This document shows, in pieces, positions 1-64,000 of a stretch of DNA of 64,000 bases (its first letter is position 1; every line of letters starts with the position of its first letter). The stretch comes from Streptomyces lydicus. Lineage in GTDB: Bacteria > Actinomycetota > Actinomycetes > Streptomycetales > Streptomycetaceae. Made by a program: the position numbers and the translations under genes. The DNA is taken from assembly GCF_001729485.1 (NCBI RefSeq), contig NZ_CP017157.1:7688001-7752000 (forward strand). The letters run 5' to 3'. The notes under the pieces are model-generated. The model had not been told where the DNA came from. It saw nothing but the letters and a program-made list of their open reading frames with translations, and made no database searches.

Positions 1-274
1 TCAGCACCACGGCGTTGAAGTACGCCGGCTGGCTGGCGGCGTCCACGCCCCACGGCTCGGTCTCGTACACCGGCGAGACCGCCTTGACGCGCAGGCCAGG
101 GGTGTCCTCCAGCGCGTCCACGGCGCCCTGGAGGGTCTCCAGGCGGTTGCCGAGGTTGCTGCCGAGGGAGATCACGGCGCGTTTGGGGTTGGAGAGCGTC
201 ACATCGGCGGCGTCCACCTGCTCCACGACGGAGGCGGGCACCGGCTGAACGGTCGGGTCACTGCTGGTGTTCAT
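1..274 (-). CDS. folK: 2-amino-4-hydroxy-6-hydroxymethyldihydropteridine diphosphokinase, 3' part outside window
   Basis: Transfers pyrophosphate from ATP to 6-hydroxymethyl-7,8-dihydropterin, the step before dihydropteroate synthase in folate synthesis. Only the first 91 residues lie in the window; the gene runs off the left edge. After a roughly 30-residue extension the protein shows the family signature ISLGSNLGNR, then a helix with LQGAVDAL and the SPVYETEPWG segment typical of HPPK. The ATG at 274 overlaps the end of folB by 17 bases, so the two are probably translationally coupled. Recognition of the N-terminal half is clear; the catalytic aspartates lie outside the window. Confidence 0.9.
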   Translation of the reverse strand, partial: MNTSSDPTVQPVPASVVEQVDAADVTLSNPKRAVISLGSNLGNRLETLQGAVDALEDTPGLRVKAVSPVYETEPWGVDAASQPAYFNAVVL

Positions 275-632
275 GTACTCGACTCCGAGTGATGGTGATG
301 GTCACGTCGTCGAAGGGGACGGTGATCGGCGCGTCCGGCTTGTGCACCACCACCTCCACTTCCTGCACGCCCTCGTGCTTGAGGCACTGGTCGGCGATGC
401 GCTCCGCCAGGGTCTCGATGAGGTCGACGGGCTCGCCCTCCACGACGGCCACCACCTCCTCGGCCACGACGCCGTAGTGCACGGTCTTCGCGAGATCGTC
501 GGATGCGGCCGCCTGGCGGGTGTCCAGACCGAGAACCAGGTCGACGATGAAGGTCTGGCCTTCCTCGCGCTCACGGGGAAACACCCCGTGGTGGCCCCGG
601 GCCTTCAGCCCACGCAGCGCGACACGATCCAC
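258..632 (-). CDS. folB: dihydroneopterin aldolase
   Basis: Cleaves 7,8-dihydroneopterin to 6-hydroxymethyldihydropterin and glycolaldehyde in folate synthesis. The 124-residue product has the usual length and the family pattern: GLKARGHHGVF near the N terminus, a VHYGVVAEEV segment, LIETLAERIA and the C-terminal VHKPDAPI. The GTG at 632 was chosen because GGGAG sits 8 bases upstream and the protein then begins at VDRVALRG; GTG codons at 641 and 647 are in frame but less well placed. The gene overlaps folK by 17 bases. It lies 513 bases from the gene upstream, so it may have its own promoter. Confidence 0.93.
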   Translation of the reverse strand: MDRVALRGLKARGHHGVFPREREEGQTFIVDLVLGLDTRQAAASDDLAKTVHYGVVAEEVVAVVEGEPVDLIETLAERIADQCLKHEGVQEVEVVVHKPDAPITVPFDDVTITITRSRVHEHQQ

Positions 633-1145
633 GCGAATCACTCCCACTGGTCCACGGCACCTCTGGCGCCACTGTTTCGTCGGTTCCGGGCAGGCGTCCG
701 GAGCGATCCGGCAACACTGCCCCGCCATCGAATCTACCTTCGAGCACCGACAGTCCTCGCCCACGGGGGCTATGGACATGTCCCCGTCCTGCTGCTAAGC
801 ACGGCACAGCCAGCGGGCCGGGAGATCGTCCGCGCGGCCTCTTACCCCCCTCCGCACGCCCCACCCCTACCCGTGCCGCACTTGGCTCGAACGGGTGCGC
901 CCTCGCCCGGATGGCTGACGTGTCCCGCTGACGCGGTGCGCACCCCGCCGCCGGGAGCGCAAGAGCAGCCGGCCATGGCAAGGTTCACACGCCGGGCCGA
1001 CCGGATCTTGAGACGTACGGCCGCGCGCCGTGCGCACGAGCTCCGCACGCCCGTCAGGACGCACCGGAGCCCGCCGCGCGCACGCATCGCCGCCCGCTTC
1101 CCGGAAGCCGTCCGGCGGGCCGCCTCACGCGCCCGGCGGACCGCC
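633..1145. other. gap between folB and the NTF2-like gene
   Basis: I see no convincing gene in these 513 bases. Open frames exist on both strands but are rich in Arg, Pro, Ala and Gly and look like shadows of GC-rich DNA. A short frame from an ATG at 975 on the plus strand encodes a very basic peptide, without clear family or end. The folB promoter, if separate, would be here, and the end of the upstream transcript may also lie here. Confidence 0.4.
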
Positions 1146-1652
1146 TCAGAGGACGCCCTCGTCGCCCTCGCCCTCGCCGAGCCCCCCGGCCCCGCCGCCC
1201 TCGCCGTCCTCGTCCTCGTCGTCGTCCCGGTCCGCCAGCACCGGCGACCCGTGGTGCGACCACACCCGCCAGCCCTCCTCCGTACGCCGGAAGACATTGG
1301 TCGCCACGACCAGCTGGCCGATCAGCGGGCCCACCGAGCCGTCGTCCTCCGCCGGACCGCCGCTGAGGATGTTCTCGGTGCAGGTCACCAGGGCGGTGTC
1401 ACCGATGACATCGATCTCCACGTCCGTCAGGAAGAACTGGATGTACTCGGTGTTCGCCATGATCAGGGCGTACGAGCGCAGCACCTCACCGCGCCCCCGC
1501 AGCACCGGCCAGCCGGGGTGGACCACGCTCACCTGGCCGTCCAGCCACAGTTCGGCCAGCGCCTCGTGATCGCCGCGCTCGATGGTCTCGTACAGGGTCG
1601 TGTTGGCCTGCTCGACCAACTCGATGTCCGTCCGTGGGCCCAAGCCGCTCAC
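1146..1652 (-). CDS. NTF2-like / SnoaL-fold nuclear transport factor 2 family protein
   Basis: A 168-residue protein whose first 125 residues have the cone-shaped NTF2/SnoaL pattern: an N-terminal helix (ELVEQANTTLYETIERGD), a conserved WLDGQVSVVHPGWP segment that lines the pocket in this family, and a C-terminal WRVWSHHGSPV strand. The last 40 residues are a disordered Asp/Glu/Gly tail. The GTG start overlaps the folP stop as GTGA, so it is translated with folP inside the folate gene set. Its substrate is unknown. Similar small proteins accompany folP in other actinomycetes, and a pterin-related role is possible but unproven. Confidence 0.85.
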   Translation of the reverse strand: MSGLGPRTDIELVEQANTTLYETIERGDHEALAELWLDGQVSVVHPGWPVLRGRGEVLRSYALIMANTEYIQFFLTDVEIDVIGDTALVTCTENILSGGPAEDDGSVGPLIGQLVVATNVFRRTEEGWRVWSHHGSPVLADRDDDEDEDGEGGGAGGLGEGEGDEGVL

Positions 1653-2566
1653 ACCGTTCCCGTCGAATTCGCCGTCGTCCCGCTCGTCCCGCCGTCACCG
1701 GCCGTACCTGCTGTCGCGCTCTCCACGGCACGGGCCACCCGTACCGCGTCCGCGCTCGCCCTGACCTCGTGCACCCGCACCGCCCAGGCCCCCTCCCGCG
1801 CCACGATCGCCGACACCGCCGCCGTCGCGGCATCCCGCTCCCGGGCCGGCGGCGGGGCGGCTTCCGTGCCGCCCGCCAGCACCCTGCCCAGGAACCGTTT
1901 CCTCGATGCGGCCACCAGCAGCGGTCGGCCCAGCGCCCGCAGCCGCGGCAGGTGGGCGACCAGCGCGAGGTCGTGCTCGGCCGCCTTGGCGAAGCCCAGA
2001 CCGGGGTCGATGACGATCCGGTCGGGGTCGACGCCGCCGGCCACCGCGCGCTCCATGGCCCGCCCCAGTTCGTCGACGACCTCGCCGACCACGTCCCCGT
2101 AGACGGCACGGTTGTTCATGTCGATGGACTGGCCGCGCCAGTGCATCACCACGAACGGGACGTGGTGGGCGGCCACCACCGGCACCATGGCCGGATCGGC
2201 GGCGCCCCCGCTGACGTCGTTGACCAGCTGCGCCCCGGCCTCGACCGCCTGTTCGGCGACGGACGCCCGCATGGTGTCGACGGAGACCACCACACCGGCC
2301 GCGGCCAGCTCCCGTACGACCGGGACGACCCGCCGCAGCTCCTCGGTCTCGTCGACCCGCGCCGCGCCCGGCCGGGTGGACTCGCCGCCCACGTCGACCA
2401 GGTCGGCGCCCTGCGCCACCAGGTCCAGGCCGTGTTTGACGGCGAGTTCGGTGTCGAACCACTCGCCGCCGTCGGAGAACGAATCGGGCGTCACATTCAC
2501 GACGCCCATCACCGCGCAGCGGTCCCAGTCCGGCAGTCCGGCCACCCGGCCACGCAAGGTACTCAT
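1649..2566 (-). CDS. folP: dihydropteroate synthase
   Basis: Condenses 6-hydroxymethyldihydropterin pyrophosphate with p-aminobenzoate to dihydropteroate; this is the sulfonamide target. The 305-residue TIM-barrel protein shows the diagnostic signatures: GVVNVTPDSFSDGG near residue 20, DVGGESTRPGA, a LVNDVSGG strand, VVMHWRG, DPGLGFAK and ASRKRFLG. The ATG at 2566 gives a normal N terminus. Pro- and Ala-rich insertions near residue 260 are typical of high-GC relatives. The stop overlaps the next gene by four bases. Confidence 0.97.
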   Translation of the reverse strand: MSTLRGRVAGLPDWDRCAVMGVVNVTPDSFSDGGEWFDTELAVKHGLDLVAQGADLVDVGGESTRPGAARVDETEELRRVVPVVRELAAAGVVVSVDTMRASVAEQAVEAGAQLVNDVSGGAADPAMVPVVAAHHVPFVVMHWRGQSIDMNNRAVYGDVVGEVVDELGRAMERAVAGGVDPDRIVIDPGLGFAKAAEHDLALVAHLPRLRALGRPLLVAASRKRFLGRVLAGGTEAAPPPARERDAATAAVSAIVAREGAWAVRVHEVRASADAVRVARAVESATAGTAGDGGTSGTTANSTGTV

Positions 2567-2616
2567 GGCACCAGCGTAGGCCGTGTGCCGACCGGCCGGA
2601 TTGCGGCCACCGCGTG

Positions 2617-2648
2617 CGGCGGACCGCACCGGCCGGAGCGGTCCGCCG
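2617..2648 (-). terminator. hairpin after the lysyltransferase-like gene
   Basis: Ten-base perfect stem (2617-2626 with 2639-2648) and a 12-base loop, eight bases beyond the stop codon of the leftward gene at 2656. No clear T-run follows, as is common for Streptomyces terminators. It separates this gene from folP. Confidence 0.6.
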
Positions 2649-2655
2649 GTGTCCG

Positions 2656-4503
2656 TCAGGCCGCCGGTTCGACCGCGCCCGCGGTCCGCGCCCGCTCCAC
2701 GACGTGTGCGCACGGCCGCGGCTCCGCGGCCTTCCTGCGCCGCAGTACGCGCGGCAGGCCCAGCTCCAGATAGCCCTCGGCCTGCAGCGCCGCCAGGCCG
2801 ATGCGCGGGATGTCGCGGCTGTTGCGGAACACCACGAAGCGGGGCTCCCAGCGCGGCTGGAACTTGTCGTTGAACTTGTAGAGCGACTCGATCTGGTACC
2901 AGCGGGACAGGAAGATCAGCATCCCCCGCCAGACCCGGATGACCGGCCCCGCGCCGAGCTTCTCGCCGCGCTCCAGGGACGAGCGGAAGACCGCGAAGTT
3001 CAGCGAGACCTGCTTGATCCCGAGGTCCGGGGCGGCCTGCAGCGCCGCGACGATCAGCAGTTCGTTCATGCCCGGGTCGGCGCTGCGGTCGCGCCGCATC
3101 AGCTCCAGCGAGATCCCGCTGTCGCCCCACGGCACGAAGTGCTGCATCGCCTTCAGGTCCCCGTACGCCCCCGGCTCCTCCCCCTCGCCGGCCGGCAGAT
3201 GGGCGGTGGCGATCACCGCGTCGCCGTCGGCCACCGCGTCGATCCGGCCCAGCGCCATCGAGAAGCCGCGCTCGGTGTCGGTGTCCCGCCAGTCGTTCGC
3301 GGCCTGCTGGAGCCGCGCCAGCTCCTCGGGCTCCAGGTCGCGCACCCGCCGCACCCGGGTGTGGTAGCCGTTGCGCTCGATGCGCTTGACCATCTGCCGC
3401 ACGTTGCGCATCGCGCGCCCGCTGAGGGTGAAGCCGGCGACGTCCACGATCGCCTCGTCGCCGAGCTCCAGCGCGTCCATGCCGGTCTCCCGGGTCCACA
3501 CCTGGCCGCCGGTCTCGCTGCAGCCGGTGACCGCGGGCGTCCAGGAGTGCGCCCGGGCCTCCTCCATGAAGCGCTCGATGGCGCCCGGCCACGCCTCGAC
3601 GTCGCCTATCGGGTCGCCGCTGGCGAGCATCACGCCGGAGATCACCCGGTAGCAGACCGCGGCCTTGCCGGACGGGGAGAACACCGCGCCCTTGTCGCGG
3701 CGCAGCGCGAAGTATCCGAGCGAGTCCCGGGCGCCGTGGGTGGCGAGCAGCTCGCGCAGCCGTGCCTCGTCGTCCTCGGTCAGCCGGGCCGCCGGGTGCT
3801 CGGGCCGGAAGGCGAGGTACGCGGTGGTGGCGACGGTCAGCAGGCCCAGCGCGCCGAGGGAGTAGCCGACGGTGTAGTCGACCTGGTTGGTGTAGCCGAT
3901 GGGGCCCTCGAAGCCGAACATGCCCCACAGGACGTGCTCGGCGCGCGCCGCGAAGGACGGCGAGCCGACGATCTTGTGGGGGTGGGAGCTGACGATCACC
4001 ATGCCGATGGCGAAGCTGGCGCCGCCGAGCACGACCAGGTTGGCCAGCGCCTTCCAGCGGCTGCGGGGGTCGGGCAGCGCCGCGAATTCCTTGCGGTGCC
4101 ACACCAGGAACACCAGCAGCACCAGCGACAGCACCGCGCCGAAGACGGAGTGCCGGTAACCGAGCTGCGCGGCGATACCGACCGGCAGCAGGGCCACCGC
4201 CGCCACCCACGCCCGCCGTTTGCGCCGTTTGAGTCCGTGGGCCAGCAGGAGCAGCAGGATGCCGACGACGATGGACGCGGCGGCCGCCAGCGGGCTGACC
4301 GCTCCCGGCAGCACCTCGGCCACCGCGTGCATACGGCTGTGCCGGAACCGCGGGAACACGCCGGCCGCCAGGTTCAGCAGGCCGACGATCACGCCGGCCG
4401 TGCCGACGAACCCCGGCACCGCCGCGGGCCGCGGGCCGCGGAGCCAGCGTGGCGTTCGCCACGCAACCTTCTCCGACTTTTCGCCATCTAGCCTGTCAGA
4501 CAT
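2656..4503 (-). CDS. phosphatidylglycerol lysyltransferase-like membrane protein (DUF2156)
   Basis: A 615-residue protein with an N-terminal membrane part of about six hydrophobic segments (roughly residues 30-240) and a C-terminal cytoplasmic DUF2156 domain with a twin acetyltransferase-like fold. Recognisable segments are RDSLGYFALRRDKG, CYRVISGVMLASGDPIGD, GFTLSGRAMRNVRQMVKR and LNFAVFRSSLERGE. Members such as MprF and the N-terminal part of mycobacterial LysX transfer lysine from Lys-tRNA to phosphatidylglycerol, which lowers membrane negative charge and gives cationic-peptide resistance. No lysyl-tRNA synthetase domain is fused here. The ATG at 4503, preceded by GGGA, was preferred to the GTG at 4506. 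The amino acid transferred is inferred from the family only. Confidence 0.85.
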   Translation of the reverse strand: MSDRLDGEKSEKVAWRTPRWLRGPRPAAVPGFVGTAGVIVGLLNLAAGVFPRFRHSRMHAVAEVLPGAVSPLAAAASIVVGILLLLLAHGLKRRKRRAWVAAVALLPVGIAAQLGYRHSVFGAVLSLVLLVFLVWHRKEFAALPDPRSRWKALANLVVLGGASFAIGMVIVSSHPHKIVGSPSFAARAEHVLWGMFGFEGPIGYTNQVDYTVGYSLGALGLLTVATTAYLAFRPEHPAARLTEDDEARLRELLATHGARDSLGYFALRRDKGAVFSPSGKAAVCYRVISGVMLASGDPIGDVEAWPGAIERFMEEARAHSWTPAVTGCSETGGQVWTRETGMDALELGDEAIVDVAGFTLSGRAMRNVRQMVKRIERNGYHTRVRRVRDLEPEELARLQQAANDWRDTDTERGFSMALGRIDAVADGDAVIATAHLPAGEGEEPGAYGDLKAMQHFVPWGDSGISLELMRRDRSADPGMNELLIVAALQAAPDLGIKQVSLNFAVFRSSLERGEKLGAGPVIRVWRGMLIFLSRWYQIESLYKFNDKFQPRWEPRFVVFRNSRDIPRIGLAALQAEGYLELGLPRVLRRRKAAEPRPCAHVVERARTAGAVEPAA

Positions 4504-4644
4504 CACTTTCCCGTCGCCCCGGTCGAGAGAACGTGCGAGCCTTGTCGCAGCATCTGGACTTTTTGCGCCCTGTATGACGGCGTTTCAGGGCTCGGGGTTC
4601 CATCAGCGGTACGGATGACCCGGCCGCCCGGAAGAAAGCACCAC

Positions 4645-5760
4645 ATGGGTCTCACCAGCAAGAAAGTGCTGCTTCTTGCCGTCCTCGTCGCGGTGGCACT
4701 GTTCGTCCTCACCGTGTGGCTCTGGCCACGGCTGTCCAAGGGGAACTGGCGCGCCGTCCTGGGACGCGTCGGACTGCTGCTGGCCACCCAGCTCTCGATC
4801 TTCGCCGCGATCGGTCTGTTCGCCAACAACTCCTTCGGTTTCTACGCCTCCTGGGCCGACCTCTTCGGCCAGGAGCAGGAGCCGGGCGTGGTGACCAATT
4901 ATCAGACCGGCCCGAACGGCACCAAGCTGGAGATGCTGGGGACCGAGCGGATCAGCGTGCAGAACGGGTCGCGGCCCGCGTCCGCCGGCCGCATCGACAA
5001 GGTACTGATCCAGGGCGAGCATTCCGGGATCGCCAGCCCGGCATTCGTCTATCTGCCGCCGCAGTACTTCCAGAAGAAATACGCGAAGCAGAAATTCCCG
5101 GCGGCTCTGGTGCTCACCGGCTATCCGGGCACCGCGGAGGCACTGTACAAAAAGCTGCATTTCCCGCAGACCCAGCACGAACTGCTCGGCAAGCACAAGA
5201 TGCGGCCGACCGTTCTGGTGATGATGCGCCCGACGGTGGCGCCGCCCCGCGACACCGAATGCGTCGACATACCGAACGGCCCGCAGACCGAGACGTTCTT
5301 CACCAAGGACCTGCGCCGGGACATCACCGAGCACTACCGAATAGGGAGCCAGGCGAAGAGCTGGGGCGTCATGGGCGACTCCACCGGCGGCTACTGCGCC
5401 CTGAAGATGGCCATGCGCCACCCCGAGGCGTACTCCACCGCGGTCGCCCTCTCCGGCGCCTACAAGGCTCCCCTGGACGCCACCACCGGTGACCTCTTCG
5501 GCGGCAACTCGCAGCTCCAGCGGGAGAACAACCTGCTGTGGCGCCAGCGGCACATGCCCGCTCCCCCGGTGAACCTGCTGGTCACCAGCAGCAAGCAGGG
5601 CGAGGGCAACTACCACCAGACGATGCGCTTCATCGAGCAGACCAAGTCGCCCACCCGCATCTCGTCGATCATCCTCGACAGCGGCGGCCACAACTTCAAC
5701 ACCTGGCGCCGCGAGATCCCGGCGGCGCTGCAGTGGCTGGGCAACCACCTGACGGCCTGA
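4645..5760 (+). CDS. membrane-anchored alpha/beta hydrolase (esterase D / antigen 85-like)
   Basis: A 371-residue protein with two N-terminal hydrophobic segments (about residues 8-27 and 42-60) and an extracytoplasmic esterase domain. The nucleophile elbow GDSTGG places the catalytic serine at residue 246, and the histidine is probably in SGGHNFNTW near residue 352, as in mycolyltransferase-like esterases. The ATG at 4645 follows GGAAGAAAG at good spacing; an upstream ATG-like start at 4615 is poorer. The gene runs against both neighbours and interrupts the leftward folate block. The substrate is unknown; a secreted carboxylesterase or acyltransferase is the likely role. Confidence 0.85.
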   Translation: MGLTSKKVLLLAVLVAVALFVLTVWLWPRLSKGNWRAVLGRVGLLLATQLSIFAAIGLFANNSFGFYASWADLFGQEQEPGVVTNYQTGPNGTKLEMLGTERISVQNGSRPASAGRIDKVLIQGEHSGIASPAFVYLPPQYFQKKYAKQKFPAALVLTGYPGTAEALYKKLHFPQTQHELLGKHKMRPTVLVMMRPTVAPPRDTECVDIPNGPQTETFFTKDLRRDITEHYRIGSQAKSWGVMGDSTGGYCALKMAMRHPEAYSTAVALSGAYKAPLDATTGDLFGGNSQLQRENNLLWRQRHMPAPPVNLLVTSSKQGEGNYHQTMRFIEQTKSPTRISSIILDSGGHNFNTWRREIPAALQWLGNHLTA

Positions 5761-5769
5761 CGGCCGTAC

Positions 5770-5800
5770 CTCCGCCGGCGGGGTTTCCCCGCCGGCGGAG
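5770..5800. terminator. bidirectional terminator hairpin
   Basis: Perfect 14-base stem (5770-5783 with 5787-5800) closed by a TTT loop, between the convergent stops of the esterase gene and folE. It can serve both directions. Confidence 0.85.
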
Positions 5801-5805
5801 CCGTG

Positions 5806-6411
5806 TCAGCGGGCGAGTATCAGGCTCATCGCCTCGGCGCGGGTCGCCGCGTCCCGCAGCTGGCCGCGCACCGCCGAGGTAGTGGTCTTGGCGCCGGGCT
5901 TGCGGACCCCGCGCATGGTCATGCACATGTGCTCGCACTCGATGACGACGATCACCCCGCGCGGCTCCAGGATCTCCATCAGGGAGTCCGCGATCTGGGT
6001 GGTCAGCCGCTCCTGGACCTGCGGGCGGCGGGCATAGACGTCGACCAGCCGGGCCAGCTTCGACAGCCCGGTGATCTTGCCGTCGGCGGACGGGATGTAG
6101 CCCACGTGGGCCACCCCGACGAACGGCACCAGGTGGTGCTCGCAGCTGGAGACCAGCTCGATGTCCTTGACCAGCACCATCTCGTCGTGACCGAGGTCGA
6201 AGGTGGTCGTCAGCACGTCCTCGGGCTTCTGCCACAGGCCGGCGAAGATCTCCTTGTAGGCACGGGCGACCCGCGCCGGGGTCTCCAGCAGACCCTCCCG
6301 GTCCGGGTCCTCGCCCACGGCGATGAGCAGCTCGCGGACGGCGTTCTCGGCGCGCTTCTCGTCGAACTCGCCGATCTTGCCGTCGACGCCCAGCGTCACA
6401 GGGTCGGTCAT
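5806..6411 (-). CDS. folE: GTP cyclohydrolase I
   Basis: Opens the imidazole ring of GTP to give 7,8-dihydroneopterin triphosphate, the first step of folate synthesis. The 201-residue length and sequence are standard. The zinc ligands are visible as Cys90 and His93 in [10 protein letters not shown] and Cys163 in [28 protein letters not shown] is the conserved active-site region. It lies just downstream of ftsH but behind a strong terminator, so it probably has its own promoter in the 121-base gap. Confidence 0.98.
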
Positions 6412-6461
6412 TTGGTGCCTCGTTCCTTCTGCGCCCGCTCGGCGGCGCGGCTGTATCGCGG

Positions 6462-6504
6462 AAATGCCGCGCCCCCCAGGCTAAACCTGGGGGGCGCGGC
6501 ATTT
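6462..6504 (-). terminator. strong terminator of ftsH
   Basis: Perfect 19-base stem (6462-6480 with 6486-6504) and a five-base CTAAA loop, 28 bases after the ftsH stop. It is one of the strongest simple hairpins in the window and isolates folE from ftsH. Confidence 0.88.
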
Positions 6505-6532
6505 ATTCCGGGGCCGTGGGGGCCGCCGGCAC

Positions 6533-8545
6533 TCAGCTCTCGGTGCGCGGCTCCTCCTGAGCCTCCGCCTTCTCCGTCGAGACGGTGGCCGAGGTCGCCA
6601 CGGAACCGTTGGCCGGGGCCAGCTCCTTGGGCGACAGCACCGGCGGGCGGCTGGAGGGCGTACGGCGCGACGAACCGGTCCACGCGGGGCGCGCGGGGCG
6701 CTTGACCACGTGCTTGAAGAGCTCGGCGATCTCCTCCTTGTTGAGCGTCTCCTTCTCCAGGAGCGTCAGCACGAGGTTGTCGAGGATGTCGCGGTTCTCG
6801 ACCAGGATCTCCCACGCCTCGTTGTGCGCGGTCTCGATCAGCTTCTTGACCTCTTCGTCGACCAGCGCGGCGACCTCTTCCGAGTAGTCGCGCTGGTGAC
6901 CCATCTCACGGCCCAGGAAGGGCTCGGAGTTGTCGGTGCCGAACTTGATCGCACCGAGCCGCTCGGTCATGCCGTACTGCGTGACCATCGCGCGGGCCGT
7001 GGCGGTCGCCTTCTCGATGTCGTTCGCGGCGCCCGTGGTCGGGTCGTGGAAGACCAGCTCCTCCGCCGCGCGGCCGCCCAGCATGTACGCCAGCTGGTCG
7101 AGCATCTCGTTGCGGGTGGTGGAGTACTTGTCCTCGTCGGGCAGCACCATGGTGTAGCCCAGGGCCCGGCCGCGGGACAGGATCGTGATCTTGTGAACCG
7201 GGTCGGAGTTCGGTGAGGCCGCCGCGACCAGGGCGTGTCCGCCCTCGTGGTACGCGGTGATCTTCTTCTCCTTCTCGGACATGATCCGGGTCCGCTTCTG
7301 CGGGCCGGCCACGACGCGGTCGATCGCCTCGTCCAGGAAGTGGTTGTTGATCAGCTTCTCGTCGCTGCGGGCCGTCAGCAGCGCGGCCTCGTTCAGCACG
7401 TTCGACAGATCGGCACCGGTGAAGCCGGGGGTGCGCTTGGCGACGGCCGACAGGTCGACGTCCGGGGCGACCGGCTTGCCCTTCTGGTGGACCTTGAGGA
7501 TCTCCAGACGGCCCTGCAGGTCCGGACGGTCGACGGCGATCTGCCGGTCGAAGCGGCCGGGGCGCAGCAGCGCCGGGTCGAGGATGTCCGGGCGGTTCGT
7601 CGCGGCGATGAGGATCACGCCGCCCTTGACGTCGAAGCCGTCCATCTCGACCAGCAGCTGGTTGAGGGTCTGCTCACGCTCGTCGTGGCCACCGCCCAGG
7701 CCCGCACCGCGGTGCCGGCCGACGGCGTCGATCTCGTCGACGAAGACGATCGCCGGGGCGTTCGCCTTGGCCTGCTCGAACAGGTCACGGACCCGGGAGG
7801 CACCGACACCGACGAACATCTCGACGAAGTCGGAACCGGAGATCGAGTAGAACGGGACGCCCGCCTCGCCGGCGACGGCACGCGCCAGCAGCGTCTTGCC
7901 CGTTCCGGGCGGGCCGTACAGCAGCACGCCCTTGGGAATCTTGGCGCCGACGGCCTGGAACTTCGCCGGCTCCTGCAGGAACTCCTTGATCTCGTGGAGC
8001 TCCTCGACCGCCTCGTCCGACCCGGCGACGTCGGCGAACGTCGTCTTGGGGGTGTCCTTGGTGATCAGCTTCGCCTTGGACTTCCCGAAGTTCATCACCC
8101 GGGAGCCGCCGCCCTGCATCTGGTTCATCAGGAACAGGAAGACGACCACGATGAGGACGAAGGGAAGCAGCGAGAGCAGCACGCCGACGAACGGGTTCTG
8201 CTTCGACGGGGAGACGGTGTACCCGTCCTTGATCTCGCCGGTCTGGTACTTGGCCTGCAGGTTCTTCGCCAGGTCGACGCCCTGGTCGCCGATGTAGCTC
8301 GCCTGGAGCTTGTTGGAGCCCTCAATCTTGTTGGAGCCCGACAGCTCAATCTTGATCTTGTTCTCGTCACCGGTCGTCAGCTCGGCGGACTTCACCTTGT
8401 TGTCAGCGATCGCCTTGACGACCTGACCGGTGTCCACCGTCTTGTAGCCGCCGGACGAGCCGACGACCTGCATCAACACGACCACGGCGAGGACGGCCAG
8501 CACGATCCACATGACCGGCCCACGGAAGTATCGCTTCACGTCCAT
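6533..8545 (-). CDS. ftsH: ATP-dependent zinc metalloprotease FtsH
   Basis: Membrane-bound AAA+ protease that degrades unassembled membrane proteins and some regulators. The 670-residue product has an N-terminal transmembrane helix (about 10-28), an extracytoplasmic domain, a second helix (about 118-140), Walker A GPPGTGKT near residue 211, Walker B VFVDEIDA, the second region of homology [19 protein letters not shown], and the zinc motif HEGGH near residue 433. The C terminus is a disordered tail. The ATG at 8545 starts at MDVKRYFRG, the usual start in relatives, although no strong Shine-Dalgarno precedes it; an in-frame start at 8593 cannot be excluded. Confidence 0.97.
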
Positions 8546-8737
8546 CCATACGGAGCCGTTTGCGGCCCCGTCCCTCCTGCCACAGTGAGGCACAACGCCC
8601 TTGGGTGGGCTGGTCGTGCGTACGGTGTATTACTGGCCCGAAAAAAGAACTGCCTTCGGACGGTACCCCAGCATTGTCACCCGGCGCCTGCGCCGACGGT
8701 GAACATGCAACCGAGGATTCCGCTCTCCCTGCTCCAA

Positions 8738-8766
8738 CGGCGGGAAGCCCCGAAGGGTTCCCGCCG
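8738..8766 (-). terminator. terminator of hpt
   Basis: Nine-base perfect stem (8738-8746 with 8758-8766) and an 11-base loop, 15 bases beyond the hpt stop. The remaining 190 bases up to ftsH should contain the ftsH promoter. Confidence 0.65.
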
Positions 8767-8781
8767 GCCCGCGAAAGCTGT

Positions 8782-9345
8782 TCAGCCCCCGTAGACGTGG
8801 GGCGCGAGAGTACCGACGAACGGCAGGTTGCGGTACTTCTCCGCGAAGTCCAGGCCGTAGCCGACGACGAACTCGTTGGGGATGTCGAAGCCGATCCACT
8901 TCACGTCGATGGCCACCTTGGCCGCGTCCGGCTTGCGCAGCAGCGTGCAGACCTCCAGCGACGCCGGCTCACGCGAGCCGAGGTTCGACAGCAGCCACGA
9001 CAGCGTCAGACCGGAGTCGATGATGTCCTCGACGATCAGGACGTGCTTGCCCTTGATGTCGGTGTCCAGGTCCTTGAGGATGCGGACCACACCGGAGGAC
9101 TGGGTGCCCGCCCCGTAGGAGGACACCGCCATCCAGTCCATCGTGACGGGGGAGGACAGCGCGCGCGCCAGGTCCGCCATCACCATCACCGCGCCCTTGA
9201 GGACACCGATGATGAGCAGGTCCTTGCCCGCGTACTCCGCATCGATCTTCGCGGCAAGCTCGGCCAGCTTGGCGTCGATCTCTTCCTTGGTGATGAGTAC
9301 CGACTGAAGGTCGGCGCCCATGTCCTTGTCGTCCACCCGTGCCAC
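8782..9345 (-). CDS. hpt: hypoxanthine phosphoribosyltransferase
   Basis: Salvages hypoxanthine and guanine to IMP and GMP with PRPP. The 187-residue protein has the type I PRTase fold, with the PRPP loop in [15 protein letters not shown], the flexible-loop [10 protein letters not shown] region and the purine-binding [19 protein letters not shown] segment. GTG at 9345 gives the longest frame; ATG at 9321 (MGADLQSV) matches the start of many relatives and is a good alternative. It lies between tilS upstream and ftsH downstream, the order also common in Gram-positive bacteria. Confidence 0.96.
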
Positions 9346-9407
9346 TCTCGCTCGATTCGGTGTTCACGTCAGTCGTGAGACTTCGGCTGCAAGGCGGCGT
9401 CTGCGGC

Positions 9408-10415
9408 TCAGCCCTGCCGGATGACAAGTCTGCCACCCTGCCGTCGCACACCCACGCGCCCGGGCAGATTGATGGCTCCCTGCCCCCGCCAGGCCGTGAT
9501 CAGCCGGTCCACTTCCTCGATGTGGCGGGCGAAGAGCGAACCGGCCGGGGAACCGGCACCGATCACCGCCCGGCGCAGCACCCGCCGGCGCACGGCGGGC
9601 GGCAGGGCGAACAGGGCGGCGACGTCGAGCGAGCCGGTGTCGTCGAGGACGGTGCCCTCGGCCGCGGCGGCCCAGGCGTCCAGGGCGTCGGCATCGTCGC
9701 GGGACAGCTGGGCGGTGCGCGCCAGCGCCTCGACGACGCCCTTGCCGAGCGCTTTCTCCAGGGCGGGCAGGCCCTCGTGGCGGAGCCGGGAGCGGGTGTA
9801 GGCGGGGTCGGTGTTGTGCGGGTCGTCCCAGACGGGCAGCGACTGGATCAGGCACGCCTTGCGGGCGGTCTGGCGGTCCACGTCGAGGAAGGGCCGGCGG
9901 TAGCGGCCATCGTGTCCGCTGGTGGCGGCCATGCCCGACAGCGAGCGGGTGCCGGAGCCGCGGGCGAGGCCGAGGAGGACCGTCTCGGCCTGGTCGTCGC
10001 GGGTGTGGCCGAGGAGGACGGCGTCGGCGCCGAGGCGCTCGGCGGCCGCGTCGAGGGCGGCGTAGCGGGCGTCCCGGGCGGCCGCCTCGGGGCCTCCCTC
10101 GCGGCCCACGGTGACCGCGACGGCCTCCACGGGGTCGAGCCGCAGGGCCCGCATCCGCAGGGCGACCTCGGCGGCGCGGAGGTCGGAGCCCTCCTGGAGG
10201 CCGTGGTCGATGGTGATGCCCCCGGCGCGGACGCCCAGCTTGGGGGCCTCGAAGGCGAGAGCGGAGGCGAGCGCCATGGAGTCGGCGCCGCCGGAGCACG
10301 CGACGAGCACGAGCGGGGGCTCGCGCCGGTCCTGTGCGCAGTGGTGGTTGAGCACGTCGTGGAGTACGCGGCGGACCGCCAGGCGTATCGCGGCGACCGC
10401 TGGATGGGGACCCAT
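9408..10415 (-). CDS. tilS: tRNA(Ile)-lysidine synthase
   Basis: Converts C34 of the CAU-anticodon tRNA-Ile to lysidine so that it reads AUA. The 335-residue protein has the N-type ATP pyrophosphatase loop [12 protein letters not shown] near residue 36, followed by [21 protein letters not shown] and the [13 protein letters not shown] segment conserved in TilS. The C-terminal domain is short, as in other actinomycetes. The ATG at 10415 was taken from family alignment; one at 10427 is also in frame. The gene is 62 bases upstream of hpt and probably co-transcribed with it. Confidence 0.95.
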
Positions 10416-10606
10416 GTCCGTTTCCAATCGTTCAGCTGGGGAGCCTCGGGCCAGCGAGGCACCTTCGTCACACAGAGTGCCTAGATGGTGACAGAGGCGA
10501 GCGGTTCCCCGAGCATTGCACGCCTATCCCTCGGTAACGGTCCCTCAGACGGGTGATTGAAGGGGCGCTCTACTGCCATGCGGCGTGCCCAGCTCACAAC
10601 TTTCGC

Positions 10607-11752
10607 CTACGGTGCCCCGTCCGCCTTGCGGTGCACCCGCGCGATCCAGTCCGCCGGTTTGGCGATCTCTTGTTTGGTGGGGAGGGTGTTCGGTGACGTC
10701 CACACGCGGTTGAAACCGTCCATGCCCACCTCCTCGGCCACCGCCCGGACGAACCGTTCGCCGTCGCGGTACTGCCGCAGCTTGGCGTCCAGGCCCAGCA
10801 GCTTGCGCAGCGCCTGGTCGAGCCGGCCGGCGCCGCTGGCCCGGCGCTTCTGGAACTTCTCCCGGATCTCGGCGACCGACGGCACGACGTCGGGCCCCAC
10901 ACCGTCCATCACATAGTCGGCGTGCCCCTCCAGCAGCGACATCACGGCGGTCAGCCGCCCGAGGATCTCGCGCTGCGCCGGGGTCTGCACGAGATCGACG
11001 AGGGAGCGACCGCCGTCCTCGCCCTCCTCGCCCTCGGGCTTGGCGCCGGCCAGCGACTGGGCGGCCTCCCGCAGCCGCTCCAGGAGCGTGCCCGGGTCGA
11101 TGTCGGTCTCCCCGAGGAACGACTGGATCTCGCCCTCGATGTGGTCGCGCAACCAGGGCACGGCGGTGAACTGCGTACGGTGCGTCTCCTCGTGGAGGCA
11201 CACCCACAGCCGGAAGTCGTGCGGGTCCACCTCGAGCTCGCGCTCCACGTGGACGATGTTCGGCGCGACGAGCAGCAGCCGGCCGCCCTGCGCGGCGGCG
11301 GGCAGGGCGCGGGAGGCCGGGGCGAAGGTCTCGTACTGGCCGAGGACCCGCGACGCCAGGAACGACAGCAGCATGCCCAGCTCCACGCCGGTCACCTTGC
11401 CGCCGACCGCGCCGAGCACCGCGCCACCGGGCAGCGTGGAACGGCGGTCCTCCATCTTGGCCAGCAGCGGCTTGAGCACGGCCCGGAACCCGGCGACGTT
11501 CGCCCGGATCCAGCCGGGCCGGTCCACGACCAGGACGGGGGTGTCGTGCGGCGCCTCGCCCGTCGCGTCCGGCTGTGCCATCCGCGTGAAGGCCCGCACA
11601 TGCGCCTCGGACGCCTTGGCGTGCCGGCGGAGCTCGGCGACGATCGCGCGCGCCTCGTCCCGGCTCACCTCCGGCCCCGGCCGCACGAACCGGGTCGCGG
11701 TCGCGGCCGCGAGATTCCAGTCGACCATCTCGGTTCCACCGATGCTCGTCAT
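10607..11752 (-). CDS. zinc-dependent metalloprotease-like protein (DUF2342)
   Basis: A 381-residue protein of a family found almost only in actinomycetes. The zinc signature is HEETHR (HExxH plus Arg) around residue 188, inside FRLWVCLHEETHR, with a further glutamate-rich helix LLEGHADYVMDGV near residue 292 that probably supplies the remaining ligand. The family has been annotated as associated with coenzyme F420 biosynthesis, but its substrate is unknown to me. It stands between tilS and dacB, as in related genomes. ATG at 11752 is the first start; ATG at 11728 (MVDWNLAAA) is also possible and matches many relatives. Confidence 0.88.
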   Translation of the reverse strand: MTSIGGTEMVDWNLAAATATRFVRPGPEVSRDEARAIVAELRRHAKASEAHVRAFTRMAQPDATGEAPHDTPVLVVDRPGWIRANVAGFRAVLKPLLAKMEDRRSTLPGGAVLGAVGGKVTGVELGMLLSFLASRVLGQYETFAPASRALPAAAQGGRLLLVAPNIVHVERELEVDPHDFRLWVCLHEETHRTQFTAVPWLRDHIEGEIQSFLGETDIDPGTLLERLREAAQSLAGAKPEGEEGEDGGRSLVDLVQTPAQREILGRLTAVMSLLEGHADYVMDGVGPDVVPSVAEIREKFQKRRASGAGRLDQALRKLLGLDAKLRQYRDGERFVRAVAEEVGMDGFNRVWTSPNTLPTKQEIAKPADWIARVHRKADGAP

Positions 11753-11823
11753 GAGTTCACCGTACGTGGGCGCCGTGGGTTTTGACTCCCACGTTGTCGG
11801 CTTTCCCGCCGTGGTGGGGGCTT

Positions 11824-12138
11824 CCCACGTTGTTGTCCGTCCCGCCGTGGGTGTTGCTCGCCGTTGCGCCTGCGGCGGGCCGGGTTGTTGTCGGGTGCGG
11901 TGCCGGCCCTCCGGACTTCGTCCTGCGGTCCGTCCCCTCCCGTGGGAGGGAATCTTGAAGGCCGGTGGGGGTGAGCGTCGTTAGTGACGCTCACCCCCAC
12001 CGGCCTTTACTTCTCCCACTACGGGAGGGGTCGCGCCGCAGGACGAAGTCCGGAGGAGCGGCACCGCACCCAACCACCCACGCCCGCCGCAGGCGCAACG
12101 GCGAGCAACCACCACGGCGGGACGGACAACAACGTGGG
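11824..12138. repeat. giant imperfect inverted repeat with a 22-bp perfect core
   Basis: Two arms of about 155 bases face each other. The inner core is a perfect 22-base stem (11958-11979 with 11986-12007) and a six-base loop. Further out, blocks around 11905-11930 and 12036-12062 (TCCGGACTTCGTCCTGCGG and its complement), 11858-11880 and 12083-12105, and the outermost 11824-11850 and 12112-12138 remain complementary. It fills nearly all of the space between dacB and the DUF2342 gene and starts right after the dacB stop. It could act as a terminator, but it is far larger than needed and resembles a dispersed palindromic element. No open frame is present. Confidence 0.85.
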
Positions 12139-13713
12139 CTATCGGCACCCGCAGTTCGCCACCGCGGAGGCCAAGTTGTCGAGGGCCTTCTGGGCGCCCT
12201 GGGGGTCCGTCGTGCCGGAGGTCATGAAGGAGAAGACCAGCAGGCGGCCGTCGGCGTCGACGACCGTGCCGGCGAGGGTGTTCACGCCGGTGAGGGTGCC
12301 CGTCTTGGCCCGTACGGCGCCGGCGCCCGCGCTCTGGCCGGTGTAGCGGTTGCTGAGGGTGCCGGTGAAGGCGGCGACCGGCAGGCCGGTGACCACCGGG
12401 CGCAGGGCGGGCTGGCCCGGGTCGGACGCCTGGAGCAGGAGGTGGGCGAGCAGGCCGGCGGAGACCTTGTCGGCGCGGTCCAGGCCGCTGCCGTCGGCGA
12501 AGACCGCGCCGGCCAGGGGCAGGTGCTGGCGGGCCAGGGCAGCGCGGACCGCCCCGGCGGCGCCGTCGAAGCTGGCGGGCCGGCCGGCGCCCAGCGCGGT
12601 CTGGCGGGCCAGCGCCTCGGCGATGTCGTTGTCGGAGTACGTCAGCATCCGCTCGACGAGGGCGGACAACGGCAGGGAGTGGACCTCGGCGAGACGCTCC
12701 GGCTTCGCGGGGGCCTTGGCGGCGGCGGGGGCGCCGTCGACGGTGATGCCGTACTCGTGGAGGAGGTCCGCGAAGGTGTGGGCGGCGGCGTCGGCCGGGT
12801 CCGACTCGCGCGGTGCGGGGCCGTGCTCGCTGTCGTCCAGGCGCGCCTCGTCGGTCATCAGGGCGGTGACGGGGGCGATGTTCTCGTTGGGGCCGATGGG
12901 GTGCTGGACGGGGCCCGCGTAGGCGGACGCGTCGTAGCCGAGGCCGACGGTGCCGAGGTGGCGCTTGTGGAGCGCACGGGCGGTCGCCTCGGCGAGCGCC
13001 CGCAGGCTGGCGGGCTGCTCGGCGGCGTCCGGCCGCGGGGCGCGGGCGGTCAGGGTGGGGTCGCCGCCGCCCACCAGCACGACGCGGTCCTTGCCGGCCA
13101 GGACGGCGGTGGTGTCGATGCGGTGGTCGGGGCCGCGGGTGGCCAGCGCGGCGACGGCGGTGGCGAGCTTGACCGTGGAGGCGGGGGTGGCGGCCTTGTC
13201 CTGGCCGTCGCCGAAGACCTGGCGGCGGGCGGCGACGTCGACGACGGAGGCGGTGCGCAGCGGCCCCAGCGCCGGGTCCTTGAGCAGCGGCGCGAGGGCG
13301 TCGGCCAGGCCCGCGTCGGTCGGGACCGGTGCCGCGCCCCGGCCGGCCGCCGCGGTGGGGACGCCGAGCGCGGGCAGCACCGGTGGCGCGCTGGGCGCCG
13401 GCCGGTCCGGGGCCGGGGCGTGATGCTCGCCACTGGCACCGTCCATGACGGCCGCCTCGGTGCGCTCGGCCGTACGCTGACCCGAGTCCCACGGGCCGGC
13501 CGCCGCCACCGCGACGATCGCGACCGCAAGACCGGTGGCTGCGGAGACCGCCGTCAGCCGCCAGGTCTGTTGGGTGTGGCGCGGTGTGGCCTGCCAGGTC
13601 TGTCGCGCGGCGTCGGCCGCCGCCCGGGCGGTCCGCACCGCCGCGCGCGTCGCCGCCCGCGCGGAACGCTGCGCCGACCGCCATCTGACCTGCCATGTTC
13701 TGGTCTCCGGCAC
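12139..13713 (-). CDS. dacB: D-alanyl-D-alanine carboxypeptidase/endopeptidase, PBP4 type (S13)
   Basis: Low-molecular-weight penicillin-binding protein that trims or opens peptidoglycan peptides outside the membrane. About 524 residues: a basic N-terminal cytoplasmic stretch, a single membrane anchor ([20 protein letters not shown]), a Pro/Ala linker, then the S13 catalytic domain. The three active-site motifs are visible: STVK (serine about residue 179), SDN in [11 protein letters not shown], and KTG in [14 protein letters not shown] at 13713 was chosen because AAAGGGG lies at suitable distance; GTG at 13758 is also in frame but would overlap the divergent promoter region of ppa. Confidence 0.93.
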
Positions 13714-13799
13714 CTCGGACCAGCCCCTTTCGCCACCACACACCTGCGTGGGGGACACTTAATCACCAGACGTATGTGTTGATCATGGAGGAGCCACCC

Positions 13800-14294
13800 G
13801 TGGAGTTCGACGTCACCATCGAGATCCCGAAGGGTTCGCGGAACAAGTACGAGGTGGACCACGAGACCGGTCGGATCCGCCTGGACCGTCGACTCTTCAC
13901 CTCGACCAGCTACCCGGCCGACTACGGCTTTGTCGAGAACACCCTGGGCGAGGACGGCGACCCGCTGGACGCCCTGGTCATCCTGGACGAGCCGACCTTC
14001 CCCGGCTGCCTCATCAAGTGCCGCGCGATCGGCATGTTCCGGATGACGGACGAGGCCGGCGGCGACGACAAGCTGCTGTGTGTCCCGGCTTCGGACCCGC
14101 GCGTGGAGCACCTCCGTGACATCCACCACGTGTCGGAGTTCGACCGCCTGGAGATCCAGCACTTCTTCGAGGTCTACAAGGACCTGGAGCCCGGCAAGTC
14201 CGTCGAGGGCGCCGACTGGGTCGGCCGCACCGAGGCCGAGGCCGAGATCGAGGCGTCGTACAAGCGCTTCGAGTCGCACGGCGGCGGGCACTGA
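13800..14294 (+). CDS. ppa: inorganic pyrophosphatase (family I)
   Basis: Hydrolyses pyrophosphate to phosphate in the cytoplasm. The 164-residue protein shows the family I signature: [13 protein letters not shown], the YPADYGF strand, and the metal-binding [12 protein letters not shown] at 13800 follows GGAGGAG by six bases; an ATG at 13785 lies inside that ribosome-binding site. The gene diverges from dacB. The membrane pyrophosphatase hppA near the right edge uses the same substrate. Confidence 0.97.
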
Positions 14295-14342
14295 CCCGAC
14301 CCGGGCGCGCGGCGGTTTCCGCGCTCTGATTTTCGTACGCGA

Positions 14343-14372
14343 ACGGGCGGCACCCAGTCGGGTGCCGCCCGT
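14343..14372. terminator. terminator between ppa and the ThrE-type gene
   Basis: Perfect 13-base stem (14343-14355 with 14360-14372) and an AGTC loop between two convergent stops, so it can end both transcripts. Confidence 0.85.
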
Positions 14373-14402
14373 CGTGCGTGTCGGGCCGGGCGGGTGACCG
14401 CC

Positions 14403-16115
14403 CTAGAAGCCGCGGGTGCGCTTGGCCGCGCGGCGGCCGGCGCCGCCCGCCTGCATGCCGGGGGCGCGCAGGAACAGCCGGGCGACCTCGGAGCCGAGGT
14501 TGACCCCCACCGCGATGGCCAGCGCCAGCGAGGCGGCCTGGACCAGCGACGTGAGGCCCTGCGGCAGGTGGCCCTGGGCGAAGTTGAGCAGGCCGAAGTA
14601 CGTGGCGCTACCGGGCAGCAGCGGGCCGATGGCGGCGGTGACGTACGGCAGTGCTGAGGCGTAGCGGTAGCGGGAGAGCAACTGGCCGAAGAGACCGACC
14701 AGTCCGGCCGCGATGGCGGTGGCGGGCACCGGGTTGATGCCGGCGACGTAGGCGAGGGCGCCGTAGACCACCCAGGCCACCCCACCGTTCAGGGTTGCGA
14801 ACGCCACGGTGTGACGTTCCTGCTGGAGCAGTACGCAGAACGCCAGCGCCAGCAGCATCGCCGCGATGGTCTGCACCACCGGCACGTTGTAGGTGCCCAG
14901 CGCCTGTTCGGGGTTGAGCCGCCGCAGGCCCGGGTTCAGTTGCAGCCCGATGTACAGCACGCTGAGCACGCCGACGACGATGCCGACGATCAGGTAGCCG
15001 ACCTCCAGCAGACGGGCGGCGGCGGTGATGTAGTAACCGGTCAGCCCGTCGTGCACGCCGGCGACCAGCGCCCGCCCCGGGATGAGGGCGAACAGCCCAC
15101 CGGTGATCACCGCGGACGCCTGCACGTTGGCGTGTGCCAGGCCGAAGGCGACGCCCACCGCGGCGGGCGGCATCGCGGCGACCACGAACTGGTAGAACTC
15201 CGGCAGTCCCCGGCCGGAGGCGAGCCACGCCAGCCGGTCGCCGAGCATCGAGCCCACCGCGGCCGCCACGAACACCAGCAGCCCGCCGCCGACGAGCATG
15301 GAGGCGGCACCGGACAGCAGCCCGGAGGCCACCGTCAGCGCCCAGCTCGGGTAGGGGTGGCGGTTACGGCGGATCTCGGCGAGGCCGCGGTATGCCTCTT
15401 CGAGGGTGAGGCCCTCCGAGGTGATCTCGTCGACGAGCCGGAAGACCGCGGACAGCCGGTTGTAGTCGACGCCGCGGCGCCGGACCGTCCGGCTGGCCGT
15501 GATCGGGTCGTCGACCAGCGACGGCTGGTACGAGATCGACAGCAGGGTGAAGGTGACGGTCGGCTCGACGCGCTCCAGCCCGTAGGCGTACGCGACGCCG
15601 AACATCGCCGCCTCGACGTCCTCCGCGCCCTCACCGCCGGCCAGCAGGATCTCGCCGATGCGCAGCGTCAGGTCGAGTACGCGGGGGACCGCGGGACCGG
15701 TCTCCTCGTCGCCGCCCCCGAGGCGCTCGGGGACCGGCCGCTCCCCCACCGGCATCCGCAGCATCGTGCGCATCCGGTCCTGCCAGGGCGCTTCCTTGGT
15801 CAGGCTGATGGCCGGTATGCCCTGCGGCGGGGTGAAGGCCAGGCTCATGGCGGTGGCGCCGACGGGCTTGGGCAGCGGTGTCTGACCGGTGGTGCTGCCG
15901 GGCCGCACGAAGGCGGAGCCCTCCTGTTCGGCCGGCGCCTCCGGCCGCAGGCCGGCGGGGAGGGCGAACTCGGAGGTGGGGTGCTCGTCCTCGGGCAACG
16001 GGGGGTAGGGAACACCGAGCGGCGGGGTGAAGGCGCTGTGCGCCTCGTCCGACGCGGGCTTGCGGTCCTCGGGGGCTCCGCTGCCCTGGTCCGGTGCGTG
16101 TGGGTCCGACGCCAC
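14403..16115 (-). CDS. threonine/serine exporter family membrane protein (ThrE-like)
   Basis: A 570-residue protein. Residues 1-140 are a disordered Pro/Ser/Glu-rich region with short FTPPLGVP-like repeats. Then comes the cytoplasmic N-terminal ThrE domain (LDLTLRIGEILLAGGEGAEDVEAAM, VDYNRLSAVFRLVDEI) and about ten transmembrane helices covering both the ThrE and ThrE_2 parts. Corynebacterium ThrE exports threonine and serine with the proton motive force; the substrate here is inferred. GTG at 16115 is preceded by AAGGAG ten bases away. Confidence 0.9.
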   Translation of the reverse strand: MASDPHAPDQGSGAPEDRKPASDEAHSAFTPPLGVPYPPLPEDEHPTSEFALPAGLRPEAPAEQEGSAFVRPGSTTGQTPLPKPVGATAMSLAFTPPQGIPAISLTKEAPWQDRMRTMLRMPVGERPVPERLGGGDEETGPAVPRVLDLTLRIGEILLAGGEGAEDVEAAMFGVAYAYGLERVEPTVTFTLLSISYQPSLVDDPITASRTVRRRGVDYNRLSAVFRLVDEITSEGLTLEEAYRGLAEIRRNRHPYPSWALTVASGLLSGAASMLVGGGLLVFVAAAVGSMLGDRLAWLASGRGLPEFYQFVVAAMPPAAVGVAFGLAHANVQASAVITGGLFALIPGRALVAGVHDGLTGYYITAAARLLEVGYLIVGIVVGVLSVLYIGLQLNPGLRRLNPEQALGTYNVPVVQTIAAMLLALAFCVLLQQERHTVAFATLNGGVAWVVYGALAYVAGINPVPATAIAAGLVGLFGQLLSRYRYASALPYVTAAIGPLLPGSATYFGLLNFAQGHLPQGLTSLVQAASLALAIAVGVNLGSEVARLFLRAPGMQAGGAGRRAAKRTRGF

Positions 16116-16382
16116 GGGTCTTCGCTCCTTGTTGGCCTCCTGGGGGGTGGTCCAAGGACACGATGCCTGATGACCGGACGGGGTGCTCGCTTAGGGGGCA
16201 CCTTTCCGCTCCCCGCACCGTGCCCGACCACCGCCGCCTCCACGGCAGGAACCGCCGCGGCCGGGGAGCGGGCGCGCGGCGGAGCAACTCCTGAAAGGTT
16301 CTGGTGATCGTCTCCCCCGCCGTCGGCCCCTTACTCCCGGGGACCGTGCCGGCGGGATACGGCGCCTGCCGCGCCGGGCGGT

Positions 16383-17099
16383 TCAGCGCTTGGCGTGCCG
16401 CCCGCGGCGGGCGCTGTCCGCGGTCGCGCCGTGCGGGCGGCCCGGCTGCGTGGGCGGAACCGGCGCCGCCCCCTGCTTCTTGGCCTTGCCGCGTGCCCGG
16501 AGGAATTCGATCGCGATCGGGATCACGGAGATCAGCACGATCGCGACCAGCATCAGCTCGATGTTCTTGTGGACGAACTCGACGTTGCCGAGCAGCGCGC
16601 CGAGCAGGGTGACACCGGCGCCCCACAGGGCACCGCCGATGACGTTGAAGGTGAGGAAGGAGCGGTAGTTCATCCGGCTCACACCGGCGACGATCGGCGT
16701 GAACGTCCGCACGATCGGCACGAATCGGGCCAGGATCAGCGACTTGGGGCCGTACTTCTCGAAGAACTCGTGCGCCTTCTCGACGTTCTCCTGCTTGAAG
16801 AGGCGGGAGTCGGGGCGCTTGAAGAGGGACGGGCCGACCTTCCGGCCGAAGAGGTAGCCGGCCTGGTCACCCAGGACGGCGGCGAGGACGACCAGGCTGC
16901 ACACCAGCCACAGGGGGCGGTCCAGCTTGTTCGTCGTCACCAGCAGGCCGGTGGTGAACAGGAGCGAGTCACCCGGCAGGAAGAAGCCGATCAGCAGGCC
17001 GGACTCCGCGAAGACGATGACCAGGACGCCGATCAGGCCGAACGTCGCGATCAGGTAGTCCGGGTCCAGCCACTGCGGGCCGAGCGCGAGAGTATTCAC
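16383..17099 (-). CDS. DedA family membrane protein
   Basis: A 238-residue integral membrane protein of the DedA/SNARE-associated family. It has the signature FAESGLLIGFFLPGDSLLFTTGLL, the conserved GDQAGYLFGRKVG, and the RFVPIVRTFTPIVAGVSRMNYR segment with the key arginines. DedA proteins are thought to act as proton-coupled lipid carriers or scramblases. The C-terminal tail is basic and disordered. GTG at 17099 is preceded by AGGAG; the longer upstream frame is not coding-like. Confidence 0.93.
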   Translation of the reverse strand: MNTLALGPQWLDPDYLIATFGLIGVLVIVFAESGLLIGFFLPGDSLLFTTGLLVTTNKLDRPLWLVCSLVVLAAVLGDQAGYLFGRKVGPSLFKRPDSRLFKQENVEKAHEFFEKYGPKSLILARFVPIVRTFTPIVAGVSRMNYRSFLTFNVIGGALWGAGVTLLGALLGNVEFVHKNIELMLVAIVLISVIPIAIEFLRARGKAKKQGAAPVPPTQPGRPHGATADSARRGRHAKR

Positions 17100-17297
17100 G
17101 GGGTGAAGGCTCCTGGGTCGAGGGCGCCGGATCGTACGAGCGACGGGGGTACAGGCGCGTGTGCGGCCCAAAACTATCAACGCCGGACGCCGCCCCTTGG
17201 TTCCAGGCGCCCGTCGGGGCCCGCCACCCGACCGCTCCCCGACCGCTGGCCGGCCCCCCGGGGCCGGGCGATGCTGGCCGTAAGGAGGTGGCCGGCC

Positions 17298-17666
17298 ATG
17301 GGCATCGAGGAGTACGGCGGCGGGCAGCGCGCGCAGTCCGACGTTCTGGTGGTGACGACGAACGACGTGCCGGGGTTTCACGTGGAACGGGTGATCGGCG
17401 AGGTCTTCGGCCTCACGGTGCGCTCCCGGCACCTGGGCAGCCAGATCGGCGCGGGCCTGAAGTCGCTGGTCGGCGGCGAGCTGCGGGGGCTGACCAAGAC
17501 CCTCGTCGAGACCCGCAACCAGGCGATGGAACGGCTGGTGGAACAGGCCCGCTCGCGGGGTGCGAACGCGGTGCTGATGTTCCGCTTCGACGTGTCGGAG
17601 GCCGCGGACGTCGGCACCGAGGTGTGCGCGTACGGCACCGCGGCGGTACTGACTCCGCAGCCCTGA
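17298..17666 (+). CDS. YbjQ family heavy-metal-binding domain protein
   Basis: A 122-residue cytoplasmic protein of the YbjQ/UPF0145 family, which forms pentamers; its function is unknown. Characteristic segments are VVTTNDVPGFHVERVIGEVFG, GGELRGLTKTLVETRNQAMERLV and ARSRGANAVLMFRFD. The ATG at 17298 has a near-perfect Shine-Dalgarno AAGGAGGT eight bases upstream. The gene diverges from dedA and runs into a decayed regulator. Confidence 0.93.
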   Translation: MGIEEYGGGQRAQSDVLVVTTNDVPGFHVERVIGEVFGLTVRSRHLGSQIGAGLKSLVGGELRGLTKTLVETRNQAMERLVEQARSRGANAVLMFRFDVSEAADVGTEVCAYGTAAVLTPQP

Positions 17667-17702
17667 GGCGTCCGGGGGCACGGGGCCGGCCCCGGCCCGT
17701 AC

Positions 17703-17723
17703 GGCGGCCGGTGAGCGGCCGCC
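17703..17723. terminator. short GC-rich hairpin
   Basis: Eight-base perfect stem (17703-17710 with 17716-17723), extendable by a few mismatched pairs, with a GTGAG loop. It lies between the stop of the YbjQ gene and the end of the tipA relic. Confidence 0.55.
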
Positions 17724-17732
17724 GCACGGCCC

Positions 17733-17907
17733 CTAGGCGTGCCGGGCGGCGTTGGCGGCCTCGGCCAGGTCCGTCGCCGCCGGCGCGGACGGGGCCGTTC
17801 CGGCGTCCATGCGCGCGGCGAGGGCGTCGGTGTTCGCCGTCGTAGTGGTGCAGGGTGCGCACCGTCACGCCGGCGAACGACGCGACCTGCCCTGCCGAAT
17901 GGCTCAC
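17733..17907 (-). pseudogene. decayed TipA-type MerR regulator
   Basis: The GTG at 17907, preceded by GGGAAGGAG, opens a frame for the first recognition helix of a TipA-like MerR protein: SHSAGQVASFAGVTVRTLHHYD. Directly after YD the sequence jumps, with a frame change, to ANTDALAARMDAGTAPSAPA and DLAEAANAARHA followed by TAG at 17733. That second part resembles a helix from the TipAS drug-recognition domain. The rest of the DNA-binding domain, the dimer helix and most of the ligand domain are missing. An internal deletion of several hundred bases is the simplest explanation. An intact member would be about 250 residues. The relic promoter upstream supports the identity. Confidence 0.8.
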
Positions 17908-17934
17908 TTCCGCTCCTTCCCGGGTACGCGCTCC

Positions 17935-17965
17935 ACGGTGCGTCCTCACGCCGCGTGAGGTGCAA
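17935..17965 (-). promoter_or_regulatory. TipA-type promoter with 8-1-8 dyad
   Basis: Reading leftward: TTGCAC (-35, 17960-17965), a 19-base spacer holding the perfect dyad CCTCACGC-G-GCGTGAGG (17944-17960), and CACCGT as -10 (17935-17940). The over-long 19-base spacer with a central dyad is the MerR-family design, and the sequence resembles the well-known thiostrepton-inducible tipA promoter from memory. It lies 27 bases upstream of the decayed gene's start. Confidence 0.75.
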
Positions 17966-18021
17966 GTCCGCATCCTGAAAACCGGTGAGGGCGGCGCACG
18001 GGGGGTGAGATCCTGCCGCAC

Positions 18022-18687
18022 ATGCTGGGGATAACGGATCTGTCCACCTATCTGGTGGGCCTCGCGCTGATCATTCTGCTGCCGGGCCCGAATTCGCTGT
18101 ACGTCGTCTCGGTGGCGGCCCGGCGCGGTCCCCGCGTCGCCTACCGTGCGGCGGCCGGGGTGCTGTGCGGCGACACCGTGCTGATGACCCTGTCGGCGGG
18201 CGGCGTGGCCTCGCTGCTGCAGGCCAGTCCGGTGCTGTTCGCCGTCGTCAAGTTCGCCGGCGCCGGCTATCTGACGTGGCTCGCGGTCGGCATGCTGCGC
18301 GGCGCCTGGGCGCTGTGGCGCGGCCGGGAGGCCCGTAAGGCCGAGCTGACGGACGGTGCGCCCAAGGCGGTGAAGGAGACCGTGGAGCGGCCGTTCCGCC
18401 GGGCGCTGGTGGTCAGCCTGCTCAACCCGAAGGCGATCCTGTTCTTCATCTCGTTCTTCGTGCAGTTCGTGGACCCGTCGTACGCCCACCCGGTGCTGTC
18501 GTTCCTGACGCTGGGCGCCTGGGCGCAGCTGTTCAGCTTCACCTACCTGTCGATCCTGATCTTCAGCGGGACGTACCTGGCGGCGACCTTCCGGCGCCGC
18601 AAGCGGCTGACCGCCGGGCTGTCCGCGGGCGCCGGCGCGGCGTTCCTCGGCTTCGCGGCCAAGCTGTCGCTGGCCAGCGCGAGCTGA
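18022..18687 (+). CDS. LysE/RhtB family amino-acid exporter
   Basis: A 221-residue inner-membrane protein with about six hydrophobic segments and the family signature LPGPNSLYVVSVAARRG near residue 20, followed by a GDTVLMTLSAGGVASLL helix and the SLLNPKAILFFISFFVQFVD motif. This looks closest to the LeuE subgroup that exports leucine and related amino acids. ATG at 18022 is the first start. It lies in the opposite direction to the tipA relic, and their promoters share a 114-base region. Confidence 0.92.
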   Translation: MLGITDLSTYLVGLALIILLPGPNSLYVVSVAARRGPRVAYRAAAGVLCGDTVLMTLSAGGVASLLQASPVLFAVVKFAGAGYLTWLAVGMLRGAWALWRGREARKAELTDGAPKAVKETVERPFRRALVVSLLNPKAILFFISFFVQFVDPSYAHPVLSFLTLGAWAQLFSFTYLSILIFSGTYLAATFRRRKRLTAGLSAGAGAAFLGFAAKLSLASAS

Positions 18688-18707
18688 GCCGCCCCTCCCC
18701 GCCGCAT

Positions 18708-18750
18708 ACGGGCGGGCGGCCGTCCCGCACCGGGGCGGCCGCCCGCCCGT
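18708..18750 (+). terminator. terminator of the LysE-type gene
   Basis: Perfect 15-base stem (18708-18722 with 18736-18750) and a 13-base loop, 21 bases past the stop of the exporter gene. Confidence 0.8.
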
Positions 18751-18835
18751 CGCGCTTCCACTGGGCGAACCCTGGAGGCCGCACACCCCCTATGCCCTTA
18801 TTGTCGGGACTGTCGGGTTTCCGGGAGGTGCGCTC

Positions 18836-19459
18836 ATGCCCGTCCACGACGTCCACGTCGCCGTCATCTACTACTCGTCCACCGGCACCGTCGCCGAACT
18901 CGCCCGCCGCATCGCGGACGCCGCCGAACACGCGGGAGCCGACGTACGGCTGCGGCGGACCGCCGAACTCGCACCGCAGACGGCGATCGACGCCAACCCC
19001 GCCTGGGCCGCCAACGCCGCGGCGACCGCGGACGTCATGGAAGCCACCCACGAGGACGTGCTCTGGGCGGACGCGGTGCTCTTCGGCACCCCCACCCGCT
19101 TCGGCAACGTCACGTCCCAGCTCAAGCAGTACCTCGACACGCTGGGCGGCCTCTGGCAGCAGGGCAGGCTCGCCGACAAGGTCTACAGCGGCTTCACCGC
19201 GTCCGCCACCCGGCACGGCGGCCAGGAATCCACCCTCCTCGCCCTCTACCACACCATCCATCACTTCGGCGGCATCCTCATCGCCCCGGGATACACCGAC
19301 CCGGCGAAGTTCGTCGACGGCAACCCCTACGGCACCTCTCACGTGGGCGGCCCGGACACCCCCCTCGACGACGACGCGCGCACCGCCGCCCGGATCCAGG
19401 CGGAGCGCGTCGTGAAGTTCACCAAAGCCATCAAGCACGGCCTGGCACAGGCCGGATGA
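18836..19459 (+). CDS. wrbA: NAD(P)H:quinone oxidoreductase, WrbA type
   Basis: FMN-dependent two-electron quinone reductase that avoids semiquinone formation. The 207-residue flavodoxin-fold protein has the phosphate loop YYSSTGTVAELA near residue 12, FGTPTRFGNVTSQLKQYLD and the C-terminal APGYTDPAKF and NPYGTSHVGG segments that define WrbA. ATG at 18836 is preceded by GGGAGGTG. Sixteen bases separate its stop from gad, so the two are probably one transcript. Confidence 0.95.
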   Translation: MPVHDVHVAVIYYSSTGTVAELARRIADAAEHAGADVRLRRTAELAPQTAIDANPAWAANAAATADVMEATHEDVLWADAVLFGTPTRFGNVTSQLKQYLDTLGGLWQQGRLADKVYSGFTASATRHGGQESTLLALYHTIHHFGGILIAPGYTDPAKFVDGNPYGTSHVGGPDTPLDDDARTAARIQAERVVKFTKAIKHGLAQAG

Positions 19460-19475
19460 CGGGAAGTGGCGACAG

Positions 19476-20882
19476 ATGACCCTGCACAAAGGCGCGCCCG
19501 CGGCCGACCGCAAGCACATCCGGCACCCGGTCAACCCGTTCTACGGTGAGGCCGACCCGGTTTCCGGCATGGAGACCTCGCCGCCCCGGCACACCCTGCC
19601 CGAGAGCCCCCTCGCCCCGCACGCCGCCTACCAGTTCGTCCACGACGAGCTCATGCTGGACGGCAACGCCCGCCTCAACCTGGCGACCTTCGTCACCACC
19701 TGGATGGAGCCGCAGGCCGGCGTCCTGATGGCGGAGTGCCGGGACAAGAACATGATCGACAAGGACGAGTACCCGCGCACCGCCGAACTGGAGCGGCGCT
19801 GCGTGGCGATGCTCGCCGACCTGTGGCACGCCCCCGACGCGGTCGGCTGCTCCACCACCGGGTCGAGCGAGGCGTGCATGCTCGCCGGCATGGCCCTCAA
19901 ACGACGCTGGATGCACCGCAACGCCGACCGGTACCCGGCCTCCGCGCGGCCCAACCTCGTCATGGGCGCCAACGTCCAGGTCTGCTGGGAGAAGTTCTGC
20001 AACTTCTGGGAGGTCGAGGCCCGCCAGGTCCCGATGCAGGGCGACCGCTTCCACCTCGACGCCGACTCCGCCACCGCGCTCTGCGACGAGAACACCATCG
20101 GCGTGGTGGCCATCCTCGGCTCCACCTTCGACGGGTCCTACGAGCCGGTGGCCGACATCTGCGCGGCGCTCGACGACCTCCACGAGAAGAAGGGCTGGGA
20201 CATCCCGGTCCACGTGGACGGCGCGTCCGGCGCGATGATCGCCCCGTTCCTCGACCCCGAGCTGAAGTGGGACTTCCGGCTGCCGCGGGTCGCCTCCATC
20301 AACACCTCCGGCCACAAGTACGGCCTGGTCTACCCCGGCGTCGGCTGGGCCCTGTGGCGCGACGAGGAGGCGCTCCCCGAGGAACTCGTCTTCCGCGTCA
20401 ACTACCTCGGCGGCGACATGCCGACCTTCGCCCTCAACTTCTCCCGGCCCGGCGCCCAGGTGGCCGCCCAGTACTACACCTTCCTGCGGCTCGGCCGGGC
20501 CGGTTTCCGCGCCGTCCAGCAGGCCACCCGGGACGTCGCCCGCTCCATGGCCGAACGCATCGGCTCCCTGGGCGACTTCGAGCTCCTCACCCGCGGCGAC
20601 GAACTGCCGGTCTTCGCCTTCACCACCGCCGCCCACGTCACCGCCTACGACGTCTTCGACGTGTCCCGGCGCCTGAAGGAACGCGGCTGGCTGATCCCCG
20701 CCTACACCTTCCCGCCCGACCGCGAGGACCTCTCCGTCCTGCGCGTCGTCTGCCGCAACGGCTTCTCCCAGGACCTCGCCGACCTCTTCCTCGCCGACCT
20801 GGAACAGCTCCTCCAGGAACTGCGGGAACAGCGGGGCCCCCTGGGCCGCCCGGAGAACGAGGCGACCGCCTTCCACCACTGA
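19476..20882 (+). CDS. gad: glutamate decarboxylase
   Basis: PLP enzyme that converts glutamate to GABA and CO2, consuming a proton. The 468-residue length is that of GadA/GadB. Visible features are TTGSSEACMLAGMALKRRW for phosphate binding, HVDGASGAM with the PLP-ring aspartate at 248, and the Schiff-base lysine at 281 in NTSGHKYG. The C terminus ends in HH, like the pH-sensing tail of enteric enzymes, but whether it plugs the active site is unknown. No glutamate/GABA antiporter gene lies nearby. Confidence 0.95.
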   Translation: MTLHKGAPAADRKHIRHPVNPFYGEADPVSGMETSPPRHTLPESPLAPHAAYQFVHDELMLDGNARLNLATFVTTWMEPQAGVLMAECRDKNMIDKDEYPRTAELERRCVAMLADLWHAPDAVGCSTTGSSEACMLAGMALKRRWMHRNADRYPASARPNLVMGANVQVCWEKFCNFWEVEARQVPMQGDRFHLDADSATALCDENTIGVVAILGSTFDGSYEPVADICAALDDLHEKKGWDIPVHVDGASGAMIAPFLDPELKWDFRLPRVASINTSGHKYGLVYPGVGWALWRDEEALPEELVFRVNYLGGDMPTFALNFSRPGAQVAAQYYTFLRLGRAGFRAVQQATRDVARSMAERIGSLGDFELLTRGDELPVFAFTTAAHVTAYDVFDVSRRLKERGWLIPAYTFPPDREDLSVLRVVCRNGFSQDLADLFLADLEQLLQELREQRGPLGRPENEATAFHH

Positions 20883-20904
20883 CCCGCACGCCCGCGGGCG
20901 CCGG

Positions 20905-21573
20905 TCACCCCCGGTCCCCGGGAACTCCCCCCGCCCCGTCCGCCTCCGGGCGGTGGCCCCGCCCCGCGTACGGGTTCTCCTGCCCCTCGGCGAGCACCCC
21001 GACGAACGGCTCCCCCTCACCGGCGAAGACGTACGCCCCGCCCCTGATCCGTTCGATCAGCCCACGGGTCCACTCCGCCCCCGCGTCCGCGGAGTGGACC
21101 CAGTAGTTCATGATCTCGCCGATGTGACCGAGCTGCCCCGGCCCCTCCGCCGGCGTGTAGTACCCGGTGACGGCGCCCCGCCACCCCTCGATCGCCCGCA
21201 CCCGCTCCTCCAGGAGCTCCAGGGCCTCCGCACGGTCCAGGTCGACCAGGAAGCCGAGCGCCGCCGAGAGCACGTCGGGCTTCTGGTCGTGGGCGGTCAG
21301 GGACGCGCGCAGCAGCGCGAAGTACTCCTGCGTGCCCCGCTCCGTGATCTCGTACTCGGTGCGCGGCGGACCGCCGGCCGTGGACGGCGCGGTCTCATGG
21401 GCCCGCAGCAGTCCCTGCTTCGCCATGTGCTTGAGCGCGTGGTAGATCGAGCCCGGCTTGGCGTTGGACCACTCGTGGGCGCCCCAGTACTCCAGGTCGT
21501 TGCGCACCTGATAGCCGTGAGCCCGCCCGTGCTGCCGAACGGCGCCGAGCACCAGGAGACGGATCGCTGACAT
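20905..21573 (-). CDS. PadR family transcriptional regulator
   Basis: A 222-residue regulator. The N-terminal winged helix (residues 1-85) reads IRLLVLGAVRQHGRAHGYQV, a KPGSIYHALKHMAKQGLL recognition region and YEITERG wing. The C-terminal half is helical with a Vir_C-like dimer domain and a disordered end. PadR proteins repress genes for phenolic-acid decarboxylation, drug export or other stress responses by ligand release. Its targets are unknown; gad ends 22 bases away in the opposite orientation, so they share no promoter. Confidence 0.92.
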   Translation of the reverse strand: MSAIRLLVLGAVRQHGRAHGYQVRNDLEYWGAHEWSNAKPGSIYHALKHMAKQGLLRAHETAPSTAGGPPRTEYEITERGTQEYFALLRASLTAHDQKPDVLSAALGFLVDLDRAEALELLEERVRAIEGWRGAVTGYYTPAEGPGQLGHIGEIMNYWVHSADAGAEWTRGLIERIRGGAYVFAGEGEPFVGVLAEGQENPYAGRGHRPEADGAGGVPGDRG

Positions 21574-21633
21574 GCCCCCAGGCTATTGCGCGCGCCGGCC
21601 CCCGGGCCGGCTGCCCACGGGCCGCCGGCCCGC

Positions 21634-22194
21634 CTACTCCCCGGCCGTACGCTCCCGCCCCGCCCGCTCCTCGTCCACCAGCTCGAAGGCGGTCCTGCCG
21701 TCCAGCGACTCGCGGATCACATCGGCGTGCCCGGCGTGCCGGGCGGTCTCCTCGATCAGGTGCAGCATCAGCCACCGCATCGACTGCCGGGCGTTCGGCG
21801 GGAACCACGGCGCCTCCGGCAGCGCGAAGGTGTCGTTCAGGCTCGGCACGGAACGGATGAACTTCTCGGTCCGCTGCGCCACGCCCTCCCAGAACTCCAG
21901 CACCCCGGCCGGCGTCTCGCCGTCCTCCAGCCGGAAGCTCAGGTGCCAGTTGGACTGGTTCCGCTCGATGGAGTGCGGCAGCCCCTGCGCGATCTCCACC
22001 CAGTGCTGCTCGGTCTCCGCGACGTGCTTGACCAGCCCGGCCAGCGACAGCTCACTCGCGCTCGGCCGCTCGGCCGCCTGCGCGTCGGTCAGCCCGAGGA
22101 CCGCCCGCCGCAGCCCGCCGCGCTGCGCCTCCAGAAAGGCCAGCAGCGCGCCGGTCTCGTCACCGTGTGCCTCAGCAAGAACGTGAGTGGGCAT
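21634..22194 (-). CDS. DinB family protein (DUF664)
   Basis: A 186-residue four-helix-bundle protein of the DinB/YfiT-like superfamily, many of which are thiol-dependent metalloenzymes. It has the typical AFLEAQRGGLRRAVLGLTDAQA start, LAGLVKHVAETEQHWVE, and LHLIEETARHAGHADVIRE with the conserved histidines that bind metal. ATG at 22194 follows GGAAGGCGG; an ATG further upstream at 22215 lacks support. Reaction unknown; mycothiol or bacillithiol transfer is known for relatives. Confidence 0.9.
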   Translation of the reverse strand: MPTHVLAEAHGDETGALLAFLEAQRGGLRRAVLGLTDAQAAERPSASELSLAGLVKHVAETEQHWVEIAQGLPHSIERNQSNWHLSFRLEDGETPAGVLEFWEGVAQRTEKFIRSVPSLNDTFALPEAPWFPPNARQSMRWLMLHLIEETARHAGHADVIRESLDGRTAFELVDEERAGRERTAGE

Positions 22195-22374
22195 GACATC
22201 CGCCTTCCGCGACATCCCTGGGCGCCCGGCACTTCGCCGCCGCCCTTCCGACACCCCTCACGCTACGAACCCTTGCGGACAACTTCTGTCCGCAACTCCC
22301 GAGCCCCCGCTTTCCCACCCGGCCGCGCCCGCAGGACGAGCACTCCGACGAGCACTCCGCGGCACGGGGACACC

Positions 22375-23832
22375 TCAGAACGGGAACCGCGACCGCCCGT
22401 GCTGGATGGAGATCCACTTGGTCGTGGTGAAGGCTTCCACCATCGCGTCGCCGTTCAGCCGCCCCACGCCGGAGCTCTTCGCACCGCCGAAGGGAACGAT
22501 CGGCTCGTCGTGCACCGTGGCGTCGTTGACGTGGAACATCCCGGTGTCGATCTGCTTGGCGAACCGCACCCCGCGCTCGATGTCGCCGGTGTGCACCGCG
22601 CCGCTCAGCCCGTACGGCGTGGCGTTGGTGAGCCGCACGGCCTCCTCGTCGCCGTCGAAGGGGATCAGCAGGACGACGGGCCCGAAGATCTCCTGGACGA
22701 GCAGCGGGGAGTCCTCCGGCAGGCCGCTCAGCACGGTGGGGGCCACGAGGGTGCCCCGGGTCTCGCCCTGGAGGAGCGCCGTGGCGCCGTCCGCGACGGC
22801 GCGGTCGACCAGCGAGGTGAGGGCGTCGGCCTGGCCCTCGTTGATCAGCGGGCCGATATGGGTCTGCGGGTCGGTGGGGTCGCCCACCTTCAGGGACGCG
22901 ACCTTGGCGACGAACTTCTCGGTGAACTCCCGCTCGACGGCGCGGTCCACGAGGACGCGGTTGGCCGCCATGCAGACCTGGCCCTGGTGCACGAAGCGGC
23001 TGAAGACGGCGGCGTCCACTGCGTAGTCGAGGTCGGCGTCGTCGAGCACCACCAGAGCGCTGTTACCGCCCAGCTCCAGCACCGAGTGCTTGAAGTGCGC
23101 GGCGGCGACGGTCGCGACGTGCCGGCCGACCTTCTCCGAGCCGGTGAAGGAAATGGTCTTGGGCACCGGGTGGTCGATCAGCGCGTCGCCGATCTCGGCG
23201 ATGTCGGTGACCACGACATTGAGCACGCCGGCCGGCAGACCGGCCTCCTCGAAGATCTTGCCGACCAGCCCGCCGCCGCAGATCGGGGTGTTCTGGTGCG
23301 GCTTGAGGACGACGGCGTTGCCGAGCGCGAGCGCCGGGGCGACGGACTTGACCGACAGCAGGAAGGGGAAGTTGAAGGGGCTGATGACCCCGACCACGCC
23401 GACCGGCAGGCGGTAGAGCCGGTTCTCCTTGCCGTCGATGGGCGAGGGCAGGATGCGGCCCTCGGCGCGCAGCGCCAGCTGCATCGCCTCGCGCAGGAAT
23501 TCCCGGACGAGATGGAGCTCGAAGCCCACCTTGGCGAGCGTGCCGCCGACCTCCGCGGCGATCGCGTCGGCCAGCTCGGCCTCACGGTCGTCGATGATCC
23601 GCAGCGCGCGCTCGAAAACCAGGCGGCGGGTGTACGGATTGGTGGCACCCCACTCCCGCTGCGCGCGTTCGGCGGCGCGATACGCCTGGTCGATCTCCTC
23701 GACCGTGGCCACGGGTATCGAGGTCAGTTTCTCGCCGTTGTAAGGATTGAAGTCGACGATGTCCCATGAGCCGCTTCCGGAGCGCCACTCACCGTCGATG
23801 AACTGAAACGCCAACTCGTCGAAGTAGGACAT
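22375..23832 (-). CDS. aldehyde dehydrogenase (benzaldehyde/vanillin dehydrogenase-like)
   Basis: NAD(P)-dependent oxidation of an aldehyde to the acid. The 485-residue protein has the full family architecture: ISPFNFPF in the Rossmann part, FTGSEKVG at 229-236 for cofactor binding, the general base Glu253 in LELGGNSA, the nucleophile Cys287 in HQGQVCMAANR, and the IFGPVV and PFGGAKSSG motifs. Aromatic aldehydes are likely substrates judging from the QVCMAANR and DATVHDEP segments, but this is inference. The gene starts at ATG 23832 and is monocistronic. Confidence 0.93.
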   Translation of the reverse strand: MSYFDELAFQFIDGEWRSGSGSWDIVDFNPYNGEKLTSIPVATVEEIDQAYRAAERAQREWGATNPYTRRLVFERALRIIDDREAELADAIAAEVGGTLAKVGFELHLVREFLREAMQLALRAEGRILPSPIDGKENRLYRLPVGVVGVISPFNFPFLLSVKSVAPALALGNAVVLKPHQNTPICGGGLVGKIFEEAGLPAGVLNVVVTDIAEIGDALIDHPVPKTISFTGSEKVGRHVATVAAAHFKHSVLELGGNSALVVLDDADLDYAVDAAVFSRFVHQGQVCMAANRVLVDRAVEREFTEKFVAKVASLKVGDPTDPQTHIGPLINEGQADALTSLVDRAVADGATALLQGETRGTLVAPTVLSGLPEDSPLLVQEIFGPVVLLIPFDGDEEAVRLTNATPYGLSGAVHTGDIERGVRFAKQIDTGMFHVNDATVHDEPIVPFGGAKSSGVGRLNGDAMVEAFTTTKWISIQHGRSRFPF

Positions 23833-23916
23833 GTCATCCCGATCTGGAGAACAGGGCGCTCAAGGCGCCGCATTGGGGGGTGCTGGCTCCTGATGGTCCG
23901 CCATCCTACCGACGCG

Positions 23917-24780
23917 TCACATGAGTTGGAGTAGACCACGCAAGAGGTCTCTGGTCTCCGACGGACCGGGGCCTTCTTCCTGGAGCCGGTCCATCACGCG
24001 CCCGTACTGGACCACCTCTTCCGGCTTGTCCAGATAGAGCGCACTCGTCAGCTGTTCCAGGAAGACGACGTCCGGCAGTCCCGACTCCTGGAAGCCGAGC
24101 ATGGTGAAGGCGCCGAACTCGCCGGAGTGCCCGCCGAGACTGAAGGGCATGACCTGGAGGCGCACATTCGGCCGTTCGGAGACCTCGATGAGATGTCTCA
24201 ACTGTTCGCGCATGACCTCGCGTTCGCCGTACGGGCGGCGCAGCGCGGCCTCGTCGAGCACGCAGTGGAACTGTGCGGGCCGTTCGGCCACGAGCAGCTT
24301 CTGGCGCTCCATGCGCAGCGCGACCCGGCGTTCTATGTCCGCGGGGGAGCCGTCGGGCATGCCCCGTCTGACCACCGCCTGGGCGTACGCCTCGGTCTGC
24401 AACAGGCCGTGCACGAACTGGACTTCGTAGACCCGGATGAGCGAGGTGGCTCCTTCCAGGCCGACATACGTCTGGAACCAGCTCGGCAGCACATCGGTGT
24501 AACTGTGCCACCAGCCCGCGACGTTGGCCTCGCGCGCCAGGGACAGCAGCGCCTCGCGCTCCTGGGCGTCGCTGACGCCGTAGAGCATGAGCAGGTCCTC
24601 GACGTCACGTGCCTTGAAGCTCACCCTGCCCAACTCCATGCGGCTGATCTTCGACTCGGACGCACGGATCGAGTAGCCGGCCGCCTCACGGGTTATCCCA
24701 CGGGATTCACGCAGGCGACGGAGCTGCGACCCGAGCAGGATCCGCCGCACCACCGATCCGCTCGACTCACTTGCGGACAC
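23917..24780 (-). CDS. WhiJ-like XRE helix-turn-helix regulator (DUF5753)
   Basis: A 287-residue regulator of the large Streptomyces WhiJ family. The N-terminal HTH is LGSQLRRLRESRGITREAAGYSIRASESKISRME (described here in two parts: helix 2 LRESRGITREAAGYS and recognition helix RASESKISRME). The rest is the DUF5753 domain with YVGLEGATSLIRVYEVQFVHGLLQTEAYAQ as its recognisable start. Family members work with a small DUF397 protein and an anti-sigma-like ATPase, both present next door. In S. coelicolor WhiJ represses development and its DUF397 partner relieves this. ATG at 24780 is a clear start. Confidence 0.9.
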   Translation of the reverse strand: MSASESSGSVVRRILLGSQLRRLRESRGITREAAGYSIRASESKISRMELGRVSFKARDVEDLLMLYGVSDAQEREALLSLAREANVAGWWHSYTDVLPSWFQTYVGLEGATSLIRVYEVQFVHGLLQTEAYAQAVVRRGMPDGSPADIERRVALRMERQKLLVAERPAQFHCVLDEAALRRPYGEREVMREQLRHLIEVSERPNVRLQVMPFSLGGHSGEFGAFTMLGFQESGLPDVVFLEQLTSALYLDKPEEVVQYGRVMDRLQEEGPGPSETRDLLRGLLQLM

Positions 24781-25093
24781 CTCTCAGACCCTCCTGTGAC
24801 CCCCACCCGTCCAACAGTGGGCCGCAGTCTGCCACGTCCGGGCTTCGTTGAGTGCTCATCCGGTTACTGATATGTGCGGCTCCTGCACGCCCCCTTCAAG
24901 AATCGGCAGCAATAATTCGCCTGAAACCAGGGTGGGTTGTCGCAATCACGGCACGTGCACGTGCATCTGCCCTTGCATCTGTCTCGCACATTGGGAACCA
25001 TAGGCGTCGCACGCATGCACGCTCGTGAAAGATCCGCCAGATCCGGCTGACCGGCCAGGGTCATGACGTCCGCGAACGCCAGGAGTGCCTCGC
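24781..25093. other. divergent promoter region of the WhiJ-like gene and the ATPase gene
   Basis: This 313-base intergenic stretch is less GC-rich than its surroundings and has several TGCA- and GCATCTG-containing words, including one exact 17-base copy at 24954-24970 that returns inverted upstream of the DUF397 gene. I see no gene in it. Confidence 0.6.
24954..24970 (-). promoter_or_regulatory. 17-bp shared element, copy 1 (candidate WhiJ-like operator)
   Basis: Read on the minus strand the sequence is GCAGATGCACGTGCACG. The same 17 bases occur on the plus strand at 25988-26004. Each contains the palindrome GTGCAC or its overlap CACGTG. This copy lies 124 bases upstream of the ATPase start and 174 bases upstream of the WhiJ-like start. 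Confidence 0.55.
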
Positions 25094-25576
25094 ATGGGGA
25101 CCAAGGTTTTGACCATGCTCGAGCCGTTATGGCAGGGCTTTCCTCCCGTCGACCCCCTGGCCGTCTCCGGTTCCGCGGCGTGCACACTCGCCCCGCGCTA
25201 CGAATCGGTCAGCTCCGCGCGGAAGTTCACCCGGGAGACCCTGCAGGGCTGGGAGCTGGACGACCTGTTCGACTCGGTCGCCCTGGTCGTCTCCGAGCTC
25301 GTCACCAATGCGCTGCGGCACGCGATCCTCGCCGCCCCGGAACAGGCAGACGCGGTCCCGCCGGCCCGGCTCCACCTGATGCGCTGGTCACAGCGGCTGA
25401 TCTGTGCCGTACGGGATCCGAGCGACGGTTCGCCGGTCGCCGGCGAGGCGGACTCCGCCGCCGAGTCGGGGCGCGGGCTGTATCTCGTGGAGTCCTTCAG
25501 TGACAGCTGGGGCTGGCACCCGCTGGCCGGGGTCACGCACGGAAAGATCGTGTGGGCGCTCTTCCGGCTCCCGTAG
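25094..25576 (+). CDS. ATP-binding protein, anti-sigma-factor-like histidine-kinase-type ATPase
   Basis: A 160-residue GHKL ATPase-domain protein like the RsbW/SpoIIAB-related proteins paired with WhiJ and DUF397 in streptomycetes. The N box is VALVVSELVTNALRHA, with the conserved Glu and Asn that hold magnesium; the G1 part is VRDPSDGSP and the G2 part SGRGLYLVESFSD. The ATG at 25094 with AGGAG eight bases upstream is preferred to GTG at 25085, which lies in the ribosome site. It runs opposite to the WhiJ-like gene. Confidence 0.9.
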   Translation: MGTKVLTMLEPLWQGFPPVDPLAVSGSAACTLAPRYESVSSARKFTRETLQGWELDDLFDSVALVVSELVTNALRHAILAAPEQADAVPPARLHLMRWSQRLICAVRDPSDGSPVAGEADSAAESGRGLYLVESFSDSWGWHPLAGVTHGKIVWALFRLP

Positions 25577-25605
25577 CCGGGACCGCCCCACGGCCGGCAG
25601 CGAAA

Positions 25606-25648
25606 CGTGCGAGCGGGCGCCCGTCAGGTACGGGCGCCCGCTCGCACG
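25606..25648. terminator. bidirectional terminator
   Basis: Perfect 19-base stem (25606-25624 with 25630-25648) with a five-base loop, between the convergent ATPase and DUF397 genes. Confidence 0.88.
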
Positions 25649-25678
25649 TGCGTTACCTGCCCCCGCGCTCGCCCGCCC

Positions 25679-25918
25679 TCAGTCCCGTACGAGGTGGTCG
25701 AACTCCCCGTCCTTCACGCCGAGCAGCATCGCCCGGACCTCGGCGGGGGTGTAGACGAGCGCGGGGCCGTCCGGGAAGCGGGAGTTGCGCACGGCGATGT
25801 CGCCGCCGGGCAGTTTGGCGAACTCCACACAGGACCCCTGGGAGTTGCTGTGCCGGCTCTTCTGCCACGTCACCTCACGGAGATCCTTTGCGGCCATGCC
25901 GTTGTATGCGTGGGGCAC
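25679..25918 (-). CDS. DUF397 domain protein
   Basis: A 79-residue protein with the DUF397 core: VTWQKSRHSNSQGSCVEFAKLPGGDIAVRNSRFPDGPALVYTPAEV is read as WQKSRHSNSQG, CVEFA, DIAVRNSRFPDGPAL and a FDHLV end. DUF397 proteins bind the DUF5753 regulators and modify DNA binding. GTG at 25918 has GGGAG eight bases upstream; the internal ATG at 25897 is an alternative. It completes the WhiJ-like trio. Confidence 0.9.
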   Translation of the reverse strand: MPHAYNGMAAKDLREVTWQKSRHSNSQGSCVEFAKLPGGDIAVRNSRFPDGPALVYTPAEVRAMLLGVKDGEFDHLVRD

Positions 25919-25987
25919 TGGGATCTCCCGGTGATAAACGGTGTCAACTGCCCGGGATCATAGCTGCGTTCACATGCGAATGCATGC

Positions 25988-26004
25988 GCAGATGCACGTG
26001 CACG
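25988..26004 (+). promoter_or_regulatory. 17-bp shared element, copy 2
   Basis: Exact inverted copy of the element at 24954-24970, here 70 bases upstream of the DUF397 start, a typical operator distance. Neighbouring bases also hold TGCATGCG repeats. Confidence 0.55.
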
Positions 26005-26216
26005 ACAGCCGGTGCCGGGGCGGTCACCCCTCGTCGAGCACCGTCACCAGGCGCACCACGGGCGGCGGCGGCCGCCGCCCATGATGCGGCGCGCCTGTAC
26101 CTGGGTACGGGCCGCCGGGGCCGAACCCCTCACGGACGGGGAAGAGACGTGCGCCACGCCCCTCGGGTTCCGGGGTCCGGGCGCCCGGCCCACCGGCACG
26201 ACGTCGAGCGGCGCCG

Positions 26217-26468
26217 TCAACGGGTCCGCTTGCCGTAGCGGCGCTCGAAGCGCTCGACGCGGCCGGCCGTGTCCAGCACCCGGGCGGTGCCCGTGTAGAA
26301 GGGGTGACTCGCCGAGGAGATCTCGACGTCGATGACGGGATAGGTGTTGCCGTCCTCCCACTCGACCGTCTTCTCGCTGGTCGCGGTGGAGCGGGTCAGG
26401 AAGGCGTGGCCGGCGGCCCGGTCACGGAAGACGACGGGCCCGTAGGCGGGGTGGATTCCAGGCTTCAT
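26217..26468 (-). CDS. rpmE2: 50S ribosomal protein L31, type B
   Basis: An 83-residue ribosomal protein of the zinc-independent type: it has no cysteines, whereas primary L31 has a CxxC pair, and shows the B-type start [16 protein letters not shown] and the central [11 protein letters not shown]. In zinc-starved cells it replaces the zinc-binding paralogue. It is eight bases downstream of rpmG and the pair is probably one Zur-regulated transcript. Confidence 0.95.
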
Positions 26469-26476
26469 GGCGGTCT

Positions 26477-26641
26477 TCAGCGCTCCTCTCGGAAGGCGAC
26501 GTGCCGGCCGGCCACCGGGTCGTACTTGCGCAGTTCCAGGCGGTCGGGGTCGTTGCGGCGGTTCTTGCGGGTGACGTAGGTGAACCCGGTGCCGGCGGTG
26601 GACCGGAGCTTCACGACCGGGCGTAGTTCGTTGCGAGCCAT
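26477..26641 (-). CDS. rpmG: 50S ribosomal protein L33 (cysteine-free)
   Basis: A 54-residue ribosomal protein, too short to stand out by length. It starts [20 protein letters not shown] and continues with [24 protein letters not shown], read in two parts, matching the L33 family. No cysteines occur, so this is the zinc-free paralogue. ATG at 26641, TGA at 26477. It is the first gene of the pair with rpmE2. Confidence 0.95.
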
Positions 26642-26653
26642 GCGGTTAGTATA

Positions 26654-26668
26654 CGGAAATGGTTTCCA
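26654..26668. promoter_or_regulatory. candidate Zur box upstream of rpmG-rpmE2
   Basis: CGGAAATGGTTTCCA lies 13 bases upstream of the rpmG start and matches 11 of 15 bases of the actinobacterial Zur consensus TGAAAATGATTTTCA (consensus from memory). A second overlapping match, TGAAAATGGAAACCA, sits at 26661-26675 on the other strand. Zinc control of cysteine-free ribosomal proteins is established for S. coelicolor. Confidence 0.7.
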
Positions 26669-26714
26669 TTTTCAATAGGCTCTCACCTGGGCCGATACCC
26701 CGAGGAGACGCACC

Positions 26715-26939
26715 GTGCCCGCGGTTCTGAAGATCAAGGACAGCGCACTCGTCAGAAACGGACGGCGGCGCATACGGGTGGCCCGCTACGCGGCCCGGCG
26801 CGCCGTCCACAGGGCCGTCACCCGCGACCCGCGCCCGCCACGGACGGCACGCGGCCCCCGGGGCGCCGGCCACGGGGCGTCGCCGGGCTCCACCCTCCGG
26901 GGCCGCCCCCTGGGACGGCCGGCCGGACGCTTCCGGTAA
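26715..26939 (+). CDS. small very basic hypothetical protein
   Basis: A 74-residue frame from GTG at 26715 with GAGGAG seven bases upstream and strong third-position GC bias. The product is extremely rich in Arg and contains the start MPAVLKIKDSALVRNGRRR and a Pro/Gly-rich end. No family is recognised. It diverges from the Zur-box pair, with the box between, and could be a nucleic-acid-associated or ribosome-related small protein, but this is speculation. It could also be non-coding. Confidence 0.45.
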   Translation: MPAVLKIKDSALVRNGRRRIRVARYAARRAVHRAVTRDPRPPRTARGPRGAGHGASPGSTLRGRPLGRPAGRFR

Positions 26940-26975
26940 TACTGGACAGAACGTCCGCCCCCGACGAAAGCGAGC

Positions 26976-27179
26976 GTGCCCGTGCTCCGCAACGCCTTCG
27001 AACCCTGGCACCTGATCCTGATCATCGCGGTGCTCGTCCTGCTCTTCGGCTCGAAGAAGCTGCCCGACATGGCCCGGGGCCTCGGCCGCTCGATGCGCAT
27101 CCTCAAATCCGAGGCCAAGGCGCTCAAGGACGAGCAGCCCACCGAGGCGCCCCGCGCGGAGTCCGCCGTCGGCCACTGA
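26976..27179 (+). CDS. tatA: twin-arginine translocase subunit TatA/TatE
   Basis: A 67-residue single-pass protein: short N-terminal membrane helix [13 protein letters not shown], the hinge [14 protein letters not shown] and an amphipathic helix [15 protein letters not shown], then an acidic tail. TatA forms the protein-conducting pore for folded proteins. The main tat genes are not here, so this is probably an extra copy. GTG at 26976 has only a weak GAAAG before it. Confidence 0.92.
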
Positions 27180-27197
27180 CGCCCGGCGAGCGGTCCG

Positions 27198-28043
27198 TCA
27201 GTGGTCGCCGCCCTCGTCGATCAGCCGCCGCACCTCGCGGTCGATCAGCCCCAGCCGGGCCTCGGCGACCAGCGGCACCGCGCGGCGCTGCCGGCGCGCC
27301 TCGGAGAGATCGATCTCGACGGTGACCAGCGACGGTTCCCACTTCGGCGCCTGCGCCACCACCGCGCCGCGCGGGTCCACCACTCGCGAACCGCCCCAGA
27401 ACGACGCCCCGTGCTCATTGCCGACCCGGTTGACGAACACCACCCAGCACTGGAGCATCTTCGCCGTGTAGGACAGCAGGGTGTCCCAGTACAGCCCGGT
27501 GTCCATCGCCTCCGGGTCCAGGCTCGCCGCGCTGTTGGTCGGCACGAACAGCACCTCCGCGCCGTCCTGCACCGCCAGCCACGGCAGCACCGGCTGCCAG
27601 GCGTCGTTGCAGACGAGCGTCGCGCCCCGTCCCCCGCTCCCGGACCGGTTCAGCGCGTAGGCCCGCAGCGACTGCCCGGGGCTGACGTGCTTGCGTTCCT
27701 CCCAGGCCAGGTAATTGGGGAGGTAGAGCTTGCGGTGGGCGTGCAGCAGGGCACCCTCCGCGTAGTGCGCCGCGGTGTTGTAGGCGCGCAGACTGGTGTG
27801 TTCGTGGAAGCCGACCAGCACGTCCGGCCCCAGGGTGCTCAGCTCCAGCAGCCGCGGATCGCTCGCCTCGATCGACTCGTCACGCTTGAGTGCGCCCAAG
27901 TGGTAGCCGTGCAGGCTCAGTTCGGGGAACACGACGACGTCGGCGCCCTGGGCCGCGGCCTGCTCGATCTGCTCGCGGGCGATCGTGAGGTTCTCCGCCA
28001 CCTCACCCAGCACGCAATCCGTCTGCGCCAGCGCAATGAGCAT
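27198..28043 (-). CDS. carbon-nitrogen hydrolase (nitrilase superfamily)
   Basis: A 281-residue hydrolase with the nitrilase triad Glu41 (FPELSLHGY), Lys105 (HRKLYLPNY) and Cys145 (VCNDAW). The family splits nitriles or amides, or acts in NAD and polyamine synthesis. The sequence around the cysteine (ATLVCNDAWQP) resembles amidase-type members rather than true nitrilases. ATG at 28043 is the natural start. The substrate is unknown. Confidence 0.9.
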   Translation of the reverse strand: MLIALAQTDCVLGEVAENLTIAREQIEQAAAQGADVVVFPELSLHGYHLGALKRDESIEASDPRLLELSTLGPDVLVGFHEHTSLRAYNTAAHYAEGALLHAHRKLYLPNYLAWEERKHVSPGQSLRAYALNRSGSGGRGATLVCNDAWQPVLPWLAVQDGAEVLFVPTNSAASLDPEAMDTGLYWDTLLSYTAKMLQCWVVFVNRVGNEHGASFWGGSRVVDPRGAVVAQAPKWEPSLVTVEIDLSEARRQRRAVPLVAEARLGLIDREVRRLIDEGGDH

Positions 28044-28296
28044 GTCCGCACCTCATCGACTCATCACTTTTGCGGCTTTCCTCGCCATTCTCCCAGAGGG
28101 CGGGCGGACCGGCACGGCCCCGCGGAGTCCCGTTCCCCTGCTTCAAACGCCCCGGCCGCGGTACGACGGGCCCGCGGTCGACCGCCCGGCGCCGCCGACG
28201 GCAGGCTCGACCGGGCGGCGCGGGCCGAGCGGCCCGCCGGACCCGCTCGGCCGGTCGCCGGGCCGGAACCCGTCCCGCGTCCCGGCCCGGCCCGTC

Positions 28297-28911
28297 TCAC
28301 CTGCGCCGGGTACGGGCCCTGCGCAGCAGCAGCGCCCCTCCCAGCAGCAGCCCGCCACCGGCACCGGCCAGCATGCCGAGCTCGGCCGCGCCGGTGGACG
28401 CCAGCAGCGCGGAGCCGGCCGACGTACCGGCCCGCTCCACCGCCCCGACCCGGGGCTCCGCTGCGGCACGGTGCGGCGCGTCCCGGTGACCGGAGTGCGG
28501 CGCGAGCTCGACCGGGGGCGCGGCGCGGTGCCCGGCAGTCCGGGGCTCCGGCAGCGGCACCGGCCGGTGCGCCGGCTGCGGGACCTGGTGGCGGACCGGC
28601 TCCGGGGCGCTGCGGTGCGGCGCCGGCGGTGGCGGGGCCAGCGGGGGGCGCTGCGCGGCCGGCCACGGGGCACCGCCGGTCCCGCACGAGGCCCCCATGG
28701 CCGGGTTGAGCGCCGCGGCCCCGTCCACGGAGTTCCCGCACGCGTTGACCGGGGTGTCCACGCTGACCTGGATGCTGTTGCCGGACAGCACACCGGGCGA
28801 GTTGGTGGTGGCTCCCGCGGCGCCGGCGTCCGCGTACGCCACTCCGCCGCCCGCCCCGAGCGCGCCCGACGCGGCCGCGAGGAGCACGCACGTCTTCAGG
28901 CTCTGTCGCAT
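28297..28911 (-). CDS. long chaplin with LAxTG sortase signal
   Basis: A 204-residue secreted surface protein. Signal peptide 1-27 ends AYA-DAG. One chaplin domain (29-77) has NSPGVLSGNSIQVSVDTPVN and the two conserved cysteines at 58 and 76. A Pro/His-rich linker follows and then a C-terminal wall-sorting signal: LASTG (170-174), a hydrophobic stretch and an Arg-rich tail. LAxTG is the class E sortase signal. Most described wall-anchored chaplins carry two chaplin domains; this one has one. Chaplins assemble into amyloid-like fibrils that make aerial hyphae hydrophobic. Confidence 0.93.
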   Translation of the reverse strand: MRQSLKTCVLLAAASGALGAGGGVAYADAGAAGATTNSPGVLSGNSIQVSVDTPVNACGNSVDGAAALNPAMGASCGTGGAPWPAAQRPPLAPPPPAPHRSAPEPVRHQVPQPAHRPVPLPEPRTAGHRAAPPVELAPHSGHRDAPHRAAAEPRVGAVERAGTSAGSALLASTGAAELGMLAGAGGGLLLGGALLLRRARTRRR

Positions 28912-29054
28912 CTGTCATCCCTCGTCTGCAGTTCGTGCCCACGGGCTGCCGCCCGCGCCCCCCGTGGTTCTGACACCGCCGGGCGGCCGGCAGCGCATAC
29001 GCGGCGCCGACCGCCCGGAGACACAAGCGGTGGTACGGCCTGGGCCGTTGACCG

Positions 29055-29468
29055 TCAGTGGTTGCCGACGCCGTTGCCCGAGAGGATCGGGATGTCGTCG
29101 ACGATGTGCGACAGCGGCTCGTCGCCCTTGGCCTGCGTCGAGTTCTTGACGCACTGCTGGACCTGCGGGTTCGACAGCACGTTGATGTCCTGGACGGTGA
29201 TCGGGATGAAGCCGATCAGCGAGCCCACGTTGAGCTTCTGGGCGATGAGGCCCAGGCAGAAGTCGTTCAGGGAGCCCTGGACGAGACCGAGCTGGGTGCT
29301 CAGCTTTCCGTGGGTGGTGGAGTTGCCGTAGATCGACTTCGCCCCGTTGCCGTTGACCGACTGGGTGCCCTTCTGGTCGCCGACCGCCATGGCCTGCGGA
29401 GCGGCCGCAGCGGAAATACCGACCAGGGACGCAGCCACAGCCGCGCCCGCAATCATCTTCTTCATCAC
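29055..29468 (-). CDS. rodlin (copy 1)
   Basis: A 137-residue secreted rodlin. Signal peptide about 1-28 (MMKKMIAGAAVAASLVG to QAMA). The mature part has the family order NGNGAKSIYGNSTTHGK, QLGLVQGSLNDFCLG, PITVQDINVLSNPQVQQC and NSTQAKGDEPLSHI, with two cysteines at 71 and 106. Rodlins organise chaplin fibrils into the rodlet layer. GTG at 29468 was chosen because it aligns with the start of the other copies; ATG at 29465 is next. It is close to copy 3 in sequence. Confidence 0.95.
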   Translation of the reverse strand: MMKKMIAGAAVAASLVGISAAAAPQAMAVGDQKGTQSVNGNGAKSIYGNSTTHGKLSTQLGLVQGSLNDFCLGLIAQKLNVGSLIGFIPITVQDINVLSNPQVQQCVKNSTQAKGDEPLSHIVDDIPILSGNGVGNH

Positions 29469-29515
29469 GCAAACCCTTCAGGTGACGGGACTCCCGGCAC
29501 GAGAGCCCTATTTGA

Positions 29516-29558
29516 ACAACCCGCCACGGGGGCCCGAGTTGCGCTGCGTCACCCGAAT
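29516..29558 (-). promoter_or_regulatory. rodlin 1 promoter: box, -35-like, -10-like
   Basis: On the minus strand: box ATTCGGGTGA (29549-29558), five bases, CGCAAC (29538-29543), sixteen bases, GGTTGT (29516-29521), then 47 bases to the start. The hexamers resemble the BldN consensus CGTAAC-N16-CGTTGA, recalled from literature. Confidence 0.7.
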
Positions 29559-29734
29559 AGACGGCGTAGATTTTCACGAAAAGACGCCTCGGGCACAAAT
29601 ACCGGACCGACAATGCGATATTCCCCTGCCGGGCTTGCCGTCATGCGCTTTGTCCGGCCGCCGGGAAAGTCTCACGACAAAGGGCCCGCACCACCGACAA
29701 GACGGCTGCACAGGCCCTGAATCCATTCCGGCCG

Positions 29735-29784
29735 GCATGCCAATGCCCTGGCAACCCCATCAATTCGCAAGGGCATTGGCATGC
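29735..29784. repeat. 15-bp perfect inverted repeat in the rodlin 1 upstream region
   Basis: GCATGCCAATGCCCT (29735-29749) and its exact complement (29770-29784) are separated by 20 bases. The element lies about 270 bases upstream of rodlin 1 and about 90 bases beyond the rodlin 2 terminator. The rest of the 459-base gap holds only promoter and terminator signals. Confidence 0.7.
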
Positions 29785-29872
29785 TTCCCTCCACACACCA
29801 TTACTAACGATCCGGCACCCCGGACTTCCGTCACGAGCACATAACAATTGCGGAACTCGGGAGGGCAGCAAA

Positions 29873-29915
29873 AACCCGGGCCACCCGGAAGAAGGAGGGC
29901 CGGGTGGCCCGGGTT
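29873..29915 (-). terminator. terminator of rodlin 2
   Basis: Perfect 16-base stem (29873-29888 with 29900-29915) with an 11-base loop, 12 bases past the rodlin 2 stop and followed on the minus strand by TTTT. This is a classic Rho-independent terminator. Confidence 0.9.
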
Positions 29916-29927
29916 CGCCTCAGCGGC

Positions 29928-30338
29928 TCAGTGGTTGCCGGCGCCGTTGCCCGAGAGGATCGGGATGTTGTCCAGGATGTGCGACAGCGCCTCGTCACCC
30001 TTGGCCTGCGTCGAATTCTCGACGCACTGCTGGGTCTGCGGCGAGGAAAGGACGTTGATGTCCTGGACGGTGATCGGGATGAGACCGATCAGCGAGCCGA
30101 GGTTCGCCTTGGTGGGCAGACCGATGCAGGGCTTGTTCAGCGAGCCCTGGATCAGACCGATCTGCGGGCTCATGTAGCCGTACGTGGTGGAGTTCCCGTA
30201 GAACTGCGTCGCACCATTGCCGTTGACGGAAGACGTCCCGTGCTGGTTACCGACCGCCATTGCCTGAGGGGCAGCAGCCGCGGCTACACCGACAATGGAC
30301 GCAGTCGCGGCTGCGGTCGCCAGAGCCTTCTTGATCAT
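29928..30338 (-). CDS. rodlin (copy 2)
   Basis: A 136-residue secreted rodlin with signal peptide MIKKALATAAATASIVG to QAMA. It shares NGNGATQFYGNSTTYGYM, IGLIQGSLNKPCIGLP, ITVQDINVLSS and NSTQAKGDEALSHI. It is the most divergent of the three: KPCIGLPTKANLGSL replaces DFCLGLIAQKLNVGSL. ATG at 30338 is certain. It has its own promoter and terminator. Confidence 0.95.
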   Translation of the reverse strand: MIKKALATAAATASIVGVAAAAAPQAMAVGNQHGTSSVNGNGATQFYGNSTTYGYMSPQIGLIQGSLNKPCIGLPTKANLGSLIGLIPITVQDINVLSSPQTQQCVENSTQAKGDEALSHILDNIPILSGNGAGNH

Positions 30339-30673
30339 TATAGGTCCTTCGTGTTTCGGGATGCCCTTGGGCCGGGCAGACTGCCCAACTCAAAAGGGCG
30401 TTTTTGGTTGTGCCCATTCACTCAAATGAGCTGGCGCCGTGATTCGTCTTGCCGATCGATTACGACGGCTCCGTCGAGGCGCATCGAGCGGAACAATTCC
30501 TGGGTGGCCGCACACACACCGAACGCCGACATGCGCATTTGAGCACCGCGAAATCCGGGTAGCCGCTCCGTTTTCACCGCACAACCCACAGGACAGCGGA
30601 GTCCGCGCGGCACCGGCTCTTCTCCGACCGGCCGGCCGCGCTCCCACCGTCCGGAAAACGGCTCCCGCGGACG
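30339..30673. other. gap between the unassigned secreted protein and rodlin 2
   Basis: Apart from the rodlin 2 promoter I see no gene in this 335-base gap. Short frames (for example 30422-30613 minus) lack coding-like composition. A small GC hairpin may lie near 30648-30673, after the stop of the secreted protein gene. Confidence 0.4.
30385..30427 (-). promoter_or_regulatory. rodlin 2 promoter: box, -35-like, -10-like
   Basis: On the minus strand: box ATTTGAGTGA (30418-30427), five bases, CACAAC (30407-30412), sixteen bases, AGTTGG (30385-30390), then 46 bases to the ATG. The layout is identical to that of the other two rodlins. Confidence 0.7.
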
Positions 30674-30970
30674 TTACTTGAGCGGCAGACCGCCGAGCAG
30701 CGGGACGCTCTTGACCGCGCCCGTGGCGCTGCTGAGCAGCTTGTTCGCGTTGGCGGACTTGACCTTCTCACCGGCGGTCTTGACCTTCTTGACCAGCGGC
30801 CTGACCTGGTGACCGTCCAGCTGCCCGCTCTTCGTGCTCTGCAGGGCGTCCGCCAGCCCGCCGTTGAGACTCATCGTCGGGGCACCGGGCGGGGCCGCGA
30901 CGGCGGGCGCGGCAAAACCCAGCGCCATCACGGAACCGGCGACAATCGCCGCAGACTTCGCGTGCTTCAC
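30674..30970 (-). CDS. secreted protein of unknown function within the rodlin/chaplin cluster
   Basis: A 98-residue protein with a clear signal peptide (MKHAKSAAIVAGSVMALGFA, cleavage near AVA-APP). The mature part, about 70 residues, has no cysteine and no chaplin or rodlin motif; it is Lys-rich with two LVKKVKTAGEKVKSANANK-like helical stretches and ends LLGGLPLK. The signal peptide resembles that of the short chaplin next door (VKHAK versus VKYAK), as does the ribosome-binding site. GTG at 30970 was preferred; a TTG at 30976 is possible. Placement suggests a part in the surface layer; no function is known to me. Confidence 0.8.
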   Translation of the reverse strand: MKHAKSAAIVAGSVMALGFAAPAVAAPPGAPTMSLNGGLADALQSTKSGQLDGHQVRPLVKKVKTAGEKVKSANANKLLSSATGAVKSVPLLGGLPLK

Positions 30971-31175
30971 TTTCAACTGTCCCTTCTCAGGCGGTGTTTG
31001 ACCGGCCGCGACGCACGCGCCGCGTGAGCATTCACTTCGCTGCTCGGATCACCGCTTTCCACCTCACTAACGAGTTCCGTCGCCCGGAGAAACCCCTGAG
31101 GTTCCGCCTTCTTGACGACGCCACCCGAAAAGGTGCGGCCCCGGTGCTCCACCCGCGGCCGGGGACGCATATGCC

Positions 31176-31217
31176 GACCGGCCCCGATGCGCAGGAGACC
31201 GCGCACCGGGGCCGGGT
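31176..31217 (-). terminator. terminator of the short chaplin
   Basis: Imperfect hairpin: ACCGGCCCCG near 31177-31186 pairs with CGGGGCCGGGT at 31207-31217 with one bulge, and an inner GCGC pair. It begins 24 bases beyond the chaplin stop. Confidence 0.65.
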
Positions 31218-31240
31218 CACCCGGCTCGAATTCCTTCGAG

Positions 31241-31474
31241 TCAGTGGTTGAGGCAGGTGTTGCCGAACGCCGGGTTCAGCAGACCGATGATGTCAATGGT
31301 GTTGCCACAGAGGTTGATCGGGATGTGGATCGGAACCTGAATGGCGTTGCCGGAGAGGACACCGGGGGAGTTCTTGGCGCCGCCGGCGGCACCCGCGTCG
31401 GCGAACGCAGGCGCAGCCGCGCCCACTGCCATCAGCGTGCCGGCAGTGACTGCTGCGACCTTTGCGTACTTCAC
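31241..31474 (-). CDS. short chaplin
   Basis: A 77-residue secreted chaplin. Signal peptide 1-25 (to AFA-DAGAAG), then one chaplin domain with NSPGVLSGNAIQVPIHIPIN and cysteines at 56 and 74, which form the disulfide of the family. It has no wall-sorting signal, so it is of the ChpE-H type that self-assembles at the surface. GTG at 31474 has GGAAGGG six bases upstream; frames further upstream are not coding-like. Confidence 0.95.
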   Translation of the reverse strand: MKYAKVAAVTAGTLMAVGAAAPAFADAGAAGGAKNSPGVLSGNAIQVPIHIPINLCGNTIDIIGLLNPAFGNTCLNH

Positions 31475-31546
31475 TTTCAGCCCTTCCTGCAGCGGGTCCG
31501 TGGCGCACACGACCGTCGTGTCGCACGGGCGCGGATCTGCTCGCCC

Positions 31547-31573
31547 GTAACACCGCTGCCGATATTGGTAACG
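31547..31573 (-). promoter_or_regulatory. possible promoter of the short chaplin
   Basis: CGTTAC (31568-31573), fifteen bases, TGTTAC (31547-31552), about 72 bases before the start. It is weaker than the rodlin promoters: the spacing is one short and the -10 matches poorly. The rodlin upstream box is absent. The rest of the 364-base gap shows no gene. Confidence 0.35.
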
Positions 31574-31783
31574 ATTTCTCTTCGTGGACGAAACTCTTGC
31601 CGGGAGGTTTTCGGAGGAATCGCTCGAAGGGTGCACGACCGCTTCGCGAGATTGCCACCGCGCATACGACGCGGAAAACACACCGGAGTTCGCACAGACG
31701 AAGGACCCACCGAATACGGATTCCCACCGAGGGGAGGATCGAGAAATTCCGTCCCTACGGTTCGCAACGCGGCGCCGCAGCGC

Positions 31784-31818
31784 CCGGACCGCTGAGGAAG
31801 TGAGAGCCGGCGGTCCGG
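31784..31818 (-). terminator. terminator of rodlin 3
   Basis: Nine-base perfect stem (31784-31792 with 31810-31818) with a 17-base loop, 20 bases past the stop of rodlin 3. Confidence 0.6.
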
Positions 31819-31838
31819 ACCTGCGGCCGACGGGCGGC

Positions 31839-32252
31839 TCAGTGGTTGCCGACGCCGTTGCCGGAGAGCACCGGGATGGTGTCCAGGATGTGCGACAGCG
31901 GCTCGTCGCCCTTGGCCTGCGTCGAGTTCTCGACGCACTGCTGCACCTGCGGGTTGGACAGCACGTTGATGTCCTGAACGGTGATCGGGATGCCGATGAG
32001 CAGCGAACCGACGTTCAGCTTCTGGGCGATCAGGCCCAGGCAGAGGTCGTTCAGGGACCCCTGGACCAGCTCCAGCTGCGGGCTCATCTTGCCGTGCGTG
32101 GTGGAGTTGCCGTACACGGACTTGGCTCCGTTGCCGTTGACCGTGGCGGTGCCCTTGTGGTTGCCGACGGCCATCGCCTGGGGGGCGGCCGTTGCCGAGA
32201 TGCCGACGACGGACGCGGCTACGGCCGTCGTGGCCAGGACCTTCTTGATCAC
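31839..32252 (-). CDS. rodlin (copy 3)
   Basis: A 137-residue secreted rodlin with signal peptide MIKKVLATTAVAASVVG to QAMA. It has NGNGAKSVYGNSTTHGKM, QLELVQGSLNDLCLGL, PITVQDINVLSNPQVQQC and NSTQAKGDEPLSHI. It differs from copy 1 mainly in the signal peptide and a few core positions, so copies 1 and 3 look like the most recent duplication. The start is GTG at 32252. Confidence 0.95.
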   Translation of the reverse strand: MIKKVLATTAVAASVVGISATAAPQAMAVGNHKGTATVNGNGAKSVYGNSTTHGKMSPQLELVQGSLNDLCLGLIAQKLNVGSLLIGIPITVQDINVLSNPQVQQCVENSTQAKGDEPLSHILDTIPVLSGNGVGNH

Positions 32253-32298
32253 GATTTACCCTTCTCGAAGCGGAGTGCCCGTATCCGGAGCGCACTGG

Positions 32299-32341
32299 TC
32301 AACTCGCTTCTGTGGGCGCGGTTTCGCCGTTTCACTCGAAT
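32299..32341 (-). promoter_or_regulatory. rodlin 3 promoter: box, -35-like, -10-like
   Basis: On the minus strand: box ATTCGAGTGA (32332-32341), five bases, CGAAAC (32321-32326), sixteen bases, AGTTGA (32299-32304), then 46 bases to the GTG start. This copy is nearest to the BldN consensus in both hexamers. Confidence 0.72.
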
Positions 32342-32375
32342 GCCGCGAAACCATAAACACATATCACTGCACTCC

Positions 32376-32449
32376 GACCGATGGGCGGACCGCTCCGGGT
32401 CGCCCATCGGTCATATCAAAGGCCGGTACGGGGAATTGGTACCGGCCTT
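32376..32449. repeat. two tandem hairpins between rodlin 3 and the polymerase gene
   Basis: First hairpin: perfect 12-base stem (32376-32387 with 32401-32412), 13-base loop. Second: perfect 11-base stem (32419-32429 with 32439-32449), nine-base loop. Only six bases separate them. They lie between divergent genes, so neither is an obvious terminator. The rest of the 431-base gap (32253-32683) shows the rodlin 3 promoter and no gene. Confidence 0.75.
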
Positions 32450-32683
32450 CGGCGCGCCGGGGCGCCCGGGTTATGGGTCCTTTGGGCCCCACACGGCTTT
32501 GAGCGACGGGGAGTTGAGGGCGATTGTTGCGGATGCCGTCCCAACAGGCTTGTGGTCAGGGCCCGTTGTCGGTGGCGTGCGGGGCAGCTGGTGGGGCTCG
32601 GGCGGCTGTGGGTGCGTACCGGTGGAGCGCGGCGTGTCCGCAGGTCGGGGCGATTGTCAGACCCGGGTGCAAGACTCGGAGGC

Positions 32684-34366
32684 ATGAGATGGGCGGTGGC
32701 GGAGACGGGCGACGGGGGTGCTCGTCTCTGCCCGCTCGGACCGGACGGCCGGCCCGCGGGTCCGGTGGTGCGGGAGCCGTCGCTCGCCGAGGCGGTGCGG
32801 TCGCGGCCGGAGGTCGGGCGGTGGGTGTGGCGGTCCACCGCGGAGATCTACCGGCGGCTGCTGGCGGCCGGGGTGCGGGTGGAGCGGTGCTACGACGTGG
32901 AGGCCGCCGAGGCGCTGCTGATCGGCCACGAGGAGGGGCAGTCGGGGCAGCCTCGTTCGCTGGCCGCCGCCTGGGCGCGGCTGCGCGGTCTGCCGGTGCC
33001 GCCGGACGCTCCGGTGCGCGCGACCGAACCGCAGCCGTCCCTGTTCGAGCCGGGCCCGGTGCCGCTGCCGCCGGGCACGGACGAGATGACCGCGCTGCTG
33101 GAGGTCTACGCCGGCCAGTTGGCGCGTACGGGGAAGGCCGGGCATCCGGAGCGGATGCGGCTGCTGCTGGCGTCGGAGTCCGCGGGGATGCTGGTCGCGG
33201 CAGAGCTGCGCCGGGCCGGGGTGCCGTGGCGGGCGGACGTCCATCGGGCGCTGCTGGACGAGCTGTTGGGCGAGCGGTACCCGGGCGGGATGGAGACCCG
33301 TCGGCTGGCGGAGCTGGCGGACGAGGTGTCGCGGGCGTTCGGGGCGGGCGCGCGGGTGCGGCCCGATCTGCCGCAGGACATCATCAGGGCGTTCGCCGGC
33401 GCGGGGATCGCGCTGACCTCGACCCGCAAGTGGGAGCTGCAGCGGATCGACCATCCGGCGGTGGCGCCGCTGCTGGAGTACAAGAAGCTGTACCGCCTGC
33501 ACACCGCCCACGGGTGGTCCTGGTTGCAGCAGTGGGTGCACGACGGCCGGTTCCGCCCCGAGTACCTGCCCGGGGGCACGGTCTCCGGGCGCTGGACGAC
33601 CAACGGGGGCGGGGCGCTGCAGATCCCCAAGGTGATCCGGCAAGCGGTGCGCGCGGATCCGGGATGGCGGCTGGTGGTCGCCGACGCCGCCCAGATGGAG
33701 CCGCGGGTGCTGGCGGCCGTCTCCCGTGACCGCGGTCTGATGGAGGTGGCCGGCAGCGGCGAGGACCTGTACGCGGGTCTGGCGGCCCGCGCGTTCGGCG
33801 GTGACCGGGCGCAGGCCAAGCTGGGCCTGCTCGGGGCGATTTACGGTCAGACGTCGGGCGATGCGCTCAAGCACATGGCCGATCTGCGGCGCCGCTATCC
33901 GGCCGCGGTGGCGTACGTGGACGAGGCGGCTCGTGCGGGCGAGGAGGGGCGTCTGGTGCGCACGTGGCTGGGGCGTACCTGTCCGCCCGCGTCCGTGGCG
34001 CCACCCGACGAGGCGGGCCTGCTGCAGGAGGAGGAGCAGCCGGCGGCGTACGGCGGCGGTTCCGCGGCGGCCCGTGCCCGCGGCCGGTTCACCCGTAACT
34101 TCGTCGTGCAGGGCAGTGCCGCGGACTGGGCGCTGCTGGTGCTGGCGGCGCTGCGCCACGCGCTGTGGGAGGGCGGGCTCCGCGCCGAGCTGGTGTTCTT
34201 CCAGCACGACGAGGTGATCGTGCACTGTCCGGCGTCGGAGGCGGCAGTGGTGGCGGAGGCCATCGCGGCCGCGGCCGGGACGGCGGGGCGGATCGCCTTC
34301 GGGCGGACGCCGGTGCGCTTCCCGTTCACGACGGCGGTGGTGGAGTGCTATGCGGACGCGAAGTGA
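32684..34366 (+). CDS. PolA-like DNA polymerase (family A, exonuclease domain reduced)
   Basis: A 560-residue protein usually called bifunctional 3'-5' exonuclease/DNA polymerase in actinomycetes, distinct from the full-length PolA. The polymerase core is intact: motif A ADAAQMEPR with Asp334, motif B RAQAKLGLLGAIYGQT (Arg375, Lys379, Tyr387), motif C FFQHDE with Asp509. The first 130 residues are a shortened exonuclease-like domain without clear DEDD acidic residues. The 5'-nuclease domain is absent. ATG at 32684 has GGAGG but only one base of spacing, so the true start may differ slightly. Role in repair or in replication of special templates is unproven. Confidence 0.9.
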   Translation: MRWAVAETGDGGARLCPLGPDGRPAGPVVREPSLAEAVRSRPEVGRWVWRSTAEIYRRLLAAGVRVERCYDVEAAEALLIGHEEGQSGQPRSLAAAWARLRGLPVPPDAPVRATEPQPSLFEPGPVPLPPGTDEMTALLEVYAGQLARTGKAGHPERMRLLLASESAGMLVAAELRRAGVPWRADVHRALLDELLGERYPGGMETRRLAELADEVSRAFGAGARVRPDLPQDIIRAFAGAGIALTSTRKWELQRIDHPAVAPLLEYKKLYRLHTAHGWSWLQQWVHDGRFRPEYLPGGTVSGRWTTNGGGALQIPKVIRQAVRADPGWRLVVADAAQMEPRVLAAVSRDRGLMEVAGSGEDLYAGLAARAFGGDRAQAKLGLLGAIYGQTSGDALKHMADLRRRYPAAVAYVDEAARAGEEGRLVRTWLGRTCPPASVAPPDEAGLLQEEEQPAAYGGGSAAARARGRFTRNFVVQGSAADWALLVLAALRHALWEGGLRAELVFFQHDEVIVHCPASEAAVVAEAIAAAAGTAGRIAFGRTPVRFPFTTAVVECYADAK

Positions 34367-34495
34367 TCAAAGGGCGGGGAACGGGGCAGGATGACCGGGA
34401 CGAGGGGCCGGGGCGCGGGCGGCGTCGGTACGGGCGGAGGGCTCGCCGCGCAGCAGACCGGGCCCAGGCTGCTGGACGATCACGGGAGAGCTGGT

Positions 34496-35521
34496 ATGAC
34501 CTTGCCGCGGGGAACCGTCGTCCATCCTGAACTGGCGCCCTTTGTCGACAAGTTGCCGCCTTTCTCCGATCCGTACGCGGACATCGCCGCGACCCGTGAG
34601 CGGTTCCGTGCGCTGCTGGCCGCGACGCCGGCCGACCGCTCGGGAGTGGAGAGCCGACGTCATGAGGTGGTGCGGCCGGACGGCAGTGCGCTGACGGTCG
34701 AGGTCTACCGTCCGGAGGGTACGGGCGGCGGCCGGGGGGCCGCGCTGCCCGCCGTGCTGCACTTCCACGGCGGTGGCTACGCCATCGGCCGTGCGCTGCC
34801 CGGCCAGGACAAGACGGCGATCGAGCTCTGCCGTGAGCTGCCCGCCGTCACCGTCGCCGTCGAGTACCGCCTCGCTCCCGAGCACCGCTATCCGGCCGGG
34901 GTGGAGGACTGTTACCTGGCACTGGAGTGGACGGCGCGGCACGCGGCCGAACTCGGCATCGATCCGGAGCGGATCGCGGTCACCGGGAATTCCGCGGGCG
35001 GCGGGCTGAGCGCCGCGGTCGCCCTGATGGCCCGCGACCGCGGCGGGCCGGCGCTCGCCTACCAGTCGCTGTGCGTACCGGACGTGGACGACCGCGTCGC
35101 CGAGGAGCCGGTGCCGGCGGACGCGGACGACGCGCCGGATCCGCGGACGAACAGCCTGCGCACGATACGGCTGGCGTGGCGGCACTACCTGCCCGAGGGG
35201 GCGGTGGCGGACGCGTACGCCGCGGCGGCCCGGGCCACCGACCTCTCGGGGCTGCCGCCGGCGTACGTCCTGGTCTGCGACCTCGATCCGCTGCGCGATC
35301 CGGGGCTGGCGTACGCGCGTCGGCTGATGGACGCGGGGGTGCAGGTGACGGTCCGCAACGTGCCGGGCGCGTGGCACGGTTTCGAGCTGTACGCGCCGGA
35401 GACCCGGCTCGCGAAGGAGACGACCGCGCACCGCACCGGGCATCTGCGGGCGGCGCTGTACCCGGCGGGGAGTGCGAGCGGGTCTTCGGGCTCAGCCGCG
35501 GCCGGGCCCGTCCGGTCCTGA
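34496..35521 (+). CDS. alpha/beta hydrolase, hormone-sensitive-lipase family
   Basis: A 341-residue esterase. The oxyanion-hole motif HGGG is at 91-94, the nucleophile Ser166 in GNSAGG, the acid probably Asp in VLVCDLDPLRDPG, and the base His in AWHGFEL. ATG at 34496 follows GGGAGAG. Its end overlaps the end of the convergent TetR gene by 30 bases. Substrate is unknown; short-chain esters are usual. Confidence 0.92.
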   Translation: MTLPRGTVVHPELAPFVDKLPPFSDPYADIAATRERFRALLAATPADRSGVESRRHEVVRPDGSALTVEVYRPEGTGGGRGAALPAVLHFHGGGYAIGRALPGQDKTAIELCRELPAVTVAVEYRLAPEHRYPAGVEDCYLALEWTARHAAELGIDPERIAVTGNSAGGGLSAAVALMARDRGGPALAYQSLCVPDVDDRVAEEPVPADADDAPDPRTNSLRTIRLAWRHYLPEGAVADAYAAAARATDLSGLPPAYVLVCDLDPLRDPGLAYARRLMDAGVQVTVRNVPGAWHGFELYAPETRLAKETTAHRTGHLRAALYPAGSASGSSGSAAAGPVRS

Positions 35522-36187
35522 CCCGCCGGGGCGGCCGCGGGCGGGGTCCGCTCCGGCCGGGGCCGCCTCCCCGGGCCGCCCTTCGGTCGGGGCCGGGGGC
35601 GTGGCGATCAGGCCGCGGGTGATCCGGACCATGGCGGCGACGAGCAGCTCACGGGGCTGGTCGGGGCGGTCCAGCCACCACAGCGCGAGGCCGTACAGCG
35701 AGCTGCGGATCGCCTCGCCGAGCGGCTCCAGTTCTGCCTCGGGGATGCCGGGCGCGAATTCGCGGAGCAGCGCGACGTCCGTCTCGCGCTGCCGGCGCTG
35801 CAGTTCGCGGTGGAAGTCCTGGACCTCGGCGTCCCCGGTGGTGTCGCGGAACATCAGGCGCCAGGTGTACGGGTGGGCCTGCACGTACCCGAACCAGGCG
35901 TCGTACATCGCCGTCATGCGGGTGTCCAGGTCACCTGCGCCGTGCAGGAGTTCACTGATCGGGGCGGCGGCGAGCTCGTCGCGGTGGCGCTCCAGCAGGG
36001 CCAGGTGCAGTTCCTGCTTGGAGTCGAAGTGGCGGTAGAGCATCGGCTTGCTCAGGCCCGCCTCGGCGGCGATCTCCCCGATGGTCGTGCCCGCGTAGCC
36101 GCTCTCGGCGAAGAGCCGGGCGGCGGTGTCCTCGATACGCGTCCTGGTCTCGGCGCGCGCGGCGCGGCTCCGGTCGATCCCGCTCAT
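35492..36187 (-). CDS. TetR family transcriptional regulator
   Basis: A 231-residue regulator. HTH: RIEDTAARLFAESGYAGTTI and the AEAGLSKPMLYRHFDSKQEL recognition part. The C-terminal ligand domain includes YDAWFGYVQAHPYTWRLMFRD and ALWWLDRPDQPRELLVAAMVRI, then a Gly/Pro tail. ATG at 36187 has GAGGGA upstream; the longer frame starting at 36286 would run through the operator. The palindrome at 36265-36282 lies in its own upstream region and that of the divergent monooxygenase. Confidence 0.93.
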   Translation of the reverse strand: MSGIDRSRAARAETRTRIEDTAARLFAESGYAGTTIGEIAAEAGLSKPMLYRHFDSKQELHLALLERHRDELAAAPISELLHGAGDLDTRMTAMYDAWFGYVQAHPYTWRLMFRDTTGDAEVQDFHRELQRRQRETDVALLREFAPGIPEAELEPLGEAIRSSLYGLALWWLDRPDQPRELLVAAMVRITRGLIATPPAPTEGRPGEAAPAGADPARGRPGGSGPDGPGRG

Positions 36188-36264
36188 GCGGTCCCTCGCG
36201 ATCTGGCTTGTTCCGATGGGTGTTTTCGGCTCGCCAACGCCGATGTGATGAAGGATACTGGGTC

Positions 36265-36282
36265 GTGTACCACTTGGTATAC
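36265..36282. promoter_or_regulatory. candidate TetR operator
   Basis: GTGTACCA-CT-TGGTATAC: 8-base arms with one mismatch around a 2-base centre. It is 78 bases upstream of the TetR start and 40 bases upstream of the monooxygenase start. Confidence 0.65.
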
Positions 36283-36321
36283 GCACGAGTAAGAAGTCTG
36301 GCCGAGCTACGGGGGCCCGCC

Positions 36322-37041
36322 GTGATTCTTTCCGTACACATCGCCGACCTCGGCGTCCGCTCGCTGCCGGGCGTCCTGCGCGCCCGCCCGGGACCGGCCG
36401 ACACCCCCGGTCTGCGCTACGCCCGCACGACGTTCACCGGCGCCGTCGCCGCCGGCCCGCCCAGGCTGCGTCCCGGGCGGGCCGCGCTGATCGCCGCGTG
36501 GGAGGACGACGCCGCACTCGACCGCTTCCTCGCCGCCGGTCCGCTCGCACGGCAACTGGCCGGCGGCTGGCTGGTGCGGCTCCGGCCGGTGCGGGTCGCG
36601 GGCGCGTGGGGGCCGCTGCCGGTCCGGACCGACCCCGCTGCCGACGCGGCGCTCACCGAGGAGGACGGCCCGGTCGCCGTACTCACCCTCGGGCAGCTGC
36701 GGCTGCGGCGGGCCCTGCCGTTCCTGCGCGCCAGCTCCGCCGCGTCCGGCCGGGCCGCCGCCGACCCCGCGCTGGTCGCGTCCCTGGCGTTGGCGAGGCC
36801 GCCCCGCATGGTCGGCACGTTCTCCGTGTGGCGGAGCGTCTCGGCCATGCGGCAGTACGCCTACGGCTCCGCCGGGCCGCAGCACCGGAACGCGGTCAGG
36901 GAACACCAGGCGGACCCCTTCCACCACGAAGCGGCCTTCCTGCGCTGCCGGCCGTACGGCACGCGGGGCCTGCTGGACGGCCGGGAGCCGGTGACAGCGG
37001 CGTCGGTCGCACCTCCGCACGCGTCGCGGGACCGGCCCTGA
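36322..37041 (+). CDS. spheroidene monooxygenase-like (CrtA-type) protein
   Basis: A 239-residue protein similar to CrtA-type monooxygenases. Conserved segments are LSVHIADLG, DTPGLRYARTTFTG, AALIAAWEDDAALDRFL, VAVLTLGQLRLRRALPFLRA, MVGTFSVWRSVSAMRQYAYG and FHHEAAFLRCRPY. CrtA adds an oxo group to a carotenoid, but no carotenoid genes are present here, and streptomycete relatives often stand alone. GTG at 36322 with GGGGG upstream was chosen. It diverges from the TetR gene and is likely its target. Confidence 0.82.
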   Translation: MILSVHIADLGVRSLPGVLRARPGPADTPGLRYARTTFTGAVAAGPPRLRPGRAALIAAWEDDAALDRFLAAGPLARQLAGGWLVRLRPVRVAGAWGPLPVRTDPAADAALTEEDGPVAVLTLGQLRLRRALPFLRASSAASGRAAADPALVASLALARPPRMVGTFSVWRSVSAMRQYAYGSAGPQHRNAVREHQADPFHHEAAFLRCRPYGTRGLLDGREPVTAASVAPPHASRDRP

Positions 37042-37262
37042 GCCGACGGTGAGGCGCGGGGTGCTCTGCGCCGCCCGCCGGTGAGACGGGCGGTCCGTCG
37101 CCTCCCCGCCCGGTCAGTCCCCCCCGGTGAGGCCCGGTTCCGTTCGGCCCCGATCCGGCGGGCAGGTCCTAGACTCGCCGGGAGGGGCTCCCCGGGAGGA
37201 ACGGGGCGCGCTGCAATCCCTGGATGTGCGGTACGAGTTGGCGACGGAGGGGAGCCGGCGGG

Positions 37263-37772
37263 ATGAGCGCTGAAGCGACGGGGAGCGAGCCGGGCGAGCA
37301 GGCCGGGGCGGGCACGTACGGAACGGGCCCGCGCGCGGACGGGGACGAGAGCGGGGGCCCGGGCGAGCACGGGCCGGAACGGATCAACCCGCCTCATCTA
37401 GCGCCGCCGACGGGTTTCAGCCACGCGGTCCGCGCCGCCCCGGGCACGCTGGTCTTCCTTGCCGGGCAGACCGCCCTCGACGGCTCGGGGAAGATCGTCG
37501 GGGACGGCATCGTCGAGCAGTTCGAGCGGGCGCTGACGAACCTGCTGGAGGTCGCCGCGGCCGCCGGGGCGGGCCCGTCCGATCTCGCCAAGCTCACCGT
37601 GTTCGCGGTCGACGTCGCCGACTACCGCCGGCACGCCCGGGAACTCGGCCGGGTGTGGAAGCGACTGGTCGGGAGCGACTTCCCGGCGATGGCGGTGATC
37701 GGCGCGACCCGGCTGTGGGACGAGACGGCGCTGGTCGAGATCGAGGGCATCGCGGTGGTGCGGGAGCGGTAG
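37263..37772 (+). CDS. RidA family protein (YjgF/YER057c/UK114)
   Basis: A 169-residue protein with a disordered 45-residue N-terminal extension followed by the RidA fold. The core is GFSHAVRAAPGTLVFLAGQTALDGSGKIV, read as GFSHAVRA and VFLAGQTALDG, then FERALTNLLEVAAAAG and the end ETALVEIEGIAVV. RidA hydrolyses reactive enamine/imine intermediates from PLP enzymes; the arginine usually needed at the active site is not obvious here, so it may belong to a different Rid subgroup. ATG at 37263 has GGAGGGG upstream. Confidence 0.88.
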   Translation: MSAEATGSEPGEQAGAGTYGTGPRADGDESGGPGEHGPERINPPHLAPPTGFSHAVRAAPGTLVFLAGQTALDGSGKIVGDGIVEQFERALTNLLEVAAAAGAGPSDLAKLTVFAVDVADYRRHARELGRVWKRLVGSDFPAMAVIGATRLWDETALVEIEGIAVVRER

Positions 37773-37896
37773 CCCGCGGGCCGGCGCCGGAGCGGGCGTC
37801 CCCCTCCGGTTGCCCCCCCGTTCTCCCCTCCCGTCCCTCGCGTTCCTCCGTAACGCGGTCCCTCGTAACCGCGGTCCCTCGTGCCCTCCGGCACGG

Positions 37897-38724
37897 TCAT
37901 TCCTTGTGGAACGCCACCAGCGCCTCGGCGTCCGCCGCGGTGAGGGAGATGCCGAACTCCGTTTCCAGCAGGGCCGGGAGCTCCTCCGGAGCGACCTCGC
38001 GCACCTCGCGGTTCCAGTCCGGGCGGGTGCGGGTGAACTCCCGCCCGACCAGCGTGCTGCGCCGGTCGGGCAGCGGGCGCTGCACCACCGTCTGACCGGT
38101 GAACGGCGAGCGCGGGTGGGTCGAGATGTAGTGGTTGAACACCGCGTAATCGGCCGGGTAGCGGCGCTCCGTCCCGAAGGCGTAGAGGTCGAACCAGCCG
38201 TCCTCGTGGCGGGTCCGCAGCACCCAGGTGCCCGTCTCGTCCTCCCGGACCAGGCCGAACGTCCAGCTGCCCTGCCGGGCCCGGACACCGTCGCGCAACG
38301 GCAGCGGTTCCAGCAGCGCCTCGCCGCCGAACCCGACGTCGGTGATCCACCGCTCGCCGTCCAGCTCCACCGCAAGCAGCGCGTGGGTGGCGGGGCGCAG
38401 GCGCCGCTCGCCCATGCGGGTACGCGCGCACAGGCCGGTGAGCGCGAAGCCGAGGCGGTCCAGGGCGGCGGCGTAGAGGAGGTTCTGCTCGTAGCAGTAG
38501 CCGCCGCGCCGCTGCCGGACCATCTTCGTCTGCAACGACTCCAGGTCCAGCGGGACGGGGCGGCCGAGCACGATCTCCAGGTTCTCGAAGGCGATCGACG
38601 CCGAGTGCGCGGCATGCAGGCCGCGCAGGGTTTCCGCGGTGGGCCGCCGGTCGCCCGAGTAGCCGATGCGGGCGAGATAGGCGTCCAGGTCCAGTTGCTC
38701 GCCACCCCACACGGATGCGGTCAT
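37897..38724 (-). CDS. nat: arylamine N-acetyltransferase
   Basis: Transfers acetyl from acetyl-CoA to arylamines or amide-synthase substrates. The 275-residue protein shows the catalytic triad Cys77 (RRGGYCYEQN), His114 (PATHALLAV) and Asp129 (WITDVGFG). Family relatives also act as amide synthases in ansamycin clusters, but no such cluster is here. The N terminus MTASVWGGEQLDLDAYLARI is standard. A short hairpin with 6-base stem at 37880-37895 lies just past the stop. Confidence 0.95.
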   Translation of the reverse strand: MTASVWGGEQLDLDAYLARIGYSGDRRPTAETLRGLHAAHSASIAFENLEIVLGRPVPLDLESLQTKMVRQRRGGYCYEQNLLYAAALDRLGFALTGLCARTRMGERRLRPATHALLAVELDGERWITDVGFGGEALLEPLPLRDGVRARQGSWTFGLVREDETGTWVLRTRHEDGWFDLYAFGTERRYPADYAVFNHYISTHPRSPFTGQTVVQRPLPDRRSTLVGREFTRTRPDWNREVREVAPEELPALLETEFGISLTAADAEALVAFHKE

Positions 38725-38890
38725 CGCTGCGGCCTCCCCTGGTCATGGCTTCCTTGCCGGCGAGCCTAGGAGGCCGCGGCCCGCGCCGCGATCGGCCGTG
38801 GGGACCAAGGCGGTTGGGGACGGACCTGGGCCCATGGACGTACGGGGGTCGGCCGGGGCGTCTACGCCCCCGGTCGCCCGGACACGCGAA

Positions 38891-38931
38891 GGGCGCCCGT
38901 ACCGGCCGGTTCTGCGGCGGTACGGGCGCCC
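38891..38931 (-). terminator. terminator of the acyltransferase gene
   Basis: Perfect 14-base stem (38891-38904 with 38918-38931) with a 13-base loop, 55 bases past the stop of the leftward gene at 38986. Confidence 0.75.
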
Positions 38932-38985
38932 CTGGGACGCCGCTCGGCTCCGGATGATCGACTCCGGAGGGTCAGTTCTGGACAG

Positions 38986-40254
38986 TCAGTTCCGGCTGCG
39001 GGCCGCCCCGACCGGGTCCTTCTGGAACGCCCAGGTCATCTTGGGTTCCATCGCCCACCGGAACGCCCGCTGGACGGGCGGGGTGCACAGCACGGTGATG
39101 ACGGTGCCCGCGAAGAGCGTGATCAGCACCATGCCCCAGGGGGTGTGCACCCACGGGGTGTCGTACCAGTTCCCGAAGCGGGAGCCCTTGGCGAGGAAGC
39201 CGTGCAGCAGATATCCGTAGAGGGTGCCCGCGCCGAGCGCCGTGCACCACATCGTGCGGCCCGGGATCCAGGCGAAGAAGCAGGCCACCAGCACCAGCGA
39301 GCAGCCGAACATGGCCAGCGTCATCACCGCGCCGCTCCACCAGGGGGCGCCGAGTTCCTGGGCCGCGTCGCGGTGGTAGAACCACGCGGCGTTCATCCGC
39401 GGCGCCGCCCAGTACGCGAAGACCAGGGCGCCGGCGAAGACCGGCACGGCCAGGATGCGTGCCTTCTTGCGGCGGACAAGCTTGAAGTGCTCCGGACGCA
39501 GCGACAGCCCGATCACGAAGAACGGCAGGAACTGCAGCACCCGTTGGAGGTCCAGGTCATCGCCGATGTCCGGGGACACGGACGCCAGCACGGCGATGGC
39601 CAGGGCGAGCGGGACCGGCCAACGCACGATCTTCCACAGCGGGGTGGTCAGCCGCCAGATGAACAACGCCAGCAGGAACCACGTCAGGTACCAGGGGTCC
39701 GTCAGGCTGATCGGATAGTGCGGATCGTCGTCCGCCCACCTCTTGAAGAGCGTGTAGGCGACTTCGAAGAGGATGTACGGGACCGCGACTCCGGTGACCA
39801 GCCGCTGCAGCCGGTCCTTGCGCATGTCGAAACTGCGCGAGAAATAGCCGGAGATGATGATGAACGCCGGCATGTGGAAGGCGTAGACGGTGATGTAGAA
39901 CGCCGCCGCGGTACGGCTCCCGTCCCGCAGGGGCTCCCAGGAGTGACCCATCGCCACCAGCACGATCGCCAGGTACTTGGCGTTGTCGAAGAAGGCGTCG
40001 CGGGATTTCGCGGAGGTGCCGGCCGGGGCGGGCGCGGCGGTCCGGCGCCTGCCGCCCTTGGCGCGGCCCCGGTGCGAGGCGGGAGCGGGAGCCGCGGCGG
40101 CGGCCGGGGCGGGCGCTCTGGTCGTCGTCGCGGTGGCACCGCCGGCCCGTTCCGGCACCAGGGCGTCCGCCCTGTGCGGGCTCTCCTGAGGCATCTGCCG
40201 CGGCGGGGGGAGCGGCACCCGCCGTTCGCCGTACGCCAGGAAATCGTTGTTCAA
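38986..40254 (-). CDS. acyltransferase 3 family membrane protein
   Basis: About 422 residues. After a disordered, Ala/Pro-rich N-terminal cytoplasmic region of about 85 residues comes an Acyl_transf_3 domain with roughly ten membrane helices. The family signature is FFDNAKYLAIVLVAMGHSWEP with the catalytic-type His, followed by FHMPAFIIISGYFSRSFD. Relatives acylate extracytoplasmic sugars, lipids or wall components, and this subgroup resembles fucose 4-O-acetylase-like proteins. TTG at 40254 with GGGAGG just upstream is the best start; the frame opens at 40332. Confidence 0.85.
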   Translation of the reverse strand: MNNDFLAYGERRVPLPPPRQMPQESPHRADALVPERAGGATATTTRAPAPAAAAAPAPASHRGRAKGGRRRTAAPAPAGTSAKSRDAFFDNAKYLAIVLVAMGHSWEPLRDGSRTAAAFYITVYAFHMPAFIIISGYFSRSFDMRKDRLQRLVTGVAVPYILFEVAYTLFKRWADDDPHYPISLTDPWYLTWFLLALFIWRLTTPLWKIVRWPVPLALAIAVLASVSPDIGDDLDLQRVLQFLPFFVIGLSLRPEHFKLVRRKKARILAVPVFAGALVFAYWAAPRMNAAWFYHRDAAQELGAPWWSGAVMTLAMFGCSLVLVACFFAWIPGRTMWCTALGAGTLYGYLLHGFLAKGSRFGNWYDTPWVHTPWGMVLITLFAGTVITVLCTPPVQRAFRWAMEPKMTWAFQKDPVGAARSRN

Positions 40255-40555
40255 GGAGCCTCCCGAAACGAAAGCGGGGGAGGAACTGGACGCTGGCCCG
40301 CACCGGGCCGCACATCGGAACCCAAAAGCCAAATCCTGCGTCTTAGTTCTTTTACGGGAAGAGTGGCGGCGTCGAACATCTCAGGCACCTTAGCTCCGCC
40401 GCGGGAATCCCGTAAATCCCCGCCCTGCGCGGCCACACGCCACGCGTCCGCTCTCCACAGCTCCTTCACGCGGGACGGGGCACGGCGCTCGGGCCGACGC
40501 GGCCCGACGACCCACCGGATCCGGGCATTTCCCCCACATTCCCGTCCGCTGCCCC
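40255..40555. other. gap between the GDPD gene and the acyltransferase gene
   Basis: 301 bases, moderately AT-rich near 40320-40400. It should contain the promoter of the acyltransferase gene and the end of the GDPD transcript. No gene or strong hairpin is visible. Confidence 0.4.
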
Positions 40556-41440
40556 CTATTCAATAATGCCTTCGATCCCGCGCGCCCGCACCGACCGCCT
40601 GTTCGTGTTCTTCGCCACGTCCCAGGCATAGACCTCCAACGGCCGTCCGTGCGCGCCGCGCAGCCGGTGCACGGCCGCCAGCCAGCGCGAACTGGCCTCG
40701 GACAGCGGCGGGTTGATCTGGTCGGTGAACCGCGCGTAGCGTGCCAGGTCGGACACGGCGGGCGCGCCCAGAATTCCGGTGCGCACCTGTGGCAGGAGTG
40801 CGTGGACGGTCTTCACGCAGGCCACCGAGAAGCTCTGGATGACCAACCGGCTCCGGACATGGGCGGAATCCAGCCAGCCGCGCGCCCGCAGTTCCCGTAC
40901 GACTCCCGCCTCGATTCCTGGATAGCGGCCAGGGGCTTTGATCTCCAGCAAAAGGCGCTGCCCATTGCGTTCCAGCCGGCGCAGATAGGCGTCCAGCGTC
41001 GGCACCCGCTCCCCCGCGAAGCGCGCCCCGAACCAGCTTCCGGCGTCCAGCCGGGCGATCTCGGCGGCGGTGAAGTCCCCGACCCGCCACGGCGCCCGCC
41101 CGGGGAACACCGTGGCGGCGTTCGTGGTCCGCTCCAGGGTGGTGTCGTGGATGACGACGAGTTGGCCGTCCTTGGTGCGCTGCACGTCGTTCTCGACCCA
41201 TATGAGTCCGCGGCGACGGGCGGCGTCCACCGCGGCCAGCGTGTTCTCCGGTGCGTAACGGGAGGCGCCGCGGTGTGCGATGACCAGGGCCGGCGCGGCG
41301 GTGGGGCCGGCCCGCGCGGTGCGGGTCACGCCGATGTCGGCGAACTCCTCAGGCCGGTGGGCGACCGCGGACGAGGACACCGCCGCCGTCACCAGATACG
41401 CGACTCCGGCGGCGGGGATCCGCAACGATCTCCGAAGCAT
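40556..41440 (-). CDS. secreted glycerophosphodiester phosphodiesterase
   Basis: A 294-residue exported enzyme that hydrolyses glycerophosphodiesters to glycerol 3-phosphate and an alcohol. Signal peptide about 1-27. The catalytic signature is LVIAHRGASRYAPENTLAA (His and Arg, Glu), followed by WVENDVQRTKDGQLVVIHD with the metal-binding acids and LLLEIKAPG. ATG at 41440 has AGGAGG eight bases upstream. In soil bacteria these enzymes recycle teichoic acid or phospholipid and are often phosphate-regulated; no PHO box was identified. Confidence 0.93.
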   Translation of the reverse strand: MLRRSLRIPAAGVAYLVTAAVSSSAVAHRPEEFADIGVTRTARAGPTAAPALVIAHRGASRYAPENTLAAVDAARRRGLIWVENDVQRTKDGQLVVIHDTTLERTTNAATVFPGRAPWRVGDFTAAEIARLDAGSWFGARFAGERVPTLDAYLRRLERNGQRLLLEIKAPGRYPGIEAGVVRELRARGWLDSAHVRSRLVIQSFSVACVKTVHALLPQVRTGILGAPAVSDLARYARFTDQINPPLSEASSRWLAAVHRLRGAHGRPLEVYAWDVAKNTNRRSVRARGIEGIIE

Positions 41441-41701
41441 GCGGGAGCCTCCTGGTCCCCGTCCGCGGGCCGGCCGGGCTTTCTCCCCAACATGCCCGGG
41501 CCGCCCCGCCCCCGCCACGCGGACGAAGCACCGCCCGCACCGGCCCCGGGCGCCCCGCCCGGCCCCTTTGCCCAGGTCAGCACGGACCGGCCGGAGGACG
41601 TCGGCGAACGGGGACGGGCCCCGGGCCACCCGCCATCCGGGCGTCCCGGCGCGGCGGTGAGGCGGCGGGTGCCGCCGTGCCCGTCTCCCTTCGTGGCCCG
41701 G

Positions 41702-42844
41702 TCAGCGGCCGGTCCCCGGGGCTGACGGTTCGGCGTGAAGGATCCGAAAGCGATCGGGTTCCACCGGGTCCCGATCAGCGACCTGGACCGGCGTACCGGC
41801 CGATTGCCACACGCTGATGCCCGGCGTGCGGGAGAACCGGATCTGCCCGCGGGTGCCGTCGACAGCGACGCGCGGCCAGGACGCGGCGATGCGCGCCCGG
41901 TCCGTGCCGTGCGAACGCAGCACCTCGGCGAGGACGGCGACCGTGTCGTAGCCCTCGAAGGCGACGAAGGAGGGCGCCGCGCCCAGCCGCTCGCGCAGGA
42001 CCGTCTCGACGCGTGCCCCGAGGGGGCTGAGGCGCTCGGGCAGGTAGCGCAGGAACGGGATCGCTGAGCCGTCGTCGCCCAGCAGCGCCGCCCACTCGGC
42101 GAACTCCGGTTGCCCTGCCGGAGCACCGATCATGATCCCGGCGAGGCGCTGGTCGCGGCGGACGGCCTTGACGATCGACACCGCCGGCTCCGGGTGGCCG
42201 GTCAGCAGGAGCAGGGCTGTCGCGCGATGGTGGACCAATTCGTCGCACACGGCCGTGGGGGCGAGCGCGCCGCTGTCGAGTTCGATGACGGTGCCGCCGC
42301 GCGGAGCGAGGTGGTCCCGCAGAATGCGGGCCCCGGATGCCCAGTAGACACTCGGCTGCGCGGCTACGGCGATGCGGCCGCGGCCCGCGCCGAGGAGGAA
42401 GTCCGCGTAGATCCGCCAGCCGCGGGACTGCGGCGGGGCAAGGCGCGCGACCCATTCCGTCGGCTGTTCGGTGAGCGCGTCGAGAACCGCTGACGAGCAG
42501 AGGAACGGCAGGCCGAGGACGTCGGCCCGGGTGGCGGCGGCGCGCGCGACGACGCTGTGATACTCCCCCGCCAAGGCGGCCACGCCCAGGCCGGCCAGTT
42601 CGTCCACGGCCGCCACGGCCCTCTGGGGATCAGCGGCGGTGTCCCGGACCACCATCTCCAGGGGTCTCCCGACGATCCCGCCGCCGGCGTTGACTTCGCG
42701 GACGGCCGTCTCGAGTCCGGCGAGCAGGTGCTGCCCCGCCTCTACCCAGCCGGGCCGGGTCAGCGGCACGAGAGCCCCGATCCGCACTGGTGAACCGTCA
42801 GTCCGCTGCGCTCCGGCTGACGATGACGATGGTGACGTATGCAT
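41702..42844 (-). CDS. branched-chain amino-acid-type substrate-binding protein without signal peptide
   Basis: A 380-residue periplasmic-binding-fold protein of the Leu/Ile/Val type: IGALVPLTRPGWVEAGQHLLAG, AVREVNAGGGIVGRPLEMVVRD, CSSAVLDALTEQPTEWVARL and FVAFEGYDTVAVLAEVL. The N terminus MHTSPSSSSAGAQRTDGSPV has no hydrophobic segment or lipobox, and no ABC permease or ATPase gene is near. It may be a cytoplasmic ligand-binding sensor instead of a transporter component. The ATG at 42844 is the first start. Confidence 0.87.
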   Translation of the reverse strand: MHTSPSSSSAGAQRTDGSPVRIGALVPLTRPGWVEAGQHLLAGLETAVREVNAGGGIVGRPLEMVVRDTAADPQRAVAAVDELAGLGVAALAGEYHSVVARAAATRADVLGLPFLCSSAVLDALTEQPTEWVARLAPPQSRGWRIYADFLLGAGRGRIAVAAQPSVYWASGARILRDHLAPRGGTVIELDSGALAPTAVCDELVHHRATALLLLTGHPEPAVSIVKAVRRDQRLAGIMIGAPAGQPEFAEWAALLGDDGSAIPFLRYLPERLSPLGARVETVLRERLGAAPSFVAFEGYDTVAVLAEVLRSHGTDRARIAASWPRVAVDGTRGQIRFSRTPGISVWQSAGTPVQVADRDPVEPDRFRILHAEPSAPGTGR

Positions 42845-42994
42845 GCGTGGGCGCCTCCCGCGTGACGTTGCGTTCGCAGGTCGCCCGGATCGCCGAGCGG
42901 CACGGCCCGGAGGTACGCACCCCCGCGACGCCCCTCTCGTCTCGCCGCGGCGAGCGCACCTGCGTGATCATGCCGGACATTGCATCCATCACCA

Positions 42995-43300
42995 TTACCG
43001 GCAGGCAACCCCTCGCGTCGGGTGGCTGGCGAGAGCCTCGTAGCCGCCGCTCGCGCAGGCGCACGCAGCGTCGCTCATGACGTTCCGGACGGCCTCGCTC
43101 TGGCCCGCCGCTTCCGGCACACAGGGTGGAATGAAACCGGAGCGGATCCATACACAAAAGGTGTCGGAGTCCATGTGGACGGTTGGCCTTTCAGCTGCCG
43201 CGGCCAGATTCTCCGCGATGGCGGACTTTCCAGATCCAGGCGGTCCACCGAGAAGCCTGATCCGACCGAATTGCGAAGTGCCGCAATAAAGAATTACGTC
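42995..43300 (-). pseudogene. truncated P-loop ATPase/kinase
   Basis: The frame encodes RIRLLGGPPGSGKSAIAENL (Walker A), then HMDSDTFCVWIRSGFIPPCV, QSEAVRNVMSDAACACASGGYE, and after about 100 residues turns into unrelated sequence ending at 42995. Intact relatives are about 170-200 residues, with a second half carrying the lid and adenine-binding parts. No start codon with a ribosome site precedes the motif. It is best read as an N-terminal fragment of an AAA/adenylate-kinase-like protein. Confidence 0.7.
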
Positions 43301-43519
43301 AAGGGACGCACCGGGTGAGCCGCGCCACGCGGCGCCCGGGCGAGTGCTTCGTCCCCCCTCCCCCAAGCCCCGCGGGGAACGCCACCGAGACCAGAACCGA
43401 GACCGCCACCACCCGCGCCACCCGTTCCCGCCGGCGTCGCCGCCTCCACTGACCGTGGGCCACCAGATCTGGCGTGCCAGCTGCTGGCAACGGACGCCCT
43501 GTTGTGGTCCAAGGGGTTC
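43301..43519. other. gap between truncated ATPase and hydrolase gene
   Basis: 219 bases, no gene supported. The frame here on the minus strand (VARVVAVSVLVSVAFPAGLG) looks like a piece of a signal peptide or membrane segment, without a start. Confidence 0.35.
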
Positions 43520-44368
43520 CTAGGTTGCGTCGGATGCGTGGGTGAACTCCCGGATGAGTTGGGCGAGTTTTGTCGGCTGGTCCAGGGGGACGAGGGTGTA
43601 GCTGTCTGCTATCTCGACCAGCCGTCCGTGGGGGAGGAGTTCGGCGAGGCGTCGGCCGTGCTCGGGTGGCATCACGCGGTCTCCGCTTGCCCAGACCACG
43701 AGGGCGGGGGACGTGAAGCTCCGCAGGCGTTCGGCCGCGGCGAGCAGGAGGTTGGTGTCTGCCGCTGCGGCTCGCAGTGTTCGTACGGCGTCGTGGCGGA
43801 TCTCGGGCTGCTTCATGACCGGCTTCGTCCACCGGGCGGTGGCGGCGTCTCCGCGCAGTGTCAGCCACCCGAACGCGATCGGGAGGCGGCGGAGCGGCCG
43901 CAGCCTCATCTGCTGCATGAACAGCCCGAACATCCAGGGCGGGAGCTTGCCGGTGAGCACGAGTGTCTTGCCTGTCAGTCCTGGCGGGAAGTTGTCGAAC
44001 GCATCGCATGAGACGAGCACAGCCCGTCCCACGCGTGCGGCGCCGTCACACATGAGCAGTTGGACGAGTGCTCCGCCGGTGTCGTTGCCGACGAGGGTGA
44101 CGTCGTGGAGATCGAGGCGGTCGAGGAACTCCGTGACCAGCCGTGCCACCCCGGGCAGCGAGAGGTCGGCGTCGGCGTGCATCGCGCGACGGTGCGCGCC
44201 CAACGGCAGCGTCGGTGCCACGCACCGGTGGTCGGCGGACAGATCGGCGATCGGTCCGTCCCACAGCGAGGCGTCCATCATCAGCCCGTGCAGGAGCACC
44301 ACCGTAGGGCCGTCGCCGCCGGTGTCCTCGTATTCGATTGTCCCGGCGGACAGTTCGATCTCTCTCAT
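43520..44368 (-). CDS. alpha/beta hydrolase with aspartate nucleophile elbow
   Basis: A 282-residue hydrolase of the epoxide hydrolase/haloalkane dehalogenase type. HGLMMDASLW supplies the oxyanion hole. The elbow is GNDTGG, so the nucleophile is Asp96. The usual catalytic His block near the C terminus reads IADSYTLVPLDQP with no histidine; I recall the same replacement in related actinobacterial proteins, so it may be natural to this subgroup. ATG at 44368 with GGGAGA is preferred; the ATG at 44383 overlaps the stop of the upstream gene. Substrate unknown. Confidence 0.87.
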   Translation of the reverse strand: MREIELSAGTIEYEDTGGDGPTVVLLHGLMMDASLWDGPIADLSADHRCVAPTLPLGAHRRAMHADADLSLPGVARLVTEFLDRLDLHDVTLVGNDTGGALVQLLMCDGAARVGRAVLVSCDAFDNFPPGLTGKTLVLTGKLPPWMFGLFMQQMRLRPLRRLPIAFGWLTLRGDAATARWTKPVMKQPEIRHDAVRTLRAAAADTNLLLAAAERLRSFTSPALVVWASGDRVMPPEHGRRLAELLPHGRLVEIADSYTLVPLDQPTKLAQLIREFTHASDAT

Positions 44369-44379
44369 GTCGATCTCCC

Positions 44380-44937
44380 TCATGTCCGTTGGTGCAGCGG
44401 GGAATCTTCTGATGCGGCGGGGAGTCCGTCATGCGGCGACATCGGTGTCGCCTGGCGGGTGCCGTGCGATGTTTCCGTCGCATTGGCGATCAAGGCTCCG
44501 AACGCGAGCACGGCCGCGCCTGTCCGCACGCCGTGGGCGATCTGCCAGTGATCACGTACGGTCGCCCAGTCCCCGGGCGGCGCCTGCGCATTCCAGTCGA
44601 GCTGGTCGGCGTTGATGGGCATGTTGATCACAAGCGTCAGGGCGAGGATCCCGACCAGCAGGGTGAGGGCCATCAGCGTCAACCAGGGGGTGCGTCCTGA
44701 CGCCTTGAACGTGAAGGCGACGAGCAATGCCGTGGTGATCAGTGCCGGCAGGAGCGTGAAGACCGCGAGCTTGTCCAGCGAATCGAGTTCGACCTGGCGG
44801 ACCTGGGTGTACACGTGACGGTCGAAGCCCCGCAGGGACAGTTCGAGGACGAGCACGGAGACGAGGAAACCCGCGAAGACGCCCGAGAAAAACAGGCTGG
44901 CCCACCGCACGACCTTGGCAACCGGACTGTTCGGCAC
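44380..44937 (-). CDS. DUF1772 membrane protein (anthrone oxygenase-like)
   Basis: A 185-residue protein with four hydrophobic segments (about 8-30, 60-80, 88-108, 140-158) and the DUF1772 pattern SGVFAGFLVSVLVLELSLR and NMPINADQLDWNAQ. Some relatives are anthrone oxygenases in polyketide pathways; no polyketide genes are here. GTG at 44937 has GGGAGGA upstream. It lies between the NAD(P)-binding gene and the hydrolase gene, all in one direction. Confidence 0.88.
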   Translation of the reverse strand: MPNSPVAKVVRWASLFFSGVFAGFLVSVLVLELSLRGFDRHVYTQVRQVELDSLDKLAVFTLLPALITTALLVAFTFKASGRTPWLTLMALTLLVGILALTLVINMPINADQLDWNAQAPPGDWATVRDHWQIAHGVRTGAAVLAFGALIANATETSHGTRQATPMSPHDGLPAASEDSPLHQRT

Positions 44938-44966
44938 GTTTGTTCCTCCCTGTCGCGGCCGCGGGC

Positions 44967-45827
44967 TCATGAGCCGGCCGGGGCCGCGAAGGCGGCGATG
45001 TTGTCGGCGGCCCACGCGGCGAAGGTGAGTGCGGGGCGGCCCAGGAGCTGCTCCACGGTGTCCGTGGACGGGCCCGGCGTGCTCGCGTAGTCGGCCAGGG
45101 AGCCAAGGAGCCGGTCGGGGAGGTCCTCAGCCAGGCCCTGGGCGAGCATGGCCTGGCGGACCTGTTCGGGAGCGAGCTCCTGGAAGGACAGGTCCCGGCC
45201 TATGGCTTCGCCGATGAGGCGGACCTTGTCCCGCTGGTCGAGCGACTGTGGGCCGGTGAGCACATAGGCGCGCCCCGCGTGCACTGCGTGCCCGGGGCCC
45301 GCCAGTGCCCGTAGGGCCACCTCTGCGATGTCGCGCTGGTGGATCGGCGAGGTCGCCGCGTCGCCGTAGGCGCCACGCACGACGCCGGTCGCGCGGATCT
45401 GCGGGGCCCAGGCCAGCGCGTTGGCGGCGAAGTCGGCGCACCGCAGGAACGTCCATCGCAGGCCGGAGTCCCTGACGGCTTCCTCCACCGCTCTGAACTC
45501 GTCGGCGAACCGCCGGTGGCCGGCAGGGTGCTCCACGGTCGCGGCTGACAGCACCACCACCCGCCGCGCGCCCCGAGCCGCAGCCAGCGACAGCAGCTCG
45601 GCGGCGGCCCCACTGACGGCGCGCGGGCTGAGCAGGAGCGCCTCGACGCCGTCCGGCAATGCTGTGAGGCTGTCCGGTCTGGACGGATCCCCATGCACGA
45701 CCTGCGCACCATCGGGCAGAGCGGCGGCTGGATCGCGGGTTACCGCCACCACCTTCTCGCCGGCTTCCAGCAAGAGGTTCACCGCTTCCCGTCCGACGCT
45801 CCCGGTCGCTCCAATCACCACGAACAT
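44967..45827 (-). CDS. NmrA-like NAD(P)-binding oxidoreductase
   Basis: A 286-residue Rossmann protein of the atypical short-chain dehydrogenase class. The dinucleotide motif is VIGATGSVGREAVNLLL at the N terminus; the substrate part has SPIHQRDIAEVALRALAG and YVLTGPQSLDQRDKV. The YxxxK catalytic pair is not seen, as is common for NmrA-like proteins that may sense NAD(P). ATG at 45827. It is the first gene of the leftward three-gene set and diverges from marR. Confidence 0.9.
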   Translation of the reverse strand: MFVVIGATGSVGREAVNLLLEAGEKVVAVTRDPAAALPDGAQVVHGDPSRPDSLTALPDGVEALLLSPRAVSGAAAELLSLAAARGARRVVVLSAATVEHPAGHRRFADEFRAVEEAVRDSGLRWTFLRCADFAANALAWAPQIRATGVVRGAYGDAATSPIHQRDIAEVALRALAGPGHAVHAGRAYVLTGPQSLDQRDKVRLIGEAIGRDLSFQELAPEQVRQAMLAQGLAEDLPDRLLGSLADYASTPGPSTDTVEQLLGRPALTFAAWAADNIAAFAAPAGS

Positions 45828-45874
45828 GCCTATGCCCCCTCATTCCGACCCCCGTCATTCGGGTGCCGTAATAT

Positions 45875-45923
45875 ACGAGAACCGTAGCATATTGATTTGA
45901 GAGGCGTACATTATGGTTCCCGT
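45875..45923. promoter_or_regulatory. candidate MarR operator pair
   Basis: ACGAGAACCGTA (45875-45886) and the imperfect inverted partner TATGGTTCCCGT (45912-45923) bracket an AT-rich 25-base stretch. The second half-site covers the marR start codon, so binding would block both transcription directions. Confidence 0.5.
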
Positions 45924-46398
45924 AGAATCTGGGGATGCGGCCCGCCGCCGACGACGGGCCACGGTCGAGGTCAAGCAGGGACTGCGCGAGCTGGGCGCCG
46001 AGCTGACCCTGCTCAACCGCCAGGTCGGCACCCGCCTCGGACTCAAAGACATCGACCTGGACTGCCTCGACCTCATCAACACCCACGGTCCGCTGAGCCC
46101 GACCGCCCTGGCACGACGAGCCGGGCTGCACGCCGCCACGACGACCGGGGTTCTCGACCGGCTCGAACGCGCCGGCTGGGTGACCCGCGACCGCGACCCG
46201 GCGGACCGCCGGGCCTTCCTGGTCCGAGCCCTGCGCGACCGCAACGCCGAACTGCTGGAGCTCTTCGCCGGGATGAACTCCTCGGTGGAGCAGATCTGCG
46301 CCGATTACGACGACGCCGAGCTTGAACGGCTCGCCCACTTCCTCCGCCGCACCGCCGACGCCGGGCGAAACGCGGCCGAGGGACTGGCCGGCAACTGA
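45913..46398 (+). CDS. MarR family transcriptional regulator
   Basis: A 161-residue winged-helix regulator: LDCLDLINTHGPLSPTALARRAGLHA, read as helix 2 and the recognition helix LHAATTTGVLDRLERAGWV, and wing RDRDPADRRAFLV. ATG at 45913 with GAGAGG eight bases upstream. It probably represses itself and the divergent NAD(P)-binding/DUF1772/hydrolase set in response to a small phenolic or lipophilic ligand. Confidence 0.92.
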   Translation: MVPVESGDAARRRRRATVEVKQGLRELGAELTLLNRQVGTRLGLKDIDLDCLDLINTHGPLSPTALARRAGLHAATTTGVLDRLERAGWVTRDRDPADRRAFLVRALRDRNAELLELFAGMNSSVEQICADYDDAELERLAHFLRRTADAGRNAAEGLAGN

Positions 46399-46542
46399 CG
46401 GCGTCCACAGAGGCCGGGTCGCCTCAATCGCCACCTTCCGTAAAAATCCCGGGTCACATGCCTGGATCACCGGACCCTGGTGCGCACCCCTGCGCATGAC
46501 GCCACCCACAAACTGACCGACCATCAGGATGGCAACACAAAA

Positions 46543-46571
46543 GACCAGGTCAGAGCATGTCTGACCTGGTC
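46543..46571 (-). terminator. terminator of the tRNA-Thr gene
   Basis: Perfect 12-base stem (46543-46554 with 46560-46571) with GCATG loop, followed on the minus strand by TTTT; eight bases past the tRNA. Confidence 0.9.
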
Positions 46572-46579
46572 CCAGGTGG

Positions 46580-46653
46580 AGCCGCCTTCGGGATTCGAAC
46601 CCGAGACCTACGCATTACGAGTGCGTTGCTCTGGCCAACTGAGCTAAGGCGGC
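46580..46653 (-). tRNA. tRNA-Thr (anticodon CGU)
   Basis: 74 bases fold into a full cloverleaf: acceptor GCCGCCT/AGGCGGC with unpaired T, D arm GCTC/GAGC, anticodon stem ACGCA/TGCGT with loop CTCGTAA and anticodon CGT, T arm TCGGG/CCCGA with TTCGAAT loop. CCA is not encoded. It reads ACG threonine codons. I looked for a duplicated 3' end indicating an integrated element and saw none in this window. Confidence 0.97.
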
Positions 46654-46743
46654 GTGGTGCGCGGCCCAGTCTACACATGCCGGAGGGGTGGTCCGTAACC
46701 GATTGCGGGGCTGGTCAGGGGGCGGGCGGGGATGTGAGGGGGG

Positions 46744-48333
46744 TCACTTGCAGTGTTTGTTCTTGGGCGGGGTGGTGCCGTCCAGGAGGTAGGTGTTGAC
46801 GGCGGTGTCGATGCAGTCGCTGCCGCGGCCGTAGGCGGTGTGGCCGTCGCCCTCGTAGGTCAGGAGGGTGGCGTTGGTGAGCTGGGCGGCGAGGGCCTTG
46901 GCCCAGGTGTAGGGGGTGGCCGGGTCGCGGGTGGTGCCGACGACGACGATCGGGGCGGCGCCCCTGGCGGGGATGCGGTGGGGCGTGCCGGTGGGCTTGA
47001 CCGGCCAGTACGCGCAGTTCAGGGCGGCCCAGGCGAAGTTCTCGCCGAAGACCGGGGAGGCCCTGCGGAAGCTGGGCACGGCGGCGCGGACCTGCTCGGG
47101 GCTGGTGAAGGCCGGCGCGAGGTCGAGGCAGTTGACGGCGGGGTTGGCGTACATCTGGTTGGCGTAGCTGCCGTTGGGGTCGCGTTCGTAGTAGCTGTCG
47201 GAGAGGGTGAGCAGCCCGCGGCCGTTGCCGGCCTCGGCCTGGGTGAGGTACTCGCGGAGCATGGGCCAGGCGCGCTGGTCGTACATCGCGGCGATCACGC
47301 CCGTGGTGGCCAGGGATTCGGTGAGCTTGCGCGCCTCGCCCGTCTCCGCCGGGTGGGCGTCGAGCTTCTTGAAGAGCGCGGAGAGCCGGCGGCCGGCGTC
47401 CGCGGCGTTCTTGTGGCCGAGCGGGCAGTCCTTCTGCTTGACGCAGTCCGCGGCGAACGCCGTGAAGGCCGTGTTGAAGCCGACGGTCTGGTCGAGGTTG
47501 ACGGTGCGGGAGTCGAGGTCCGGATTCATCGCGCCGTCCAGGACCAGACGGCCGGAGCGGGTGGGGAAGAGACCGGCGTAGGTCGCGCCGAGGAAGGTGC
47601 CGTAGGAGGCGCCCATGTACGCCAGCTTCTTGTCGCCCAGGACGGCGCGCAGCACGTCCATGTCGCGGGCCGCCTCGATGGTGGAGACGTGCGGGAGCAC
47701 CTTGCCGGAGCGGGCCTCGCAGCCCTTGGCGAAGTCGCGGTAGGCGGTGACCAGCTTGTTGACCTCGGCCGGGTCGTCCGGGGTCTGGTCGACCTGGGTG
47801 TAGCGGTCCATCTGCTTGTTGGAGAGGCACTCGACCGGCTCGCTGCGGGCCACGCCGCGGGGGTCCATCGCGACCAGGTCGTAACGGGCGCGGACGGCCG
47901 GGCCCTGGGGCGCGTACTGCTGGAGGTATTCGATCGCCGAGCCGCCGGGGCCGCCCGGATTGAGCAGCAGGGAGCCGAGCCGGCTACCGGGCCCGGTGGC
48001 CTTCTTGCGGGCCACCGCGAGCTTGAGGTCGGTGGCCGCGCTGGGGTGGGCGTAGTCCAGGGGAGCCTTCATCGTCGCGCACTCGAAGCCGGCCACTCCG
48101 CAGGGGTGCCAGCTCAGCTTCTGGTCGTAGTACGGGCGCAGCGCGGCCGGGACGGTGGCCGGCAGGGGCTCCAGCGTGGCGTCCGCGGCGGGGCGCTGGG
48201 CGCCGGCCTCGGTCGTACGGCCCGAGGACGTCTCGGCGCGGGGGGACGAACTCCCCGAGGAGCAGCCGGAGATCAGCAGAGCGGTGGCCGCGAGGGCGGC
48301 GGCGGAGGTGCGGAGCAGTCGGCTGGTGGCCAT
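46744..48333 (-). CDS. tripeptidyl aminopeptidase-like alpha/beta hydrolase lipoprotein (SlpD/SlpE type)
   Basis: A 529-residue exported peptidase. The lipobox ALLISGC makes Cys24 the lipidated residue. The core resembles Streptomyces mycelium-associated tripeptidyl aminopeptidases: oxyanion part LNPGGPGGSAIEYL, nucleophile Ser243 in MGASYGTFLG, acid Asp in VVVGTTRDPATPYTWA and base His in GDGHTAYGRG, with the TAP-like C-terminal domain. It cleaves peptides outside the cell. Upstream lies a hexanucleotide repeat. ATG at 48333. Confidence 0.93.
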   Translation of the reverse strand: MATSRLLRTSAAALAATALLISGCSSGSSSPRAETSSGRTTEAGAQRPAADATLEPLPATVPAALRPYYDQKLSWHPCGVAGFECATMKAPLDYAHPSAATDLKLAVARKKATGPGSRLGSLLLNPGGPGGSAIEYLQQYAPQGPAVRARYDLVAMDPRGVARSEPVECLSNKQMDRYTQVDQTPDDPAEVNKLVTAYRDFAKGCEARSGKVLPHVSTIEAARDMDVLRAVLGDKKLAYMGASYGTFLGATYAGLFPTRSGRLVLDGAMNPDLDSRTVNLDQTVGFNTAFTAFAADCVKQKDCPLGHKNAADAGRRLSALFKKLDAHPAETGEARKLTESLATTGVIAAMYDQRAWPMLREYLTQAEAGNGRGLLTLSDSYYERDPNGSYANQMYANPAVNCLDLAPAFTSPEQVRAAVPSFRRASPVFGENFAWAALNCAYWPVKPTGTPHRIPARGAAPIVVVGTTRDPATPYTWAKALAAQLTNATLLTYEGDGHTAYGRGSDCIDTAVNTYLLDGTTPPKNKHCK

Positions 48334-48454
48334 GCCGGTTCCTTGGTGTCGGTCCCTGGAAGCTGGAGTGCGGAGTCTGGCGTGCGGTGGATCCCTGGAG
48401 TGGTGGGGCGGGCGGGCGGAGGGTCGGGGAGGAGCGGAGGGGGCGGGGTGCGGC

Positions 48455-48510
48455 GGCTTCGGCTTCGGCTTCGGCTTCGGCTTCGGCTTCGGCTTCGGCT
48501 TCGGCTTCGG
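48455..48510. repeat. hexanucleotide microsatellite (GGCTTC)n
   Basis: About nine uninterrupted copies of GGCTTC, 56 bases, 122 bases upstream of the lipoprotein start and 118 bases past the holB stop. It is not inside a recognised gene. The 294-base gap otherwise has no gene. Confidence 0.9.
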
Positions 48511-48627
48511 ACTGAGAGTAGTTGAGTGGTTACTTTTTGTGGTTGTTCTCGGGAGGGGTGGTGGAGGGGTGGGGCTGTTCCCGGCGGCGGGTGAGAAGGG
48601 GGTCGGTGGGAGGGGCCGGCGGTGGGG

Positions 48628-49887
48628 TCAGCCGGCTCGGAGGGCCGCGGTCATGGCCTCCACCGCCAGGAGCGGGGCGACGTTGCGGTCGAGGGCCTCA
48701 CGGCAGGCGATGACCGCTTCTATCCGACGGAGGGTGCGCTCGGGCGTCGACCCGGCGGCGATGCGCCGGACGCTGTCCTGCACCTCGTCATTGGCGAGGG
48801 GAACCGAGGCGCCCATCTGGACGGCGAGGACGTCGCGGTAGAAACCGGTGAGGTCGACCAGGGCGAGGTCGAGGCTGTCGCGCTGGGTCCGGGTCGAGCG
48901 GCGCTTCTGCTTGTCCTGGAGCTCCTTCATGGCGCCGGCCGTGCCGCGCGGCAGCCGGCCGCCGGTCCCGGAGGCGGCGCCGAGCGCGGCCCGCAGCTCC
49001 TCGGTCTCCTTGGCGTCGATCTCCTCGGCGACCTGCTTGGCATCCTCCCCCGCGGCGTCGATCAGTTCCTGGGCGGCCTTGAGGCAGCCGCCGATGTCGT
49101 CGACGCGGAGCGGCAGCTTGAGCACCGCCGCGCGCCGGGTGCGGGCGCGCTCGTCGGTGGCCAGCCGGCGGGCCCGGCCGATGTGCCCCTGGGTGGCACG
49201 GGCGGCACGGTCGGCGGCCTCCGGCTCGATGCCGTCGCGCCGGACCAGGACGTCGGCGACCGCGGCCACCGGCGGCGTACGCAGCGAGAGGTGGCGGCAA
49301 CGGGAGCGGATGGTGGGCAGGACGTCCTCGATGGAGGGCGCGCACAGCAGCCAGACCGTACGGGGCGCGGGCTCCTCGACGGCCTTCAGGAGGACGTTGC
49401 CGGCGCCTTCGGTGAGACGGTCGGCGTCCTCCAGGACGATCACCTGCCAGCGCCCGCCGGCCGGGGAGAGCGAGGACCGGCGGACCAGGTCACGGGTCTC
49501 CTTGACGCCGATGGACAGCAGGTCCGTACGGACGATCTCGACGTCGGCGTGCGTGCCGACGAGGCTCGTGTGGCAGCCGTCGCAGAACCCGCAGCCGGGG
49601 GCGCCGCCGAGGGCACGGTCGGGGCTGACGCACTGCAGGGCGGCGGCGAAGGCACGGGCGGCGGTGGCGCGGCCGGAGCCGGGCGGGCCCGTGAACAGCC
49701 AGGCGTGGGTCATCTGCGAGGCGCCGCCCCGCTCGGCGGAGGGCTCCTGCCCCGGCTCCGGCCGCGCGCCGGGCGGTGCCTGCAGCGCCGCGTGCTCAGC
49801 GGTGACGAGGGCGTCCGCGTCACGTGCGGCAGCGGCCAGCTGCGCCGTCACCCGGTCCTGGCCGACCACGTCGTCCCATACCGCCAT
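48628..49887 (-). CDS. holB: DNA polymerase III subunit delta'
   Basis: Clamp-loader subunit. The 419-residue protein begins MAVWDDVVGQDRVTAQL and has a P-loop GPPGSGRATAAR in which the usual Lys is Arg, typical of delta' which need not hydrolyse ATP. The zinc module is CGFCDGCH, then VETRDLVRRSSLSPAGG-like sensor region (VKETRDLVRR), and SRCRHLSLR sensor 2. A 40-residue segment around CPRSTGE-like positions is replaced by a low-complexity insert near 300-330. ATG at 49887. It is 225 bases downstream of tmk and is part of the tmk-holB pair. Confidence 0.93.
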   Translation of the reverse strand: MAVWDDVVGQDRVTAQLAAAARDADALVTAEHAALQAPPGARPEPGQEPSAERGGASQMTHAWLFTGPPGSGRATAARAFAAALQCVSPDRALGGAPGCGFCDGCHTSLVGTHADVEIVRTDLLSIGVKETRDLVRRSSLSPAGGRWQVIVLEDADRLTEGAGNVLLKAVEEPAPRTVWLLCAPSIEDVLPTIRSRCRHLSLRTPPVAAVADVLVRRDGIEPEAADRAARATQGHIGRARRLATDERARTRRAAVLKLPLRVDDIGGCLKAAQELIDAAGEDAKQVAEEIDAKETEELRAALGAASGTGGRLPRGTAGAMKELQDKQKRRSTRTQRDSLDLALVDLTGFYRDVLAVQMGASVPLANDEVQDSVRRIAAGSTPERTLRRIEAVIACREALDRNVAPLLAVEAMTAALRAG

Positions 49888-50112
49888 CGCTGCCGCCGCT
49901 CCTGTCGTGCCGTACTGCTCGAAACCCGCCTGACCCATTGTGGTGCAACCCACTGACAAACGAATCCGGAGGCGGAAACGGCCGTGGCCGCAGCGTAGGT
50001 GCTGCGGCCACGGCCGGTGTGGCGCTCGTCGCGCGAGTGACGGGCCGCTCGCGTGACGGGTCCGCTCGTGGGGCCTCCGAGGCCGCCGGGCGGCCCGCAC
50101 GGCCCCGTCGGG

Positions 50113-53100
50113 CTAGCGGCGGCGTCCCCGGCCGCCGCGGCGGCCGTCGTCGCCGGCGCCGTCGTCCGCGTCCTCGTCCGCCCGCGGGCCGAGCAGTTCG
50201 TCGGCGAGCGACGGCAGGTCGTCCAGCGGGGTCTCCTCCGCCCATTCGGGGCGCGGGCGGGCCCGCCGCGGGGCCTGCGGGGGCTCGACGGGGCGACCCG
50301 TCGCCGGGTCGATCTGCGGCATCTCGCGGGTGCGCTCGACCCCACCGGCGTCGGCACCCGCATCAGCGCCGGCGCCCGGCGTCTCCTTGCGGAACATCCA
50401 CGGCGGCACCCGGTCGGCGGGGTCGTTGCCCCGTACGCCCTCGGGGCGCGCGTCGTCGGCCCGTACGGGCGGCAGCACGGCGGTCTCCTCCACGTCGGAG
50501 CCGCCGGAGCCGCCCGCCCCGTCGGAGCCGTGGTCGTCGCGCGTCTCGCGGAACGACGGCAGTACCGCCGTCTCGTCCGCCGCGCCGGGAACGTCCGGCG
50601 ACGCGGGCCGCGGCAGCGACTCCGTCCGCTCACGGTCGGAGCCGGCAGAACCGGAAGGACCGTCAGCGGGAGCGCCGGAATCCGATGCGTCGGCCGCGTC
50701 GCCGCCCTCCGCGAAGCGCTTCCGCAGGTCCGCCACCGGCGTCTCCGCGGTCGGTGCCTCGGCGGCCTCGGCCGCCGCAGCCTCCGCCGCAGCCGCCTCC
50801 GCAGCTGCCGCCCGCCGCGCCTCCTCGGCGCGCAGCAGGGCCTCCTCGGCCTTGCGCTGCTTCTCCAGGCGGCGCTCCTCGGCCTCCTTGCGCAGCCGCG
50901 CCTGCTCCTCGTGCTCCCTGCGCAGCCGCTCCTGTTCGGCCTGGCGGGCCCGTTCCTCGGCCTCGCGACGGGCGCGCTCCGCCTCCGCCGCCTGGCGGGC
51001 CTCCTCGGCGCGCTGCCGGGCCTCGGCCGCCTGGCGGGCGGCCTCCAGCGCCTTGGCCTGCTCGGCCTCCTCGCGCTTGCGCTCCTCCTCCTCGGCGCGC
51101 AGCCTGGCCAGCTGCTCCTGGCGCTCACGCTCCAGGCGCGCCTCCTCGGCCTTGCGGGCGGCCTCCTCCTCGGCGCGTCGGCGGGCCTCCTCCTCGGCCG
51201 CCTTACGGGCCTCGGCCTGCGCCTTGACCTCGGCCTCGGACAGCGGCAGCACCTGGTCGAGGCGGTGGCGTACGACGGTGGTGACGGCCTCCGGCTCCTG
51301 ACCGGCGTCGACGACCAGATAGCGGGCCGGGTCGGCGGCGGCCAGGGTCAGGAAGCCGGCCCGGACCCGCTGGTGGAACGCGGCGGGCTCGGACTCCAGC
51401 CGGTCGGGCGCCTCGGTGAAGCGCTCGCGGGCGGTCTCCGGCGAGATGTCGAGCAGCACGGTCAGGTGCGGGACCAGACCGTCCGTCGCCCAGCGGTTGA
51501 TCCGGGCGATCTCCGTGGGGGCGAGGTTGCGGCCGGCGCCCTGGTAGGCGACCGAGGAGTCGATGTACCGGTCGGTGATGACGATCGCGCCGCGCTCCAG
51601 CGCGGGCCGGATCACGCTGTTGACGTGCTCGGCGCGGTCGGCGGCGAACATCAGCGCCTCCGACCGGTCCGAGAGCCCGGTCGTCGCGACGTCCAGGATG
51701 ATCGACCGCAGTCGCTTGCCGATGGCGGTGGCGCCCGGCTCGCGGGTCACCACGACCTCGTGGCCCTTGCCGCGGATCCACTCGGCGAGCGCCTCGACCT
51801 GGGTGGACTTGCCGGCGCCGTCGCCGCCTTCCAGGGCGATGAAGAAGCCGGTGGGGGCGGGCGCCTGCGCCGGGTCGCCGCCGCGCAGCGCCTCACGCAG
51901 CTCGCGCCGCAGCGGTACGCCCTGCCGGTCGTCGAGCTTGCCCAGCACCCAGGCGGCCACGGGCAGCAGCAGCGCGCCGACCAGCATCAGGGTGTAGGCG
52001 GCGCCCCCGTAGGAGAAGTTGAAGGTGCCGTTGCCGACGTGGTGCGGGCCGATGACGGCCGCGAGCAGCGGCGCGACGACGGCGGCCAGCGCCACCGCGA
52101 GCCGGACGACGGCCTGCAGATGCTCGGTCGTACGGGCGGTGCGGGACTCCTCGGCCTCCTGGTCCAGCAGGACGTGTCCCGTATTGGCGGCGATGCCCGC
52201 GCCCACGCCCGCCAGCAGCGCGAGCAGGAGCACCGTCGTGGTGTCCGGGACCAGGCCCATGGCCAGCAGCGCCAGCCCGGTCACGGCGACCGCGAGGGCG
52301 AGCAGCCGGCGCCGGGCCAGCGCGGGCAGCACGCGGTGGGCGCCCCGGATGCCGGCGGCCGTACCACCGGTCAGCACGAGCACCAGCAGCGCGAAGGTGG
52401 CCGGTCCGCCGGCCAGGTCGTAGGCGTGCAGGACGGCCAGCGAGACGGCCGCGGAGATCCCGGCCGCGACGGTGGCGCAGGCCAGCACCAGCGCCGGGAT
52501 CGCGCCCGTACGGCCCCTGTCGGCGCCGGCCTTCTCACCCTGGGGCGCCGTGGTCCTGGGGCGGCGCAGCCCCTCCAGGGGGGAGCGCGGCCGGGGCGTG
52601 TCCGCGCCGGGCAGCTCGATGAAGTAGAGGATCGATACGGAGGCCGCGAACAGTCCGGCGGCCACGTAGGAGCCGAGGGCGGCCTGGTGCAGGTGGAACC
52701 AGTCGAGGCCGGTGCCCAGCAGCTTGCTGATGAGGGTGACGACCACCAGGGCGGCGGCCGCGATCGGCAGCGAGACGAAGGTGGTGCGCAGCGAGAGGCG
52801 GCGCAGGGCGTCCAGGTTGTCGGGCAGCGGGCGCCCCGCGGCGCCCTCGGGGGGCGGCGCCGGCAGCAGACCGGGGGCGGCGCTCTCCCGGCAGACGGTC
52901 CAGAAGCGCTCGGCGACGCCGGTGACGAAGACCGTGACCAGCAGCCAGGCCAGTGCGTCACCCGGGGTCCAGTCGATCCACAGGGGCGCGATGACCAGCA
53001 GCGCGAGCCGCAGCACGTCCGCGCCGATCATCGTCCAGCGTCGGTCCAGCGGCCCGGAAGGCGCCGTCAGCGTGGACAGCGGGCCCAGCAGGACGGCCCC

Positions 53101-53400
53101 GAAGAGCAGGGTCGACAACATCCGGGTGGCGAAGACCGCGGTGACCGCGAGGGCGGCTCCCCGGTAGCCGCCGCCGAAGACGGCCTGGCCTCCGAGCGGT
53201 ACGTACAGCGCTGCCTGGAGTGCGAGGAGTACCAGGACAAGCATGGACAGGGCATCGCCGATGCCCCCGACGAATTGGGCGCTCCACAATCGCTTCAGTG
53301 GGGGGAAGCGGAGCAGGGCTCGCACCGCGCGCTCGCGGGAGTCCGCTGCGAGGGCGCCTGAAGTGGGGGTCACGACCGTTGGCTGCTCGGCACGCGTCAT
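50113..53400 (-). CDS. tmk: MFS transporter-thymidylate kinase fusion
   Basis: A 1095-residue protein. Residues 1-500 form an MFS-like membrane part with about twelve hydrophobic segments. Residues 518-720 are dTMP kinase: P-loop EGGDGAGKST (523-532), VTREPGATAIGKR, DRYIDSSVAYQGAGR and the LID segment. Residues 723-880 are a continuous Glu/Arg/Ala-rich coiled coil, and the rest is disordered with short ETAVLP repeats. dTMP kinase phosphorylates dTMP to dTDP. The fusion is conserved in Streptomyces. What the MFS part carries is unknown. ATG at 53400. Confidence 0.92.
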   Translation of the reverse strand: MTRAEQPTVVTPTSGALAADSRERAVRALLRFPPLKRLWSAQFVGGIGDALSMLVLVLLALQAALYVPLGGQAVFGGGYRGAALAVTAVFATRMLSTLLFGAVLLGPLSTLTAPSGPLDRRWTMIGADVLRLALLVIAPLWIDWTPGDALAWLLVTVFVTGVAERFWTVCRESAAPGLLPAPPPEGAAGRPLPDNLDALRRLSLRTTFVSLPIAAAALVVVTLISKLLGTGLDWFHLHQAALGSYVAAGLFAASVSILYFIELPGADTPRPRSPLEGLRRPRTTAPQGEKAGADRGRTGAIPALVLACATVAAGISAAVSLAVLHAYDLAGGPATFALLVLVLTGGTAAGIRGAHRVLPALARRRLLALAVAVTGLALLAMGLVPDTTTVLLLALLAGVGAGIAANTGHVLLDQEAEESRTARTTEHLQAVVRLAVALAAVVAPLLAAVIGPHHVGNGTFNFSYGGAAYTLMLVGALLLPVAAWVLGKLDDRQGVPLRRELREALRGGDPAQAPAPTGFFIALEGGDGAGKSTQVEALAEWIRGKGHEVVVTREPGATAIGKRLRSIILDVATTGLSDRSEALMFAADRAEHVNSVIRPALERGAIVITDRYIDSSVAYQGAGRNLAPTEIARINRWATDGLVPHLTVLLDISPETARERFTEAPDRLESEPAAFHQRVRAGFLTLAAADPARYLVVDAGQEPEAVTTVVRHRLDQVLPLSEAEVKAQAEARKAAEEEARRRAEEEAARKAEEARLERERQEQLARLRAEEEERKREEAEQAKALEAARQAAEARQRAEEARQAAEAERARREAEERARQAEQERLRREHEEQARLRKEAEERRLEKQRKAEEALLRAEEARRAAAAEAAAAEAAAAEAAEAPTAETPVADLRKRFAEGGDAADASDSGAPADGPSGSAGSDRERTESLPRPASPDVPGAADETAVLPSFRETRDDHGSDGAGGSGGSDVEETAVLPPVRADDARPEGVRGNDPADRVPPWMFRKETPGAGADAGADAGGVERTREMPQIDPATGRPVEPPQAPRRARPRPEWAEETPLDDLPSLADELLGPRADEDADDGAGDDGRRGGRGRRR

Positions 53401-53430
53401 CCCGCCAGCCTAGCGGGACGCCCCACACCG

Positions 53431-53464
53431 TCGAGCGCCCGCCCGAACAAACGGGCGGGCTCGA
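53431..53464 (-). terminator. hairpin between topA and tmk
   Basis: Nine-base perfect stem (53437-53445 with 53452-53460), AACAAA loop, extendable outward through TCGA on both sides with a bulge. It lies 59 bases past the topA stop and 31 bases before tmk. Confidence 0.65.
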
Positions 53465-53522
53465 CGGCACGCGTCCGTCTTGCCCGCCCTTGTCCCGCGC
53501 ACCACCGGGGCGCGCGGCCCCG

Positions 53523-56411
53523 TCAGTCCTCGGCCGACGCCGCCGTCTTCTTGGCCGCCGCGGTCTTCGCGGTGGCCTTCTTGGCGGTCGTCTTCTTCGC
53601 CGCGGTCGTCTTCTTAGCGGCGGTCTTCTTGGCCGTGGTCTTCTTCGCCGCGGTCGTCTTCTTAGCGGCGGTCTTCTTGGCCGTGGTCTTCTTCGCCGCG
53701 GTCGTCTTCTTCGCCGGCGCCTTCTTGGCCGCCTTCTTGGCGGTCTTCTTCGCCGGGCCCTTGGCGCGCTTCTCCGCCAGCAGCTCGTAGCCGCGCTCCG
53801 GGGTGATCGTCTCGACGTCGTCGTCCCGCCGCAGCGTCGCGTTGGTCTCGCCGTCGGTGACGTACGGGCCGAAGCGGCCGTCCTTGACCACGACCGGCTT
53901 GCCGCTGACCGGGTCCGTGCCCAGCTCCTTCAGCGGCGGCTTGGCCGCGGCCCGGCCGCGCTGCTTGGGCTGCGCGTAGATCGCCAGCGACTCGTCCAGG
54001 GTGATCGTGAACAGCTGCTCCTCGCTCTCCAGGGAGCGCGAGTCGGTGCCCTTCTTGAGGTACGGGCCGTAGCGGCCGTTCTGCGCGGTGATCTCCACGC
54101 CCTCGGGGTCCTTGCCGACGACGCGCGGCAGCGACATCAGCTTGAGCGCGTCCTCCAGCGTCACGGTGTCCAGGGACATCGACTTGAAGAGCGAGGCGGT
54201 GCGCGGCTTGACCGCGTTCTTGCCGGTCTTCGGGGTGCCCTCGGGCAGGACCTCGGTGACGTACGGGCCGTAGCGGCCGTCCTTGGCGACGATCTCGTGG
54301 CCGGTGACCGGGTCGGCGCCCAGCGCGAAGTCGCCGCTCGGCTTGGCGAGCAGCTCCTCCGCGTACTCCACGCTCAGCTCGTCGGGCGCGAGGTCGTCGG
54401 GCACGTCGGCCCGCTGGTGGCCCTCCTCGCCCTTCTCGCCGCGCTCGACGTACGGGCCGTAGCGGCCGACCCGCAGCTTGATGTCGTTGCCGACCGGGAA
54501 GGACGAGATCTCCCGGGCGTCGATCGCGCCCAGGTCCTCGACCAGTTCCTTGAGCCCGCCGAGGTGGTCGCCGTCGCCGTTGCCGGCGTCGGAGGCGGCA
54601 CCCTCGGCCTCGCCCTCACCGAAGTAGAAGCGCCGCAGCCACGGCACGGCCTGCGCCTCACCACGGGCGATGCGGTCGAGGTCGTCCTCCATCTTGGCGG
54701 TGAAGTCGTAGTCGACCAGCCGGCCGAAGTGCTTCTCCAGGAGGTTGACCACCGCGAAGGACAGGAAGGACGGGACGAGCGCGGTGCCCTTCTTGAAGAC
54801 ATAACCGCGGTCGAGGATCGTGCCGATGATCGACGCGTACGTCGACGGGCGGCCGATCTCGCGCTCCTCCAGCTCCTTGACCAGCGTGGCCTCGGTGTAG
54901 CGGGCGGGCGGCTTGGTGGCGTGCCCGTCGGCGGTGATCTCCCGCACGGCGAGCGCGTCGCCCTCGGAGACCTGCGGCAGCCGGCGCTCGCGGTCGTCCA
55001 GCTCGGCGTTCGGGTCGTCGGCGCCCTCCACGTATGCCTTGAGGAAGCCGTGGAAGGTGATGGTCTTGCCGGACGCGCTGAACTCGGCGTCGCGGCCGTC
55101 GGCGGCCCGGCCACCGATCTTGACGGTGACGGAGTTACCGGTCGCGTCCTTCATCTGGGAGGCGACGGTCCGCTTCCAGATCAGCTCGTACAGCTTGAAC
55201 TGGTCGCCGGTCAGCCCGGTCTCGGCCGGGGTGCGGAAGCGGTCCCCGGAGGGGCGGATCGCCTCGTGCGCCTCCTGGGCGTTCTTGACCTTGCCGGCGT
55301 AGGTGCGCGGCTTGTCCGGCAGGTAGCTCGCCCCGTACAGCTGCGTCACCTGCGCCCGGGCCGCGGCGACCGCGGTGTCCGAGAGCGTGGTGGAGTCCGT
55401 ACGCATATAGGTGATGTAGCCGTTCTCGTACAGCTTCTGGGCCACCTGCATGGTCGCCTTGGCACCGAAGCCGAGCTTGCGGCTGGCCTCCTGCTGGAGG
55501 GTGGTCGTACGGAACGGCGCGTACGGCGAGCGGCGGTACGGCTTGGACTCGACCGAGCGGACCGCGAAGTCGGTGTTCTCCAGGGCGGCGGCGAGCGCGC
55601 GGGCGTTCGCCTCGTCCAGGTGGAGCACGTCGTTCTTGAGCTGCCCGTTGGGGCCGAAGTCGCGGCCCTGCGCGACCCGCCGGCCGTCGACGGCGTTGAG
55701 CCGGGCGGTCAGCGTGGACGGGTCGCTGGCGTCTCCGGCGCGCCCGGTGGCGAAGGTGCCGGTCAGGTCCCAGTACTCGGCGGAGCGGAAGGCGATGCGC
55801 TCGCGCTCCCGCTCGACGACGAGGCGGGTCGCGACGGACTGCACCCGGCCGGCCGACAGCCGCGGCATGACCTTCTTCCACAGGACCGGCGAGACCTCGT
55901 ACCCGTAGAGGCGGTCGAGGATCCGGCGGGTCTCCTGGGCGTCGACCAGCTTCTGGTTCAGATCACGCGGATTGGCGACGGCCTCGCGGATCGCGTCCTT
56001 GGTGATCTCGTGGAAGACCATCCGGTGGACCGGGACCTTCGGCTTGAGGATCTCCTGGAGGTGCCAGGCGATGGCCTCGCCCTCGCGGTCCTCATCGGTG
56101 GCGAGGTAGAGCTCGTCGGATTCGGCCAGCAGCTCCTTGAGCTTTCTGACCTGATCCTTCTTGTCACTGTTGACCACATAGATCGGCTGGAAGTCGGCGT
56201 CGACGTTCACGCCGAGGCGGGCCCAGGGCTCGCCCTTGTACTTCGCCGGGACCTCGGCCGCCCCGTTGGGCAGGTCGCGGATGTGCCCCACGCTGGCCTC
56301 GACCACATAGCCAGGGCCGAGGTAGCCCTTGATCGTCTTCGCCTTGGCCGGCGACTCGACGATGACGAGTCGGCGGCCGCCGCCCTCTGTGGCTTCGCTG
56401 GTCGGGGACAA
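53523..56411 (-). CDS. topA: DNA topoisomerase I
   Basis: Relaxes negative supercoils by single-strand passage. The 962-residue protein starts with TOPRIM (LVIVESPAKAKTIKGYLG, LATDEDREGEAIAWH) and contains the catalytic tyrosine in GYITYMRTDSTTLSD. The C terminus has several repeated GRYGPYV or GRFGPYV elements (Topo_C_Rpt) instead of the zinc fingers of E. coli TopA, then a Lys/Ala tail with KKTTAKKT repeats that is known to give streptomycete TopA high processivity. TTG at 56411 encodes the start of SPTSEATEG and matches relatives. Confidence 0.97.
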   Translation of the reverse strand: MSPTSEATEGGGRRLVIVESPAKAKTIKGYLGPGYVVEASVGHIRDLPNGAAEVPAKYKGEPWARLGVNVDADFQPIYVVNSDKKDQVRKLKELLAESDELYLATDEDREGEAIAWHLQEILKPKVPVHRMVFHEITKDAIREAVANPRDLNQKLVDAQETRRILDRLYGYEVSPVLWKKVMPRLSAGRVQSVATRLVVERERERIAFRSAEYWDLTGTFATGRAGDASDPSTLTARLNAVDGRRVAQGRDFGPNGQLKNDVLHLDEANARALAAALENTDFAVRSVESKPYRRSPYAPFRTTTLQQEASRKLGFGAKATMQVAQKLYENGYITYMRTDSTTLSDTAVAAARAQVTQLYGASYLPDKPRTYAGKVKNAQEAHEAIRPSGDRFRTPAETGLTGDQFKLYELIWKRTVASQMKDATGNSVTVKIGGRAADGRDAEFSASGKTITFHGFLKAYVEGADDPNAELDDRERRLPQVSEGDALAVREITADGHATKPPARYTEATLVKELEEREIGRPSTYASIIGTILDRGYVFKKGTALVPSFLSFAVVNLLEKHFGRLVDYDFTAKMEDDLDRIARGEAQAVPWLRRFYFGEGEAEGAASDAGNGDGDHLGGLKELVEDLGAIDAREISSFPVGNDIKLRVGRYGPYVERGEKGEEGHQRADVPDDLAPDELSVEYAEELLAKPSGDFALGADPVTGHEIVAKDGRYGPYVTEVLPEGTPKTGKNAVKPRTASLFKSMSLDTVTLEDALKLMSLPRVVGKDPEGVEITAQNGRYGPYLKKGTDSRSLESEEQLFTITLDESLAIYAQPKQRGRAAAKPPLKELGTDPVSGKPVVVKDGRFGPYVTDGETNATLRRDDDVETITPERGYELLAEKRAKGPAKKTAKKAAKKAPAKKTTAAKKTTAKKTAAKKTTAAKKTTAKKTAAKKTTAAKKTTAKKATAKTAAAKKTAASAED
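53593..53711 (-). repeat. 48-bp tandem repeat in the topA tail
   Basis: A 48-base unit is repeated about 2.5 times (53593, 53641, partial from 53689) without change. It encodes 16 residues of the type AKKTTAAKKTTAKKTA, so the number of lysine clusters could vary between strains. Confidence 0.9.
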
Positions 56412-56905
56412 CTTCGCTCTTCTCTCCGGTCGGCGCGGGAAATGCTCCCCGGCCGGACGCCGGGGACCACTGCGGTGACGCTTGACGCTGCGGAGTGTGA
56501 CGGTACCTCCCGCCCCCGTGTCAAACGGAAAAACCCCGCAACGCCACTCGAACGGTAACCCGACTACATGCCTTCATGCCGCCCGGACCGCATCGGCCGC
56601 CCACCACGGGCCCCACGGCGGCTCCTGTCGACCTTGGCGTGTCCCCGACGGTTTCCGGCGCCGCCGTCCGCGGGCCCGGCGCGCCCCCACCCGCGCACCT
56701 CCGCTGATCTCACAGAGTGACGAACCGCTTCCGCTTTCCGCGGCCGTCGCGGCCGCGCGACTGTCACAGGGTGGCGCCGGATCCCGTCATCGCCTTGATA
56801 CGGCACGTGACCGGGCTGGCAGGATGGGCGGAGGATGACCTCGGCGCGGCTCTCCGCCCGGGCCGAGTACCGCCGTCGTCACGCACACCCTCGGGGGGAC
56901 CACCC
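56412..56905. other. divergent gap between topA and the proline-rich membrane protein gene
   Basis: 494 bases with no gene supported; the frames present have Arg- and Pro-rich shadow composition. It should hold the topA promoter, which in Streptomyces responds to supercoiling, and the promoter of the gene at 56906. Confidence 0.4.
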
Positions 56906-57496
56906 ATGGCGAACCAGTACCCCGGCCCGCCACCGGAGCAGCCGCCGGGCCAACCCGGCCAGAACCCGTACGCCACGCCGTCGGCCGGTGGGCCCGCCGA
57001 CGCCGGCTACGGGTATCCGCAGGGCGGCCGCCCCGGCGACCCCGGCTACGGCTATCCGCAGGCCGGCTCGCAGCCGCCGCCCGGCTTCCCGCCGCCGACC
57101 GCTCCCCCGCCGCCCCCGCCCGGCGCCGGTTTCCAGGCCGGACCGCCGACCGGCGGGATGGCGCTGTCGCTCGGCGACATCGCGGTGAGCGGCGACACGA
57201 TCATGACGCCGGCCGGGCCGATGCCGCTCAAGGGCGCCGTCTGGACGGCGACGGACATGTCGCGGACGGAGGAGAAGATCCCGGCGCACGCGGTCGTGCT
57301 CGCCATCGTCTTCTTCCTCTTCTGTCTGCTCGGGCTGCTCTTCCTGCTGATGAAGGAGCGGGTGACGACCGGCTTTGTGCAGGTCACCGTGAACAGCGGC
57401 GGCCGGCACCACTCGACGATGGTCCCGGTGCAGTCCCGGGAGCAGGTCATGTACGTGCTCAACCAGGTCAACTACGCCCGGTCGCTGAGCGTGTGA
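56906..57496 (+). CDS. proline-rich single-pass membrane protein
   Basis: A 196-residue protein. Residues 1-85 are Pro/Gly/Tyr-rich with GYGYPQ repeats; a small beta-like part follows (ALSLGDIAVSGDTIMTPAG, PLKGAVWTATD), then one transmembrane helix AVVLAIVFFLFCLLGLLFLLM, and a short domain VTVNSGGRHHSTMVPVQSRE. It is conserved next to topA in streptomycetes but has no known function. Its last codons overlap the next gene as GTGA. ATG at 56906. Confidence 0.85.
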   Translation: MANQYPGPPPEQPPGQPGQNPYATPSAGGPADAGYGYPQGGRPGDPGYGYPQAGSQPPPGFPPPTAPPPPPPGAGFQAGPPTGGMALSLGDIAVSGDTIMTPAGPMPLKGAVWTATDMSRTEEKIPAHAVVLAIVFFLFCLLGLLFLLMKERVTTGFVQVTVNSGGRHHSTMVPVQSREQVMYVLNQVNYARSLSV

Positions 57497-57918
57497 GCAC
57501 CGTGCAGCCGGCCGGACCGCTCACCGCGGCGGCGATCCGGCGCCGCACCGTCCGCCGGGCGTCACTCGCGCTCGGCGCCGGCGCGGCGGCGGCCGGCTAC
57601 CTGTGGCGCACCGATCCGCACCGGCCCGGACAGGTGCTGCTCCCCTGCCCGTTCAAGCTGATGACCGGGGTGGACTGCCCGGCGTGCGGCGCCACACGGA
57701 TGGCGTACGACCTGCTGCACGGCGATGTCGTGGCGGCTTTCCACGACAACGCCGTGCTGCTCACCCTCGGCGTGCCGGCCGTGGCGTTCTTCCTGCTGCG
57801 CTGGCTGGTCGCGGGGCTGCGCGGACGCGCCTACCGGCTGCGGCTCACGAACCGCGGCAACGCCGTGGTGTTCGGCATCGCCGCGGTGTGGATGGCCGCC
57901 CGCAACCTCATGGGGTAG
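57493..57918 (+). CDS. DUF2752 membrane protein
   Basis: A 141-residue protein with the DUF2752 signature CPFKLMTGVDCPACGATRMAYDLLHGD and three hydrophobic segments (about 22-38, 84-103, 123-136). The four-base overlap with the preceding gene implies coupled translation. The CPACG pattern is the hallmark of the family; it is otherwise uncharacterised. Confidence 0.9.
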   Translation: MSTVQPAGPLTAAAIRRRTVRRASLALGAGAAAAGYLWRTDPHRPGQVLLPCPFKLMTGVDCPACGATRMAYDLLHGDVVAAFHDNAVLLTLGVPAVAFFLLRWLVAGLRGRAYRLRLTNRGNAVVFGIAAVWMAARNLMG

Positions 57919-57934
57919 GCGCGGCCCGGCGGCG

Positions 57935-58339
57935 TCAGCGGACGGTGACGGTGACCACCGGCGAGACGGTGGCGCCCACACCCATGCGCAGCTGGTTGAC
58001 GCCCTTGATGCCGAGCTTGACCCGCACCGAGTACGTGCCGCTGGTGTTCACCGGCGTCTGCGCGGGCAGCGAGACCCACTTGGCGCCCTGCTTCTGCTGG
58101 ACGGTGACCTTGGTGCCCGCCTTGATGCCCTTGGCGGTGCCGGAGATCCGGAACTGCTCCCACGCCTTGACCGTGGTCGTGCTGGCCTTGGCGGTCAGCG
58201 ACGCGGCGGCCGGGGCGGCGGCCACGACCCGCGAGGGCGCGTGAAGGTCCTGCGGGGCGGCGAAGGCGGCGGCCGAGCCCCCGGCGAGCAGGGAGACGGC
58301 GAGGACGCCGACGGAGGCGTAGCGGAGTGCGCGGTTCAT
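57935..58339 (-). CDS. small secreted protein with Ig-like fold
   Basis: A 134-residue exported protein. Signal peptide about 1-27 (VGVLAVSLLAGGSAAAFA). The mature part is strand-rich, Thr/Val-rich and has the pattern of a bacterial Ig-like domain: TVKAWEQFRISGTAKGI, TVQQKQGAKWVSLPAQTPV and SGTYSVRVKLGIKGVNQLRM. It has no cysteine. Such domains bind carbohydrate or protein partners; its role is unknown. It ends 16 bases from the convergent DUF2752 gene. Confidence 0.82.
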   Translation of the reverse strand: MNRALRYASVGVLAVSLLAGGSAAAFAAPQDLHAPSRVVAAAPAAASLTAKASTTTVKAWEQFRISGTAKGIKAGTKVTVQQKQGAKWVSLPAQTPVNTSGTYSVRVKLGIKGVNQLRMGVGATVSPVVTVTVR

Positions 58340-58523
58340 GGGAGTTCCTCACTGACGGTGGTGAGCCGTTGCCGGCCTTTCACCGGGGAACATGGCGAGC
58401 AGGCCGAAGGCGTTCCGCGTACCGGCTCATATCGGCCATCTGTCGGCGGCCTGTTACAGAGGTGGCGGAATCCCGACGGAACGGCCCCGGGCGCGGGAGC
58501 CGGCGGGACCCGAACGAGGGCCC

Positions 58524-58721
58524 CTAGAGCGCCGCCAGCAGCCAGCCGCCGGTGGCGAGGAACACCACTCCGGCCAGCAGCGCCGTCACGGTGGCGACGG
58601 GCCGGCTGACGCCGTCGGCGACCGGCGCCCCGGTGCGTGCGCAGACGCCCGTCCACACCAGCAGTCCGGCGCCGAACAACGCGAACGCCGCACCGGCGAA
58701 CACCTCGGGTGCACTCTCCAT
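58524..58721 (-). CDS. small two-helix membrane protein
   Basis: A 65-residue protein with two hydrophobic segments (APEVFAGAAFALFGAGLLVW and VATVTALLAGVVFLATGGWLL) and a short loop. ATG at 58721 has GAGG upstream. No family is recognised. Composition and third-position GC are coding-like. Confidence 0.6.
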   Translation of the reverse strand: MESAPEVFAGAAFALFGAGLLVWTGVCARTGAPVADGVSRPVATVTALLAGVVFLATGGWLLAAL

Positions 58722-58889
58722 GCGGGCAGCCTCACACCCCGCGGCGGCCACCCGGCGAACACCGGGTGAACGCCGCCCGCCCGTCCCGTACGGGTCACCC
58801 GCCCGCCCCGGGGGCCCTCCGGCGGGCCCGTACGGATCGGCCGGATCAGCCGGATCGGCCGGATCCGTACGGACGCCTCCGCCGAGCCG

Positions 58890-60428
58890 TCAGGCGCCCT
58901 CCGCCACCGGCTCCAGGAATCCCTGCTCGACGAGCGCCCGGATCGAGGCCGGGGTGCGGTCCCGCAGCAGGACGGGGTCCTCACCGACGAGTTGGGCGAT
59001 GGCGTCCAGGATCCGGCCGGCGGGCAGCGAGCCGTCGCACACCCCGGCGAAGCCCGCGCCGACGGTGTCCACCTTCGTCGCCCGCCGCATCCCGCGGTTC
59101 TGACGGAGCACCACATGCTCGGGGTCCTCCGCCCCGGGCAGTCCGACCTGCTCCTGCACCACCTCGTCGGCGAGCCGGAAGTGGCCGGCGAGCAGTGCCG
59201 CGTCGTCCGTGGTGCGCAGGTAGTCCTGCCGGTCGAAGTGGCCCACGACGGACTCGCCCAGCGGCTGTTCCACCGGGTGCGGCCATTCCTCGACCGTGAT
59301 GGAGGAGGTGTCGGACCCGGACTTGCGCAGCGTGATCCAGCCGAACCCGACGGCCTTGGTCTTGCGCGCCTCGAACTCGTCGAGCCAGGCGTCGTACCGC
59401 GCGGCGTACGCCTCGTCACCGGCGCGGTGGTCGCCGGCGTCCCGCAGCCACAGCTCGGCGTACTGGGTGATGTCCTGCACCTCACGCTGCACGATCCAGG
59501 CGTCGCAGCCGCGCGGCACCCAGGAGCGCAGCCGGTCGTGCCATTCCTCGCCCGCCACGTGCTGCCAGTTGGCCAGCAGCTGGCAGTACCCGCCGTCGTT
59601 GAGGTGCGCGGCGGACTGCTGGACGAGGGTCCGGCACAGGTCGTCGCCGCCCATGCCGCCGTCGCGGTAGGTCAGCCGGGCGCCCGGCGAGATCACGAAC
59701 GGGGGGTTGGACACGATCAGGTCGTACGTCTCGTCCGCGACCGGCGCGAACAGCGAGCCCTCGCGCAGGTCCGCCGGCCGCGCCCCGGAGAGCGCCAGCG
59801 TCAGCGCGGTGCACCGCAGCGCGCGGGGGTTGAGGTCGGTGGCCGTGACCCGCGTGGCGTGCCGGGACGCGTGCAGCGCCTGGATGCCGGAGCCCGTCCC
59901 GAGGTCGAGTGCCGAACCGACCGGCCGGCGCACCGTGATCCCGGCGAGGGTCGTGGAGGCGCCGCCGACGCCGAGCACCAGCTCGGAGCGGTCCGCCTCC
60001 CCGGCGCCCCGGATGCCGCCGGCGCCGCCGACCGCGCAGCCCAGGTCGGAGACGATCCACCAGTCCTGCCCCTCGGGGCCGCCGTACGGGCGTACGTCCA
60101 CACTGGCGCGCAGCTCGTCGCCGTCCTGGACCAGCCAGCCGTCGGCGAGGCAGTCCGCGACCGGCAGGGCCGCCCGCGCGCGCCGCAGCTCCACCGGGCG
60201 CTGCAGCAGGAACAGCCGCACCAGCGTCTCCAGCGGGCCGTCGCCGCGGGTCGCCCGCAGGGCGGGGACGGTCTCGCTGCGCGCCAGCGCGGCATAGGCG
60301 GGCGCGCCGAGCAGGTCCAGCAGCCCGTCGGCGGTGAAGGCGGCGGTCAGCAGCGCCTCGCGCAGCCGTGCGGTGCGGGCGTTGCTCTCGGGGTCCTGGG
60401 CATCTGCGGTGGGGAGGTGCGTACTCAC
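58890..60428 (-). CDS. class I SAM-dependent methyltransferase (N5-glutamine/HemK-like)
   Basis: A 512-residue methyltransferase conserved next to topA/tmk in streptomycetes. The N-terminal 170 residues are a family-specific domain. The Rossmann part has GSALDLGTGSGIQALHASRH for SAM and VSNPPFVISPG, the NPPF motif of enzymes that methylate planar amides or bases. A third domain follows. The substrate could be a release factor, ribosomal protein or rRNA base. GTG at 60428 was chosen from frame length and family; a perfect palindrome lies six bases upstream, leaving only GGGGG as ribosome site. Confidence 0.87.
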   Translation of the reverse strand: MSTHLPTADAQDPESNARTARLREALLTAAFTADGLLDLLGAPAYAALARSETVPALRATRGDGPLETLVRLFLLQRPVELRRARAALPVADCLADGWLVQDGDELRASVDVRPYGGPEGQDWWIVSDLGCAVGGAGGIRGAGEADRSELVLGVGGASTTLAGITVRRPVGSALDLGTGSGIQALHASRHATRVTATDLNPRALRCTALTLALSGARPADLREGSLFAPVADETYDLIVSNPPFVISPGARLTYRDGGMGGDDLCRTLVQQSAAHLNDGGYCQLLANWQHVAGEEWHDRLRSWVPRGCDAWIVQREVQDITQYAELWLRDAGDHRAGDEAYAARYDAWLDEFEARKTKAVGFGWITLRKSGSDTSSITVEEWPHPVEQPLGESVVGHFDRQDYLRTTDDAALLAGHFRLADEVVQEQVGLPGAEDPEHVVLRQNRGMRRATKVDTVGAGFAGVCDGSLPAGRILDAIAQLVGEDPVLLRDRTPASIRALVEQGFLEPVAEGA

Positions 60429-60434
60429 ACCCCC

Positions 60435-60458
60435 ATTGTCGGTGCTGGCACCGACAAT
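60435..60458. promoter_or_regulatory. perfect 11-2-11 palindrome upstream of the methyltransferase start
   Basis: ATTGTCGGTGC-TG-GCACCGACAAT: 24 bases with no mismatch, ending six bases before the GTG start. It is a strong repressor operator or a leader hairpin over the ribosome site. Confidence 0.75.
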
Positions 60459-60463
60459 CGGCG

Positions 60464-60506
60464 ACGGCCCGGCGCCGCGCCCCTCTCGGGCGCGTCGCCG
60501 GGCCGT
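60464..60506 (-). terminator. terminator of the lipoprotein gene
   Basis: Perfect 11-base stem (60464-60474 with 60496-60506) with a 21-base GC-rich loop that can pair further; 25 bases past the stop of the leftward lipoprotein gene. Confidence 0.7.
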
Positions 60507-60531
60507 GCAGCCGCGCCGCGGACCGGTACGT

Positions 60532-61116
60532 CTACGACTTCTTCGACGGCGTGGGCACCGGGGAACCGGACGCGGCCTGGTTCTGGCAGCCCTTCTGCTT
60601 GGCCATCGCCGCGCCGACGTCGCCGGCCTCCAGGTTCTTGAAGGCGGCCTCGCTCTGCTTGTTGAGCTTGTTGATGCCGTTGGACAGGTCGCGCAGTCCG
60701 TCGGCGAACTTGAGCTTGTCCGAGGTGTCCAGGTTGTTGACCTGCTTCTGGAGGTCCGCGTAGCCCTTGGAGAGCGAGTTGAGCTCCTTGACGGCGTTCG
60801 CCTGGGCCTGCTTGCCCTGGTCGGTGGGGGGCGGGCCGGCCTGGTCCAGGTTCTTGGCCAGCGCCGCATAGGCGTTGGAGATCTGCTGGAAGGCCGCGGA
60901 GTCGGTCTTCTGGACCTTCTTGGAGTCCGTGTTGCCGCTGTCGGCCGTCTGCATGGCGGCGTTGGCGTTCTGGATCTTCTTGAACTGGGCCTGCGCGGGG
61001 TCGCAGAACGTCTTCGCCCAGTCGTTGAGCTTCTTGCTGTTGTCCTCGCTGCAACCGGTCAGCGCGAGCACCAGTGCGGCACCGCCGGACAGTGCAGCCA
61101 CAAGCTTCTTGTTCAC
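60532..61116 (-). CDS. small secreted lipoprotein
   Basis: A 194-residue lipoprotein. N terminus MNKKLVAALSGGAALVLALTGC has the lipobox LALTGC. The rest is helical and charged, with coiled-coil-like segments (QFKKIQNANAAMQTAD, VKELNSLSKGYADLQKQVN) and three cysteines including the lipidated one. No enzyme motif is seen. GTG at 61116 with GGAAGGGA is preferred over ATG at 61134. Such proteins are common surface components of streptomycetes without known function. Confidence 0.87.
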   Translation of the reverse strand: MNKKLVAALSGGAALVLALTGCSEDNSKKLNDWAKTFCDPAQAQFKKIQNANAAMQTADSGNTDSKKVQKTDSAAFQQISNAYAALAKNLDQAGPPPTDQGKQAQANAVKELNSLSKGYADLQKQVNNLDTSDKLKFADGLRDLSNGINKLNKQSEAAFKNLEAGDVGAAMAKQKGCQNQAASGSPVPTPSKKS

Positions 61117-61263
61117 CGGATTGGTCCCTTCCATGGTTCTCGGCCCCGGAACATACACGTCCAAAGGGCCTGGTCTCCGGGTCGGGCATCCCGTCCGCCC
61201 CTCATTGCAGCCATTTGCACCAAGGTCCGGCCGCGTGCCGTGACGGCCTCCGGGCAAGCGGAA

Positions 61264-61304
61264 GGCGGGCGTCCGGCGTCCGTGAAAGACGCCGTCCGCC
61301 CGCC
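61264..61304 (-). terminator. terminator of hppA
   Basis: Seventeen-position stem (61264-61280 with 61288-61304) with two adjacent mismatches and a CGTGAAA loop, 41 bases past the hppA stop. Confidence 0.8.
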
Positions 61305-61345
61305 CAGTTGAGCCCTCCGCGAGCCCTTTCGGCGGTACCTGCCCG

Positions 61346-63751
61346 CTAGGACGCCACCGCCGTCTTCGCCGACTTGGCGATGTTTTCCGGGTCTTCGGAG
61401 TTGTCTTCGTCACCCACGGCGATTCCGCGCCGCTTGGAGACGTACACCGCACCCACGATGACGGCGATGGCCAGCAGCGCCACCACGATCCGCACGCCGA
61501 TGTTCTTGTCCTCGCCGTACGAGAACTTGACCACGGCGGGCGCGATCAGCAGCGCCACCAGGTTCATCACCTTCAGCAGCGGGTTGATCGCCGGTCCCGC
61601 GGTGTCCTTGAACGGGTCGCCGACGGTGTCACCGATGACCGTCGCGGCGTGCGCCTCGCTGCCCTTGCCGCCGTGGTGACCGTCCTCGACGAGCTTCTTG
61701 GCGTTGTCCCAGGCGCCACCGGAGTTGGCGAGGAAGACCGCCATCAGCGTGCCGGTGCCGATCGCGCCCGCGAGGAACGAGCCGAGCGCGCCGACACCGA
61801 GCGAGAAGCCGACCGCGATCGGGGTGAGCACCGCCAGCAGGCCGGGGGTGGCCAGCTCGCGCAGCGCGTCCTTGGTGCAGATGTCGACGACCCGGCCGTA
61901 CTCGGGCTTCTCGGTGTAGTCCATGATCCCGGGCCGCTCCCGGAACTGCCGGCGGACCTCGAAGACCACCGCGCCCGCCGACCGCGACACGGCGTTGATC
62001 GCCAGCCCGGAGAACAGGAAGACGACCGAGGCGCCCAGGACCAGCCCGACGAGGTTGTTGGGCTGCGAGATGTCCAGGCTGAGCCCCATTCCGCCGGCCG
62101 CGCTGCCGATGTTGCGCACGGCGGTGGCGATCGCGTCCCGGTACGAGCCGAAGAGCGCGGACGCCGCGAGCACGGCGGTGGCGATGGCGATGCCCTTGGT
62201 GATGGCCTTGGTGGTGTTGCCGACCGCGTCCAGGTCGGTCAGCACCTGCGCGCCGTCACCGGTGACGTCACCGGACATCTCGGCGATGCCCTGCGCGTTG
62301 TCGGAGACCGGTCCGAAGGTGTCCATCGCCACGATCACGCCGACGGTGGTCAGCAGGCCGGTGCCGGCCAGCGCCACCGCGAACAGCGCCAGCATGATGG
62401 AGGCGCCGCCCAGCAGGAACGCCCCGTAGACGGCCAGGCCGATCAGCACCGCCGAGTAGACGGCCGACTCCAGACCGACCGAGATGCCGGAGAGGACCAC
62501 GGTGGCGGGGCCGGTCAGCGAGGTCTTGCCGATGTCCCGCACGGGCCGCCGGCTGGTCTCGGTGAAGTAGCCGGTCAGCTGCTGGATCAGCGCGGCCAGC
62601 ACGATGCCGATGGCGACCGCCACCAGCGCCAGCATCCGCGGGTCGCCGCTGCGGCCGAGGATCCCGGGGTCGGTGACCCCGGCCAGGTCGCGGTAGCTGG
62701 ACGGCAGGTAGGTGAAGACCGCGGCGGCCACCAGGACCAGCGAGATGCCCGCGGAGATGAAGAAGCCGCGGTTGATGGCCGTCATGCCGCTGCGGTCACG
62801 GCGCCGCGGCGCGACGACGAAGATGCCCACCATCGCGGTGAGCACCCCGATGGCGGGTACCAGCAGCGGGAAGGCGAGGCCGGCGTCACCGAAGGCGGCC
62901 ATGCCCAGGATGAGCGCGGCGACCAGCGTCACCGCGTACGACTCGAAGAGGTCGGCCGCCATACCGGCGCAGTCACCGACGTTGTCGCCCACGTTGTCCG
63001 CGATGGTCGCGGCGTTGCGCGGGTCGTCCTCGGGGATGCCCTGCTCGACCTTGCCGACCAGGTCGGCGCCGACGTCCGCGGCCTTGGTGAAGATGCCGCC
63101 GCCGACCCTCATGAACATCGCGATCAGCGCGGCACCCAGGCCGAAGCCCTCCAGCACCTTGGGCGCGTCGACGGCGTACACGAGCACCACACAGGACGCG
63201 CCGAGCAGGCCCAGTCCCACGGTGAACATGCCGACCACGCCGCCGGTACGGAAAGCGATCTTCATCGCTTTGTGGGAGACCGCCGTAAGATCCTTTTCCC
63301 GATTGTCGCCCTCGGCCGGAGTCGCTTCCCGGGCGGCCGCCGCGACGCGCACATTGCTGCGCACCGCGAGCCACATGCCGATATAGCCGGTGGCCGCCGA
63401 GAATCCGGCACCGATCAGGAAGAAGCCGCTGCGTCCGGCGCGTTGCGTCCAATTGTCCGCGGGCAGCAGCATGAGCAGGAAGAACACCACCACGGCGAAT
63501 ACGCCGAGGGTCCGCAACTGCCGTGCCAGGTAGGCATTTGCGCCTTCCTGCACGGCCGCCGCGATCTTCTTCATACTGTCGGTTCCCTCGCCGGCCGCGA
63601 GCACCTGGCGGACCAGCACCGCTGCGACAGCCAGCGCTGCCAGGGCGACCACGGCGATCACCAGCACGATGCCGCGGTTGCCCGCCGTCAGCGAGGGCCC
63701 GGCCAGAAAAGAGGGGGTGTCAAGCATCTGAGGGGTGTAAGGCCCCGCCAT
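61346..63751 (-). CDS. hppA: proton-translocating membrane pyrophosphatase (K+-independent)
   Basis: Pumps protons using pyrophosphate hydrolysis. The 801-residue membrane protein has about sixteen helices and the family motifs DVGADLVGK, EDDPRNAATIADNVGDNVGD and the C-terminal NAKKLVEDG and GDTVGDPFKDTAGPA. The lysine in GNTTKAITKG marks the K+-independent class; K+-dependent enzymes have alanine there. ATG at 63751 follows AAGGAGGACGA. It shares its substrate with the soluble pyrophosphatase encoded at 13.8 kb. Confidence 0.97.
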   Translation of the reverse strand: MAGPYTPQMLDTPSFLAGPSLTAGNRGIVLVIAVVALAALAVAAVLVRQVLAAGEGTDSMKKIAAAVQEGANAYLARQLRTLGVFAVVVFFLLMLLPADNWTQRAGRSGFFLIGAGFSAATGYIGMWLAVRSNVRVAAAAREATPAEGDNREKDLTAVSHKAMKIAFRTGGVVGMFTVGLGLLGASCVVLVYAVDAPKVLEGFGLGAALIAMFMRVGGGIFTKAADVGADLVGKVEQGIPEDDPRNAATIADNVGDNVGDCAGMAADLFESYAVTLVAALILGMAAFGDAGLAFPLLVPAIGVLTAMVGIFVVAPRRRDRSGMTAINRGFFISAGISLVLVAAAVFTYLPSSYRDLAGVTDPGILGRSGDPRMLALVAVAIGIVLAALIQQLTGYFTETSRRPVRDIGKTSLTGPATVVLSGISVGLESAVYSAVLIGLAVYGAFLLGGASIMLALFAVALAGTGLLTTVGVIVAMDTFGPVSDNAQGIAEMSGDVTGDGAQVLTDLDAVGNTTKAITKGIAIATAVLAASALFGSYRDAIATAVRNIGSAAGGMGLSLDISQPNNLVGLVLGASVVFLFSGLAINAVSRSAGAVVFEVRRQFRERPGIMDYTEKPEYGRVVDICTKDALRELATPGLLAVLTPIAVGFSLGVGALGSFLAGAIGTGTLMAVFLANSGGAWDNAKKLVEDGHHGGKGSEAHAATVIGDTVGDPFKDTAGPAINPLLKVMNLVALLIAPAVVKFSYGEDKNIGVRIVVALLAIAVIVGAVYVSKRRGIAVGDEDNSEDPENIAKSAKTAVAS

Positions 63752-64000
63752 TCGTCCTCCTTGACGTTTGGCACATGGGCGCGCGGAAGCACGCTCAGGC
63801 GTCCTGAGCAAGATGTGCACGGGATTGTAGGGAGCCGCGGTTGATCAAAACAGGGCGCCTCAAAGGGAATTCGCCGATAGTCGCGAAGATCAAAAGGCTG
63901 ACGCCGCACAGAATTCGCCCGGACGAAGGAAAGCCCTGAATTCACTGACTGCCGGATGATGATCTCGCTGTCATACTGATCATTTTCGGCTCACCCACTG
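63752..64000. other. hppA upstream region and right edge
   Basis: No gene is seen in these 249 bases. On the minus strand a TACAAT hexamer (63824-63829) may be a -10 element. A perfect 7-3-7 palindrome (63793-63809) lies between it and the ribosome-binding site. The region is AT-richer than average from 63841 on. Confidence 0.5.
63793..63809. promoter_or_regulatory. 7-3-7 palindrome in the hppA leader
   Basis: GCTCAGG-CGT-CCTGAGC, perfect, 42 bases upstream of the hppA ATG. It could be an operator or a leader hairpin. Confidence 0.45.

Follow-up and report, generated by a model that had tools for sequence, protein, structure and literature searches.

A box resembling BldM sites beside BldN-like promoters of rodlin genes in Streptomyces lydicus

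Rodlins and chaplins are water-repellent spore-coat (sheath) proteins of Streptomyces. In the 64,000-nucleotide stretch of the Streptomyces lydicus genome analysed here (the window; contig NZ_CP017157.1, positions 7,688,001 to 7,752,000), three rodlin genes carry the same short box ahead of BldN-like promoters.

Upstream layout of the three rodlin genes

The genes, promoters and boxes, the last located by a motif scan of the window, are as follows.

29055..29468, minus strand: rodlin gene 1 (start 29468, GTG; NF041022)
29543-29516, minus strand: BldN-like promoter of rodlin 1, CGCAAC-N16-GGTTGT (-35, 29543-29538; -10, 29521-29516)
29558-29549, minus strand: box of rodlin gene 1, ATTCGGGTGA (wider form CTATTCGGGTGAC)
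29928..30338, minus strand: rodlin gene 2 (start 30338, ATG; NF041022)
30412-30385, minus strand: BldN-like promoter of rodlin 2, CACAAC-N16-AGTTGG (-35, 30412-30407; -10, 30390-30385)
30427-30418, minus strand: box of rodlin gene 2, ATTTGAGTGA
31839..32252, minus strand: rodlin gene 3 (start 32252, GTG; NF041022)
32326-32299, minus strand: BldN-like promoter of rodlin 3, CGAAAC-N16-AGTTGA (-35, 32326-32321; -10, 32304-32299)
32341-32332, minus strand: box of rodlin gene 3, ATTCGAGTGA

All three genes were identified as rodlins by NF041022, with E-values of 4e-62 to 4e-69 and 208-231 bits against a cut-off of 75. In each of them, ATTYGRGTGA lies 5 nt ahead of a -35-like hexamer, a 16-nt spacer leads from there to a -10-like hexamer, and the start follows after 46-47 nt (47, 46 and 46 nt for rodlins 1, 2 and 3, where the -10 coordinates were taken from the 16-nt spacer). 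This confirms the shared layout described in an earlier, sequence-only reading of this locus. The ten-base box has three exact matches in the window, and with at most one mismatch it has four, equal to the chance mean of 4.05; therefore, it is not significant on its own. Unlike the box alone, the composite of box and promoter is significant: GTGA-N5-CRNAAC-N17-GTTG is present at three sites in the genome of 8.2 Mb (8,201,357 bases), each of them at one of these rodlins, and the reversed control gives no match. Over 150 genomes, the composite gave 210 matches against 13 in the control. The Rfam search of window positions 28000-33500 gave no match.

Conservation at rodlin and chaplin promoters

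The rodlin set comprised 272 reading-frame matches, of which 25 were removed (no start, short upstream region or duplicate), leaving 247 distinct upstream regions. A BldN-like promoter scored above the cut in 245 of these, which supports the proposal that the hexamers are BldN-like promoters, and, as expected for sigma-BldN, the rodlin promoters pair a CGTAAC-like with a CGTTGA-like hexamer across 16 nt. Among the 246 rodlins scoring at least 6, the spacer was 16 nt in 196, 17 nt in 49 and 15 nt in one. In PMC4125116, the rdl genes are cited as dependent on sigma-BldN.

In 171 of the 247 regions, GRGTGA precedes the hexamer by exactly 5 nt, and the exact ten letters ATTYGRGTGA stand at that position in only 46. 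The ten-base box holds for the three rodlins of the window, whereas the form conserved among rodlins is wider, CCRTTCGRGTGAA, as given by a profile of 123 non-redundant promoters; these were drawn from the 195 whose spacer is 16 nt long (17- and 15-nt spacers were left out). The columns of this profile carry 0.35-1.70 bits, and the flanks less than about 0.25. In another genus, the box was located 5 nt before the hexamer in 20/20 rodlins fetched, which were hand-picked among the matches listed and include one (L212) with a weak promoter score. Because the box keeps its fixed spacing in orthologues, including those of another genus, the conservation check proposed in the earlier reading was passed.

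The same reading had assigned no box to the short chaplin. However, a diverged copy is present there, and another lies upstream of a neighbouring gene.

31241..31474, minus strand: short chaplin gene (ChpA-C domain)
31568..31595, minus strand: chaplin-type promoter AGTTTC-N16-CGTTAC, a layout common to other short chaplins
31631-31620, minus strand: diverged box of the short chaplin, CCCTTCGAGCGA (longer form CCCTTCGAGCGATT, 31631-31618), 24 nt before the -35-like hexamer
30674..30976, minus strand: 100-aa protein with a signal-like N-terminus (by eye)
31067..31094, minus strand: chaplin-type promoter of the 100-aa protein, GGTTTC-N16-CGTTAG
31121..31132, minus strand: diverged box upstream of the 100-aa protein, CTTTTCGGGTGG

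The 100-aa protein matched no Pfam or NCBIfam family. The chaplin set comprised 157 matches, of which 8 were dropped. A strict promoter match was obtained for 72 of 117 short chaplins, which were reduced to 60 non-redundant promoters, and the box lies 24-25 nt ahead of the chaplin-type promoter in 43 of these 60, compared with 0.55 in shuffles. Of the long chaplins, 5/32 have the strict promoter. When promoters were called more loosely, the box was absent from 53 of 141 chaplins and stood elsewhere in 13.

Comparison with BldM sites and other regulator patterns

The published consensus is TCACcCgnncGgGTGA for BldM (Group I, homodimer) and TGnnCCGnnCGGGTGA for BldM-WhiI (Group II, heterodimer, S. 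venezuelae) (PMC4125116). The part common to both, CCGnnCGGGTGA, agrees with the rodlin core at 10/10 specified positions, which are also all ten specified positions in the 3' twelve bases of the BldM-WhiI site; the box had been taken as undescribed, a view that this agreement does not support. With at most one mismatch, the core occurs in 39 of the 123 rodlin promoters, compared with 1.8 in shuffles (z 29). Across these promoters, the right half-site cGgGTGA is present (C67 G95 R97 G93 T84 G91 A87 per cent), as is the inner left cCg at the correct spacing (C75 C85 G54/A39 per cent); the right arm and the inner left bases are shared with the homodimer site.

The outer left arm of the rodlin box, in contrast, fits neither consensus well. 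The Group I arm TCAC matched no better in register (mean match 1.10) than when shifted (0.89-1.33) in rodlins, and in several rodlins from the other genus the sequence is TTATCC. The Group II TG at -21/-20 was found in 9/90 rodlins against 7.8 expected, close to chance frequency, with a mean match slightly highest in register. Features of the rodlin box that the BldM-WhiI site does not share are a conserved central TT, a trailing A and a place beside a sigma-BldN-like promoter.

Among other regulators, the PhoP pattern was not enriched in the 123 rodlin promoters (z -0.4), and a PhoP repeat was dropped as a reading of the box. Enrichment of the BldD, AdpA and Crp patterns was modest (z 4.1, 6.7 and 4.8), far below that of the BldM core. 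The 12-mer CCRTTCGRGTGA gave 592 matches against 49 in the control over 61 genomes. The neighbours of its 27 exact matches in three genomes form a mixed list that did not reveal the BldM regulon, and 11 of the 27 lie inside predicted genes. The Group I pattern TCACNCGNNCGNGTGA occurs at one place in the window's own genome, where no sheath gene was recognised nearby by eye.

The box also recurs at bldM itself, a gene present in the window's own genome. In 30/30 loci, fetched out of 59 genomes with a match, it lies inside the bldM p1 spacer, between -35 and -10, with the same R wobble, and the p1 sequence TAACTC-TTTC-GRGTGA approaches the palindrome of the homodimer site. The sigma-BldN promoter bldM p1, CGTAAC-N16-CGTTGA, has the same spacing as the rodlin form CRNAAC-N16-RGTTG and related hexamers; however, the rodlin box is upstream of -35.

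A footprinted BldM-WhiI (Group II) target is murA2 (PMC4125116). Upstream of murA2, the best match to a matrix trained on rodlins fell on the same strand at -514 to -559 of the fetched piece in 14/20 genomes, with the box mostly pointing away from the gene; in the window's own genome, it is absent from the murA2 upstream region. A score of at least 15 was reached in 7/20 murA2 regions, 0/30 murA1 regions, 1/60 bldM-locus pieces and 1/100 Markov shuffles. At a cut of 12, the counts were 12/20, 1/30, 13/60 and 8/100, respectively, and the matrix is not very specific. As positive controls for the matrix, whiB, ssgR and eshA are weak and ambiguous: the median score was 9.6 upstream of the presumed ssgR vs 7.8 in downstream DNA, and 8.2 vs 5.9 for eshA-like genes (mixed paralogues), whereas the usual best match at whiB overlaps a conserved core promoter (in the 15/30 loci that passed the start pattern and in a reading of all 30).

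Candidate readers of the box and their possible roles

BldM is an orphan response regulator and is itself a product of sigma-BldN. The box is probably a BldM site, bound by the homodimer at an imperfect site or by BldM-WhiI, that would co-activate the sigma-BldN promoters in a feed-forward loop. BldM on a box directly upstream of such a promoter would touch the polymerase and activate transcription. Since sigma-BldN makes BldM, a requirement for both at the rodlin genes would constitute a coherent feed-forward loop, which may delay and sharpen the expression of the sheath proteins. If the transcript starts about 7-8 nt past the -10 hexamer, the site would be centred near -48 in rodlins and near -67 in short chaplins, where the same box would sit about two helical turns further up. 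The available text of PMC4125116 names chaplins and rodlins solely as sigma-BldN targets; their absence as BldM targets counts against this assignment, because strong BldM binding would be expected to be mentioned.

That absence, together with the left arm that beyond CC fits neither BldM consensus, would be accounted for if the activator were a different developmental regulator whose half-site is GGGTGA-like, such as an unstudied response regulator or a BldM partner other than WhiI; MtrA, BldC and c-di-GMP enzymes affect rodlins as well. We consider this rather unlikely, because the match to the BldM core at ten positions and the murA2 matches make an unrelated reader less plausible. For MtrA in particular, the box and the -35 hexamer could form a direct repeat (GTGA..N5..GNAAC), which loosely resembles the site GtnAcC-n5-GTnAcn (PMC13189361, citing Zhang et al.) and which a 10-nt period would suit; in S. 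coelicolor, induction of rdlA and rdlB requires MtrA, which is reported at chp and rdl upstream regions, the rdl sites being 'loosely conserved' (PMC5650626). However, this consensus is not enriched in the 123 rodlin promoters (z 0.8), the first-half C is A in 71% and C in 15%, the second-half T is T in only 4%, rodlin promoters do not keep a repeat with GTnAC in both halves, and chaplin boxes are without a second element at that spacing, which leaves the MtrA repeat very improbable.

In rodlins of two genera, the fixed 5-nt gap before the -35 hexamer would also suit an extended or UP-like element of the sigma-BldN promoter, touched by RNA polymerase. UP elements are A/T-rich, whereas the box is G-rich and sequence-specific, and it occurs elsewhere at 24-25 nt from the chaplin-type -35, within the bldM p1 spacer and far upstream at murA2, so that a promoter element is likewise highly unlikely. 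Of the two options offered by the sequence-only reading, the activator site is retained, since the same box at other distances, in chaplins and in the bldM spacer, fits it better than an extended element. The bldM spacer position, where binding should block polymerase, would suit an operator through which BldM or another protein represses the sheath genes. This is improbable, because the rodlin and chaplin boxes lie upstream of -35, at positions typical of activators, and the BldM targets described in the available text of PMC4125116 are activated.

Returning to BldM as the probable reader, it is possible, though distinctly more tentative, that one BldM box serves at three promoter positions, near -48 in rodlins, near -67 in chaplins and in the bldM p1 spacer as a shut-off. 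Feed-forward activation combined with negative feedback on bldM might then produce a pulse of sheath synthesis. A BldM-like box at a fixed place beside the promoter suggests that two linked regulators may be needed jointly to switch the coat on. If BldM acts directly here, a single explanation would cover why bldM mutants are bald, why sheath synthesis is strictly timed and why the bldM p1 spacer is so extremely conserved.

Rodlin promoters and the conservation of the box

The genes in question are arranged in the window as follows.

28297-28911, longer protein with a chaplin domain
29055-29468, minus strand, rodlin gene 1 (NF041022)
29928-30338, minus strand, rodlin gene 2 (NF041022)
30674-30976, minus strand, 100-aa protein of no family
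31241-31474, short chaplin
31839-32252, minus strand, rodlin gene 3 (NF041022)

The layout first described from the sequence alone, in which the box ATTYGRGTGA is followed by 5 nt, a hexamer, 16 nt, a second hexamer and 46 or 47 nt to the start, was found before all three rodlin genes. The ten-base box taken alone shows no excess over chance in the window. The composite GTGA-N5-CRNAAC-N17-GTTG, which joins the end of the box to the BldN-like promoter, matches the genome at three places in all, one per rodlin, and its reversed control matches nowhere. A scan of 150 genomes from the genus gave 210 matches against 13 for the control, with at least one match in 118 genomes; some of the 210 are a near-identical, coding-like sequence recurring far from rodlins, so that not all of them are rodlins.

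The rodlin set comprised 272 reading frames from 108 loci and the window, 247 of them with a distinct usable upstream region. The BldN-like promoters were borne out, scoring above the cut in 245 of the 247, which is a generous count because the best-scoring place was picked. The spacing from this place to the box is nevertheless independent of the box itself. The box is conserved at a fixed spacing in the orthologues: GRGTGA ends exactly 5 nt before the hexamer in 171/247 regions (GTGA in 174/247), and displacement by 30, 40, 50 or 60 nt gave one GRGTGA in total in the same regions. In many of the remaining regions this position holds an altered version of the motif (GAGTGG or GGGGGA, for example). 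About nine in ten of 123 non-redundant rodlin promoters score at least 6.3 at the box place with a fitted matrix, and a score of 5 is reached at 141 of about 128,000 places in the window, a comparison that is descriptive because the matrix was trained on the same promoters. Another genus of the same family gave 20/20 rodlins with the box at gap 5, often with the full consensus and with a variable −35 hexamer (CATTAC, CATAAC, CGGAAC).

Several other features were observed. Long multi-repeat chaplins of two genomes (position 1501 of loci L127 and L135; genomes G131 and G132) have a rodlin-type layout (box-like GGGTGA, 5 nt, CGCAAC, N16, GGTTG). The composite lies 5' of a PEP-mutase-family gene (PF13714) at position 1501 of locus L110, and a similar one occurs at position 1501 of L112 with ..GCGTTGATCAG. 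Between rodlins 1 and 2, an inverted repeat (29735-29784; 18-nt arms, 94% complementary, 14-nt loop) has no Rfam match and no T run was seen. A perfect 16-nt inverted repeat directly 3' of the rodlin 2 stop codon (29873-29915) is probably its terminator.

Likeness of the box to BldM sites

The box had been taken as undescribed. Instead, its rodlin consensus CCRTTCGRGTGAA matches at 10/10 specified positions the core CCGnnCGGGTGA, which is common to the BldM homodimer site TCACcCgnncGgGTGA (Group I) and the BldM-WhiI site TGnnCCGnnCGGGTGA (Group II) in the accessible text of PMC4125116. Each of the three boxes in the window is one short of the ten core positions, at the first or second C. The core with at most one mismatch occurs in 39 of the 123 rodlin promoters against 1.8 expected (z 29). 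In these promoters, a PhoP repeat and the MtrA pattern (PMC13189361, accessible part) occur only at background level.

Outside CC, the Group I outer arm TCAC is not conserved in the rodlin boxes, and the Group II outer TG is at chance frequency; the similarity to murA2 leans towards a BldM-WhiI site. In the accessible parts of the open-access BldM literature, no statement on BldM binding to rodlin promoters was found, and the link may already be known elsewhere.

The sequence upstream of murA2 is footprinted by BldM-WhiI (PMC4125116, accessible text), and it was scanned in 20 genomes using a matrix from rodlins only. The best match lies on the same strand, at −514 to −559 of the fetched piece, in 14/20 genomes. 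A score of at least 12, a cut that is not specific, is reached by murA2 in 12/20, murA1 regions in 1/30, Markov shuffles in 8/100 and bldM-locus pieces in 13/60; at a score of at least 15, the values are 7/20, 0/30, 1/100 and 1/60, respectively. The Mann-Whitney p of 4e-7 for murA2 against murA1 is optimistic because the genomes are related. The control with bldM-locus pieces and the count of match positions at murA2 point opposite ways and together leave the odds of the BldM reading as they were.

At three other published BldM targets the outcome was weak or ambiguous. At whiB the result is ambiguous, the usual best match lying inside the conserved core promoter. The presumed ssgR, the ORF before ssgA, has modest scores; several of loci L343-L357 carry upstream of it a conserved palindrome TCCCYCGGNCGRGGGA that may represent a natural Group I variant. 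The eshA-like genes gave a weak or ambiguous result, with a CTCRTTYGTGTAAT element in many; a review, in its accessible part, describes the eshA-mib promoter as bound by BldM. In many of these encapsulin genes (L298-L327), the element CTCRTTYGTGTAATRGC, which resembles a diverged BldM palindrome, lies about 140-165 nt upstream. At position 1501 of locus L280, an exact box CCATTCGAGTGA stands 18 nt ahead of the start of a predicted GlgE (maltosyltransferase) gene.

Chaplin and bldM promoters

Short chaplins have a distinct promoter, RGTTTC-N16-TCGTT, strictly matched (spacer 15-17) in 72/117. G[AG]G[TC]GA lies 22-27 nt upstream of it in 43 of 60 non-redundant cases, at 24 or 25 nt in 37, against 0.55 in shuffles and 1 in the reversed control. 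With looser promoter calling (141/149 chaplins), 75 have a matrix match to the box at 23-27 nt, 13 have one at another place and 53 have none. The short chaplin of the window, said to be without a box, has CTTCGAGCGA at 24 nt. Rodlins and chaplins differ in this distance by 19-20 bp, or roughly two turns of the helix, which would leave the site on the same face.

Upstream of the 100-aa protein (31132-31067), a chaplin-type promoter GGTTTC-N16-CGTTAG has a diverged box at 26 nt. Among 48 upstreams of its matches, at least 2 of which are chaplins by length, 33 have a chaplin-type promoter and 10 a box score of at least 4 at 24-26 nt. This secreted-looking protein may be an unrecognised sheath component.

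In bldM p1 (L140-L169), the 16-nt spacer from CGTAAC to CGTTGA is nearly invariant and reads YCTTTCGRGTGACCRT in 30/30 loci, and the bases ahead of the promoter are less conserved. The spacer contains the box TTTCGRGTGA, whose sole variable base within GRGTGA is the purine position also variable in rodlins. It is a possible autorepression site: BldM bound between −35 and −10 should repress.

A proposed feed-forward scheme for the sheath genes

According to work cited in PMC4125116 (accessible text), bldM p1, the chaplins and the rodlins are all under the direction of sigma-BldN. In the proposed scheme, sigma-BldN would produce BldM, which would then bind the box beside the rodlin −35 and further upstream at chaplins, and box-bound BldM would aid the same sigma-BldN holoenzyme at both. 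Sigma-BldN and BldM would thus form a coherent feed-forward loop. Inputs of MtrA (PMC5650626), BldC and c-di-GMP, reported for chp and rdl genes in the accessible parts of the sources, are compatible with this scheme. BldM probably operates as a feed-forward co-activator at rodlin and chaplin promoters.
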